Under the pieces are notes generated by a model, which saw nothing but the letters and a program-made list of their open reading frames with translations, was not told where the DNA came from and ran no database searches. DNA of 36,883 nucleotides, taken from a virus. Positions 1 through 36,883 of the stretch are shown here, in pieces. Within the stretch, counting starts at the first letter, position 1. Every line of letters begins with the position of its first letter. The translations under genes and the position numbers were made by a program. The DNA lies in IMG/VR virus record IMGVR_UViG_3300037502_001148, positions 1 through 36,883 of that record; one strand, written 5' to 3'.

Positions 1-72
1 CTATCCCCTTTTCATTGTCAGAAAAATCAGCATCAGCAGTACGGCAGCGAGTTCCGCGAGTGTCGGCATCAT
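1..72 (-). CDS. 23-aa single-pass membrane peptide (left variant)
   Basis: The reading frame runs ATG ATG CCG ... AAA AGG GGA TAG on the minus strand. It encodes a short polar start (MMPTLAE), a hydrophobic stretch (LAAVLLMLIFL) long enough for one membrane segment, and a basic end (TMKRG). Its ATG overlaps the nrdH stop as ATGA, so it is probably translationally coupled. The second copy at 36670-36741 differs at five positions, all synonymous (TAG/TAA, GGA/GGG, ACA/ACG, ATT/ATA, GCG/GCA), which suggests a selected protein. No family is recognised. A holin-like, signalling or membrane-anchoring role would be a guess. Confidence 0.65.
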   Translation of the reverse strand: MMPTLAELAAVLLMLIFLTMKRG

Positions 73-214
73 AACGCTAACCAGTTAAGCTTATCCGGCT
101 GAAATCCCGATGCAATGACTTCCCCATTCAGCACCACGATCGGCATTGATTTATATCCGGTATCGATTGCTTCTTGCATATAGGCATCATCCTCGTCCAC
201 ATTCCGCTCCTCAT
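1..214. repeat. Terminal direct repeat, left copy (partner 36670-36883)
   Basis: Position n here aligns without gaps to position n+36669. Positions 88-214 are identical to 36757-36883, exactly 127 nt. Positions 1-87 differ from 36670-36756 at eight sites (1, 4, 16, 25, 55, 73, 83, 87). An exact odd-length match at the contig end, preceded by a diverged stretch, is what an assembler leaves when a circular path re-enters itself at a 127-mer while a variant strain supplies the other entry. A true duplicated locus is possible but less likely, because the gene order is continuous across the join. Confidence 0.9.
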
Positions 215-404
215 AGGTCACGCCCATGTTTTGCATGTGCAGTTTGGTAAAACGGCATTGCGCGCAGTTGTTTTTCGTGTAGATGATAGTGCCGCGACTG
301 TTCTTCTCTTTTTCGGATTTGATAGCGTCCAGTTCATCCATCAGTTCATAAGCCCTTCCCAATGCGCCTGTTGGATTTCCGTCTGCCCATGTTCTCGGTT
401 TCAT
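69..404 (-). CDS. nrdH: NrdH-like glutaredoxin
   Basis: This 111-aa protein ends in a thioredoxin-fold glutaredoxin domain. The redox motif is C47-A-Q-C50, the cis-proline is P88 in SMPIV, and the C-terminal part carries a GF-x-PDKL motif typical of NrdH. NrdH proteins pass electrons to class Ib ribonucleotide reductase, so the phage copy would support dNTP supply. About 37 N-terminal residues (W6, ALGRAYELMDELD) precede the fold and are unusual for NrdH, which is normally about 75 aa. GGAGG lies 7 nt before the ATG, which overlaps the upstream stop as ATGA. The right-hand variant ends one codon earlier (KLNGLA versus KLNWLAL). Confidence 0.85.
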   Translation of the reverse strand: MKPRTWADGNPTGALGRAYELMDELDAIKSEKEKNSRGTIIYTKNNCAQCRFTKLHMQNMGVTYEERNVDEDDAYMQEAIDTGYKSMPIVVLNGEVIASGFQPDKLNWLAL

Positions 405-697
405 TTCGCTTCCTCCATTTCCAATAATGTCAGCACCGCATATCCGGCAAGGTCAATCAGCGTATCTCGCAACGTTTCATCCTTGACCATCCGTTCCGCT
501 TCCGATTTCCCTGCCAGACTGATTAGGCGGTTCGTTTTGTCGCTAATTCGCGTGACTGCTGAGATGATGCCTAGTTTTTGGTACGTTTCTGAAAAACTGT
601 CGCCATAATCCGCGTTTTTTTCCTGGTACGTTTGATTCAATTGCTTACAAATTGCCAAGTGCGTTGCAGCTTTGTCGTTTATTATATTTTCCGTCAT
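401..697 (-). CDS. DUF1599 / nucleotide-modification-associated-type protein
   Basis: The 98-aa product begins MTENIINDKAATH and contains the pattern YQEKNADYGDSF ... DKTNRLISL ... DTLIDLAGYAVL. I recognise this as the DUF1599 (Nmad1) family, a helical domain common in phage nucleotide-metabolism neighbourhoods. Its biochemical role is not settled. The start is the ATG at 697, with GGGAG 8 nt upstream and a TGATG overlap with the preceding 37-aa gene. The same frame runs open far upstream into the Myb/SANT gene. I treat that as a fusion caused by a nearby single-base indel, so the 354-codon frame is not proposed as one protein. Its neighbour nrdH also belongs to nucleotide metabolism. Confidence 0.7.
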   Translation of the reverse strand: MTENIINDKAATHLAICKQLNQTYQEKNADYGDSFSETYQKLGIISAVTRISDKTNRLISLAGKSEAERMVKDETLRDTLIDLAGYAVLTLLEMEEAK

Positions 698-810
698 CAC
701 AACCACTCCCATGTCTTGATGTTCTCCGCTTTCGTGTACGCCATCGCTTCCTTCAGACTTGGAAACACGCCAATAATCTTGTTCCTTGTCGTATCTTTGA
801 CCACGATCAA
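697..810 (-). CDS. 37-aa phage protein, TTG start
   Basis: Reading from TTG at 810 gives a compact peptide: IVVKDTTRNKIIGVF, then SLKEAMAYTK, ending NIKTWEWL. This looks like two beta strands followed by a helix and a conserved-looking Trp pair. An AAAGGGG Shine-Dalgarno sits 8 nt before the TTG. The stop codon TGA overlaps the ATG of the DUF1599 gene (TGATG), so coupling is likely. The other open frame over the same bases gives low-complexity charged sequence, which argues that this frame is the coding one. No function can be assigned. Confidence 0.55.
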   Translation of the reverse strand: MIVVKDTTRNKIIGVFPSLKEAMAYTKAENIKTWEWL

Positions 811-1465
811 ATTCCCCACCCCTTTTTAGTAATATGACCCTTGCTTCCACAGCTGCCCGCGTTCGTTTGATTTCAATGCCGATTTTTTCCGCGCTCATCC
901 GATTGTAGTGCTGGACGATGTAGTCATCCTCTTCTTTTGTCCATGGCTTTCTTGGCCTTGCTGGTATGCCGTACCGTTCCCGCAATTTCGCTTTTCTCCG
1001 CGTGACCGCTTTTTCCGTCACGATTTTGCCAAAACGTTCGGCAAGTTTGGCGGTCAGTTCTTTTGTTGGCATGTCGATGTTCGTTTTGACAAATGCTTCT
1101 TCTGCTGATGACCACGCATCCGGCGGTAGGCGTTTCCTTGATTCGGCACGTTTTACCGCTTCTTGTTCGGCAGCAATCCGTTTCCGTTCACGTTCTTCAG
1201 CAAGTGCCACCTTCTTTATTTCCAGTTGCATGTGCTTCTTTTCCTTGGTTTGGCGCATCTTTTCTTCGATGGCTTCCAGTTGTTCGTCTTCCGTCCGGAT
1301 GTATTCACCTTCGCGCATCACGCGGATTGCTTCAGAGTGTTTGATGCGTTCGTTTTGCCGTCCGTCGATATTGCTCACGCGTTCATTTACCGCACGACTG
1401 CATTCTGCGTGACTGCCTGTTGCGTATAGCTTGCCTGTTTCGATGCCGACTGCTTTCCAGTTCAT
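807..1465 (-). CDS. Myb/SANT-like DNA-binding protein, 3' end probably frameshifted
   Basis: About 219 aa. The N-terminal 50 residues contain a GIETGKLYATGSHAECSRAV segment. A charged coiled coil follows (about 55-110). Two Trp-led SANT/Myb-like helical repeats come next: WSSAEEAFVKTNIDM ... (about 117-160) and PWTKEEDDYIVQHYNRMSAE ... (about 174-213). Such proteins occur in Gram-positive phage early regions and are presumed DNA-binding regulators. As given, the frame lacks a stop and runs into the DUF1599 gene. One extra base in the A5G4TG4 tract (about 814-827) would end it at a TGA (809-807) overlapping the next gene's TTG. The start has GGGAGGG 5 nt upstream of its ATG. Confidence 0.6.
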
Positions 1466-1466
1466 G

Positions 1467-1811
1467 TTATCCCTCCCTGATTGCCAGTAACCACTCGCGC
1501 CCGCGCTTGTAAATCTCGCTATACTTCAAACCGTTGCTAATCGTGCCTGACTGCTTTTTCTCGTGTTCGTGAACTCTTATATCAGCAAGCGCTTTGTCTA
1601 GCTTAGATTGCACTTTTAAGCCCTTTAGAGCGATTCTGTATATCTTCTGCAATTCCTCTTTGTTCATATCCTTGAATGGGATGATTTCCATCCGTTTCAT
1701 AAACGCGTTATCTTCTGCAAGCGTGTCCAGCGAGTGGACGGCAGTTTCCCGCCCGAATTCTTTCCCGCTGACGATATCGAACGATTGCGCTTCTTTGAGT
1801 GATTTAGTCAT
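1467..1811 (-). CDS. Hypothetical phage protein, 114 aa
   Basis: I do not recognise a family. The protein is mostly predicted helix with a charged central part (NKEELQKIYRIALKGLKVQ) and a basic, aromatic C-terminus (YKRGREWLLAIREG). The ATG overlaps the end of the preceding gene by 8 nt and has AGAGG 6 nt upstream. The TAA stop lies one base before the next ATG, so it sits in a tight translationally coupled run. Position between replication genes and nrdH suggests an accessory early function. Confidence 0.7.
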   Translation of the reverse strand: MTKSLKEAQSFDIVSGKEFGRETAVHSLDTLAEDNAFMKRMEIIPFKDMNKEELQKIYRIALKGLKVQSKLDKALADIRVHEHEKKQSGTISNGLKYSEIYKRGREWLLAIREG

Positions 1812-2247
1812 TGGACACCTCTTCTTTCTGAAATCCTGTGGTGTCCATTTCCGCTATTTCTGATTCGGTGAAGATGGTTTGGTAGACTAGGCCCCAATGA
1901 TCCGTGTTGCCGGTGTAATATTTATCATATTCTCTATGATAGAGCAGATATCCACATTCACTTTTTCTCAGCATCGGAGAAACGCTCAGCAACCGATACC
2001 GCTTCTCTTCCTCACGTTCTGCGAGTGGGGTTTTGGCTAGTTTTACGGATAAATCTAGCAATTCTGTTTTATCTTTATGTGATAGAGTTATGTAGCTCAC
2101 GTTGTTCGGATCGATCACATGAGTGTCGGTTTTGTCGATTATTATTAATTTGCACGCTCCGTTATCCAATATCCGCACTTCATACTTATTTTCAAAAAAC
2201 GTGTACCCCAACTTCTCAACCTCTCGCTTAAACTCACTGTATCTCAT
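1804..2247 (-). CDS. Hypothetical phage protein, 147 aa
   Basis: Two parts are visible. An N-terminal half (about 1-60) alternates beta-like segments such as YEVRILDNGACKLIIID. The C-terminal half contains KLAKTPLAEREEEKRYRL, a pattern I associate with small early proteins of Gram-positive siphophages but cannot name. The start overlaps the previous stop as ATGA and uses the purine-rich sequence GAGGAGGAAGCGGA, which is repeated at neighbouring gene junctions. The function is unknown. Confidence 0.7.
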   Translation of the reverse strand: MRYSEFKREVEKLGYTFFENKYEVRILDNGACKLIIIDKTDTHVIDPNNVSYITLSHKDKTELLDLSVKLAKTPLAEREEEKRYRLLSVSPMLRKSECGYLLYHREYDKYYTGNTDHWGLVYQTIFTESEIAEMDTTGFQKEEVSND

Positions 2248-2447
2248 TCCGCTTCCTCCTCAATAAACCTGAAACTATCAATTTGCGCTGATGCAATACA
2301 ATCGCCTTTCCCGACTTCAATAAATAACGGATAGCCGGTTTTTGAATATTCGAACAACTGAATCACTGCGTTTTCGGCATCTTCTCCGATTATTGTCCTC
2401 ATGCTGTCGTCCACGTACCAAATTTTTAACTCTTTGACTTTGTTCAT
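2244..2447 (-). CDS. Hypothetical phage protein, 67 aa
   Basis: The start at 2447 (MNKVKELKIWYVDD) is chosen over an upstream in-frame option because GGAGGAGGAAGCGGA directly precedes it and because an upstream short gene ends there with an ATGA overlap. The product is predicted beta-rich and ends in the acidic tail IEEEAE. Its last codons form the Shine-Dalgarno of the next gene. No family is recognised. Confidence 0.65.
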   Translation of the reverse strand: MNKVKELKIWYVDDSMRTIIGEDAENAVIQLFEYSKTGYPLFIEVGKGDCIASAQIDSFRFIEEEAE

Positions 2448-2506
2448 TCCGCTTCCTCCTCCGGCTTCATTTCGCGCCATGCGTACCCTGTGTAGATCAA
2501 TTTCAT
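2444..2506 (-). CDS. 20-aa peptide or gene remnant
   Basis: A 21-codon frame begins ATG AAA TTG ATC and ends ATG AAG CCG GAG GAG GAA GCG GAA TGA. GAGGAT sits 5 nt before the ATG and the stop overlaps the next start as ATGA. The peptide is KLIYTGYAWREM followed by KPEEEAE. The gene-end cassette is nearly the same as that of the following gene. It may be the surviving ends of a longer gene collapsed by recombination between such cassettes, or simply a coupling leader. Confidence 0.4.
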   Translation of the reverse strand: MKLIYTGYAWREMKPEEEAE

Positions 2507-2509
2507 GCG

Positions 2510-2743
2510 TTATCCTCGCTTTCTCGTTAAACATCCGACAGCATGGTCCAGATACATTGTGATGTCTTCACCCTTAGCGAGTGGTCCACCTGCACCAATT
2601 AACGGCCCTTTGAAAGTTGTGAACGACCACCCAACAGCATCAGCTTCAAATAACCCAACCAACTTCTTGCCTTTGTAGATTTCCCAATGCGTTTCATCAA
2701 TCTGCACGATCGGTTCATCAAACAAATTGATTTGCTCAAGCAT
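2510..2743 (-). CDS. Hypothetical phage protein, 77 aa
   Basis: The ATG at 2743 (MLEQINLFDEPIVQIDE) is preferred because GGAGG lies 9 nt upstream, within the last codons of the DUF1064 gene. The product mixes beta-like and Gly-rich segments (GPLIGAGGPLAKGEDITMYLDHAVG) and ends in a basic tail. It has no recognisable motif. It ends four bases before the following 20-aa frame. Confidence 0.65.
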   Translation of the reverse strand: MLEQINLFDEPIVQIDETHWEIYKGKKLVGLFEADAVGWSFTTFKGPLIGAGGPLAKGEDITMYLDHAVGCLTRKRG

Positions 2744-2744
2744 G

Positions 2745-3116
2745 CTAATTGACCTCCACGAATGTTTTTGTTCGTCTGTCCCACGCAATGATTACAAGCG
2801 GAATTTGATAGCGGAACATGAACATTTTGCATCTCATTACAAAATCTCGCGTCTTCATCCCTTTAGTGTCCACTACCTCAACATGGCCGTCCGCGTATAT
2901 GACTTCAAAATCAGGCGTATACTTGATTGCTCTAACCGTCTTGCCTGTTTTCGGATGCGGAAACTTATCAAGAAGCGTGTAGCTTTTTTTCATTTCAAAT
3001 GATTCGACAACTCCTTCGTTCATCAAGTCGAGCAAATGCTTGTAATATCTGCCCTCTAATTTGCTGTCAAAAATGTGTCCGTCTATCTCAACTTTTTTCG
3101 CTCCGTATTTATTCAT
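2745..3116 (-). CDS. DUF1064 family PD-(D/E)XK-type nuclease
   Basis: The 123-aa protein begins with the family hallmark NKYGAKKVEIDGHIFDSKLEG. It then shows the core of a restriction-endonuclease fold: E21, the PDF motif (D69) and VEVVDTKG (D83, K85), followed by a helix (RDFVMRCKMF). DUF1064 proteins are phage PD-(D/E)XK enzymes, thought to act on branched or recombining DNA. That role is inferred from family context and is not visible in the sequence. The start overlaps the previous gene by 8 nt, with AGAGG upstream. Confidence 0.8.
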   Translation of the reverse strand: MNKYGAKKVEIDGHIFDSKLEGRYYKHLLDLMNEGVVESFEMKKSYTLLDKFPHPKTGKTVRAIKYTPDFEVIYADGHVEVVDTKGMKTRDFVMRCKMFMFRYQIPLVIIAWDRRTKTFVEVN

Positions 3117-3717
3117 TCAGCACCTCTAAGGCTTCCTGGTACTTTTCAAGCATGCTTCCGATCAGTTCCCACTTATTTATATATTTGTTGTATTTTGAAT
3201 TTCCGCCAATCGTTATGTTTAACGTTGTCGCAAGTGCTGCTTTCGAAGGTATTAAATAAACAGTTTCTACTTGACCGTCTTCTCCTAACCCGTAACACAG
3301 GTATAAGTCACAACTTGCATATTTTTTTCCGGTTCCGAATGTATATGAAGGACAACCGAAGTGATTGTGGCGCTTCCCGACTTTTACGTCTATTTTTAAA
3401 ACGTCGTCAACCAACAAATCGAATGGATAATTTTGCGCCATCTGTTTAATATCGAGATCAACGTCATACACTTTTTGGATATCGCGCTCAGCTATAAACT
3501 CGTATTTCTTACCGGATGACGTCTCGCTTTTTTTCGTTTCCAAACCCAATTTATCTGCCCAACCATAAAAACCAACTTTGCTTTTAGATATGATGCACGG
3601 TAATCCATTCCCGACAACAGAAACCATTTCTGAACGTGTTGGCATTCTATCTAAATTCAAAGCGCTGATAACTGAGTAGATTTCTGTTTTTATAGATTCA
3701 TCTGTCCATTTCGTCAT
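3109..3717 (-). CDS. Putative PD-(D/E)XK-like endonuclease, 202 aa
   Basis: The C-terminal half contains FDLLVDD ... KIDVKVGK (D100, D110, K112), which matches the D-x(n)-(D/E)xK signature of restriction-like nucleases. It is followed by a basic, aromatic stretch (KRHNHFGCPSYTFGTGKK). The N-terminal 75 residues carry MPTRSEMVSVVGNGLP and YGWADKLGL, resembling a small DNA-recognition domain seen in phage-borne nucleases. It could be a free-standing homing-type enzyme or a recombination nuclease. GGAGG precedes the ATG. It sits between ssb and the DUF1064 gene. Confidence 0.5.
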   Translation of the reverse strand: MTKWTDESIKTEIYSVISALNLDRMPTRSEMVSVVGNGLPCIISKSKVGFYGWADKLGLETKKSETSSGKKYEFIAERDIQKVYDVDLDIKQMAQNYPFDLLVDDVLKIDVKVGKRHNHFGCPSYTFGTGKKYASCDLYLCYGLGEDGQVETVYLIPSKAALATTLNITIGGNSKYNKYINKWELIGSMLEKYQEALEVLNE

Positions 3718-3728
3718 CTATATTCCTC

Positions 3729-4217
3729 CTAAAAAGGCAAATCCCCCGGATCAATATCGTATGTGTTACCGTTACTAGTGAACGGATCTCGCGTGTTGTT
3801 AAAATCGTTGTAAACGTCTTGCTTCGTCTTCGTGTTATCGAATCTGCTCTGCTCATTGTTCGATAGATTTTTTCTTGGCGCTTGTTGCGCGTTGTCAGAT
3901 TTTTTCTCCAGAAGCGCGAAGTTATCAGCGACTACTTCGGTCACATATACGCGGTTTCCGTCTTTGCCTTCATAATTCCGTGTTTGGATTCTGCCAGTGA
4001 TGCCAACCAATGAGCCTTTGTGCGTGAAGTTTGCGAAGTTCTCAGCGTTCTTTCTCCAAATTACACAGTTGATGAAGTCGGCTTCACGTTCGCCGCTCGC
4101 GCTCTTGAATGGACGATTGACCGCCAGTGAAAAGCTTGCTGTTGCCGTGCCGTCTGATGTGTATCTCAAATCTGCGTCTTTCGTTAAGCGTCCTACTAAA
4201 GTAACGTTATTAATCAT
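3729..4217 (-). CDS. ssb: Single-stranded DNA-binding protein
   Basis: The 162-aa product starts [20 protein letters not shown] and continues with the OB-fold pattern of bacterial SSB (residues about 1-108: FSLAVNR ... [18 protein letters not shown] ... [27 protein letters not shown], cited here in parts). A low-complexity Asn/Asp-rich linker and the acidic DLPF tip follow, which in SSBs recruits partner proteins. It coats single-stranded DNA during replication and recombination, consistent with the helicase and annealing genes next to it. Confidence 0.95.
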
Positions 4218-4223
4218 GATGTT

Positions 4224-4535
4224 TTATCCCCTTGTTAGTTTTATTTCGTGAGCCGAGTCCGACTCAACGAGTGTATCCCTTATGAATTTGCAATTTATGT
4301 CCCAATCAGGCGGATAGTCCATCAGGTCTTCCGGCCAACTTTCGTCCAAAGCCTTCTGGATATACCGCTCCTTGCGTTTTTGGTATTCCGGTATTTGGTT
4401 GTATCTGTCGCCCACTTTATGCAGTAGGCGGATGTTTTGTTGGCAAATGATCGCATTGGCAAGTTGTGCTTCCGCTATCGGATTGCTCCGCAGTCGTCCG
4501 TAGGCCATCGCCCGGTTGTAGTCGTTGTAGTTCAT
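4224..4535 (-). CDS. Hypothetical replication-region protein, 103 aa
   Basis: The start is set at 4535 (MNYNDYNRAMAYGRLRS) because GGGGGTGAGCGG, formed by the last codons of the helicase gene, directly precedes it. The product is mostly helical and charged, with QKRKERYIQKALDE in the middle and PPDWDINCKFIRDTL towards the end. I cannot name a family. Its position between helicase and SSB genes hints at a replication accessory role. Confidence 0.65.
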   Translation of the reverse strand: MNYNDYNRAMAYGRLRSNPIAEAQLANAIICQQNIRLLHKVGDRYNQIPEYQKRKERYIQKALDESWPEDLMDYPPDWDINCKFIRDTLVESDSAHEIKLTRG

Positions 4536-4539
4536 CCGC

Positions 4540-5784
4540 TCACCCCCGGAATTGTTCGTCAAAGTGCATCTTCGGTTTATCAAAGATGAAATCGACAATG
4601 CCCGTGCTGCCTTCCCTATTTTTCGCAACGGTCAGTTGTGTAATGATTCGGCTCGGTGCGTTCGGGTCGGCTTTTTCGTGCAGGAACATAATCACGTTGC
4701 TGTCCTGTTCCACTGATCCGCTATCCCGTAAGTGGCTGAGTTGCGGTTGCTCCGTCTGCTTTACTTCCCGATTGAGTTGCGCTAAAGACAGTATTGGGAT
4801 GTTCAACTCATTCGTCAGCCGTTTCAGTTTGAGTGTAATTTCCGATACCCGCGCGGTAGTGTCTTTTCGCTTGTCCGATACGCCAACCAGTCCGATGTAG
4901 TCGATAATGGCGAGATAGTCCGGTTTTTCTCTTGCGCGCTTGCGGATCGTTCGGATGATGTCGTCCACGTCATACTTATTATCAAATATCCGCATATCCA
5001 CGCTGTCCATGTACTGGTACGCGCCTTCCAATTGCAGCTTCTCTTTTTCCGTCGTGCTATTCTTCGGCCGTTGCACCTGAATTGTCTTCAATCCGGTACG
5101 GCAACAGATGAACCGCTCCAACACGTCCATGCTGCCCATTTCAAGCGAGAAAAAATCGATCCGCACACCCTTGTTTCGCTCCATTGCCTTCATGGCAAAA
5201 TTTACGGCGAAAGCGGACTTCCCGACCGCGGGCCTTGCCGCCAACGTGAGCAACTTGCTTCCGCGCAACCCGCCATTAAACGCCAAATCCAATCGCGCGT
5301 ATGTTTTCAAACCTTCCGGTAGGTCTTTGTCAAAGCGGTCACGTAAAACGTCCGTGAGTGGCTTTATTTCGCCTGTGGACTCTTCCTCGTCCTCCTGAGC
5401 CTTCACGTCCATCAGATATTCAAGCATATCCAGATTTTCGCGGTTCGGCATACTGGTCAAATTTGCGGCCGCCGTGATGATTTTTTCGTTCAGGAAGGCT
5501 TCTTTCAGCGTTCGCGCTTCCTTTTCCAGATGGGCCGTTGTGATTGTTTCGTTCCGCATGGCCGCCAGTAACTCGATGTCGACTGGTGAATACGGATTGT
5601 GTTCCGCGATGATTTTCAGGATGTCGTAGTATTCGTCTATCTCGCCCTGGCATTCAGCGAACGCTTGCGCCACTTCCTTGTAGGCCGGATGTCCAAACCA
5701 ATTCGGGCTGAACTCGATGTCTTTTACTAACTGCGGTTTGTTCAGCAAGGTTGACAGCAGTTTCCGTTCGGCAATCTCCTTCAT
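4540..5784 (-). CDS. dnaB: Replicative DNA helicase, DnaB type
   Basis: The 414-aa protein has an N-terminal helical domain (about 1-110), a linker, and a RecA-like ATPase core. Visible motifs are Walker A (ARPAVGKS, 183-190), Walker B (YLAIIDYIGL), the LAQLNREVK segment with the following RDSGSVEQDSN, and the KNREGSTG region near the end that supplies the arginine finger. DnaB helicases unwind the fork as hexamers. The replisome organizer gene lies immediately upstream, the usual arrangement for a phage initiation module. GAGGTGG precedes the ATG. Confidence 0.93.
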   Translation of the reverse strand: MKEIAERKLLSTLLNKPQLVKDIEFSPNWFGHPAYKEVAQAFAECQGEIDEYYDILKIIAEHNPYSPVDIELLAAMRNETITTAHLEKEARTLKEAFLNEKIITAAANLTSMPNRENLDMLEYLMDVKAQEDEEESTGEIKPLTDVLRDRFDKDLPEGLKTYARLDLAFNGGLRGSKLLTLAARPAVGKSAFAVNFAMKAMERNKGVRIDFFSLEMGSMDVLERFICCRTGLKTIQVQRPKNSTTEKEKLQLEGAYQYMDSVDMRIFDNKYDVDDIIRTIRKRAREKPDYLAIIDYIGLVGVSDKRKDTTARVSEITLKLKRLTNELNIPILSLAQLNREVKQTEQPQLSHLRDSGSVEQDSNVIMFLHEKADPNAPSRIITQLTVAKNREGSTGIVDFIFDKPKMHFDEQFRG

Positions 5785-5801
5785 GTTTCCACCTCATTTC
5801 A

Positions 5802-6572
5802 TCAGAAATACTCAAATTTTTGTTCAAGCGGGTTGTCCGGCTTCTCTACTTCGTATTGATCGTTCCAACATTCGCCATTGAAGTAGGTTCCGCCTTGTTT
5901 GATGAACCTCGCTTCTATGCTTTCTTTTTTCAAGTGGCGTTTATAAGCAACGATGCCATCTTGTATCTGCTTATTTGTAGCCGTTCCCTTTTTGATGACT
6001 TCTTTGTATTTCTTGAGAGCCGCCTTCTTGCCTTCCTTGCGTGGATACAACGCCCATAGTTTTTCAAAGTCGCTATCCACCGATGCAGTCGGTGATGATG
6101 TATTATCTTTTTCTAGTTCTAGTTCTAGTTCTGTCGCGTTACTTTCCGTTACTGCTAACGTTACTGTAACGTTACTATTTGCTAATTTCTGTTGTTTTTC
6201 CCTGAAATTCGCCTGTCTGACGCGGTTTTGCTCCTGAATTTTTTCGAGTTTATCCTTCTGTTGGTACTCATCCCAATTCTTGATAAAAATGATGTCGTCG
6301 TAACGATCAATCATCCGGTATTTTTCCAACGTGATAAGCGCAAACCGTGTGAATTCAATCGTGAAATCGAAGTCGGCAGCTAAGTCTTCCTCGGTGTAGG
6401 GAACGCTGTCTGTGAAGAATAATGCGCCGCGCTGATTCGTTTCGCCCGCCCTTGCCAACAAGAACACCCAAAACAAGATGACGTTATTTCCGTCCGGCAA
6501 CTTTCGGATGCGTTTAATCTTTCGGTTGTCAGGAATCCCGACATCCAGTTTTATCCATTTGATATCTGCCAT
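5802..6572 (-). CDS. Replisome organizer / replication initiator
   Basis: The 256-aa product has the N-terminal domain of phage replisome organizers (MADIKWIKLDVGIPDNRKIK ... VILFWVFLLARAGETN, a winged-helix fold, about 1-120). A low-complexity middle (SNVTVTLAVTESNATELELE) is followed by a C-terminal domain (FEKLWALYPRKEGKKAAL ... FIKQGGTYFNGECW) found in DnaD-like/phage initiators. Such proteins bind the origin and load the helicase encoded next door. The DNA encoding the middle region is the repeat cluster I interpret as the origin. AGGAGGG precedes the ATG. Confidence 0.88.
   Translation of the reverse strand: MADIKWIKLDVGIPDNRKIKRIRKLPDGNNVILFWVFLLARAGETNQRGALFFTDSVPYTEEDLAADFDFTIEFTRFALITLEKYRMIDRYDDIIFIKNWDEYQQKDKLEKIQEQNRVRQANFREKQQKLANSNVTVTLAVTESNATELELELEKDNTSSPTASVDSDFEKLWALYPRKEGKKAALKKYKEVIKKGTATNKQIQDGIVAYKRHLKKESIEARFIKQGGTYFNGECWNDQYEVEKPDNPLEQKFEYF
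6108..6180. other. Iteron cluster, probable replication origin
   Basis: Four copies of GTTACT start at 6138, 6148, 6160 and 6171, spaced 10, 12 and 11 bp, so they lie on roughly the same face of the helix. Immediately left are three exact tandem TTCTAG hexamers (6111-6128) and a degenerate fourth (TTCTGT). Phages of this type often carry their origin inside the initiator gene, and the peptide encoded here is a low-complexity linker that tolerates such a constraint. The origin role is inferred. Confidence 0.6.
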
Positions 6573-6582
6573 CTTCGCCCTC

Positions 6583-7260
6583 CTAACTGATGTCTTCGGC
6601 TTTTAATCCGAGTGCCTTGAGTGTCGGAACATCCACCTTGATGCCGTATATATGAAACGTGTTGAATATCCGTTCTTCGCCTTCCGTGTGCAGCCGTTCA
6701 TGCCAGTAACGATTGACTGGGATCAAGTACCTTTCCGCATTGTTCACTTTGTTTCGATTACCGCCCATTCCGATCCGACTACCTTCGACATGATGGATAT
6801 CAGCCGCCTCTTGTCCTGTGATGCAGCAGACGCGCCGCGCTAAGCATGAATAGATATAAGCGCCGATATCCTCCGCCAATTTGTAACCAGGCGTTTGTAG
6901 TTGGATGCCATTTTGAATGCAGAAATCGATTAGAAACGTGATGAAAAGTCGGGCTGTCGTCTTGTCCGTATTTGCCATAGAAAACCATTCTCCGCCTTGT
7001 TGCGACAAGAACCGGTATTTCATCAAGTCCTCTATTTCTCGCGGAAAGAAGCCGCTCCATTTCGCGATATCGCCAAAGATTGCAAATATCTTCTTGCGTT
7101 GCTCCGCGCTAATGCTGCGATTGTCAGAAAAAAGGATTTCAGCCGTGATGATGGATGTATCGGAAAAGCGTTGCAGCTCTCCGATATCGACATCCTCATC
7201 CACCTCGAAAGTGATGATCCGTTTGCCGTTTAATTCTTTCAGGTTTCCGACGTATCTCAT
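6583..7260 (-). CDS. HNHc_6-type putative nuclease
   Basis: The 225-aa protein has a unique N-terminal half and a C-terminal HNH-like region: CCITGQEAADIHHVEGSRIGMG, then LIPVNRYWHERLHTEG and FHIYGIKV. The C-x2-C/HH/H arrangement fits the putative HNHc nuclease family found beside annealing proteins and replication genes in Gram-positive phages. It probably cuts or resolves phage DNA. Its ATG overlaps the DUF1071 stop (ATGA), tying it to the recombination module. Confidence 0.8.
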   Translation of the reverse strand: MRYVGNLKELNGKRIITFEVDEDVDIGELQRFSDTSIITAEILFSDNRSISAEQRKKIFAIFGDIAKWSGFFPREIEDLMKYRFLSQQGGEWFSMANTDKTTARLFITFLIDFCIQNGIQLQTPGYKLAEDIGAYIYSCLARRVCCITGQEAADIHHVEGSRIGMGGNRNKVNNAERYLIPVNRYWHERLHTEGEERIFNTFHIYGIKVDVPTLKALGLKAEDIS

Positions 7261-8051
7261 TTAGCATCAGCCTGTGGGTACGTGAAATCTAAGCCTTCTT
7301 GTTTAGTTGTTTCCGGATCAACAGCTTCCTCTTTAGCGGTTTCTTCCTTTGCCGCCTTCTCGTACTCTTTGGCGATTAAAGTATTCAGCCCCTTGATGGC
7401 AGCAGCGGCTTGCGGATCTGTCATGACTTCCAACGACTTAACGCCGACTTGCTTGCATACCCATGCGCCCATCTGGCTCATTCCTTCATCTGTTTCGATG
7501 CCACGGATTGCGATGTATTCATGGATTTTATTTATCAGAATTTCTTTCGTTTCGACGCTCATAAGTTCAGGCGGCGCCTCTTCCGGCAAGTCCTCGCCTG
7601 AATAGATGTATAGCCCTAGCCCGAACATAGCTAGATTTTTAACCAGGCAGCGCATGATCGTTTTATTGATATCGAACATAGTCGCCGGCTCCACGCTTTT
7701 GGTTGTGAATCCATCACGCTTTCCGTTTGTCCATTTGATAACTTGATACTCATAAGGCTCTGCTTTCATCGCATTGTTTGCGCCATCCATAACCGGCAGC
7801 CACATTTCATGCGTTACATCCCCGATTGTCACTTCTGTAAAAACCATATAGCCAGTGTTTGGGTCGTACACGTAAGGCAGATTATTTTCGAATTTCAGAA
7901 TCTTGTAAGCCGCTTCCGGATAACGTTTTTTGACTTCTGCCCAAGCCCAAGCCCATGACAGATAGCTGAGTTGCGTATTGCCTGTTTTTTTCTTCTCTAC
8001 ACGACTGTTCACATCAAGGTGGAACAACGTTTCGAATACCTTGTCATTCAT
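7257..8051 (-). CDS. DUF1071 / Sak-type single-strand annealing protein
   Basis: The 264-aa protein carries the family pattern LSYLSWAWAWAEVKKRYPEA near the N-terminus, followed by VYDPNTGYMVFTEVTIG, EMWLPVMDGANNA and DINKTIMRCLVKNLAMFGLGLYIY (given in parts). DUF1071 proteins are regarded as phage single-strand annealing recombinases. The C-terminal third is an acidic, Lys/Glu/Ala-rich tail (AAKEETAKEEAVDPE), as in other annealing proteins that use tails to contact SSB. Gam lies upstream and an HNH nuclease downstream, giving a compact recombination cassette. Confidence 0.8.
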   Translation of the reverse strand: MNDKVFETLFHLDVNSRVEKKKTGNTQLSYLSWAWAWAEVKKRYPEAAYKILKFENNLPYVYDPNTGYMVFTEVTIGDVTHEMWLPVMDGANNAMKAEPYEYQVIKWTNGKRDGFTTKSVEPATMFDINKTIMRCLVKNLAMFGLGLYIYSGEDLPEEAPPELMSVETKEILINKIHEYIAIRGIETDEGMSQMGAWVCKQVGVKSLEVMTDPQAAAAIKGLNTLIAKEYEKAAKEETAKEEAVDPETTKQEGLDFTYPQADAK

Positions 8052-8063
8052 GTTTCATCCTCC

Positions 8064-8612
8064 TTAATCTACTTTGACGGTGTAGCTTTCACCCTGCGGA
8101 ATAACGGCCACAAATTCCAAAACTTCGCCATTTTCATCGATGACTTGATTTTCTCCGATCGGCTGCAGCAACTTCTTCGCTTCGGTCTTGTTAAACGATT
8201 CTTTGACCGCGATAATTTCCGGATGCGCCAGTTTGAAGTGTTCGATCGCACGCTCTTCGTCGAATTCCCATTTTGGTTGCAGCTTGCGGCTTGTGACTTT
8301 TCCGGCAGGCGTGGACAATTTCGCTTTTGGATCACGCTCACGCAACTCTCGATAGTATTCGACCAGGATGCTTTCGAAGTATTCGGCGCTCTGTTTATCT
8401 TTCGCCGTTTCTGATTCTAACCAGGCGTCGATTTTATAGCGCTTTTCTTCTGCCAAGGCTTGTTTTTCTTTCATGCGCGACTTGATGGCTGCCAGTTTCT
8501 CAAAAGCCCAATCAGCCCCGCTTAAATCGGTAATTTTAAACCGTTCTTTGTACTCTTCCTCTGCCTGTACTTCGTCCAACAATAAAAGTTCTTCTGTTTG
8601 TAATTGGTTCAT
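8064..8612 (-). CDS. gam: Gam-like host-nuclease inhibitor
   Basis: The 182-aa protein opens with an acidic helix, then LSGADWAFEKLAAIKSRMKE and a long coiled coil. The centre contains FESILVEYYRELRERDPKAK ... TPAGKVTSRKLQPKWEFDEE and the C-terminus ends in a short beta region (GESYTVKVD). This matches phage Mu Gam-type proteins, which bind double-stranded DNA ends and block exonucleases such as AddAB/RecBCD. It precedes the annealing protein, as is common. GGAGG lies upstream of the ATG. Confidence 0.82.
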   Translation of the reverse strand: MNQLQTEELLLLDEVQAEEEYKERFKITDLSGADWAFEKLAAIKSRMKEKQALAEEKRYKIDAWLESETAKDKQSAEYFESILVEYYRELRERDPKAKLSTPAGKVTSRKLQPKWEFDEERAIEHFKLAHPEIIAVKESFNKTEAKKLLQPIGENQVIDENGEVLEFVAVIPQGESYTVKVD

Positions 8613-8623
8613 GTGGTTTCCTC

Positions 8624-8824
8624 CTAATAGATGTCTGCTTGCGCGTCTTCGATGACTTTGATTACTTCTTTTATTTCTTCCATGACTTCGCCTATTTCAT
8701 CGCCTACATTCAGCGATATTAATATTTGTCTGGCGTCTTCCAGTCTATCGCTTACATTAGATAATTTATCCTGTTGTTCGCCTGCTTTTTGTTGGATTTC
8801 TTGCAATTCGTCATATACGCTCAT
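8624..8824 (-). CDS. Small coiled-coil protein, 66 aa
   Basis: The sequence is almost entirely heptad-like helix (DELQEIQQKAGEQQDKLSNV, then EEIKEVIKVIEDAQADI). It is acidic and has no signal or membrane segment. The ATG sits next to GAGGG, four bases after the preceding stop. It could be a small partner for the downstream Gam or annealing protein, but nothing in the sequence proves this. Confidence 0.65.
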   Translation of the reverse strand: MSVYDELQEIQQKAGEQQDKLSNVSDRLEDARQILISLNVGDEIGEVMEEIKEVIKVIEDAQADIY

Positions 8825-8827
8825 GAT

Positions 8828-9013
8828 TTACCCTCGTTCTGCGGTTTTAAGTACCGCATGTTCGTTCGCCCATTCCACGATGTTTACTATTTCGTTTATA
8901 ACAACGTCGCCATTGTGCATTTCGAGATACGTTTCGCCCTCGTATATTTCTGCGCCTTGCCAGTCCGCCGTTACAAATTTGTCTATCGGCTCTGCAAATC
9001 TTGCCATTTCCAT
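8828..9013 (-). CDS. YqaI-like small phage protein, 61 aa
   Basis: The product reads MEMARFAEPIDKFVTADWQG ... YEGETYLEMHNGDVVINE ... IVEWANEHAV. It resembles the small YqaI-type proteins near recombination genes in Bacillus-group phages, though I am only moderately sure. AGGAGG is 7 nt before the chosen ATG. The gap upstream of it holds a rightward promoter and terminator. Confidence 0.6.
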   Translation of the reverse strand: MEMARFAEPIDKFVTADWQGAEIYEGETYLEMHNGDVVINEIVNIVEWANEHAVLKTAERG

Positions 9014-9029
9014 GTTATTTCCTCCTAGT

Positions 9030-9039
9030 GTGGTATAAT
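9030..9039 (+). promoter_or_regulatory. Rightward extended -10 promoter
   Basis: GTGGTATAAT contains a perfect TG-n-TATAAT extended -10. No convincing -35 is present, which is acceptable for extended -10 promoters. It points against the leftward early operon and would start RNA near 9046. The same 10-mer occurs at 13213-13204 and 35072-35063 on the minus strand. Confidence 0.6.
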
Positions 9040-9045
9040 TCAGTT

Positions 9046-9091
9046 AGTAATATTTCTTCTGCCGCTCACTGCTATGGGCGGCTACTTTTTT
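9046..9091 (+). ncRNA. Putative very short antisense RNA with intrinsic terminator
   Basis: From the expected start of the promoter at 9030-9039, transcription would meet a hairpin whose arms are GCCGCTC (9061-9067) and GGGCGGC (9076-9082), with one G-U pair and an 8-nt loop. TACTTTTTT follows (to 9091). This gives an RNA of about 45 nt, antisense to the gap between two early genes and to the last codons of the 87-aa gene. It may regulate the early operon or be a decaying promoter-terminator pair. Confidence 0.4.
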
Positions 9092-9345
9092 ACGAAATAA
9101 TTGACATGCAGGCGTTCGTGCCAATGACTTATTCCGATGGAGCCGGCGCTCGAAAGATCGTGAATCCACTTCCCGCCATTTTCCAATCCGTTAAACAAGT
9201 TCATTAGTTCGTCCGCTTCCTCTAACTCTTGCAAGCCGTGAAAATCACAGCTGATTTTCGCACCGCGCCGCATCGCATTGATGACTGCCGTTTCCTCGTC
9301 TGTCAGGTATTGCATTTCGTAGGTTTTGCCGTTTAACGTTTGCAT
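9082..9345 (-). CDS. Hypothetical phage protein, 87 aa
   Basis: The product starts MQTLNGKTYEMQYLTDEETA and ends HWHERLHVNYFVKK. An acidic helix (LQELEEADELMNLFNGLENGG) lies in the middle. No family is recognised. The ATG is one base after the preceding stop, and GGAGC sits 7 nt upstream. Its stop codon touches the arm of the hairpin that ends the rightward short RNA. Confidence 0.65.
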   Translation of the reverse strand: MQTLNGKTYEMQYLTDEETAVINAMRRGAKISCDFHGLQELEEADELMNLFNGLENGGKWIHDLSSAGSIGISHWHERLHVNYFVKK

Positions 9346-9346
9346 T

Positions 9347-9556
9347 TCAATCGCTCCATTCTTCTATTTTGTCGACGATATTGTGAGCTGCTTGCCAATC
9401 ATCGTTTCCGAACGACTTCGGCAACATGTTTTGATAGCTTTGGGCTTCGATATAACTGCCTTGTTTACTTGCTATAATGGCGTTGACGGCATTTCCGAGC
9501 ACCTCTTTGCTAAATCCAGTCGCATCCGAAGCCTGTTCAATCATTACTTCGTACAT
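9347..9556 (-). CDS. Hypothetical phage protein, 69 aa
   Basis: A small helical protein (EQASDATGFSKEVLGNAVNA ... WQAAHNIVDKIEEWSD) without a recognised motif. It overlaps the preceding gene by 20 nt and has GGGTGGG before its ATG. Confidence 0.6.
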   Translation of the reverse strand: MYEVMIEQASDATGFSKEVLGNAVNAIIASKQGSYIEAQSYQNMLPKSFGNDDWQAAHNIVDKIEEWSD

Positions 9557-9803
9557 TTTTATCCCACCCTTTCACATTCACCTGTTTCAGTCGCTTCTGT
9601 AAGAACTCCATCCGGCCCGCTTCCTTCATGCTCAATCCGCTGAAATCCGGCATGCGCGTTACCTTGTTTGTGTAGCAATCAAAGACGAGTACCGGACGAC
9701 TTACACCGTCTATCAGCTTGTCAATGCGGATGGCCGTGTCAGTGATGAAGCGGTGTGATGTGCCTGTTTCCTGCAGCAGTTCGCTTACTCGTGCTGCGTT
9801 CAT
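9537..9803 (-). CDS. Hypothetical phage protein, 88 aa
   Basis: The N-terminal part is helical (MNAARVSELLQETGTSHRFI), the centre is beta-like (RPVLVFDCYTNKVTRMPDF), and the C-terminus is basic. No family is recognised. The ATG overlaps the stop of the 40-aa membrane protein as ATGA, with GGAGG 7 nt upstream, so the two are coupled. Confidence 0.6.
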   Translation of the reverse strand: MNAARVSELLQETGTSHRFITDTAIRIDKLIDGVSRPVLVFDCYTNKVTRMPDFSGLSMKEAGRMEFLQKRLKQVNVKGWDKNVRSND

Positions 9804-9922
9804 AGGCTGACCTCCACATATCCCACGATCCCGACGATTAGTAATGCGATGCTAACCACGATGACCGTGCCGATAAAGCTGACTAGCTTATCTTCAAATT
9901 CATTGGTAAAAACTTTCATCAT
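9800..9922 (-). CDS. Small membrane protein, 40 aa
   Basis: From ATG ATG at 9922 the peptide has a charged start (KVFTNEFEDKLVSF) and then one clear transmembrane helix (IGTVIVVSIALLIVGIVGY). GGAGG is 5-8 nt before the two ATGs. The stop overlaps the next ATG. It lies in the first early genes expressed after PL. Single-pass phage early proteins of this kind are sometimes superinfection-exclusion or host-takeover factors, but that is only a possibility here. Confidence 0.6.
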   Translation of the reverse strand: MMKVFTNEFEDKLVSFIGTVIVVSIALLIVGIVGYVEVSL

Positions 9923-9934
9923 CTCGACCTCCTG

Positions 9935-10276
9935 TTATTTCAACGCTTGTATTTCGCGTATCAGATTGTTCATTTTTTCTTTGTCCAAATATCCGTGAGG
10001 TTCTTCGCAAACGTCATACTCGCCTGCTTCATCTACGAAAAATATTTTTGCTAATTCTAATTTGTATGTTCCACGCCCATTCACAACGCTTGCGCCATAT
10101 CCATTCGGAAATCGCAATATGATATGTCCATGCGTTTCGTAACCATCTCCGTGATACATGAATGGTTTAAATTCTTCATCGATTAATTTTTTGGGCGCGT
10201 TCAACTGTCTTTGTTTCTCTATTTCTGACCCAATTTCACCTAAGAAGCTAAGCACGTTCTCAAATTGTTGTTTCAT
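9935..10276 (-). CDS. Hypothetical early protein, 113 aa
   Basis: The start at 10276 (MKQQFENVLSFLGEIGSEIE) is chosen because AAAGGGG lies 8 nt upstream and the ATG overlaps the previous stop. An N-terminal helix precedes a beta-rich part (HGHIILRFPNGYGASVVNGRG) and a C-terminal helix (KEKMNNLIREIQALK). No family is recognised. Confidence 0.65.
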   Translation of the reverse strand: MKQQFENVLSFLGEIGSEIEKQRQLNAPKKLIDEEFKPFMYHGDGYETHGHIILRFPNGYGASVVNGRGTYKLELAKIFFVDEAGEYDVCEEPHGYLDKEKMNNLIREIQALK

Positions 10277-10413
10277 TTCGTTTGCCCCTTTCGTATGTCG
10301 TTGACCTTCCGCAGAACATCGGCGTGGATTGCTCCGCTGACCGTGATCGGCGGGAACCACTCGCCGTTGATGAGTGCGTGGGTGCCAGAGTTTGTTGTTG
10401 CGGTTACGTTCAT
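10273..10413 (-). CDS. Small early protein, 46 aa
   Basis: Of two in-frame ATGs, the one at 10413 is preferred because AAAGGAG is then 7 nt upstream. The product starts MNVTATTNSGTHALINGEWF and continues through PPITVSGAIHADVLRKV. The stop overlaps the next ATG. It looks like a compact beta-strand and helix unit. It is the first gene after cro in the early operon, and its function is unknown. Confidence 0.55.
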   Translation of the reverse strand: MNVTATTNSGTHALINGEWFPPITVSGAIHADVLRKVNDIRKGQTK

Positions 10414-10473
10414 TTTCATGCTCCTTTCAACTCAACCCAAAAGTGTTATTGCTAATTGCTACGTTTCGGATAG

Positions 10474-10482
10474 TGCTATAAT
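10474..10482 (+). promoter_or_regulatory. Rightward extended -10 promoter facing cro
   Basis: TGCTATAAT matches TG-n-TATAAT. TTGCTA lies 15 bp upstream, a weak -35 at short spacing. Transcription from about 10489 would run antisense through cro towards the operator region. Two degenerate copies of the operator palindrome flank it: GCTACGTTTCGGATA (10458-10472) and GCTACGTTTTGTATC (10501-10515). Confidence 0.45.
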
Positions 10483-10719
10483 TTAGATGGATATACAATC
10501 GCTACGTTTTGTATCAAACTCAACTAAAAAAATTTCTGGAAATAATTCATCCAACTTCATCCCATAAAAAATAGCGAATTTCTTAGCCATTTCCGGGCTT
10601 GGGTTTCTGTCGGCAGCTTCAATTTTTCGGATTGTTATTTCAGCTACAGAAAGCGCATCGGCCAATTCTTTTTGAGTAAGCCCCCTATCCGTCCTTAATT
10701 TTATAAGGTCGTTTCTCAC
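10483..10719 (-). CDS. cro: Cro-like helix-turn-helix regulator
   Basis: The 78-aa product begins at GTG 10719, because AGGAGG is then 8 nt upstream; an alternative GTG at 10728 would overlap that site. It is an HTH_3/XRE-type domain: LIKLRTDRGLTQKELADAL, then SVAEITIRKIEAADRNPSPE and MAKKFAIFYGMKLDELFPEIF. It is the first gene of the leftward transcript and divergent from the CI-like repressor, so it most likely acts as Cro, favouring lytic growth by binding the shared operators. Confidence 0.85.
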   Translation of the reverse strand: MRNDLIKLRTDRGLTQKELADALSVAEITIRKIEAADRNPSPEMAKKFAIFYGMKLDELFPEIFLVEFDTKRSDCISI

Positions 10720-10739
10720 TGTTCTCACCTCCTAATTTT

Positions 10740-10845
10740 GATACATTTCGTATCTATGAGTTAACTATATCAGATACATTTAGTATCGTCAAGCGCAAAT
10801 TGATACTTTTTATATCATTTATTCAAAATAGATACTTCATGTATC
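10740..10845. promoter_or_regulatory. Operator array of the genetic switch (four palindromes)
   Basis: Four 15-bp sites of the form GATAC-N5-GTATC lie at 10740-10754 (GATACATTTCGTATC), 10773-10787 (GATACATTTAGTATC), 10802-10816 (GATACTTTTTATATC) and 10831-10845 (GATACTTCATGTATC). Start-to-start spacings are 33, 29 and 29 bp, close to three helical turns. The first two flank or overlap PL, the last overlaps the upstream part of the cI promoter. CI and Cro are the expected ligands. Confidence 0.85.
10764..10792 (-). promoter_or_regulatory. PL, early leftward promoter
   Basis: On the minus strand TTGACG (10792-10787) and TATAGT (10769-10764) are separated by exactly 17 bp. The second operator (10773-10787) sits between them and the first operator (10740-10754) just past the expected start near 10757. 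A repressor bound there would block the polymerase. It drives cro and the whole early operon. Confidence 0.85.
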
Positions 10846-10851
10846 TATTGA

Positions 10852-10860
10852 TGGTAAAAT
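10852..10860 (+). promoter_or_regulatory. Repressor promoter (extended -10)
   Basis: TGGTAAAAT resembles an extended -10 (TG-n-TATAAT with one change), and no good -35 is seen. It lies 23 bp before the chosen cI ATG. The fourth operator (10831-10845) occupies the region just upstream, so the repressor may autoregulate here. Confidence 0.5.
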
Positions 10861-10882
10861 AGCATTAAAGGCGGTGTTAATT

Positions 10883-11494
10883 ATGCTATCAAAAAAATTG
10901 AAAGCACTAAGGAAGGAAAAGAACAGAAGTCAGGACGATGTAGCCAAGGCACTAGGGATGACGAGAGCAAGGTATTCACACATTGAAAACGGAAGAAACC
11001 AACCAGATAATGATACGTTGGTAGAATTGGCTAAATATTACAATGTAACCGTTGATTATTTACTCGGTGTTGAAAACGTACAAGTATTGACTTATGATGA
11101 TTTTGTTCAGGTTCCGATTGTCGGTACAATAAAAGCCGGTTTCGGCGGAGTGGCAACTCAGGAAGTGGAGGGATATGCGACGTTTTTGACTAGCGATGTG
11201 CAAAAAGGAAAAGATTATTTTGTTTTAAGAGTAAAAGGAGATAGCTTGATTGGTGATGGTATCGTTGAAGGCGATCTCTGTTTGATAGAAAGAGATAGCG
11301 AGTATATCGAAAATCAAATTTACGCGGTATTGGTAGATGGAGAAGAAGGAACTTTAAAGCACGTCACTAGAGCGGATGGTAGGATTGTATTGATTTCCAG
11401 TAATCCGGCACATCCACCAAGAGTAGTGCCGGAAGAAGATGTTGTTATTATGGGTAGAGTAACGCAATTGAAAAGGAATGTACCTATAAAATAA
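10883..11494 (+). CDS. cI: CI-like repressor with S24 autoprotease domain
   Basis: The 203-aa product starts at ATG 10883 (AAAGGCGGT 7 nt upstream), in preference to GTG 10874. An XRE-type HTH occupies about 1-60 (RKEKNRSQDDVAKALGMTRA, YSHIENGRNQPDNDTL). A LexA/CI-type S24 peptidase domain follows, with the A85-G86 cleavage site (IKAGFGG), nucleophile S121 (KGDSLIGDG) and base K159 (GTLKHV). RecA-stimulated self-cleavage after DNA damage would release PL, so the prophage is likely SOS-inducible. All catalytic residues are present. Confidence 0.92.
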   Translation: MLSKKLKALRKEKNRSQDDVAKALGMTRARYSHIENGRNQPDNDTLVELAKYYNVTVDYLLGVENVQVLTYDDFVQVPIVGTIKAGFGGVATQEVEGYATFLTSDVQKGKDYFVLRVKGDSLIGDGIVEGDLCLIERDSEYIENQIYAVLVDGEEGTLKHVTRADGRIVLISSNPAHPPRVVPEEDVVIMGRVTQLKRNVPIK

Positions 11495-11523
11495 AAAAAC
11501 ACCCCTATTGGCGATAGGAGTGT
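11492..11523 (-). terminator. Intrinsic terminator for leftward RNA behind cI
   Basis: Arms 11499-11508 and 11514-11523 form a 10-bp stem with a 5-nt loop. On the minus strand, the one non-Watson-Crick pair (503/519) is G-U, and the stem is followed by seven U (11498-11492). On the plus strand it would be a C-A mismatch with no U-tract. It therefore stops leftward transcripts that pass antisense through the integrase gene before they reach cI. Confidence 0.7.
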
Positions 11524-11547
11524 AGGAAGCAAAACTATATATTTGAT

Positions 11548-11564
11548 ACGCTTATTATAAGCGT
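11548..11564. promoter_or_regulatory. Palindrome upstream of the integrase gene
   Basis: ACGCTTATTATAAGCGT is a 7-bp perfect inverted repeat around a 3-nt centre, 17 bp before the integrase ATG. TTGATA begins at 11543. It could be an operator or a regulatory element controlling int. An att function is less likely given the better candidate at 12981. Confidence 0.35.
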
Positions 11565-11581
11565 TTTGGGAGATTAACGCA

Positions 11582-12955
11582 ATGAACAAACGAGCAGGAC
11601 TTTATGTAAGAGTTTCAACCAGCGAGCAAGCGCGGGAAGGATATTCCATCGGAGCGCAGACGGAGAAGCTGAAAGCTTTTGCAATGGTCAAAGATTATAC
11701 AGTAGAGAAAATATATACGGACCCCGGCTTTTCCGGCTCAAAATTGGACCGTCCGGGCATGAGTGAACTGATTGACGATGTAATAAACAAGCGCATCGAT
11801 GTGGTGATGGTCCACAAATTGGATCGGCTGTCACGGAGCCAAAAGGATACATTGCATCTGATCCAGGATATCTTCAAGCCGAACAACGTGGATTTTATTT
11901 CCATCGAGCAAAGTTTTGACACATCCACATCCTTCGGCATGGCGATGGTCGGCATCTTGTCCGTGTTCGCGGAATTAGAACGCAGTACGATTGCGGAGCG
12001 GATGATGATGGGTCGTGTGGAACGTGCAAAAAGAGGCTTGTTCCGAGGCGGAAATAACGTCCCTCTCGGATATTCGTACGCGGACGGGGAATTAGCCCCG
12101 GACGGCGACGCGCATCTTGTAGCGGATATTTTCGCGCGATATACAGACGGCGAGAGCGCCTACTCCATTTATAAGGACTTGCACGCAAACTATCCTGGCA
12201 AAATTTACGGAGCCAACATGATTCCGCGCATCCTCAGCAATGCCACCTACACCGGAAGCGTGGTCTTTAAAGGCGAGGTATACGACGGCGAACACGAAGC
12301 GATCATCAGCCGGGAATTGTACGGTGTGGCCCAGCAGATGCTCGGCAATACGTCTGACAAGTACAAAGTGGCCAAAAACAAGCGCGCCGCCCTGCTCGCC
12401 CGGAAACTGTACTGCGGAAACTGCGGGGCCAACATTACGATGTACCGCCACCACGGCAAGGATGGGGCTGCTGATTATGGGTACTACCGCTGCAACAGTC
12501 GGAGAAAAAACAGGCCGAACGGCATCAAGAACCCGGATTGCAAACAGAAGCACCACCGGACGGATAAGCTGAATGCGGCGATCCTGAGCGCCCTGGATGC
12601 TTTGGACTACAACGCGGCTGTCGCATCGGTGCGGAAGAAGGATGTCGGCTATGCGGAATCGAAGCGGTTGACGGAAATCGCCAAACAGGAAAAACGCCTG
12701 CTGGACTTGTACCAGTATGAGCGCATCAACATCTCCGAATTGGATCAGCGCATGATTGAGTTGCAGGATGAGAAAAAACGGCTGCACAAGCCGAAGGCAT
12801 CCGCTAAGGAAGCACGCATCATCGAACAACTGGACACGTTGCAGACGGCGGACATCCACGCGTTGCCGTTCATGGAACAGTGCGAAGTCGTGGACACGTT
12901 GATTGACCGCATCATCATTAACGGGGATGATGTGGATATCCGTTTCAAATTCTAG
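11582..12955 (+). CDS. int: Large serine recombinase integrase
   Basis: The 457-aa protein opens with the resolvase catalytic domain: YVRVSTSEQAREGYS with R10 and nucleophile S12, YTDPGFSGSKLDRPG, VVMVHKLDRLSRS and SVFAELERSTIAER. A recombinase domain (about 150-270) follows, then a zinc ribbon (C278, C281, C304, C320), a coiled-coil segment (about 355-400) and a short tail. Length and architecture match TP901-1/A118-type integrases. It inserts the phage at attP x attB without host factors. Excision usually needs a separate directionality factor, which I could not identify. GGGAG precedes the ATG. Confidence 0.95.
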   Translation: MNKRAGLYVRVSTSEQAREGYSIGAQTEKLKAFAMVKDYTVEKIYTDPGFSGSKLDRPGMSELIDDVINKRIDVVMVHKLDRLSRSQKDTLHLIQDIFKPNNVDFISIEQSFDTSTSFGMAMVGILSVFAELERSTIAERMMMGRVERAKRGLFRGGNNVPLGYSYADGELAPDGDAHLVADIFARYTDGESAYSIYKDLHANYPGKIYGANMIPRILSNATYTGSVVFKGEVYDGEHEAIISRELYGVAQQMLGNTSDKYKVAKNKRAALLARKLYCGNCGANITMYRHHGKDGAADYGYYRCNSRRKNRPNGIKNPDCKQKHHRTDKLNAAILSALDALDYNAAVASVRKKDVGYAESKRLTEIAKQEKRLLDLYQYERINISELDQRMIELQDEKKRLHKPKASAKEARIIEQLDTLQTADIHALPFMEQCEVVDTLIDRIIINGDDVDIRFKF

Positions 12956-12978
12956 TCGGCCATGCGGTCGGCTTTTTT
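12954..12978 (+). terminator. Intrinsic terminator of int
   Basis: AGTCGGCC (12954-12961) pairs with GGTCGGCT (12966-12973) across the loop ATGC, giving eight pairs including two G-U, followed by a six-T tract. It overlaps the int stop codon and separates int from the attP candidate. Confidence 0.75.
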
Positions 12979-12980
12979 GT

Positions 12981-13020
12981 GTACAGTTTAACCACTATTA
13001 GAATTGTAGTTAGGTTGTAC
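12981..13020. other. Candidate attP for the serine integrase
   Basis: Two 19-bp half-sites, 12981-12999 and 13002-13020, match in inverted orientation at 14 of 19 positions, around a central AG dinucleotide (13000-13001). The outer GTACA/TGTAC and middle TAAC/GTTA blocks are exact. Serine integrases use attP sites of this size and symmetry with a 2-bp crossover. The site lies between the int terminator and the lysis end of the genome, exactly where the prophage should open. Confidence 0.6.
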
Positions 13021-13034
13021 CCAAAAGTATGCAC

Positions 13035-13058
13035 AAAAAAACCCACTGACCAGGTGGG
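13035..13058 (-). terminator. Leftward terminator before attP
   Basis: On the minus strand CCCAC (13058-13054) pairs with GTGGG (13046-13042) and is followed by seven U (13041-13035). It ends the putative structured RNA and also backs up the endolysin terminator at 13255-13288. Confidence 0.7.
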
Positions 13059-13212
13059 CTTTGTAAGTGCTATTTAATATCCTTTGCCCTGCGCTCCAAA
13101 TAGCGTGGTTGCGTGTGAGCGTCCGCTCCCGGATAGTGATGGCGTGCCGGGTGTAATCAAAAGTTGAGCAGTAAATCGAAACTTTGCCCGGCCTTACGAG
13201 ATAATTATACCA
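13035..13212 (-). ncRNA. Putative structured non-coding RNA between endolysin and attP
   Basis: A minus-strand extended -10 (GTGGTATAAT, ending 13204) predicts a start near 13197. The end is set by a terminator with stem 13042-13046/13054-13058 and seven U. The roughly 155-nt product has no ATG. It can form GCCGGG/CCCGGC between 13187-13192 and 13146-13151, or alternatively CCCGG/CCGGG between 13147-13151 and 13128-13132; these are mutually exclusive. A third stem is GCTATTT/AAATAGC (13069-13075 with 13098-13104). The position beside attP is where lysogenic-conversion or accessory elements tend to sit. The function is unknown. Confidence 0.5.
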
Positions 13213-13254
13213 CTTTTTCGGATGGAAAGCGGTTAAATTTGCGGATAAAACAAC

Positions 13255-13288
13255 AAAAAAAGCCTCCCACCCGATTAAGAGTGAGAGG
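13255..13288 (-). terminator. Leftward terminator behind the endolysin gene
   Basis: Eight pairs between 13263-13270 and 13281-13288, with one G-U that exists only in leftward RNA, enclose a 10-nt loop. G and then seven U follow. It lies 9 nt beyond the endolysin stop and closes the late operon. Confidence 0.8.
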
Positions 13289-13296
13289 TTTTTGAT

Positions 13297-14283
13297 TTAG
13301 CTAAATGTGCCCAGTGCTTCGCCGTTGTATCTGACCTTAAGGTATCTATTAGCACCACCGTATGAAACGTAATGTACCCACACGTATGTCCCATCGTTTA
13401 AGTACGAGTCATAACGCACACTCTCGCCGGGATAGTATGTTGCGATTACAGGTGAGCTATCTTTAGGCTCTGATCTAACACCGACTGCGATGTTAGGATA
13501 AAACGTACCCGACTCTGCTACCCAGCCAGTGATCACTTGCACAGGTGTAGGGGCAACAACAGTCTGAGGAATCACATCCTGCTCTAATACCCACGAGTTA
13601 ATGCCGTCAAGCAGATAAGCGCGCTTGCTTGCGGATTGGTTTACCGCTTTGACCTGTTTAATAGCGTAGGTGCTGCCTTTTACCCATGATGCGATGGGCT
13701 GCCCGGTCTGGTAGTGTGTAGCTGCCGATCGGACTGTGACCTTGGTTCCGACTGCGAGGCCGCCGCTAGGCGCTGACGCTGCAGGAGTAGATACCGCGCC
13801 CGAAGGTTGTGCCAATTTTGCACGGAAGGCGTCCATCTGCGCTTTGGTGTACCCAGGACAGCTGCTATTGTTGTAAATCTCCCGGTGTCCCTTGACCTTG
13901 CTTGCCGGGATATTTAAATCTCCCATGATCTTGCGTGTCAGCCATTCACGCGCATCAATCTGCGCTTGCGAGTAATCATTGCCATTACCCGCCTCAACGC
14001 TGATATGCACGACGTATCCGTTGTTGTCCTTAACACCCCAGGTAATGCGCTCATAGTCATAGTTTTGGTAAATGTTTCCGTCCGCGTCAATATAAAAATG
14101 ATAGCCGCCACGATCCCATCCAAGCGTATCACGCCAGTATGCTTCGTGATTTGTGATAAAAGCTCTGTTTTTGCGTAATACTGCGGTGTAGTGCCATCCG
14201 ATCGTTGTGATTGCAGACAAGGCTCTGTCTTTGCGTTGACCGCCTAGCGCGACCGCGCGTCTGTCGATAATTTTATAAGCCAT
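13297..14283 (-). CDS. Endolysin: N-acetylmuramoyl-L-alanine amidase with SH3b-type binding domains
   Basis: The 328-aa protein begins with an Amidase_2 domain (about 1-165). The zinc ligands H31 (WHYTAV), H133 (KGHREIY) and C142 (SSCPG) are all present. A first binding module follows (about 178-245: VGTKVTVRSAATHYQTGQPI ... SWVLEQDVI), and then an SH3_5-like module (about 252-328: SGTFYPNIAVGVRSEPKDSS ... YVWVHYV). It cleaves the MurNAc-Ala bond of peptidoglycan at the end of infection. There is no signal peptide, so it depends on the holins encoded just upstream. GAGGG precedes the ATG, partly inside the end of the holin gene. Confidence 0.93.
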   Translation of the reverse strand: MAYKIIDRRAVALGGQRKDRALSAITTIGWHYTAVLRKNRAFITNHEAYWRDTLGWDRGGYHFYIDADGNIYQNYDYERITWGVKDNNGYVVHISVEAGNGNDYSQAQIDAREWLTRKIMGDLNIPASKVKGHREIYNNSSCPGYTKAQMDAFRAKLAQPSGAVSTPAASAPSGGLAVGTKVTVRSAATHYQTGQPIASWVKGSTYAIKQVKAVNQSASKRAYLLDGINSWVLEQDVIPQTVVAPTPVQVITGWVAESGTFYPNIAVGVRSEPKDSSPVIATYYPGESVRYDSYLNDGTYVWVHYVSYGGANRYLKVRYNGEALGTFS

Positions 14284-14285
14284 AA

Positions 14286-14525
14286 TTATTTACCCTCTTT
14301 CGCAATTTTTGCCATGTCGTAAATACCTGATGACGCAGCCCCGTAAACGACGCCTTGGACAACGTGGACGAAAGGGTCAGCGCCGTAGTAAAAGCTAAAA
14401 GCTGCCCCCATAATTGCCCCCAGCACCACGCTGACGATCGGTAGATACTTCTTGTTGATTTCCAAGCCTTTTGCAAGTTCCACGATGATCAACGTCATCG
14501 GGATAATAAATAGATTAAATTCCAT
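14286..14525 (-). CDS. Phage holin, A118 type
   Basis: The 79-aa protein has an N-terminal hydrophobic helix (FNLFIIPMTLIIVELAKG), a second (YLPIVSVVLGAIMGAAF) and a third, Gly/Ala-rich segment (VVQGVVYGAASSGIYDM), ending in a short basic tail. The pattern matches the A118-type holin family. It forms lesions in the membrane that release the endolysin. It lies 2 nt from the endolysin gene. Confidence 0.8.
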   Translation of the reverse strand: MEFNLFIIPMTLIIVELAKGLEINKKYLPIVSVVLGAIMGAAFSFYYGADPFVHVVQGVVYGAASSGIYDMAKIAKEGK

Positions 14526-14533
14526 TGTGCATC

Positions 14534-14740
14534 CTACCTTTCAATTTTTGATTTGATTTCATTGACGGTTTTTTCGATCAAATCCAAACTTTTGAGCGAT
14601 TCCGTCAAGTCGCTGATAATCTGCATATAACGATTTTCGCGGTCTGTATTTGCGCGCATAACCCACACCAATAGACCTATAAATAAGGTTGCAAACGTAA
14701 TGTTCTCCGGATTTTCTGCCACTTTCGCTAATATTTCCAT
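14534..14740 (-). CDS. BhlA/UviB-type holin-like protein
   Basis: The 68-aa protein has one transmembrane helix (ITFATLFIGLLVWVMRA) followed by a charged helix (RENRYMQIISDLTESLKSLD) and a basic end. This is the layout of BhlA/UviB-like holin or holin-associated proteins. Two-component lysis cassettes of this kind are common in Gram-positive phages. GGAG with an 8-9 nt spacer precedes the ATG. Confidence 0.75.
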   Translation of the reverse strand: MEILAKVAENPENITFATLFIGLLVWVMRANTDRENRYMQIISDLTESLKSLDLIEKTVNEIKSKIER

Positions 14741-14763
14741 TTCCCACGCTCCTTTATCAATTT

Positions 14764-14791
14764 AAAAAGGACTATCCGCAGACAGTCCTTT
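14764..14791 (-). terminator. Intrinsic terminator between tail and lysis genes
   Basis: On the minus strand AAAGGACT (14791-14784) pairs with AGTCCTTT (14773-14766) across a 10-nt loop, and two more U follow the stem. It lies upstream of the BhlA-like gene, so lysis genes require read-through or an unrecognised promoter. Confidence 0.65.
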
Positions 14792-14818
14792 CAGTTTCAC
14801 TTTTCATTTTTAGACCGT

Positions 14819-14838
14819 ATGAAAACGGCCGTTTTCAT
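14819..14838. repeat. 20-bp perfect palindrome after the tail-fibre gene
   Basis: ATGAAAACGGCCGTTTTCAT is fully self-complementary and sits 22 bp beyond the stop of the 993-aa tail gene. There is no U-tract, so it is either a hairpin protecting the mRNA end or a protein-binding site. Together with the terminator at 14764-14791 it makes up the 120-bp gap. Confidence 0.6.
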
Positions 14839-14860
14839 TTCAGTTACTTGTCAGTTTGGC

Positions 14861-17842
14861 TCAACGGTTGTTGTAGAACTTTATGTTGTTTATATGATTC
14901 AAGGTTAACCAGTTGACAAATACCTCAACACCTCTTTTTATTGATTCTCCGCTAAATTCTGCAGTTTCATTAAAAAAGACGGAGCCTATTTCAATAGTAG
15001 ATGCTTGTAAACCTCTTTTAGGGGCGTGTAGAGCCATCGAGCCAACTGGTGTGTCACTTACATATCCGTAGTAATCTTTCCCATCATTGGCTAGAGCTGG
15101 AATGACCTTTTTCCAATGGTTCGACAAACTTGAAACGAGAGACTCACCAATATTGTAGCTAAATAAAGTTCCGCCTGCGTTCCACATAAAATTATCAGTG
15201 TTGCTTCCAAAGTTATGGAAGTCACCAAAGTAGATGACATCTTCTTCAGTCTCAATTATGCTATTGATAGCTATCGCCTCTGGCTCTGTTAAAGGTGCTT
15301 CGCCACCATATGTGGTATGGTCAACTTCAAATTGAGTCCACTTAGTGGGGAACTGTCTGTTAATATCAATCCCGTTGCCATTTTTTCGTGTGTTTGCATT
15401 CCATCCTGACGGATTGGCGATAGGTACAATCACAAATTCTACACCCCATCTTAATGATTCTAAAATCTCGTCAGTTTTCCAATCCTCAATTATCATTTTC
15501 ATCGAGGTATAAAGTGTCCAAGCTGCGGCTTTTTCGTTTCCATGAGTACCGCCTATCAACACCATTTTTGGTTTTTTGAGCTTGACATTCTCATCTAACA
15601 TGGTAGTAGGAATCTTGAAATGATACTTGAACAAGTCATTACCTTGTGCGTCCGTTGCTATTTTCGTCTTGGTGTCATTACTACTCATCAACCCATCCCA
15701 CAATAAGTGCATATCGTTAGCACTTTTGGTGCTAATGTGGGAAGCATCTTCCATTTCAGGGGATTCGAATACTCGTCTTAGTCTTTCCACATAGAAATCT
15801 TTGTCTGACAAATCATTTTTATTGAGCTCCTCTTGCTTTAATTCAACGTTATCAATCTTGATATAATAAGGTTCATAAGGTAATAATTCTGAGGACTCAT
15901 TCAACTGTGTTGTGTCTGCTGTTCCTATATTTATGGTCAGCCTGACAAACTGCGCATTTGATGGTACAGTTATGGTTTTATTTGTCGATGTACTGATTGC
16001 GTTTTTATCTTCATCGTACCAAAAAATTCTAACAGCATTATGCGTGTAGGTTTTGTTTGGCAAGACTGATATAAATTCTGACACATCATAACCATTCAGC
16101 ACCGGTTTACCATAGTTTTCTCCGAGTATCGGATTCAAAGACCTTCCCTTTAATACACTTTTTGCATTGAATCGGTTGGATGACAGCTCGACAACATCGT
16201 CTTTATTGAGTTCATCCTGTTTTATTTCAGCGTTGTCAATTTTGATGTAATAAGGTTCATACGGTAGTAATGTTGGTGATTCATTCAACTGTGTTGTGTC
16301 TGCTGTTCCTGTGAGTATAACCAACCTAACAAAAGTTGCGTTCGATGGTATGGTTTCGGTTTTATTTGTCGATGTACTTATCCCTTTTTTATCTTCATCG
16401 TACCAGAAAATTCTGTACCCATTATGTGTGTAGGTCTTATTCGGTAATACGGATATAAACTCTGACACATCATAACCGCCATTCGGAATCGCTTTACCAT
16501 AACCCTCCGTACCATACCCAGCAGAGTCCAAAGCGTGACCAGATAGTATGGTTTGAGCATTAAAACGGTTAGATGACCTATCAACAAAGTTGGTATTTGA
16601 TATATCTACGGCTTTTTCTCCAATATCTCTATTCGAGATTGACTTTGGTCTTAGAGCAACTGATTCTGACAAATAAGGCGTGAAGTAACTTTCATAAGGT
16701 GCTAAAGCACTCCCTACGTTGAGTTGAGCATTATTTAGTTGCTGATTTTGTATAACTAATACAATTAGTTGAGCATTAGATGGCGTGGTTCTAACCATAT
16801 GGTTTAATTCATCTGCCGATGCTCCAGTTCTACTGATGAACACTCGGTTACCCGTAAAGAAACTGATGTAGTTAACCTTTGACGTTGAATAAATAGTATT
16901 TGGCGTTACAGGCAAATAGTCAGAAATACTATAACTAGCATTAGGCGTTTTGACACCAGTGGTGTCAATCGCGTATCCCGCTTCTATTTTGTTCTTGTCG
17001 AATAAATTTGTACTTTTGACCAAAAAAGCTGCGTTTTCAGCAGTGACATTATCTCTGCCTATCACAGCGTTGATTTGACCGGGGGTTAAACCAAGTAACG
17101 TTGACCTTGTTGTCTCGTTAAAATTATCAAAATCAAGTAAGTAACTATCGGACGATTTATCTAAATCCTGCTTTTTAACCCCTCCCTTTTTTATAGTTTC
17201 TGCCAACTGTCGCTCAGTTGAAAGTAAGCGACTGTTGTTTATTTCCTCAAAATCTTCCAACTTCTCGGCAAGGTTCGCCGCGACTATTCCGGTTTCCAGA
17301 GCCACGTCAAACTCGCCCAGACTTGCATTTGCCGTATTAATTGCCGTTTGCAGCTCACCTTTTAAGGCATCCACCTCGTCGGATGAAGTGTCGATAAACG
17401 TCCGGGCCTCTCTGGTCAATGTCGTCCAATCTTGAATCATGACCTCGACAGCTACTTTGTTTTCAAGTCCACTAACAACCTCAAAATCATACAGTTGAGA
17501 CGTTAATTTTTCCGGCGGGTTAATCTCATCATCCCAGACCAAAACAAGCTGCGCTCTTGCTATACCGCTATGCTTGCCTTCGTTTCCTTTCATCGTATAG
17601 TTTACTATTGTCCCGGTAATCTCCACGCCATCAGCCGGTCCGTTTTGGAAAAACGAACCGTCACGCATATATAAATACACGTTCGGTATCACGCCGACAA
17701 GATCAGCTGCTTCCAGGTCGGTGATATTAAAATCGAATGTTACTGTGTTTTCATCCCCTGTGTAACATCTTGGAGTTTCCATCTGCCATACTGTTTTTGT
17801 GGACTTCATCGCTACATCATATTTCAGTAATTTATCTGCCAT
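14861..17842 (-). CDS. Baseplate/tail protein: BppU-like N-terminus, three repeats, M14 carboxypeptidase-like C-terminus
   Basis: The 993-aa protein starts with a BppU-type domain (1-150: VTFDFNITDLEAADLVGVIP). A coiled coil (150-225) follows, then three related beta-rich repeats (about 277-392, 423-537, 553-666); the last two are near-identical over YDVSEFISVLPNKTYTHN. The C-terminal 300 residues resemble M14 zinc carboxypeptidases: H767-x2-E770 (GTHGNEKA), N810-P-S-G, NGIDINRQFP (N828, R829), H876 (GDFHNFG) and E951 (TIEIG). It probably forms the host-binding fibre or baseplate and digests a wall or surface substrate during adsorption. AAAGGAG precedes the ATG. Confidence 0.8.
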   Translation of the reverse strand: MADKLLKYDVAMKSTKTVWQMETPRCYTGDENTVTFDFNITDLEAADLVGVIPNVYLYMRDGSFFQNGPADGVEITGTIVNYTMKGNEGKHSGIARAQLVLVWDDEINPPEKLTSQLYDFEVVSGLENKVAVEVMIQDWTTLTREARTFIDTSSDEVDALKGELQTAINTANASLGEFDVALETGIVAANLAEKLEDFEEINNSRLLSTERQLAETIKKGGVKKQDLDKSSDSYLLDFDNFNETTRSTLLGLTPGQINAVIGRDNVTAENAAFLVKSTNLFDKNKIEAGYAIDTTGVKTPNASYSISDYLPVTPNTIYSTSKVNYISFFTGNRVFISRTGASADELNHMVRTTPSNAQLIVLVIQNQQLNNAQLNVGSALAPYESYFTPYLSESVALRPKSISNRDIGEKAVDISNTNFVDRSSNRFNAQTILSGHALDSAGYGTEGYGKAIPNGGYDVSEFISVLPNKTYTHNGYRIFWYDEDKKGISTSTNKTETIPSNATFVRLVILTGTADTTQLNESPTLLPYEPYYIKIDNAEIKQDELNKDDVVELSSNRFNAKSVLKGRSLNPILGENYGKPVLNGYDVSEFISVLPNKTYTHNAVRIFWYDEDKNAISTSTNKTITVPSNAQFVRLTINIGTADTTQLNESSELLPYEPYYIKIDNVELKQEELNKNDLSDKDFYVERLRRVFESPEMEDASHISTKSANDMHLLWDGLMSSNDTKTKIATDAQGNDLFKYHFKIPTTMLDENVKLKKPKMVLIGGTHGNEKAAAWTLYTSMKMIIEDWKTDEILESLRWGVEFVIVPIANPSGWNANTRKNGNGIDINRQFPTKWTQFEVDHTTYGGEAPLTEPEAIAINSIIETEEDVIYFGDFHNFGSNTDNFMWNAGGTLFSYNIGESLVSSLSNHWKKVIPALANDGKDYYGYVSDTPVGSMALHAPKRGLQASTIEIGSVFFNETAEFSGESIKRGVEVFVNWLTLNHINNIKFYNNR

Positions 17843-17854
17843 TAAATCACTCCT

Positions 17855-19834
17855 TTAATTATTTGCTAAAAACGAAATGCCGCCCAGGGATGTATATGTC
17901 GCGTTGACAATTTTAGCTACCACGCTGCCGTTGTCGTTAACGTCGACGCGTCCGAAGCCTCCGCCGGAAATAAAAACGATGAATGTCTCCTTTTGTGCAG
18001 GCCTGAAGCCATCCGGCAGCGTGAATATTACTGTTCCGTCCGCGACAGTCCCACCCTTGATCAGGCCGGTTAGGTGAACCCGATTATCAGGACCTTTGCT
18101 AAATCCAGCTGTAGCAAAGCCATCGCCATAATTGACCCACCCACTTAGCAGTGTTGGCGAAAAAGTAACCGGCGTTCCGCTGATCAGTGTCCATCCATTA
18201 ATGGCCGCTGCGGATCCATAAAGACGATACACGTTGCGCGACGTTAAGTCATGCCAGATGACAGAAAAATCAGTTTCATGCCTAATTACATGAACCAATC
18301 CGCTAGGGCTAGGCTGACCAGCAACGGAGCCCAGAACGGCATGATAATAGCCACCTAGTACGCCCTGCCAATAAAGCAAGTTACCTTCGCCGGATGGCAA
18401 CGGGATAGCTTCAACACCTCCGGTAAACCAAGTCTTTAGATTGTTTTCAAACCCTTCTTTTTCGGCAACTTTCCCGAATGCCAACCCTTTCCCACCGTTG
18501 AAATAGTCAATCAACGAAAATGCCGTTGATAGTTGCATCGTTTTTGATGCGCTGGAAAAATAATCAGCAACCGTGAGTTTGATATCCCAAGCATTATTCC
18601 CGCTGATGTCGGACAAAATTGTGACTGCAGACAATGTATAATCTCCGGAAATGTCCGTTTCCGTCCATATTTCGCTTGTTACAGTCTTCTTCGACACTTT
18701 ATATGTCTTGTCATTCAGATTGCCCACGGGCGCAATTTCTGCCGCTATCGTAACTTTGGCAAATTCGCCTTCATCATCCGGGGTTCCATCAGCCAAGCAT
18801 CTTGATGCGGTCAGAACGGTCAATCTCGGCGAAAAGTAAGCCACCACGTTTATTTGTGTGGTAACCGATACCGTGCGCCCCCGCGAATCAGTCAATGAGA
18901 ACGTAACACCCTGCGTGCCGGATGCATTCAGCTCCGAGGTCGTGGCCGAATTCGCATTGTAATTTGTGCCGTTTGCCGTGATTTTATAACTTGCGATCGT
19001 GCTTTTATAGATGCCTGCGCCTGCCATTGTTAACGCCAATTTTGATTTACTCTGCACATATGCGCCAAATTTCGCGTGCAATCCAGAGACCGCCTCCGAG
19101 ATGCTGGTGCTTGTGATGCTAGGCATAGCCGAGGCCGGAACGCGCGCCGTGAAGTTTACAATTTTTGATCCGATGTAAGTGCCGCCATTGTAGGTGTCCA
19201 CTTTTATGCGGCCGCCCCCAGATACGGCATTCGGGATGCGTTCGGCATATAAAGCAAGCGGCACGGTCCAATTTAAAGACGTCGCGACTGCGGTGCTGTT
19301 GATTTGCGTCCAACTGCCCGCGTGAAAATCATGGTATACATAGTGCGTAAACGAACTAGATGCGCGCGGTAAATTGATTGTGATTGTATCACCCATGATG
19401 GGGTTGGAATTGCTCAATGTCGGTGTTGTTGCGCGTGGGATGGTGTTCAACGATGCGTTGCCCGAAACGCTCACATTTCCCACATATGCCCCATTCCAGG
19501 TGATATCAAAATTATGCGATGCTGAAATTGTGAATTGTTTTGTTCCGTCCGCGTTATGATAAATGGTTGCGGAATGTGAACCCAATTTCTTGGATTGATT
19601 CCCGTTCAACGTGGATGTGTTGGAAAATGATTTGTTGTTCCCGTTAATGTTGATATTGCAGGCGGACGATGTCGCATCGCTCACGCTTGCCCAGGACTGT
19701 AGTGAGTCTATATACAAATCAGCCCAAACGGTCGAATAGTTTCCGCTGATGTCCTGCGTCGCACTCCACACCAATCGCAACCGGAATGCGCCATTGTTTG
19801 TGAAACCTTGTGTGAATGTTCCTGATAATGCCAT
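17855..19834 (-). CDS. DUF859 siphovirus tail protein
   Basis: The 659-aa protein starts at MALSGTFTQGFTNNGAFRLR (ATG 19834; GGGGTGATC overlaps the previous stop region). The N-terminal 150 residues match the DUF859 family of Gram-positive siphophages. Ig-like or fibronectin-like beta modules (NPIMGDTITINLPRA ... SASIT-type segments) follow. The C-terminus is a Gly-rich, trimeric-fibre-like segment (GWVNYGDGFATAGFSKGP ... GLIKGGTVADGTVIFTLPDG). It is likely a baseplate or side-fibre component for host contact, placed between Tal and the BppU-like protein. Confidence 0.78.
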   Translation of the reverse strand: MALSGTFTQGFTNNGAFRLRLVWSATQDISGNYSTVWADLYIDSLQSWASVSDATSSACNININGNNKSFSNTSTLNGNQSKKLGSHSATIYHNADGTKQFTISASHNFDITWNGAYVGNVSVSGNASLNTIPRATTPTLSNSNPIMGDTITINLPRASSSFTHYVYHDFHAGSWTQINSTAVATSLNWTVPLALYAERIPNAVSGGGRIKVDTYNGGTYIGSKIVNFTARVPASAMPSITSTSISEAVSGLHAKFGAYVQSKSKLALTMAGAGIYKSTIASYKITANGTNYNANSATTSELNASGTQGVTFSLTDSRGRTVSVTTQINVVAYFSPRLTVLTASRCLADGTPDDEGEFAKVTIAAEIAPVGNLNDKTYKVSKKTVTSEIWTETDISGDYTLSAVTILSDISGNNAWDIKLTVADYFSSASKTMQLSTAFSLIDYFNGGKGLAFGKVAEKEGFENNLKTWFTGGVEAIPLPSGEGNLLYWQGVLGGYYHAVLGSVAGQPSPSGLVHVIRHETDFSVIWHDLTSRNVYRLYGSAAAINGWTLISGTPVTFSPTLLSGWVNYGDGFATAGFSKGPDNRVHLTGLIKGGTVADGTVIFTLPDGFRPAQKETFIVFISGGGFGRVDVNDNGSVVAKIVNATYTSLGGISFLANN

Positions 19835-19838
19835 TAGA

Positions 19839-21437
19839 TCACCCCACCCACTTAAACGATAGATTTCCGTTTGAACGCGGAATAAAAGCATAATTTCCTA
19901 TTCGGATGCTAGTCAAAACGCGCACATCGGTAATGTAGAAATTGCCATTTGCCCAATACGCACCCTCAACACCGTTTAGGATAAACGCGATGCGATCGTT
20001 TTCGATTTTTAATTTCAATGGGTTCCCAACTTCGCCCAGGATGATGTCTCCGTCCAAAAGTTGGATGAATTTGCGAATTTCCTCGAACTGCGTTTGCTGG
20101 TCGCCGTCAACGTTGTCGATAAACTGCCTAAGCTCACTGAATGTGAAGGTGAAATCGTTGTTTGTCTGAGTAAACTGCGTCGAAACAGACTCCTTGTACT
20201 CATTCAATTCGCTTTTACTCGTGTACGTTTCTGCGACTTCTGTCCGGATCGCCCCGGCAGATTGTTCAATGTTCGAATTCAGCGTTGTGACTTGCTCAGT
20301 GACATAATTCTGCACTTTCGTGTTGGTTTCGCTGACATTGTTCGACACGTTTTCGATCGCTTTTTCCGTGTTCAATTGACTTTCGGAAAAGGTAGCATAC
20401 TGCGTTCCCAGCGTCAGCTTGTTGTTCTGCGGGTTGTCCATGTCGATGGTCAACTTTTGGATTAGCATGAACTCATTAAGTTGATGCGCCTGGCTGTTTA
20501 TTTTTACGTATTCAAAGAAGCGAAGCTTGTCTATCTGATCATCTGTCATGGACAAGTCGATCGCGGAAACATCGAGGGATACGTTCAGATTGATGCGACT
20601 CGCTAGTTCGGCAGCCGCTTTTGTGAGCAGGTTATCTCCAACTGTCACGTCATCCCAAGTTTTTGTATCAAAAATCCAACCATACGCATCAACAGCCGCT
20701 TGATCGTAAACATAATCCACGCCGCCATTCACCGCCGAAATGGTCAGGCGCTCATCCGTATCGTTTCCTAGCTTAGCACCGTAAGGGATCAAAGCTGTTA
20801 CAATGTCCTGGCCTTTGATTTCTTTTTTTAAATCCAACAAGTTTTCGCCCAGTTTGATTTCCTGAAGACTTTGCATCGTGCTATCTTCCAGGTAATCCAC
20901 ATAATTGACGCCGCCTGATCTGCGGATTCTGATATAACCACCCAGCAACTTGGTCAATTTGTCGTTTACCACATCCCACGCGCTCGATGCTGTGATGCTG
21001 GACCGCGTAATGTAATCGTTTGGATCGGTCACGGTCACGTTCCCCAGCATGAAGCGCTTGGCTTCTTCCACTTGTGCGTTGTATTCGGTCAGAATGTAGC
21101 TTAAAAAGCCGGACACGCTGCCGGAATAGGTATATGGCCGGACAATGCCGTCATTCAGGAAAGCCAGGTCGCCTTCACAAATGATGTCCTTCGCGTTATT
21201 AAAGTCCTGCGTATCATCCAGCACGCGCCCACGGAATATCATGTAAGCATCCTGGTAAACTTCGATGGATGATTTCAGCCGCTTGATTCGGTCATACATC
21301 GGATGGGATGGATAAATTTTAAAATCAAACGATCCCGTCTTGTTTACTTCCAACGCTATTTTTTTGTCGAATATGGCCAGTTCATCAATCCGGGGATCGA
21401 ATAGCAATTCGTTGTCACAATAGACTGTATAAACCAC
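19839..21437 (-). CDS. Tail-associated (Tal) minor structural protein / prophage endopeptidase-tail family
   Basis: The 532-aa protein contains the gp27-like N-terminal hub domain of Tal proteins (FDPRIDELAIFDKKIALEVN, SFDFKIYPSHPMYDRI, FRGRVLDDTQDFNNAKDIIC). A polar helical extension follows (ENVSNNVSETNTKVQNYVTE, then STQFTQTNNDFTFTFSELRQ), and then a short end. It caps the tail tip under Dit and anchors the fibres. No lysozyme or NlpC domain is evident. The GTG start overlaps the Dit stop by one base, with AGGGGG 7 nt upstream. Confidence 0.82.
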   Translation of the reverse strand: MVYTVYCDNELLFDPRIDELAIFDKKIALEVNKTGSFDFKIYPSHPMYDRIKRLKSSIEVYQDAYMIFRGRVLDDTQDFNNAKDIICEGDLAFLNDGIVRPYTYSGSVSGFLSYILTEYNAQVEEAKRFMLGNVTVTDPNDYITRSSITASSAWDVVNDKLTKLLGGYIRIRRSGGVNYVDYLEDSTMQSLQEIKLGENLLDLKKEIKGQDIVTALIPYGAKLGNDTDERLTISAVNGGVDYVYDQAAVDAYGWIFDTKTWDDVTVGDNLLTKAAAELASRINLNVSLDVSAIDLSMTDDQIDKLRFFEYVKINSQAHQLNEFMLIQKLTIDMDNPQNNKLTLGTQYATFSESQLNTEKAIENVSNNVSETNTKVQNYVTEQVTTLNSNIEQSAGAIRTEVAETYTSKSELNEYKESVSTQFTQTNNDFTFTFSELRQFIDNVDGDQQTQFEEIRKFIQLLDGDIILGEVGNPLKLKIENDRIAFILNGVEGAYWANGNFYITDVRVLTSIRIGNYAFIPRSNGNLSFKWVG

Positions 21438-22084
21438 TACAACGCCCCCTCTTGATATTCAAATAATACAGTAGTGCCTTCTGCTCCCGTGATGGTTAGC
21501 AGGTTATCACCATATCTTAATGTAATATTTGTCAGCCGTTGCGTTCCGGCGTTCACACTGATTGTCTGGCCATTGAATACGACGGTAACCGCAGCACTTG
21601 CTGTGATTGTCGGTATTACCCGTTTGCGTTCGTTCGTCAAGTTCAGCGTGGTTGTGCCACTCGCTCCAATGGTCGTATTTATCGCTGTTACATCGTTTTT
21701 ATATTTCCACGGCTGACAGGTTGCCTTTACGGTTAAAACAGCTAGAACCCCGTCTTTTTTGATGCTCGTTGCACATCTGCCGATTACATAGTAACCCGGC
21801 TCGTCTTTCGTCCGGATGGTCCGTTGTTTGCCATTCAGATAACCGCGCAGATACCGTACCAATTCGACAGAATAGGTTTCGGGCTTGATGGTAAACACGG
21901 CTTCGAACGGTCGGCTTTCGTAATGCACTTCTCCGGTCAGCGCTTCGGTCAGATCCAGAGCGCCGTCGCCGTTCGGGATATCCACGTAGATTTCTTTTGG
22001 TTTCGGATCATCAATAACGATTGAGGAAAGGTAAATTCCCCAGTCGCTGAACGATGCCATTCCGTCAAAAAATACTTCATTCAC
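21437..22084 (-). CDS. Distal tail protein (Dit)
   Basis: The 215-aa protein has the Dit layout: an N-terminal beta domain (VFFDGMASFSDWGIYLSS ... PNGDGALDLTEALTG ... YESRPFEAVFTI) and a C-terminal domain (VIPTITASAAVTVVFNGQTI). Dit rings join the tail tube to the baseplate hub. GTG at 22084 is used, overlapping the tape-measure stop as GTGA, with AGGGGG 8 nt upstream. Its length is near the family norm of about 200-250 aa. Confidence 0.85.
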   Translation of the reverse strand: MNEVFFDGMASFSDWGIYLSSIVIDDPKPKEIYVDIPNGDGALDLTEALTGEVHYESRPFEAVFTIKPETYSVELVRYLRGYLNGKQRTIRTKDEPGYYVIGRCATSIKKDGVLAVLTVKATCQPWKYKNDVTAINTTIGASGTTTLNLTNERKRVIPTITASAAVTVVFNGQTISVNAGTQRLTNITLRYGDNLLTITGAEGTTVLFEYQEGAL

Positions 22085-24252
22085 CTACCTCGCCCCCTCA
22101 ATCGATAATCATTTCCTAGTTGTTTGTCCATCTCGGACCGGATTTCTCCGACCAGCGCGCCGGTGTCCATAACCAGCTGCGTGTTCGGATCGTACCCAGA
22201 TAAAAATTCAGCAATCAAGTCGATGATTGCATCCAGTTTCTGCGCAATGTACTCATTGCCCCAGCCCATAGCCGATGCAATGCCTTGCCCGATGCCGCCC
22301 AGCGTTTCACGGTTCAGCGGGATAATCGCTTCTGGTCCGGCCTCACCCACTCCGTGCATGCCGGAAGCTGTATCGAATAACGTCGCTTTTTCGAAAATCC
22401 CCCCGTCTTTGTGCCACGAAATCCCGAAGGATGGTACGCTCAACGGTTTCAAACTAAACTCGCCGCTGATACTGATTTTCGGCATTTTTAAAGACGGAAG
22501 CGACCAACTGAAATCAAAGAACCCTTTAATTTTATCGATTGCCGTTTTTACCGCTTCTTTCGCTCGGTTGACAGGATCCATTATCTTGTCGTACACTTCG
22601 CCGAATTTCTCGCCGACAGAAGAAACTGTCGAACGAACTTTATCGTTGATCCCGTCTTTTATTTCTTGAAATTTCGAAACCACGCTGTTTTTTATTTCAG
22701 TGACTTCGTTAACGAAATTATTTTTCATTTCCGTCGCTTTTGAAACGACATCCGAAACCGCTTCGGCTATTTTCTGTTTCATACTGTCTTTCATTTCGTT
22801 AAAATGATTAACTGCATTTGTTTTGAGTTCTACAATTTTGGCCACGAACTTATCTTTCATTTCAGTCGCTTTCGTAACCATATCAGAAACGATATTCGCT
22901 AGCGTGACAGTGAAAAACTCTTTTATAGCGCCCCAAATTTCAATAGCTTTAGCCTTAACCATATCCCAGTTCTGCCATAACCACACGCCGGCAGCGATAG
23001 CAACCGCAATAGCTGCCGCCAAAGCAACTAAAGGCCAGTTTATGGACAAGATTGCCACGCCTACAGCCGTGTATCCCAACGATGCGGCAGCGGAAATCGC
23101 TCCACCTAGTGCAATCGCTCCATTCACAAGCGCTATACCGCCGGAAATAGCTGCAAAAACGGCAACCGTTCCACCAATGCCAGCAATGATCGGCAGGTAT
23201 GTATCCACGAACGTCTGAAAGTCATCCTTCAGTTTGACGAAATCTATTCCCAACACCGCATCTTTTATTTCTCCGAATTTCGTAGCCATATCAGATAAAA
23301 AGGTACTGTCTGCCATGTTGTCCTTGAACGTTTGAATTGCATCAAATACCGGCTGCATGACCGTTTTTAACGTTTCCCACGCGACCGATTCAGTGATTTC
23401 TGTTTTCAAGTCCCCAAACCAGGTTTGGAAATCCTGAACCTTTTCGCCGGCCGTTTGCAGCCATCCTGTGACGGTCTGTAACCCTTGTACAGCGATATCC
23501 AGAATAGGCGCGCCTACCAATGCCGCAAAGTCGGACCAAGCTTGTTTCATGTTGCCCAGCTGGTTTTCGTATGAATCGGATTCACGCGCCGCTTGTCCAG
23601 TAGCCCCCGCAGCTTCTTGCATTGTTTGAGCAAACTGCATCCGTGCGATTTGCTTATCCGCTTCGCCCAGTTCGCTCCACTCTACCCCCAAGTTTTCCGA
23701 TGCCCAGGATGCAAGCTGCGTTTCGTTGGCAAAAAGTCCGATTGCTTCCCCGCCTTCGTAGTTCCCTTTAATAAAGCTACTCAATGCGCTATTTGCGTTT
23801 TCGTAGCTCATATCATAAAAGGCTGCCGCATCACTCGCCAACGTTACCGCATTTGTAGCTTGCGCCATCGCTTCTTCAGTAGATAGACCTAATCCCTTAA
23901 ACATCGATGTCGTAGCCGTAAAAGACGGCTTAATTCGATTGGGCAACATGCCAAACTGCTGCGCCATTCCGTTGATCGCATCGCTTGCTTGTGTCTGGCT
24001 ACCTCCGAACACTTGTTCAAACTGCGCCTGTATAGCCTTCGCGCTGGCTGCTGCTTCGACGGTCATTTTGCCGAAGCTAACAAGTTTTTGAGCCGCGAAC
24101 GCCGCACCAATCGCACCAGCCGCCTTTTTGAAGAATCCGGATATTTTTGTTCCGGCGCTTTCGGCTTTCCCTGTTGTTTCGTCAATTCCTTTATTGGCAT
24201 CTTTATTATTCAGTCCAATCGTACCGAATAATTTAAATATTTCTCCCATCAT
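22081..24252 (-). CDS. Tape measure protein
   Basis: The 723-aa protein opens MMGEIFKLFGTIGLNNKDAN and contains helical regions with TMP signatures (FKGLGLSTEEAMAQATNAV ... YENQLGNMKQAWSDFAALVG). A hydrophobic block follows (about 350-430: AAISGGIALVNGAIALGG, NWPLVALAAAIAVAIAAGVW). A repeated helical part has two copies of KATEMK(D/N)xFV about 49 residues apart. The C-terminus carries GMHGVGEAGPEAIIPLNRE. It sets tail length; at about 0.15 nm per residue this implies a tail near 110 nm. ATGA overlap with the GT gene. Confidence 0.92.
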   Translation of the reverse strand: MMGEIFKLFGTIGLNNKDANKGIDETTGKAESAGTKISGFFKKAAGAIGAAFAAQKLVSFGKMTVEAAASAKAIQAQFEQVFGGSQTQASDAINGMAQQFGMLPNRIKPSFTATTSMFKGLGLSTEEAMAQATNAVTLASDAAAFYDMSYENANSALSSFIKGNYEGGEAIGLFANETQLASWASENLGVEWSELGEADKQIARMQFAQTMQEAAGATGQAARESDSYENQLGNMKQAWSDFAALVGAPILDIAVQGLQTVTGWLQTAGEKVQDFQTWFGDLKTEITESVAWETLKTVMQPVFDAIQTFKDNMADSTFLSDMATKFGEIKDAVLGIDFVKLKDDFQTFVDTYLPIIAGIGGTVAVFAAISGGIALVNGAIALGGAISAAASLGYTAVGVAILSINWPLVALAAAIAVAIAAGVWLWQNWDMVKAKAIEIWGAIKEFFTVTLANIVSDMVTKATEMKDKFVAKIVELKTNAVNHFNEMKDSMKQKIAEAVSDVVSKATEMKNNFVNEVTEIKNSVVSKFQEIKDGINDKVRSTVSSVGEKFGEVYDKIMDPVNRAKEAVKTAIDKIKGFFDFSWSLPSLKMPKISISGEFSLKPLSVPSFGISWHKDGGIFEKATLFDTASGMHGVGEAGPEAIIPLNRETLGGIGQGIASAMGWGNEYIAQKLDAIIDLIAEFLSGYDPNTQLVMDTGALVGEIRSEMDKQLGNDYRLRGRGR

Positions 24253-24593
24253 GTTTCATTTTCACCGCCTTTATCTACCGGCTTAATGAACCGCATCGCC
24301 AATTCAAGCGCTTTTCGCTCTTCTTCTTTGGTAATCGTCGCCGTTTTTGGCTTGCGGGCCGATTTCAGATATTTCTTTTTGAAATCCTTGTAACTCATAT
24401 TCGCATCCTTGTGCAGCCACGTCTGCCATATTTCATCTTCGTTTTCCTGGTCGATTAAATCCAAAAGAAAATCCGCTAACCCGTCAAGCGTGTAGGTGCT
24501 TAATAGGTCTAGCGGATTCGCGTAACGCTTAAACAACGTGTCTTTTAGTTTGAATTCTCCGGCTGCAGAAACGATGCGATAGATAAGAAAAAA
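24249..24593 (-). CDS. Tail assembly chaperone GT extension, made by -1 frameshift
   Basis: This frame is open from just after a TGA (24596) but has no good ribosome-binding site. Its first residues, LIYRIVSAAGEFKLKD, read as protein well before the only start-like codon (TTG 24536). The slippery heptamer T TTT TTC (24593-24587), in frame with the gene at 24545-25006, would join 140 residues of that protein to 112 encoded here (about 252 aa). This is the lambda G/GT arrangement. The T part (KRYANPLDLLSTYTLDGLAD ... EERKALELAMRFIKP) is helical. It helps load the tail tube on the tape measure. Confidence 0.8.
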   Translation of the reverse strand, partial: FFLIYRIVSAAGEFKLKDTLFKRYANPLDLLSTYTLDGLADFLLDLIDQENEDEIWQTWLHKDANMSYKDFKKKYLKSARKPKTATITKEEERKALELAMRFIKPVDKGGENET

Positions 24594-25006
24594 TCAGCCA
24601 GTTCCGGCTTCTTGAAGAATGCAATGATTAAACCTGTGTAGTCCTTCAGACTTAAATTCTGGACCGTAGCAAGTGTTTCTCCGGTCAGGTCTGCCAACAG
24701 CGCATTAATGTCACCTTTAAGCTTACCAGCATTCAGAAGCACTTTCTGCAACATGCCAGCCATCGCTTCCATGCCACGTCTTTCTGCTTCGGCTTCTTGT
24801 TTCGCTTTGTCAGCTTCTTGCTTGGCTAGTTCCGCTTTGGTCGGTTGTTTTTTCTTATGATCCAGCGGCACCACGTTGGCCACAGATCCAGATTCCACAT
24901 TGTTTTGAAACAACGTCATGAACTCGTCTTTAATATCCATCTTTCCAACGATAGCAAGAAGAGTGAACAAGTCGTCACCCTTCAATTCGCGCATTTCTAA
25001 TGTCAT
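24545..25006 (-). CDS. Tail assembly chaperone G
   Basis: The 153-aa protein starts MTLEMRELKGDDLFTLLAIV, typical of Gram-positive phage tail assembly chaperones. It has a Lys/Glu/Ala-rich middle (KQEADKAKQEAEAERRG) and a helical end (LKDYTGLIIAFFKKPELADF). The zero-frame stop comes 13 codons after the slippery site (FF | LSIASFLQPENSN). It lies between the tail tube and tape measure genes. GGAGG precedes the ATG. Confidence 0.82.
   Translation of the reverse strand: MTLEMRELKGDDLFTLLAIVGKMDIKDEFMTLFQNNVESGSVANVVPLDHKKKQPTKAELAKQEADKAKQEAEAERRGMEAMAGMLQKVLLNAGKLKGDINALLADLTGETLATVQNLSLKDYTGLIIAFFKKPELADFFLSIASFLQPENSN
24587..24593 (-). other. Programmed -1 frameshift site
   Basis: T TTT TTC fits X-XXY-YYZ in the zero frame (GAT TTT TTC TTA). 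Slipping back one base gives TTT TTT CTT ATC TAT, which continues into the GT extension. The two frames overlap for 16 codons. Confidence 0.8.
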
Positions 25007-25019
25007 GTGTCCGTTCCTC

Positions 25020-25613
25020 CTATGCTATTGTTGGAAATAGAATTTTCCATGGATATTCATCTGCTAACAGTTGTTCAACGCTTGCGTGCGCTTCATACGT
25101 TTGTTCAATGACCATCTCATTATTATCTTCGGTCGCGCCTTCGAAACCGCTTGTGCATAGCGCGTTATCCAAGATAAAGATGACCGGATCAGTCGTGCCG
25201 GATAAACGTCCCACAACCGCGATGTTGTTTGTGTAGTCTGTATCTTCGATAAAGCGTTTTGTCGTGATGACTTTATAGCCAGTCGGCGCATCGATAGCAT
25301 TCGCTGATTCTAAATTGCCGTTTAACGATTTGCGGATCGTTTCAGCTGTGATTTCCTTCACGTTTGCGGTAACGGTAGCCGTTGCCGCTTCCAATACTTT
25401 ATTGCCTTTCACCTTCATATGGCTTGTGCCGTCCACATCGATATCGCGGTATGTTTGTTCAATCGTAACCGTCACACCACCTGAAGTCGCCCCGTGAAGC
25501 GTTCCGGTGAATCCGCCCAATTCCGTGTACGTCAACCCTGTATAAACGGTCGCTGCATCGATCACATAATTTTTTGATGTGCTACTTGTATAGCCTGTTT
25601 TTGCTAATGCCAT
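25020..25613 (-). CDS. Major tail (tube) protein
   Basis: The 197-aa protein is beta-rich, starting MALAKTGYTSSTSKNYVIDA, with ELGGFTGTLHGATSGGVTVT and RDIDVDGTSHMKVKGNKVLE in the middle and EQLLADEYPWKILFPTIA at the end. Size and position before the chaperone genes are those of a phi13/HK97-type tail tube subunit. An early-stop variant with an Ig domain is not seen. A Shine-Dalgarno is modest (GGAACAAATAA before ATG). Confidence 0.85.
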   Translation of the reverse strand: MALAKTGYTSSTSKNYVIDAATVYTGLTYTELGGFTGTLHGATSGGVTVTIEQTYRDIDVDGTSHMKVKGNKVLEAATATVTANVKEITAETIRKSLNGNLESANAIDAPTGYKVITTKRFIEDTDYTNNIAVVGRLSGTTDPVIFILDNALCTSGFEGATEDNNEMVIEQTYEAHASVEQLLADEYPWKILFPTIA

Positions 25614-25982
25614 TTATTTGTTCCTCCAGTCTACTTTGCAATAAAATTGCAAGTTTCTTCGTTTTATTAAATCGTCCCCGGTCGGTATTTTGTTTGATCG
25701 CAAAAAATTAAAGCGAATGTAAAGCCCTTCCGTCATCAGTTTGTTGTCGCGGAAATGGTCCCGAAGCCGGTCTTCGATTCCGAACACGTTGGAATAACTC
25801 GGATGCGCGTCGAAGATATCCACGTCCACATAAAAGCCATCTATGTTCCGCTCGATCGGTTCGGCATCGATGTCATAGGTCAGATAGGGATAGCTTACGT
25901 TTGTGCTTGTGTTCTTTTCGTGGTAACTCTGCGGCAGCACCTTGCGAAACTCCGCTGTCAGCACCGTCATAAACTCAATCAT
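25614..25982 (-). CDS. Tail terminator / tail completion protein
   Basis: A 122-aa alpha/beta protein (MIEFMTVLTAEFRKVLPQSY, YPYLTYDIDAEPIERNIDGF, YVDVDIFDAHPSYSNVFGIE). This matches the minor tail or terminator proteins found between the HK97 gp10-like gene and the tail tube. It caps the finished tail and joins the head. The ATGA overlap with the preceding gene indicates coupling. Confidence 0.75.
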   Translation of the reverse strand: MIEFMTVLTAEFRKVLPQSYHEKNTSTNVSYPYLTYDIDAEPIERNIDGFYVDVDIFDAHPSYSNVFGIEDRLRDHFRDNKLMTEGLYIRFNFLRSNKIPTGDDLIKRRNLQFYCKVDWRNK

Positions 25983-26416
25983 CCTTTTCCACCCCCGAAC
26001 TTCGCTTTAAATTCCTTGCCTACAATCTCCTGGATCTTCGCTTTATTGCGTCGGAATGCTGGTCTTAAAAATGGTTGTGGCGCCATCCCGTTCGTGTGAT
26101 GCCATTTTCCATCAGGCGTTTGATAACTCCATCCGCCTTTTCGGCCCGCTCCGTTCTCTGCGAATTCCCCAGTACCATATTCGACGTACATCGCATAATC
26201 CAATGGCGAACCGATTTTCGCAGCCGGTCCGTTGCTGGTGTCCACGACGTTGTGGTCGATTTTGTCGCGCAGTTCGCCGCTATCCCCAACTGGTGCCAGT
26301 GCCTTCGCGGATGCTTCCACGATCAAGGCAGCCGATTCCAGCGCTTGAAACATAGCGTCATCCATCTGCGCTTTTACCTTTTTCGAATTATCCGTAAATT
26401 TAAACCCACTAGCCAC
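25979..26416 (-). CDS. HK97 gp10-like head-tail / tail component
   Basis: The 145-aa protein has the family pattern: an N-terminal helix (FQALESAALIVEASAKALAP), the conserved P-x-D-x-G-x-LR segment (VGDSGELRDKIDHNVVD), YVEYGTG (residues about 77-83) and the C-terminal APQPFLRPAF. It participates in neck/tail completion. It starts at GTG with GGGGG upstream and overlaps the preceding gene by 8 nt. Confidence 0.85.
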   Translation of the reverse strand: MASGFKFTDNSKKVKAQMDDAMFQALESAALIVEASAKALAPVGDSGELRDKIDHNVVDTSNGPAAKIGSPLDYAMYVEYGTGEFAENGAGRKGGWSYQTPDGKWHHTNGMAPQPFLRPAFRRNKAKIQEIVGKEFKAKFGGGKG

Positions 26417-26729
26417 TGATCACACCCCCAAACTTGCAATACAGTTCATTGTGGTGATGCACGCCCATAGGATCGTCGGCATATGTGATTGTGTAATAGC
26501 GTTTCCGATCATCCACTATCCGCATGTCAGCCGTTACCCATGAAATGAACTCCGGCAAAATCAAGATGTGTGTTGATTGCTCGATAATGGCGTTCTGAAC
26601 GCTGTTCAGGTCGGTGCCTGTCACTAAGTCGAGATAACCGAAAACCTCTTTCAAATCGCTCCAATCTTCCGTAAAACCGCCGATATTGTCATCGGCTTGT
26701 GTTTTGGCTTGAATCAGAAAACGATTCAT
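26409..26729 (-). CDS. Head-tail joining (head closure) protein
   Basis: The 106-aa protein carries the Phage_H_T_join type pattern: ADDNIGGFTEDWSDLKEVFG (a 'DExGG..W' start), SWVTADMRIVDDRKRYYTIT and GVHHHNELYCKFGG. It plugs the connector after packaging and offers the surface for tail attachment. GGTGG precedes the ATG. Confidence 0.8.
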   Translation of the reverse strand: MNRFLIQAKTQADDNIGGFTEDWSDLKEVFGYLDLVTGTDLNSVQNAIIEQSTHILILPEFISWVTADMRIVDDRKRYYTITYADDPMGVHHHNELYCKFGGVISG

Positions 26730-26730
26730 G

Positions 26731-27261
26731 TCACCACCTCATTTTCTCGTACTTCTTCAGGAATGAAACCATTGCAGCTGGATAACCATCCACCGTTTCG
26801 CTTGCGTTCACATCGTAGTAGGTTGTACTCATGCGGCTGATGCTCTCGGACTTGATGCCGATCTTGTCAGCCATTTTCAAGTTGTAGGATAATATCTTTT
26901 TCAGCCCGGCTTTGACGTCTGCCGGATACTGTACCAGCGTTATCATCGAACCGCTTGTATTTGCCACAAAAAACGGCTTGCCTTGCACTTTTATCTGTTT
27001 TCCTGTTAACTCTTCGACAACATACAAACCGTCGTTGTAGTGCGAATAATTGATCTCTATCGTGTCGCCTGTTTTAATGCCCACGATCGGATCTTTTACC
27101 GCAATCAAGTTTTCTCCAACAAATTCAATATCTTTAAATCGAATATGCTTATTCTGGAAACTATTGTTCGTCAAACTGCGAAAAGCGACTTCAAAAGCAT
27201 CCAGGTCTTCTTGCGTGACGTTATAATCGATCAAACGCGCATCGCCAAGTGTGATGATCAT
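26731..27261 (-). CDS. Head-tail connector / adaptor protein
   Basis: A 176-aa protein. The N-terminus (RLIDYNVTQEDLDAFEVAFR) and C-terminus (AGLKKILSYNLKMADKIGIK, AMVSFLKKYEKMRW) are helical, as in gp6/gp15-type adaptors. They enclose a beta insert (DIEFVGENLIAVKDPIVGIK, GDTIEINYSHYNDGLYVVEE). Position after the capsid genes supports an adaptor role. GGGGGG precedes the ATG. Confidence 0.75.
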   Translation of the reverse strand: MIITLGDARLIDYNVTQEDLDAFEVAFRSLTNNSFQNKHIRFKDIEFVGENLIAVKDPIVGIKTGDTIEINYSHYNDGLYVVEELTGKQIKVQGKPFFVANTSGSMITLVQYPADVKAGLKKILSYNLKMADKIGIKSESISRMSTTYYDVNASETVDGYPAAMVSFLKKYEKMRW

Positions 27262-27275
27262 TTATTTCCCCCCTC

Positions 27276-27309
27276 AAAAAGAAAAAGAGGGAATGATCAT
27301 CCCTCTTTT
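27276..27309 (-). terminator. Intrinsic terminator inside the head operon
   Basis: Perfect 10-bp stem between 27283-27292 and 27300-27309 with a 7-nt loop, followed in leftward RNA by U-rich sequence (to 27276). It contains the stop codon of the 76-aa gene. It would lower expression of everything beyond the capsid genes unless read through. Confidence 0.75.
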
Positions 27310-27527
27310 GTTGTCTTCTTTGCCGGTGCTTTTTTCTTCGGCTCCGGTTCCACTTCTTCGGCCACTTCTTCAGGTGCTTCTTCAGCTACCTCTTCCACGT
27401 TGTAGCCCTTTTCTTTGAACATGGTAATCAGCCATGTATCTTCCGTTTCGGCCACGCCGTTCGCAAAAGGAATGCCAAAATCCACGCCGTTGTAATTCGG
27501 ATTACTCTTAATTGTAATTTTAGCCAT
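27297..27527 (-). CDS. Small head-region protein with acidic/basic tail, 76 aa
   Basis: The first 45 residues are compact (MAKITIKSNPNYNGVDFGIP ... TEDTWLITMFKEKGYNVEEV). The rest is an acidic Glu/Ala/Pro run (EEAPEEVAEEVEPEP) and then a Lys-rich end (KKKAPAKKTTKEG). Small proteins of this kind between capsid and connector genes occur in several siphophages. A decoration or capsid-associated role is possible but unproven. Confidence 0.65.
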   Translation of the reverse strand: MAKITIKSNPNYNGVDFGIPFANGVAETEDTWLITMFKEKGYNVEEVAEEAPEEVAEEVEPEPKKKAPAKKTTKEG

Positions 27528-27540
27528 TTAAGCCACCACC

Positions 27541-28530
27541 TTACTGTACTTTCAAGTTACGCAATACGCCTGCTTTGCGGCTGTTCTTCAATGCGATACC
27601 AGCGACTAACTCGACTTCGCCTTTCTTGACTGCGCCCGGTTGTGTGAAGTCTGGCAGATATTGCGAAATGCCGACGCCGCCCATAGGTGTAACCCCGTGA
27701 AAACCGTCCAAGCCGATATTTACTGCATACAAATCCGTTAAACCTGTTTGCGCCGTGCCAACCGTACGATCGAACACACCAACAACAGATCCTGTACTAG
27801 GCGTTCCGGCGTTTACAGATGTGTAATAGCCAAGGTCCACCAAAGGAATACCGTCATAAGCGTCCACTTTACGGCCGAATGCGTCTTCTGTTTGGGACAA
27901 GTAACCGGCATAACGTGCAGCTGATTTGATTTTATTCATCAGTTTCGCGTTACCCATCAGCATGGACGGAACGCCGTCTAAATTGGAAAGGAATGCGTCA
28001 ATTTTATCCAGGAATGCGAATGCTGCCGCTTGTGTTGCAATGGTCGTCAAATCAACGACTGCGGTAGTTCCCAATTCGGTTGATGTGCCAGTCAGTAATT
28101 TATCCAAGCCATCGAATGCGTTCGCGTCAGTTGTGGCGTTGCCGTTAATCAACGCGTTGTGGAATGCGTTTTGCACACCTTTAATCTTTTGCTCCATCTG
28201 GAAGGATGCTTCTGCAACTTGTCCGGAAGTCGATTGGATCACGCGGTCAATCTCGAAAGATCCACCCAGCACAGCCAATTTTGCGGTTTTGCTTTCTTTC
28301 ACCGCTTCGTTTGCTGTGTACTCGCTGTTGATCGCGCGGAATCCGGCTGTTGCTGGTGTTTTCAGTTGCGTATAGCCGTAAACCAACGTGGACCCGCCCG
28401 TGCCTGGTGAAACCGCATCATCATAAATCAATCTGTCCATCAAGATCGAACCGCGACGGAACTGGTCAACAACTTGTTGATCCACCTTGTTTGCCATGCC
28501 TACTTTTGCCTGTAATAGTGTTAATACCAT
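27541..28530 (-). CDS. Major capsid protein
   Basis: The 329-aa protein lies directly after the scaffold gene. Visible HK97-type segments are an N-terminal helix (VDQQVVDQFRRGSILMDRLI), the extended E-loop-like part (VYGYTQLKTPATAGFRAINS), the spine helix (QMEQKIKGVQNAFHNALING) and a P-domain and A-domain end (VSASMLMGNAKLM-like segment; KLMNKIKSAARYAGYLSQTE; GYYTSVNAGTPS). There is no protease gene nearby and scaffold is separate, as in phi29-like or GP20-type systems. AGGGGG is 9 nt before the ATG. Confidence 0.88.
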   Translation of the reverse strand: MVLTLLQAKVGMANKVDQQVVDQFRRGSILMDRLIYDDAVSPGTGGSTLVYGYTQLKTPATAGFRAINSEYTANEAVKESKTAKLAVLGGSFEIDRVIQSTSGQVAEASFQMEQKIKGVQNAFHNALINGNATTDANAFDGLDKLLTGTSTELGTTAVVDLTTIATQAAAFAFLDKIDAFLSNLDGVPSMLMGNAKLMNKIKSAARYAGYLSQTEDAFGRKVDAYDGIPLVDLGYYTSVNAGTPSTGSVVGVFDRTVGTAQTGLTDLYAVNIGLDGFHGVTPMGGVGISQYLPDFTQPGAVKKGEVELVAGIALKNSRKAGVLRNLKVQ

Positions 28531-28543
28531 TTTTTATTTCCCC

Positions 28544-29113
28544 CTATTTTTTAAATTGTTGCTCGATCGCTTCCGCCAATGATTGCGGTTCGTTCGGCGT
28601 TTGATTGCCTGTTGGTAATTTATTATCTATGACTTTAAAGCCGTTTGGTGCTTGTGGTTGTCCTGGTGCAGGATCCGCAGACTTGAAGAACGTCGGATTC
28701 GCTTCCTGCAACGCCTTAACTTTGTTGTCCAGGTCCACGACGTTGCCGTCTTTGTCTGTTTCCAACTGCCCCAGCTTAAACATCATATAATCTACATCCG
28801 CAACGCCTGCTTTCGTCAGCGCTTCTTTGATCGTGAACGTTTTGCGTTCTTCAGCGCGTTCGGATTCAAGCTGCTGCATCTTTGTTTCATACTCGGAAAT
28901 CTTCGTCTGCAATTCTTCGTTGTCCTTGTTGTTTTTTTGCAACGTGGTCAGCGTTTCGTTCGCCGTCTTCAGTTCTTCCACTTTCGAATTGAAATCTGTT
29001 TTAGGGACTGCGTTCTTCGGAAATTCCGCGTCTATTTCCTTGTTCGCCGCTTCCACATCTACAGTTCCATCCTCTTTTGTATGCTTTTCTAAAATCATTT
29101 TGATCCAGTCCAT
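28544..29113 (-). CDS. Scaffold protein, GP20 family
   Basis: The start at 29113 (MDWIKMILEKHTKEDGTVDV) is chosen because GGAG lies 9 nt upstream; the in-frame ATG at 29128 has its purines only 1 nt away. The 189-aa product has a long coiled coil (VEELKTANETLTTLQKNNKD ... EYETKMQQLESERAEER), then KEALTKAGVADVDYMMFKLG, and a flexible end with a short C-terminal helix (PQSLAEAIEQQFKK). This is the phage minor structural GP20/scaffold family. It templates procapsid assembly and leaves before maturation. Confidence 0.87.
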   Translation of the reverse strand: MDWIKMILEKHTKEDGTVDVEAANKEIDAEFPKNAVPKTDFNSKVEELKTANETLTTLQKNNKDNEELQTKISEYETKMQQLESERAEERKTFTIKEALTKAGVADVDYMMFKLGQLETDKDGNVVDLDNKVKALQEANPTFFKSADPAPGQPQAPNGFKVIDNKLPTGNQTPNEPQSLAEAIEQQFKK

Positions 29114-29219
29114 TATTAAAAACTCCATTCCTTTTTATTCTGGTCGGTACCAGTTAGAGTTGCGGGATATTCCGCCCGCGTTCGGTGTCAAGACTTTTAG
29201 CGTCGTTCTTCAGGACGTG

Positions 29220-29245
29220 AAAAAAGGCCGAGAATAATCACGGCC
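29220..29245 (-). terminator. Intrinsic terminator between gp49-like and scaffold genes
   Basis: In leftward RNA GGCCG (29245-29241) pairs with CGGCC (29230-29226), followed by six U. A second, U-free inverted repeat (GCGGG 29162-29166 with CCCGC 29175-29179) lies downstream, so the 140-bp gap before the scaffold start is strongly structured. Confidence 0.7.
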
Positions 29246-29255
29246 ATAAGTCAAT

Positions 29256-29513
29256 TTATAATTTCCCGAGTTCACACTGAAGCTTGTAGCCTTCGAATGC
29301 CCAAAGTTGGTCTTTAATCTTACGCTCGCAGATTTCCACTCCGATAGTTGCATCGTAATTGGCAGGATCCACACACGCGGAATGCTCAACGATTGTAAAG
29401 CCGTTCGGAAGTTGAACGGTCATTACCGTGCATTTGTTCCAATACGTTTCAACTTTCTTTTCTGACTGTTCAAAAATATTGTCAATTTGCTCTTTCGTTA
29501 CTGTGTTATTCAT
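29256..29513 (-). CDS. N4 gp49 / Sf6 gp66 family protein
   Basis: The 85-aa product shows the family signature: TKEQIDNIFEQSEKKVETYW, then VQLPNGFTIVEHSACVDPAN and YDATIGVEICERKIKDQLW. The family is widespread in phages, and its function is not established. The start overlaps the preceding 42-aa gene's stop as ATGA, with AAGGGG upstream. It lies in the small-gene island between MuF and scaffold. Confidence 0.85.
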   Translation of the reverse strand: MNNTVTKEQIDNIFEQSEKKVETYWNKCTVMTVQLPNGFTIVEHSACVDPANYDATIGVEICERKIKDQLWAFEGYKLQCELGKL

Positions 29514-29638
29514 AGTAAACCCCTTCTTTTAGCGTCTTTCATTAGCTGCGCATAGTGATATCCAACCATCGGCCATCGATGCAGCGGAATGCCTTTATTG
29601 CGATAATTAAACGTTCCCCATAGGAAGTTTTTCACCAT
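29510..29638 (-). CDS. 42-aa basic protein
   Basis: The frame begins ATG GTG AAA AAC and encodes KNFLWGTFNYRNKGIPLHRW followed by PMVGYHYAQLMKDAKRRGLL. It is basic and aromatic, with HRWP in the centre. GGGG lies 3 nt and AAAGG 12 nt before the ATG. The stop overlaps the gp49-like ATG, which strongly suggests it is translated. No family is recognised. Confidence 0.55.
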   Translation of the reverse strand: MVKNFLWGTFNYRNKGIPLHRWPMVGYHYAQLMKDAKRRGLL

Positions 29639-29705
29639 CGTCCCCACACCCTTTCAAGTTATTGCCATTTAACCCATGACTGGAAGATATTGGATCACCG
29701 CCTTC

Positions 29706-29768
29706 CTACCGTAAACGGTATGCCTTCAAAACCAACCAATTCAACATTTTAACTAGTCGCTTTTTCAT
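29706..29768 (-). CDS. 20-aa cationic peptide frame
   Basis: A 21-codon frame starts with ATG AAA AAG CGA and ends CGT TTA CGG TAG. AAAGGAG sits 7 nt upstream, a near-ideal ribosome-binding site. The peptide is rich in Lys, Arg and Leu (KKRLVKMLNWLVLKAY), suggesting an amphipathic helix. It could be a genuine micro-protein or a leader for the downstream genes. About 65 bp beyond it show no further convincing gene. Confidence 0.35.
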   Translation of the reverse strand: MKKRLVKMLNWLVLKAYRLR

Positions 29769-29789
29769 TCGGTTACTCCTTTATTGCAT

Positions 29790-29819
29790 AAAAATAGCAC
29801 CTATCGAATGATAGATGCT
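29790..29819 (-). terminator. Intrinsic terminator behind the MuF/54-aa pair
   Basis: Ten pairs between 29796-29805 and 29810-29819, one of them a G-U only in leftward RNA, surround a 4-nt loop and are followed by A and five U. It abuts the stop codon of the 54-aa gene (29820-29822). Confidence 0.8.
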
Positions 29820-29984
29820 TTAAACCAACGTAACTATGTCGTTCTCATCTGGTTTTTGATTCATAATTCTCTGATATTCCTCGAATTCATTTTTCGCCCA
29901 GCCCGGCGCATCTTCTTTGATTCGCCAACCGCCTGTTTTTTCGTCTGTATACCAATATTCCAAACCTTTCGGCTGTTGCATCAT
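29820..29984 (-). CDS. 54-aa protein coupled to the MuF gene
   Basis: ATG at 29984 overlaps the MuF stop (ATGA) and has AAGGGGG upstream. The peptide is acidic with many aromatics: QQPKGLEYWYTDEKTGGWRI, then KEDAPGWAKNEFEEYQRIMN and a polar end. The tight coupling to a MuF protein with a toxin-like metallopeptidase domain makes an immunity or chaperone role worth testing. A structural role is equally possible. A terminator follows at once. Confidence 0.6.
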   Translation of the reverse strand: MMQQPKGLEYWYTDEKTGGWRIKEDAPGWAKNEFEEYQRIMNQKPDENDIVTLV

Positions 29985-31777
29985 TTGTTTCCAACCCCCT
30001 TCAAGGCTTCGTCTAGCTTTCTGCCAAATATTTCAGACAACGGCCTAGGATTCTCACCAAAATATTCAGCAAACATTTCCGCGAACATTTCCGATTCATT
30101 TGAAACACCATACGCAGACAATTCACCTTTAAGCGTAGCGTAATAACTAACCATTTCGGCATCTGATCCGAACGCTTTGCCCCTGAACTCCTCTACAACC
30201 GATTGAATGAATCCCTTTTGCCAGTTCACATCATCGCTAACCCATCTCATTGAGTTTGAAATATGATGCCCATATTCGTGGATGTACAGATGACTAATAT
30301 CCTTGTTGTTGCTCAACCAACCGCTTTCAACCATGTTTTCTATATTTCTTTTAGCCCATGCCAATGTTTTTTCTCCGTGATATCCAGCGGCTAAATTCAA
30401 TTCAAGAACTTCCGGCGTAGACACGGAATATCTATAAAGCCCCATCGAACCGCCTTTCATGCCAGATTGCGCCTTTATTGCGATGCTTGGGAAGTTTACC
30501 GGATTCGCATTTTTGAAATCGCTGTAATACGAATTAAAACTATCCGTGAATCTGGCCATCTCATACATCAAACCTTCATCAATAGGGTATTTTTTCGAAT
30601 CCGCGAACTTCGTACCGTTCGATTCGAACCATTCCTTGACGCTCTTCTTCGATTTATCGAATTCCGGCTTGTACTCTTTCATGAAATCGGAATAACTTAA
30701 TTGCTTCGGCTTGATATCTTCGACAATATCATCAGTCACATCGATAATGCTCAATTTCTCGTACTCTTTTTCAGTCATACGATCAAGCAACTCGCTGAAG
30801 TCTTTCGTTTTGTATTTCTTGCCTAAACCGTCGACGTAATCGGCATATTTTTTCTTGCCCATCGTTTGCTGCGTCTTTTTACTTGCGTACCAATCTTTAT
30901 AATTCGTGTACTCAATTTGTTCGCCCGTCAGATTATCCTTTCGAACGTCCGGAGCGATGCCATTGACCACGGCCACAGTCGTACATCTGCAATTAATATC
31001 CAATGATGCACGTTTGAATAGGCGCGGGCCATCCGCTTTATGGCCGTTGAAATTGAATTGTCCATCGACTGCAACCGTCTGGCCGTCCAGTTCCTGGTGT
31101 GAATGCCGTGTCTTCTTGTCAAGTGTGGAAAGCCAACGTTTTTCAAGCTGTACGCCTTTTTCTGTCGCTTCCTTGTAGGCTTTCTGCTTTGCGGTGGATT
31201 GCGCTCGTCCGCCTTCCGTTCGTGCGATCCGCAGCGCTTGTTTGTAGCTGGCTTCCGTTAGCTCCCCGACTTCCTTCGCTGCATAGGCATAACCTTTGCC
31301 ATTGATCGCACTCGTCAATAGTGCACTGGTTACACGTTCGGCCAACTCGTCGCGTTTCTTATATAAAAGCTTTGAGAATGTTTGACCATTCACCTTCTCA
31401 TTGACCAACGTTTCGATATAGCGTTCCGGTAAAATGCCAAAATCAAGCTGCACGTTCTCCGCACCTTCTAGTGCGTACCAGGTGCCATAATAGCCGACTT
31501 CTATTTCGTTCTCGATATAACGGCGGATCTCCGCATCACTCCAACTGTTTAAATCGTTCAGGATGCCATCAATGCGGTTCGCCGTCTTCAGCCTATTTTC
31601 GACTTCCAACCGCTTCGAAAAAGACAGCTGATCATAATTATCGGTGTATTGTTTGATTTCCACCTTCAGACTTTTCAGCGCTTCTTTATAATAATTATAC
31701 AGCGCGTCATCTGTTTCCGCGAACTTTGCCACTGATAAGCGGCGCATTTCCTTATTCCACTTGTCCAGCTGCTCCAT
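29981..31777 (-). CDS. MuF-type minor head protein with C-terminal HExxH metallopeptidase domain
   Basis: ATG 31777 is chosen (AGAGGG 8 nt upstream) over GTG 31786. The 598-aa protein has an SPP1 gp7/Mu F head-morphogenesis domain ending in the hallmark RWLSTLDKKTRHSHQELDGQ ... LDINCRCTTVAVV (about 210-280). After a linker, the C-terminal domain (about 365-598) contains HEYGHH (H500, E501, H504) and, about 60 residues on, SNESEMFAEMFAEYF, a likely third zinc ligand. MuF proteins are packaged in the head and known variants carry interchangeable toxin domains. This one could be injected and cleave a host protein, or could process virion proteins. Confidence 0.82.
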   Translation of the reverse strand: MEQLDKWNKEMRRLSVAKFAETDDALYNYYKEALKSLKVEIKQYTDNYDQLSFSKRLEVENRLKTANRIDGILNDLNSWSDAEIRRYIENEIEVGYYGTWYALEGAENVQLDFGILPERYIETLVNEKVNGQTFSKLLYKKRDELAERVTSALLTSAINGKGYAYAAKEVGELTEASYKQALRIARTEGGRAQSTAKQKAYKEATEKGVQLEKRWLSTLDKKTRHSHQELDGQTVAVDGQFNFNGHKADGPRLFKRASLDINCRCTTVAVVNGIAPDVRKDNLTGEQIEYTNYKDWYASKKTQQTMGKKKYADYVDGLGKKYKTKDFSELLDRMTEKEYEKLSIIDVTDDIVEDIKPKQLSYSDFMKEYKPEFDKSKKSVKEWFESNGTKFADSKKYPIDEGLMYEMARFTDSFNSYYSDFKNANPVNFPSIAIKAQSGMKGGSMGLYRYSVSTPEVLELNLAAGYHGEKTLAWAKRNIENMVESGWLSNNKDISHLYIHEYGHHISNSMRWVSDDVNWQKGFIQSVVEEFRGKAFGSDAEMVSYYATLKGELSAYGVSNESEMFAEMFAEYFGENPRPLSEIFGRKLDEALKGVGNK

Positions 31778-33236
31778 TCGGTTCACCCTCTATCGGATCC
31801 GTGTCTGCCTGTAATCCTGGCGTGTAGTCCTGTTCTTCTAGTAGCTGCTGCACTTCTTCCCAGTCCAGTTCATACTGCTCACAGATGAGTTTCAGCACGC
31901 TTTCATCGTCCAGCCTTGGCGCAGCTGCCAGAATTGCCTGAATGATCAGCGCTTTTGTTTCGGCTTCGATCTTCGCATTAGCCACGATGTCGTTTTCATT
32001 GACCATCGTTTCACGTGTTATCGTCATTTCGATGTCGCCGGCATTGTAGGCCGTGCCATTTCTGCGGTTGATGTCTGCCACAACCATGCTATTGATCCAT
32101 TTCAGCATGGCCCGCAGCCTGACTTCCGCCTTGTTGCATTTCATATCCAGCAGCGCATAACGCGACTTAATCACGACGTTTGTGATATTTCCATCGCCCA
32201 TCTGACTGCTATCGAACGCCATACCGAACTTGTAAATGGCTTCTTTATCGATGCCTAGCTTCGTTTTGCGCGCTTCGGTCGGGATCTCCACCGTCTGAAT
32301 GTCCACGCCCCCGTCTGATCCGACGCCGACGGTCTTCTTCGCCTTGATATTCTGCCGTAGCTTGCTTAAATCGTCGCCCCGGAATCCCTTGACCACGTAA
32401 ATCGCTTCTGAAAAATCCTGCAAGTTGTTGGATAAGAAACACGCCATCAGGTCATAGTCATCGATCAGCGCTTTGATTGGCTCCAGGTCGCTCAATTCCT
32501 TGCTGTTGTTCGATAGCCTGTAGAATGGGATCGTTTCATAGGCCCGTTTTAGCAGCGCGCCGGCTTCATCTTGCGCAATGACATGCGGCCGTGGATTCAT
32601 TTCACGGCTCTCGTCCAAAATAAACGGCTTGTCCCCGCTTTTCGTAAAGAACGTGACTTGTTGTTCGTCCCATAGTTCTGCGATTGTGACAGTGCCTTTT
32701 TTGCCCTTTTCATACGTGTCTTTGTCGTAGTATCTGACAATGCGTTTCACATCGCCCATATCATCATAGACCGCGAACGTCTGGATGCTGTCCGCTACTT
32801 GGAAAGCCAGGCGGTCTTCTGAATTCGTGCGTGCAAAAACGTATTCGAACCCCTTTTTGCTCGCCCCTTCCAGCGCTTCCTGAAGGAACAACTGGAAATC
32901 CTCGTCATAGTATTCTTCCAGCAACGTTTGCAGCTGTTCGTCTTCCGTTTCGAACTCGATCGGATTTGATAGCAGATACTGGACCTTTTGATCCACCTGT
33001 TCCGTGAAGAACGCGTGCGGAATCTTGACATTTGACGCGTGTGTGTCCTCTCGAATCACGTCGTTGTCGTCGATGTAGAATATCCTGTTGTCCAGGATGT
33101 CGTGCTCGTATTCATAGTACCGCTTCCCGATCCGCGCTTTCTCTTTCGCTTTGGAACTGCGGTCCTCGTCGATGGCGGTCTTCAATGCCGCCGCGATCGT
33201 TGCCATGTTATCGCTTAATAATTGCCGTGTGTCCAC
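31752..33236 (-). CDS. Portal protein, SPP1 gp6 type
   Basis: The 494-aa protein opens MDTRQLLSDNMATIAAALKT. It contains the portal features KIPHAFFTEQVDQKVQYLLS, YYDEDFQLFLQEALEGASKK and FYRLSNNSKELSDLEPIKAL, followed by YDLMACFLSNNLQDFSEAIY. The acidic C-terminal part is typical of this family. Twelve copies form the DNA channel at the capsid vertex and bind the terminase. The end overlaps the MuF gene by 26 nt. Confidence 0.92.
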   Translation of the reverse strand: MDTRQLLSDNMATIAAALKTAIDEDRSSKAKEKARIGKRYYEYEHDILDNRIFYIDDNDVIREDTHASNVKIPHAFFTEQVDQKVQYLLSNPIEFETEDEQLQTLLEEYYDEDFQLFLQEALEGASKKGFEYVFARTNSEDRLAFQVADSIQTFAVYDDMGDVKRIVRYYDKDTYEKGKKGTVTIAELWDEQQVTFFTKSGDKPFILDESREMNPRPHVIAQDEAGALLKRAYETIPFYRLSNNSKELSDLEPIKALIDDYDLMACFLSNNLQDFSEAIYVVKGFRGDDLSKLRQNIKAKKTVGVGSDGGVDIQTVEIPTEARKTKLGIDKEAIYKFGMAFDSSQMGDGNITNVVIKSRYALLDMKCNKAEVRLRAMLKWINSMVVADINRRNGTAYNAGDIEMTITRETMVNENDIVANAKIEAETKALIIQAILAAAPRLDDESVLKLICEQYELDWEEVQQLLEEQDYTPGLQADTDPIEGEPNGAAGQVE

Positions 33237-33249
33237 TGTTTCACCCCTT

Positions 33250-34512
33250 TTAATATAACCAGCTGTCCGTTCTCATATCTTCTGCAAACGCATAGCGCGT
33301 GCTGTCTATCGTATGATTATCCTTATCTTCCAGTCGCGGTTTCGGGTTTCCATCCTTGTCCGTCTGGTAATCAATGTTTTCGAACTCTCTTGCAAGATTT
33401 GGCGTCCGTAGCGGATCGATCCGAATGAAGTCCAAATCATCTAACCACTGTTCCCCATACTCCACACTGTCAGGCCCCTTCTTTACGCCTTCCATGCGAA
33501 TGATGCCGTGTTCGTCGCGCAATTCTGCAATGGACTTCGGCTCCGCACTGTCTGCCATAATGACATCGGATTGGTACCCTTTTTCGTGCAGCCATTTCGC
33601 CAGCTGTCTGTTGCTGATCTTTTGTCCGTAATATTCATCTATCGCGTATATGCCATTATGTTTTTTGTCGTAGTGCCAGCGCACAAATGCCAGCGGATCG
33701 GTTGCATACCCGAAGTCATTCCCGTTGCGGATATTATCGAAGTTTGCAACCATTTCATCGGTGATACTGCCTGCAACTACTTGCAGATTGTCGAATGGTA
33801 CGATGCCGGACCCGATAGCTTTGCCGAGGTATTCCCACTCATACCGTTTCTCGCTGCGTTCTTTAGTGGCTTCCGCCTCCTGGATGAACGCTTTACTGAT
33901 ATACGGATTGTCTCGGTAGTCCGTATGATGAACGAACGTGTGATCAGGTTGGAAACTGGTTTCGTACTTCTTGTTTACCCATGACTGCTTACGCTTCGGC
34001 GGGTTATAACTGAAAAAAAACTTATAAAAAAGGCCATCGTCCAATTCCCCACGGAGTAGAGAGTTAGTGATAGTCGTGACTTCATCTTCATTTTTAAATT
34101 CGGCTAATTCTTCAATCCATCCGATAGCAAACGGAAAGCGCGCGTCTTTCAATGATTTCAGCCGCTCCGGATTCTGTGCACCTCTGAATATCATGTAATT
34201 TCCGCGCGGCAGGTAGGTAATCCGCATCGGCGACTTGTTGATCTTGAATAAATGTGAAACGCCTTGTATCTCAATGGCCCATTTCATTTGCTCAAATACG
34301 GATTGTTCCAGTGTGTTGTCCACATACCGAATACCTACCGCGTTGACCGGAAACCGCATCAGCAACTGACTGATGATGATTGCCACATCCGAAGACTTCC
34401 CGGAACCCCGTCCGCCTTTTTCCACAACGTTCAGGATATTCGGATCAAGCGCCGCTCGCCATGTTGAATGGAATGGTTTCGGAATGAGTTCTGATATGCG
34501 TTTAACTGCCAT
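33250..34512 (-). CDS. terL: Terminase large subunit, PBSX type
   Basis: The ATG at 34512 (MAVKRISELIPKPFHSTWRA) is used, with GGAAG 8 nt upstream; it overlaps terS by 11 nt. The 420-aa protein has Walker A GGRGSGKS (33-40), Walker B IGWIEE (130-135), a coupling motif region (FFFSYNPP) and an RNase-H-type nuclease with D266 (NDFGYATDP), D321 (VIMADSAEP) and D398/D403 near KDNHTIDSTRYA. It powers DNA packaging and cuts the concatemer. No cos site was identified, so headful packaging is plausible. Confidence 0.95.
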   Translation of the reverse strand: MAVKRISELIPKPFHSTWRAALDPNILNVVEKGGRGSGKSSDVAIIISQLLMRFPVNAVGIRYVDNTLEQSVFEQMKWAIEIQGVSHLFKINKSPMRITYLPRGNYMIFRGAQNPERLKSLKDARFPFAIGWIEELAEFKNEDEVTTITNSLLRGELDDGLFYKFFFSYNPPKRKQSWVNKKYETSFQPDHTFVHHTDYRDNPYISKAFIQEAEATKERSEKRYEWEYLGKAIGSGIVPFDNLQVVAGSITDEMVANFDNIRNGNDFGYATDPLAFVRWHYDKKHNGIYAIDEYYGQKISNRQLAKWLHEKGYQSDVIMADSAEPKSIAELRDEHGIIRMEGVKKGPDSVEYGEQWLDDLDFIRIDPLRTPNLAREFENIDYQTDKDGNPKPRLEDKDNHTIDSTRYAFAEDMRTDSWLY

Positions 34513-34966
34513 CTGCTTCACTTCCGATATCATCAATGAAGGTGACTGAGATATCCCCGGTTATTTCCTTGCGGTCCAGGAAAGCACCATTCACTTTCAA
34601 TATATGTTCAAGCGATCTTTGGCGTTCTTCGATCGCAGGAACAAATTCATAATCAATCTCTTTTATTACTTTGTTCTCAATGCGGTCATATTGCTTACTG
34701 TAGCTTCTTTGAATTTCTCCCCTAGCTATACTCGAAGAAATCGCCAAAGCTTCTGTAACGTCCATTATTCGGTTGTCAGCGGCTTCTTTTGACCGTTTAG
34801 CTATCGCTATTGAAATCTTATGATTCTTTAGCAATTTGTGACCGTTTACCCCGGCAGTGTTTTCACTATTCCAAGCGTAACCAGCTTTCTTATAAGCGTC
34901 TGTTGCGTTTCCGCTAATGATGTACTCATCAACGAATTTCTGCTGTTTAATTGTCAATCCATCCAT
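34502..34966 (-). CDS. terS: Terminase small subunit
   Basis: The 154-aa protein begins MDGLTIKQQKFVDEYIISGN ATDAYKKAGY (in two parts), the Terminase_2 signature helix-turn-helix. A helical oligomerisation region follows (IAKRSKEAADNRIMDVTEAL) and a C-terminal tail (DISVTFIDDIGSE). It recognises the phage packaging site and positions TerL. A terminator and promoter sit directly upstream, marking the beginning of the late operon. Confidence 0.9.
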   Translation of the reverse strand: MDGLTIKQQKFVDEYIISGNATDAYKKAGYAWNSENTAGVNGHKLLKNHKISIAIAKRSKEAADNRIMDVTEALAISSSIARGEIQRSYSKQYDRIENKVIKEIDYEFVPAIEERQRSLEHILKVNGAFLDRKEITGDISVTFIDDIGSEADGS

Positions 34967-34987
34967 TTTCCATCACCACCTTTACAC

Positions 34988-35018
34988 AAAAATAGCCGAA
35001 GGTTGGCATCCCTCGGCT
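34988..35018 (-). terminator. Terminator between late promoter and terS
   Basis: In leftward RNA AGCCGAGG (35018-35011) pairs with CC-TCGGCT (35002-34994, one bulged U), followed by A and five U (34992-34988). It lies about 40 nt after the expected transcription start and 22 nt before the terS ATG, so late transcripts must pass it. Confidence 0.7.
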
Positions 35019-35062
35019 TTGAAGACATTTCTATTCATATTTGCATCTTGCTCACTGTACCC

Positions 35063-35072
35063 ATTATACCAC
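35063..35072 (-). promoter_or_regulatory. Putative late promoter (extended -10)
   Basis: GTGGTATAAT on the minus strand is a perfect extended -10. No standard -35 is seen 17 bp upstream, which is compatible with activation by the RinA/ArpU-like protein encoded just before. The predicted start is near 35056. Confidence 0.6.
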
Positions 35073-35107
35073 TTGACAAGGTACCGAAACGGACATAGTT
35101 CCGGCAG

Positions 35108-35347
35108 TTATTGTGTTTTACTTTTGTGCTCGAAATTCAACCTATCCAATTCATTGACAATCTCATTTAAGCAAGTGCTGTCAAAATAATAATCATCGTA
35201 TGTTTTCAAGGTGTATTTTCTCCAATGTGCAAACCATCTAATTTGAGCCAAAACGCCACCAGACTCTTTGCTTAGAACGTTTATTATTTTTGTCTTTCCA
35301 CTTTCACTTTTTCTGATTGTCCTGAATTCCAAATACTCCTTTTTCAT
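35108..35347 (-). CDS. Hypothetical phage protein, 79 aa
   Basis: A basic beta/alpha protein (KEYLEFRTIRKSESGKTKII, then IRWFAHWRKYTLKTYDDYYF) without a recognised family. Its ATG overlaps the late regulator's stop as ATGA, so it is co-expressed. Placed directly before the late promoter, it could be an accessory regulator, but no DNA-binding motif is visible. Confidence 0.65.
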   Translation of the reverse strand: MKKEYLEFRTIRKSESGKTKIINVLSKESGGVLAQIRWFAHWRKYTLKTYDDYYFDSTCLNEIVNELDRLNFEHKSKTQ

Positions 35348-35760
35348 ATCGGCAATCCCAATTCATCCGCCATCATCACGAAAAACTTGTCTCGGAACCG
35401 TCTACATTGTCGCTCGCTCAATCCCGAATCCATCGCAATGCCTTCCCACGTTCGTAACCGCGGCTTCTGAAAGTAGAACATCTGCACCACTCCTACCGTT
35501 ATCGGGTCTGCCTCTTCAATCAGTTTATCAATCGCCCGCTTGTATCGTATCAACATTTGCAGGCGCTTATCTTCGGTTATTGTAATCGCCATGCGTTCGG
35601 TCGGCTTGGAGATAAAACTACTCCGTCCGCCACCTATGTTTTGATCAATCGCTAGTTCATCCGGAAAAATCAGTTCTTCTTCCCGTTGTTTGATATAATT
35701 GTCCATCTCCGGATAATCTCGTAATAGCTGCTCGATGTATTTAAACGTTCCCTGCTTCAC
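35344..35760 (-). CDS. RinA/ArpU-like late transcription regulator
   Basis: GTG 35760 is chosen because GGAAAGG is 8 nt upstream, formed by the end of the previous gene; a TTG 33 nt further up lacks a site. The 138-aa product has a helical N-terminal part (GTFKYIEQLLRDYPEMDNYI). Its C-terminal part resembles sigma region 4: RYKRAIDKLIEEADPITVGV, FQKPRLRTWEGIAMDSGLSE and RQCRRFRDKFFVMMADELGL. This fits the RinA/ArpU group that activates packaging and structural genes. The late promoter lies about 270 bp downstream. Confidence 0.8.
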   Translation of the reverse strand: MKQGTFKYIEQLLRDYPEMDNYIKQREEELIFPDELAIDQNIGGGRSSFISKPTERMAITITEDKRLQMLIRYKRAIDKLIEEADPITVGVVQMFYFQKPRLRTWEGIAMDSGLSERQCRRFRDKFFVMMADELGLPI

Positions 35761-35948
35761 CCAATCACCCTTTCCAGTTCGTTCCGATCGCAATAACCCA
35801 GATACTCATAATCAAACTTCTCCAAGTCCGCATCCTCCAACTCGTTCGTATAGCCCACGTACCAGTTGTCTTTCACGTTGTGGATAAACCGCCAACCTGT
35901 GGCGTAAATCAGCCGTACATGTTTCCTTGACCGATAGATGTGATACAT
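35757..35948 (-). CDS. Hypothetical phage protein, 63 aa
   Basis: The product is aromatic and charged (MYHIYRSRKHVRLIYATGWR, then FIHNVKDNWYVGYTNELEDA), with a short acidic to helical end. AGGAG is 7 nt before the ATG. It overlaps the regulator's GTG by 4 nt. No family is recognised. Confidence 0.65.
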   Translation of the reverse strand: MYHIYRSRKHVRLIYATGWRFIHNVKDNWYVGYTNELEDADLEKFDYEYLGYCDRNELERVIG

Positions 35949-35952
35949 GCAA

Positions 35953-36102
35953 TCACTCCTTTTCTTTGAGCCATGCTTCCAGTTCTTTTTTTGTCATTTG
36001 TATATGCTCCGGTTCTTCGGCATAGTACATATCGCTTAGTCTGTCCAGTATTGCGAACAGTACAACGATGACGAAGCATAGCAGGATATTTGTCACTAGC
36101 AT
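35953..36102 (-). CDS. 49-aa membrane protein
   Basis: The ATG at 36102 has the strong site AAGGAGG 7 nt upstream. The N-terminal 18 residues form a transmembrane helix (LVTNILLCFVIVVLFAIL). A polar cytoplasmic part with a C-terminal helix follows (MTKKELEAWLKEKE). It overlaps the YopX-like gene by 7 nt. It resembles the other short membrane proteins in this phage in design only. The role is unknown. Confidence 0.65.
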   Translation of the reverse strand: MLVTNILLCFVIVVLFAILDRLSDMYYAEEPEHIQMTKKELEAWLKEKE

Positions 36103-36488
36103 GTTGGTTCCTCCTTAAGTAGTTCGGGATTTTCGTATCGGTTTCCGATAACAGTTATGTCTTCTCCCCAAAAGCCGTTGATATCAAAACCAAAGCATCT
36201 TCCGCCGTAGTCGTAGTCGCAATTATCATCATATTCCATAACAGCAACGGAAGACTTTTCTAATCCATCATCGAAATACTTATGCTCAAGTATGTCTCCC
36301 TCGAAAACGTGAGTCCCGTTAATGTCTTTTAATCCGATGTATTGTAGCAATTCGCAGTCTTTCCCTAGCCATCCGGTGTGCATGCAACCATCCGAAACAC
36401 GCGTACCGTCGTTTAAAAATTCGATGGTATCGACGTTTGTCATTAACTTTGATTCGTGCCAATATGCTTTATATTTAATCTCTCTCAT
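36096..36488 (-). CDS. YopX-like protein
   Basis: The start at 36488 (MREIKYKAYWHESKLM) follows GGAGG by 7 nt. The 130-aa product shows the YopX layout: LLQYIGLKDINGTHVFEGDI, then a beta core with VAVMEYDDNCDYDYGG and the end DITVIGNRYENPELL. YopX proteins are common in Gram-positive prophages, and their function is not defined. The ATG overlaps the preceding stop (ATGA). Confidence 0.88.
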   Translation of the reverse strand: MREIKYKAYWHESKLMTNVDTIEFLNDGTRVSDGCMHTGWLGKDCELLQYIGLKDINGTHVFEGDILEHKYFDDGLEKSSVAVMEYDDNCDYDYGGRCFGFDINGFWGEDITVIGNRYENPELLKEEPTC

Positions 36489-36667
36489 CCCTCTACCTCC
36501 CATTTCACCGTGTGATAATCCGGGTCCGTCCGATGCTCAAGCACCCCATCAGTCAGCCGGAACATTTCGAACACATCGCCCTGCTTTGCAACAAATACGC
36601 CATCCCTCACCATTTCCACATTCCCATAAATTGCGCTTAGTTTTGCGATTGCTTGTTCGTTCGTCAT
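36485..36667 (-). CDS. Hypothetical phage protein, 60 aa
   Basis: A small beta-rich protein (EQAIAKLSAIYGNVEMVRDG, then VFVAKQGDVFEMFRLTDGVL, ending YHTVKWEVEG). GGGGG is 5 nt before the ATG, formed by the last codons of the 23-aa peptide gene, so the two are coupled. No family is recognised. Confidence 0.65.
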   Translation of the reverse strand: MTNEQAIAKLSAIYGNVEMVRDGVFVAKQGDVFEMFRLTDGVLEHRTDPDYHTVKWEVEG

Positions 36668-36669
36668 AA

Positions 36670-36741
36670 TTACCCCCTTTTCATCGTCAGAAATATCAGC
36701 ATCAGCAGTACGGCAGCGAGTTCTGCGAGTGTCGGCATCAT
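36670..36741 (-). CDS. 23-aa single-pass membrane peptide (right variant)
   Basis: This copy encodes exactly the same 23 residues as 1-72 (hydrophobic core LAAVLLMLIFL, basic end), although five bases differ. Here the stop is TAA, 2 nt before the next gene's ATG, and the start overlaps the nrdH stop as TGATG. The ATG ATG start has no strong purine site of its own, so it relies on coupling to nrdH. Confidence 0.65.
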   Translation of the reverse strand: MMPTLAELAAVLLMLIFLTMKRG

Positions 36742-36883
36742 CACGCTAACCCGTTCAGCTTATCCGGCTGAAATCCCGATGCAATGACTTCCCCATTCAG
36801 CACCACGATCGGCATTGATTTATATCCGGTATCGATTGCTTCTTGCATATAGGCATCATCCTCGTCCACATTCCGCTCCTCAT
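36741..36883 (-). CDS. nrdH: NrdH-like glutaredoxin, C-terminal fragment cut by the window edge
   Basis: The window ends inside this gene, so only the last 46 codons are present. They match the left copy up to KLN, then read GLA and stop, whereas the left copy reads WLAL. The shorter end comes from TGA at 36743 in place of TTA. It is most simply the same gene reached again on a circular molecule, in a strain variant. Confidence 0.75.
   Translation of the reverse strand, partial: EERNVDEDDAYMQEAIDTGYKSMPIVVLNGEVIASGFQPDKLNGLA

Follow-up and report, generated by a model that had tools for sequence, protein, structure and literature searches.

A structured RNA gene beside the lysin gene in phages of Trichococcus and its kin, a candidate trans-acting RNA of the lysogen

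We analysed a 36,883-base stretch of viral DNA (IMG/VR record IMGVR_UViG_3300037502_001148), referred to here as the window and numbered from its first letter as position 1. On its minus strand, in the interval from the lysin gene to a putative phage attachment site (attP), an extended -10 promoter is followed by an RNA of ~165 nucleotides without an ATG and by an intrinsic terminator (~13198-13033). At lower coordinates than this spot lie the early genes, a Cro/CI-type pair and the gene of a large serine integrase; the lysin gene lies on the other side, together with two holin-like genes and with the late genes. The features of the locus are the following:

11582..12955, plus strand: large serine integrase (Resolvase, Recombinase and Zn_ribbon_recom domains)
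12980..13019, no strand assigned: putative attP, read by eye as an imperfect inverted repeat next to the gene of the serine integrase
13033..13198, minus strand: structured RNA gene, ~165 nt (full-length match to a covariance model with the window copy in its training set, and five homologues)
13035..13058, minus strand: intrinsic terminator of the RNA, read from the sequence (a helix with four two-sided pair changes across six copies)
13204..13212, minus strand: extended -10 promoter TGGTATAAT, read from the sequence (TGNTATAAT lies upstream of all six copies)
13263..13288, minus strand: the lysin gene's own separate terminator, upstream of the RNA (consensus scanner)
13297..14283, minus strand: lysin (Pfam domains Amidase_2 and SH3_5)

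A repeat search at the putative attP gave other arms (12967-12989 / 13024-13046), and we infer the placement of attP in the window from the sequence.

The original prediction had given this RNA its own extended -10 promoter, its own terminator and no start codon, and all three claims held. TGGTATAAT is present at 13212-13204 on the minus strand, the terminator has the stem CCCAC/GTGGG (13058-13054 / 13046-13042) followed by seven T, and the transcript contains no ATG. A consensus scanner listed neither the promoter of the RNA, which has no -35 element, nor its terminator, so both assignments rest on reading of the sequence and on recurrence in all six copies. Seven TGNTATAAT sites were observed in the window, compared with 1.47 expected; a single box is therefore weak evidence, whereas boxes at six of six homologous positions are strong evidence. 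From the same excess, extended -10 boxes seem to be favoured in this phage. The seven sites are at 9031, 9470, 10474, 13204, 15859, 35063 and 35691. TGNTATAAT ends 6 bases from the GUAAG sequence in the window and 19-21 bases from it in the other five copies, which share a AGATATATC leader that is absent from the window copy, as read from the promoter alignment. By sequence, each of the six copies is intergenic and has its own promoter and terminator, as expected of a prophage-encoded trans-acting sRNA.

A search with the lysin led to related proviruses, one of which (L005) carries the RNA; this RNA, flanking sequence included, is identical to a locus of Trichococcus collinsii DSM 14526. In total, five diverged homologues were found: two in T. 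collinsii DSM 14526 (L005 and a second copy, L043), one in a kin genome (L044, in genome G008) and two in metagenome phage contigs (L029 and L056). In the window copy and in all five of these, TGNTATAAT is present, GUAAG and CUUAC form the closing helix, and there are two hairpin domains as well as a terminator. L056, which was outside the training set, matched the five-copy covariance model R1 over its full length (133.7 bits, E 4.4e-30). The retention of promoter, helices and terminator in the homologues bears out the proposed RNA gene beside attP, both structured and independent, and we consider it very likely that the small RNA gene is real.

Searches with the covariance model found the RNA in two of 296 relatives of T. 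collinsii, in two of 395 genomes at order level and in one of 398 genomes at class level (here at E 0.001); the sets overlap and the positive genomes are identical across them, and searches over more than 40 genomes use stricter filters, under which weak copies may be missed. Five of the 398 class genomes passed E 0.1, and four of these (22-25 bits) were dropped since they matched mainly the terminator or scattered weak columns. A blastn search with the RNA against 50,697 phage and 72,556 plasmid records gave no copy, only short chance matches, and the integrase used as bait among viral contigs gave no match. Loose motif-scan matches (L024-L028, L050-L055 and L057) were dropped as chance matches in unrelated sequence, as were nine of ten matches in a scan of genome contigs, the tenth being T. 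collinsii. Among the covariance models of Rfam 15, no family matched the RNA (copies other than L056), whether the gathering score was applied or the E-values were relaxed; the weak matches overlapping the RNA of L005 or of the window (SraG, Trp_leader and rimP, E 2.4-5.4) were far below gathering. With so few copies in the genome, phage and plasmid searches and no fit in Rfam, the family appears narrow and centred on phages of Trichococcus and its kin. No published description of the RNA was found in the open-access literature. The RNA makes up a new structured RNA family that is narrow and belongs to a known kind. Two observations, the sequence of the lysin and partial matches to spacers, lead us to infer that the window phage infects the Trichococcus group.

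The predicted fold is a junction closed by the GUAAG/CUUAC helix (P1), with arms at the following positions of the window:

13193..13197, minus strand: P1 5' arm GUAAG, pairs with CUUAC in six of six copies, invariant
13187..13192, minus strand: P2 5' arm GCCGGG (separate folding and helix energies)
13173..13181, minus strand: conserved segment UUUCGAUUY in the P2 domain (read from alignments)
13146..13151, minus strand: P2 3' arm CCCGGC, containing a segment for which two stems were said to compete (separate folding and helix energies)
13131..13135, minus strand: P3 5' arm UAUCC, pairs with GGAUA at 13082-13078 (96.7% of cells paired in the six copies)
13128..13132, minus strand: CCGGG, partner in an alternative helix, pairing not conserved
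13117..13121, minus strand: P3c 5' arm CGCUC, predicted when the window copy, L029 and L056 were each folded separately
13092..13096, minus strand: P3c 3' arm GAGCG, predicted separately in the same three copies
13078..13082, minus strand: P3 3' arm GGAUA, pairs with UAUCC
13063..13067, minus strand: P1 3' arm CUUAC, pairs with GUAAG in six of six copies, invariant

In an alignment that was fitted to the proposed structure, and on which the pair counts rest, 95.0% of 179 cells in the six copies were standard pairs, compared with 33-41% when the 3' partners were slid. The paired cells included seven G-U and no A-C, a balance that favours an RNA read from the minus strand. Of the 32 pairs, 8 had two-sided changes, against a mean of 2.9 in shuffles; the terminator accounts for four of the 8, and P1 and helix 4 are invariant. 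Two of the four double changes outside the terminator (columns 9/83 and 11/81) were discounted because L043 is shifted by one base, and a further one (column pair 13/73) because it is unpaired in four of the six copies. Covariance over homologues had been named as a check: the homologues keep the helices of this fold, and covariation outside the terminator is modest. When the 3' domain was folded copy by copy, UAUCC/GGAUA formed in five of six copies and was one pair shorter in L043; five of the six 3' domains had an inner helix of analogous placement, and L044 picked other inner pairs. The same predicted fold in independently folded domains and the balance of G-U over A-C are better arguments for structure than the double changes. 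The fold energy of the RNA strand was unexceptional compared with shuffled sequences (z -0.20) and that of the opposite strand was better (z -2.12); with the fold energy at the shuffle mean, the case for an RNA rests on homology and not on energy. A T-arm-like reading of UUUCGAUUC was dropped since, by eye, its flanks do not pair.

The original prediction had also proposed mutually exclusive helices that share 13147-13151. In the window, the CCCGG sequence at 13151-13147 pairs with 13191-13187 (-12.7 kcal/mol with its neighbours) or, alternatively, with 13132-13128 (-9.8 kcal/mol), so the competition is real in this copy. It is not conserved, being weak in three of the six copies: the alternative helix falls to -7.0 kcal/mol in two of the other copies and to about -3.6 kcal/mol in three, while P2 persists in all six (-6.5 to -12.7 kcal/mol), indicating that the alternative helix is not a conserved switch.

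In all six copies a lysin gene on the same strand immediately precedes the RNA gene, and these lysins differ in architecture (Amidase_2 and SH3 in the window; the others were read from translations). A convergent integrase gene comes next, of the serine type in the window and of the tyrosine type in L005, L029 and L056, the latter assigned by Pfam for L056 and recognised from translations for L005 and L029. The arrangement in the kin genome G008 is RNA, att core and then a GyrB/ParE-type host gene ~180 bases beyond the RNA. The stretch between RNA and host gene is identical to that of L056 at 152 of 169 positions up to the shared att core, after which the two diverge; in L056 the RNA, att core and integrase gene are contiguous. 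Since the att core is common to both and a host gene follows it in G008, no prophage element there lies further out than the RNA. The attachment site is thus seen directly for L056 and G008, and the attP of the window is putative. The RNA had been expected to lie at the end of the integrated prophage, as it does in G008, but this is not universal: on T. collinsii contig C12 (G001 contig 12, ~764000-766000, L064), lysin, RNA and integrase genes are contiguous inside an 863-kb contig, an arrangement that does not fit a simple split at attP between the RNA and the integrase gene. GGGGCA repeats occur at that locus after the RNA and before the end of the integrase gene, and short GGCA-type repeats occur between RNA and integrase gene in L005 and L056. 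L005 also has a tRNA-Lys (TTT) between lysin and RNA (3896-3968), preceded by a tRNA-Leu-like stretch (by eye).

Passages of PMC3757294 state that in S. aureus and S. pyogenes lysogenic-conversion genes, virulence genes among them, are found distal to the lysin of the phage, and that a Lactococcus prophage has an abortive-infection gene in the interval from lysin to attR. The RNA occupies the same slot; the lysogenic-conversion genes named in those passages are protein genes, whereas here the slot holds an RNA gene. Since the RNA occupies the lysogenic-conversion slot of low-GC Gram-positive phages, it should be made in the lysogen while the late genes are off, and it is probably expressed there. 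Based on this position, on its own promoter and on conserved unpaired segments, we consider a trans-acting RNA of the lysogen to be its most likely role, and we assign a probability of roughly 55% to a free-standing phage non-coding RNA, expressed in the lysogen and acting in trans, in the slot between lysin and attachment site. The RNA would be transcribed from its own extended -10 promoter to its own terminator and would fold into the GUAAG/CUUAC-closed junction with two hairpin domains. It would act most likely via the conserved unpaired segments, UUYGAUUY in the first domain and an ACAC-containing loop in the second; UUYGAUUY could also be conserved for other reasons. The target would belong to the host or to a competing phage, and the benefit to the lysogen would be of a kind such as resistance to other phages.

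Small RNA genes carried by prophages and acting in trans are likewise represented by svsR, SprY and DicF. Passages of PMC12803456 and PMC12197685 report phage-resistance roles of prophage sRNAs in Enterobacteria; according to the former, svsR represses lamB and limits phage infection, and according to the latter, SprY acts in trans on RNAIII. svsR is one simple hairpin and sits at the cI 3' end, whereas the RNA described here is a junction RNA located between lysin and att site, and it differs from svsR, SprY and DicF in that no Rfam relation was found and in its occurrence in phages of the Trichococcus group. A more speculative extension, on which we place only a small minority of our confidence, is that the RNA is the founding member of a prophage RNA family in Trichococcus-type bacteria, carried as cargo for defence or counter-defence and shielding the lysogen from other phages; if this is true, the protection encoded between lysin and attR would be carried out by RNA and not by protein. 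Gram-positive temperate phages load host-changing genes into this slot, which is normally searched for proteins, and a conserved structured RNA found there, in phages whose lysins and integrases differ, offers a lead towards lysogenic conversion by RNA outside Enterobacteria.

Because the RNA is encoded beside the lysin and holin genes, it might instead regulate the phage's own genes (lysis, late or lytic-switch genes) by base pairing. However, the best duplex found in a scan of 44 start regions of the phage (-30.1 kcal/mol) was not better than those of six shuffled RNAs (-28.5 to -33.7 kcal/mol), so that the suggested action on lysis genes gained no support, and the RNA is conserved although the adjoining lysins differ in kind. 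We regard this explanation as unlikely. The conserved closed junction, with internal sequence blocks beyond a simple seed, would also suit a protein-binding RNA, for example an antitoxin-like RNA, a decoy or a guide for an RNA-protein system of host or phage. No single partner gene adjoins all six copies, however, and the Rfam searches found no family for it, which makes such a role improbable as well. Its place beside attP, the terminator at its end and the GGCA-type repeats of L005 and L056 could point to a cis element, either structured DNA within attP or a transcription barrier that separates the lysin gene from the gene beyond it (integrase or host). This seems rather improbable: a barrier needs no promoter, yet one is present in six of six copies, the conserved internal helices and loops lie away from the att core, and in the window the lysin gene has a separate terminator upstream of the RNA.

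CRISPR evidence comes from a third genome (G018), whose array (L070, contig 26) has 25 readable spacers. One spacer matches the RNA gene of T. collinsii (L005) at 34 of 34 positions with a TTC flank; we take the array to be type I-C and TTC to be its PAM. The corresponding site has two mismatches in L043 and four in L044, and this spacer does not match the window copy (18 mismatches). The spacer match shows that hosts of the Trichococcus group meet the RNA gene on phage DNA, and it is silent on the function of the RNA. Other spacers of the array match the lysin region of L063 (33 of 33, CTC flank) and, with 6 mismatches in 36, the window at ~23785-23750. Another candidate role is that of an RNA anti-CRISPR imitating a CRISPR repeat. 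Racrs, as described in passages of PMC10651486, are likewise small phage RNAs that are intergenic and have a promoter of their own, and one genome of this host group carries a spacer against the gene. Those passages present Racrs as solitary repeat units, whereas the best local scores of the six RNAs against the one G018 repeat were at most 3 above the shuffle median and below the 95% level, so that the present RNA has no repeat-like segment above shuffles with respect to this host repeat; we find an anti-CRISPR role very improbable. A small peptide is hardly credible, since the 28-codon TTG-started frame of the window, the sole frame on the minus strand of the RNA, is not kept open as a common frame in the six copies, indels between copies are not multiples of three and neither the window copy nor L044 has an ATG, even though a frame reading PDTNNES.A.DL.NAKG is open over the 3' domain in L005, L043 and L044.

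Protein genes were also seen in the slot beyond the lysin and may lie inside the prophages; in kin phages some of them encode defence-like proteins, which counts in favour of the main reading. Three genes in L003 (5515-7615) and two in L006 (5393-7814) had no PADLOC or Pfam match and are possible lysogenic-conversion or defence cargo. A related provirus without the RNA encodes a 704-aa helicase beyond its lysin (L002:6136-8250; PADLOC 'Helicase' model, E 3.2e-233), and a PARIS-like pair lies beyond the second T. collinsii copy of the RNA (L062:2388-4627; AriA, E 2.5e-27; AriB, E 3.9e-16).

What the first reader, a model, noticed from the sequence alone, without database searches (positions are those of the whole stretch)
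36670..36741. A 23-codon membrane peptide conserved through only synonymous change
The two variants (1-72 and 36670-36741) differ at five of 72 bases and all five are silent, including a TAG/TAA stop swap. The three differences just upstream in nrdH include one missense and one that creates a stop. This is small but direct evidence of selection on a gene that standard annotation would skip. It is coupled at both ends (ATGA/TGATG and a shared ribosome-binding site).
Basis: partly seen in the sequence, partly recalled or inferred. Interest (0 to 1): 0.68.

Follow-up and report, generated by a model that had tools for sequence, protein, structure and literature searches.

The report
Tiny selected phage membrane protein gene
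A 23-amino-acid membrane peptide gene that annotation would normally miss is real: relatives of 23-30 amino acids lie in at least six other phage or prophage genomes linked to the bacterium Trichococcus and its family, keeping their protein sequence while the DNA and the neighbouring genes change, but what the peptide does is unknown.

Summary
The two 72-base copies differ at five bases, all silent (chance 0.001-0.003), and the three nearby nrdH differences are one silent, one missense and one new stop. The copies are not two genes in one phage. The window is a whole virus record whose ends overlap by about 213 bp, with an inner run of exactly 127 identical bases, so the left copy is best read as a co-existing strain haplotype at an assembly end. 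I found six homologues of 23-30 aa: two in other viral contigs, one in a Trichococcus collinsii prophage contig, and three in prophages of other genomes of that GTDB family. Pooled, 17 of 20 sense-codon changes among close relatives are silent (P about 1e-7). Neighbours on one or both sides are often unrelated, so conservation belongs to this ORF. In six of the seven distinct peptides the last codons carry the Shine-Dalgarno site of whatever gene follows. It is a single predicted membrane helix in the early operon, between replication genes and terminase. nrdH linkage is incidental. Function is inferred only. Novelty: a new family of a known kind (overlooked phage small membrane proteins).

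The parts
36670..36741 (-). 23-aa single-helix membrane peptide gene (right-end haplotype, stop TAA)
   Evidence: homologues
1..72 (-). the same gene, left-end haplotype (stop TAG), in the overlapping end of the same record
36673..36681 (-). last sense codons AAA AGG GGG, which double as the Shine-Dalgarno site of the next gene
   Evidence: -12.3 kcal/mol
36485..36667 (-). 60-aa soluble alpha/beta protein, the next gene; homologues downstream of the peptide in L003 and L004 but without it in L007
69..404 (-). nrdH-like glutaredoxin; its stop overlaps the peptide start (ATGA)
36741..36743 (-). earlier nrdH stop (TGA, TGATG overlap) in the right-end haplotype
36096..36503 (-). YopX-family gene downstream in the same operon
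401..1465 (-). DNA-binding regulator upstream of nrdH; relatives lie upstream of the peptide in L003, L004 and L015

Best explanation
It is a real protein-coding gene for a 23-aa single-pass membrane peptide made from the early operon of a temperate siphophage, probably of Trichococcus or a close relative. Shown from sequence: the ORF is under purifying selection, is homologous to 23-30-aa ORFs in other phages of this group, and keeps its identity when its neighbours are replaced. Inferred: ribosomes finishing the upstream gene restart at the overlapping ATG (in the three L043-type members a GGGG-containing stretch just upstream of the ATG may serve); the peptide inserts as one helix with a short N-terminus outside and a K/R-rich C-terminus in the cytoplasm; and its conserved face (E, A, A, L, F spaced 3-4 residues) packs against a host or phage membrane protein and alters its activity early in infection. 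Candidate roles are host takeover, superinfection exclusion or protection from a membrane defence. The role step is a guess (about 0.35-0.4). The last codons also supply the Shine-Dalgarno for the next gene.
For: All five differences between the window copies are silent. L004 carries 22/23 identical residues with pS 0.40 and pN 0.02, while the adjacent 60-aa gene has similar pS 0.44 but pN 0.23. The L004 upstream flank is unrelated (23/60). A profile built without it found a 30-aa homologue in a T. collinsii prophage contig at E 4e-5, again ATGA-coupled. The updated profile gave three weak hits (E 0.007-0.22) that are complete 24-aa ORFs, mutually 7 of 9 silent, with unrelated downstream flanks in all three (13-21/60) and an unrelated upstream flank in one. 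Pairwise similarity beats shuffles that keep hydrophobic positions (P 0.003 or less for all pairs). Pooled 17/20 silent, P about 1e-7. All members: hydrophobic core, N-flank charge 0 to -2, C-flank +2. AlphaFold gives one helix, residues 7-29 of the 30-aa member. Context is between replication genes and terminase.
Against: No expression, translation or membrane data. No functional homologue in Pfam, PHROGs, phage or plasmid records. The distribution is narrow: seven distinct loci in all, none elsewhere in about 395 sampled Lactobacillales and 399 sampled Bacilli genomes. The specific role is not tested by any result here. Conservation of the final K-R-G or D-R-R codons is confounded by the Shine-Dalgarno they encode. 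The silent-change tests treat events as independent.
Confidence: 0.75

Rival explanations
1. The ORF is only a translational coupling or leader element: its translation opens or supplies the Shine-Dalgarno of the next gene and the peptide itself does nothing.
For: In six of the seven distinct peptides the last codons contain the Shine-Dalgarno of the next gene (AAAAGGGG, GGGAGG, AGGAGG); in L015 it lies just after the stop.
Against: That role needs only the last codons, yet the helix core (E, A, A, L, F) is conserved across diverged members and core changes are mostly silent.
Confidence: 0.12
2. It is a type I-toxin-like hydrophobic peptide that damages the membrane.
For: Size, a single hydrophobic helix and a basic C-terminus resemble small hydrophobic toxins (resemblance from own knowledge).
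Against: No separately transcribed antisense regulator was found (no Rfam match in the window); it sits inside a polycistronic early operon, usually stop/start coupled.
Confidence: 0.12
3. It is a lysis-related (holin or pinholin-like) peptide.
For: Small phage membrane protein.
Against: It lies in the early region between replication genes and terminase, not in the late region after the tail genes; one helix only.
Confidence: 0.04
4. Chance: a random ORF with lucky silent differences between two strain haplotypes.
Against: Independent homologues with the same bias, ORF boundaries and context.
Confidence: 0.02

Closest known systems
Conserved unannotated small genes of phages and microbiomes (Fremin et al. 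2022 and Sberro et al. 2019, as cited in PMC11364881 and PMC11323111; global smORF catalogue PMC11364881)
   Same: Very short ORF, evolutionary coding signature, membrane-type product, missed by size cut-offs
   Different: Trichococcus-phage family found here by a small profile; not checked against those catalogues, which were not available
Small phage proteins that modulate host or phage decisions (reviewed in PMC11323111: Qtip, AimX, MOR, Gp7)
   Same: Small phage proteins with a strong effect are an established kind
   Different: Those named are larger (51-79 aa where stated); no sequence relation tested or known
Type I toxin-antitoxin hydrophobic peptides (own knowledge)
   Same: Single hydrophobic helix with basic C-terminus
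   Different: Operonic, usually stop/start-coupled, no antisense element found

Membership tests
Conserved unannotated phage small genes | ORF under 50 codons with coding-type substitution pattern in several genomes | tested here: met
   17/20 changes silent across two groups of relatives
Conserved unannotated phage small genes | No match to existing curated families | tested here: met
   no Pfam or PHROG match even at E 10
Conserved unannotated phage small genes | Direct evidence of translation | not testable with these tools
   needs ribosome profiling or a tag
Single-pass small membrane proteins | One hydrophobic helix with a charge bias | tested here: met
   15-residue core mean KD 2.2-3.1, C-flank +2 in all members, single helix model (predictions only)
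Type I toxin-antitoxin | Antisense or small RNA regulator beside the toxin | tested here: inconclusive
   no Rfam match in the window; antisense transcription itself not testable
Holin/pinholin | Located in a lysis cassette next to an endolysin | tested here: not met
   early region, between replication genes and terminase
Translational coupling element only | Conservation limited to the Shine-Dalgarno and stop | tested here: not met
   helix core conserved too

The most novel reading that the evidence does not exclude
The peptide gene is a self-contained exchangeable cassette: 23-30 codons whose 3' end carries a Shine-Dalgarno for any gene that follows, so it can be inserted between different early genes without harming expression while delivering a selected membrane helix that acts on a host target. 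Supported by swapped neighbours on one or both sides and by homology ending at the ORF; the function and the mechanism of exchange are not shown.
Probability: 0.2. Interest if true: 0.55.

Novelty: new member of a known kind. Interest (0 to 1): 0.38.

Why it matters
It shows that a gene of only 23 codons can be recognised with good statistics from strain variation at an assembly end plus a handful of distant homologues, and that early operons of temperate phages hide selected membrane peptides below annotation limits. The family motif gives a way to find more and a small, easily tested candidate for membrane-level host manipulation.

Tried and rejected
A DNA search of phage records with the locus and a protein search with the 60-aa gene found nothing. 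Peptide searches of phage and plasmid records found nothing but one E=9 chance hit. nrdH as anchor: 68 of 76 family genomes carry nrdH-like genes, but in the loci examined none is followed by this peptide, so nrdH linkage was rejected as defining. Weak hits G004:C11, L047, L048 and L054 were set aside because the ORF or context does not fit; hits inside long frames (L044, L049, L056, L057, L064, L065) were not followed. Fold search of the 60-aa neighbour gave no significant match in BFVD or PDB, so it gives no functional clue. No Rfam element in the window. In one search the nrdH window/L003 dN/dS used a wrong offset and is discarded.

Full report
What was claimed and whether it is there. The minus-strand ORFs at 36741..36670 and 72..1 both encode MMPTLAELAAVLLMLIFLTMKRG. 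They differ at five bases, all third positions and all silent including TAG/TAA. The three differences next to them in nrdH are one silent, one W/G and one new stop. With 25-30% of random changes silent in this ORF, five of five has probability 0.001-0.0026.

What the two copies are. The window is a complete virus record of 36,883 bases, and the only long repeat besides an internal one is between its two ends, 213 nt at 97%. The inner 127 bases are identical and all eight differences lie in the outer 87. A run of exactly 127 identical bases is what a de Bruijn assembler with k=127 leaves at the ends of a circular or terminally redundant molecule (own knowledge). The left 87 bases are therefore best read as the haplotype of a co-existing strain. 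This makes the comparison one between strains, which is what a selection test needs; it is not a gene duplication.

Homologues. The nrdH protein found a viral contig (L003) with a 71% identical nrdH followed by a 28-aa ORF, MTGMTLSEFAAGLVLFVFLVDAIKGGKQ, overlapping the stop of nrdH and the start of a homologue of the 60-aa gene. The upstream regulator found L004, where MMPTLAEIAAVLLMLIFLTMKRG lies after a YopX-family gene, not after nrdH, and is again followed by a 60-aa homologue. A three-sequence profile found a 30-aa ORF, MMEDLPMTWMMLSEVAAGLLLLIFMTFKNK, at E 4e-5 in the Trichococcus collinsii genome, on a 24.7-kb contig with phage head and tail genes and an SSB homologue. The updated profile gave weak hits in three further genomes of the same GTDB family, each a complete 24-aa ORF, MIISE[VI][AS]AAVLLCIFIISAIKDRR, in prophage early regions with replication genes before and SSB and, in L067, terminase genes after (gene names there read from the sequences by eye). 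With these added the profile still finds only those genomes among 76 family and about 395 order genomes, apart from marginal fragments. The three genomes beside T. collinsii are unnamed here; that they are Trichococcus is likely but not shown.

Selection and homology tests. Window against L004: 7 of 8 base differences are silent, pS 0.40 and pN 0.02; the adjacent 60-aa gene has similar silent divergence (0.44) but pN 0.23. The 60 bases upstream of the peptide are unrelated between the two (23/60 identical), so homology begins at the ORF. In the three 24-aa members, 7 of 9 sense changes are silent and both others conservative; downstream flanks are unrelated in all pairs (13-21 of 60) and upstream flanks in two of three pairs (24-26 of 60; the third pair is 57 of 60). 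Pooled, 17 of 20 sense-codon events are silent, P about 1e-7. Pairwise alignments between the diverged members beat shuffles that keep the hydrophobic positions in place (P 0.003 or less for each pair).

Anatomy and likely mechanism. All members have a hydrophobic core, an N-flank of charge 0 to -2 and a C-flank of +2, and the model is one helix; topology N-out/C-in is inferred. In the window, L003, L004 and L015 the start overlaps the upstream stop (ATGA or TGATG), which suggests re-initiation, with little Shine-Dalgarno of their own except in L004. The 24-aa members have a GGGG-containing stretch (TAGGGGTGCG) just upstream of the ATG. In six of the seven distinct peptides the last codons hold the Shine-Dalgarno of the next gene; in L015 it follows the stop. 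The gene sits in the early operon between replication genes and terminase. The best mechanism is an early, low-cost membrane helix that binds a membrane partner; the partner and effect are unknown and the role is an inference.

Relation to known things. Thousands of conserved small phage genes have been predicted (Fremin et al. 2022, cited in PMC11364881 and PMC11323111), so the kind is known; this family has no Pfam or PHROG match. It is not a lysis-cassette protein by position, and the cis-only leader idea fails because the helix core is conserved. A toxin role cannot be excluded.

Verdict. Interest is moderate: a well-supported new small protein family of a known kind with unknown function.

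Noticed in passing
1-214 and 36670-36883: The record's ends overlap by 213 bp (127 bp identical), so the real unit is about 36.67 kb and probably circularly permuted or circularised.
   Followed up: partly
14861-17842: Tail protein with a BppU N-terminal domain and an M14 zinc carboxypeptidase domain, containing a 282-nt internal duplication (15812-16093 and 16196-16477, 80% identical).
   Followed up: no
35953-36102 (-): Another short ORF of 49 aa with a strong membrane helix in the gap before the YopX gene.
   Followed up: no
9800-9922 (-): A 40-aa membrane-helix ORF.
   Followed up: no
35757-35948: 63-aa ORF that is 97% identical to one in L004 although neighbouring genes are only about 65% identical or unrelated: recent exchange or strong constraint.
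   Followed up: no
36741-36756 and 69-87: nrdH ends ...LNGLA* in one haplotype and ...LNWLAL* in the other, so the stop/start junction differs (TGATG against ATGA) while the peptide is unchanged.
   Followed up: partly
36485-36667; L015:328-573; L066:13514-13765: The 60-aa gene may belong to a wider family of small proteins with an MT-x-x-(E/Q)A-I start; weak profile similarity to an 81-aa T. collinsii phage protein.
   Followed up: partly
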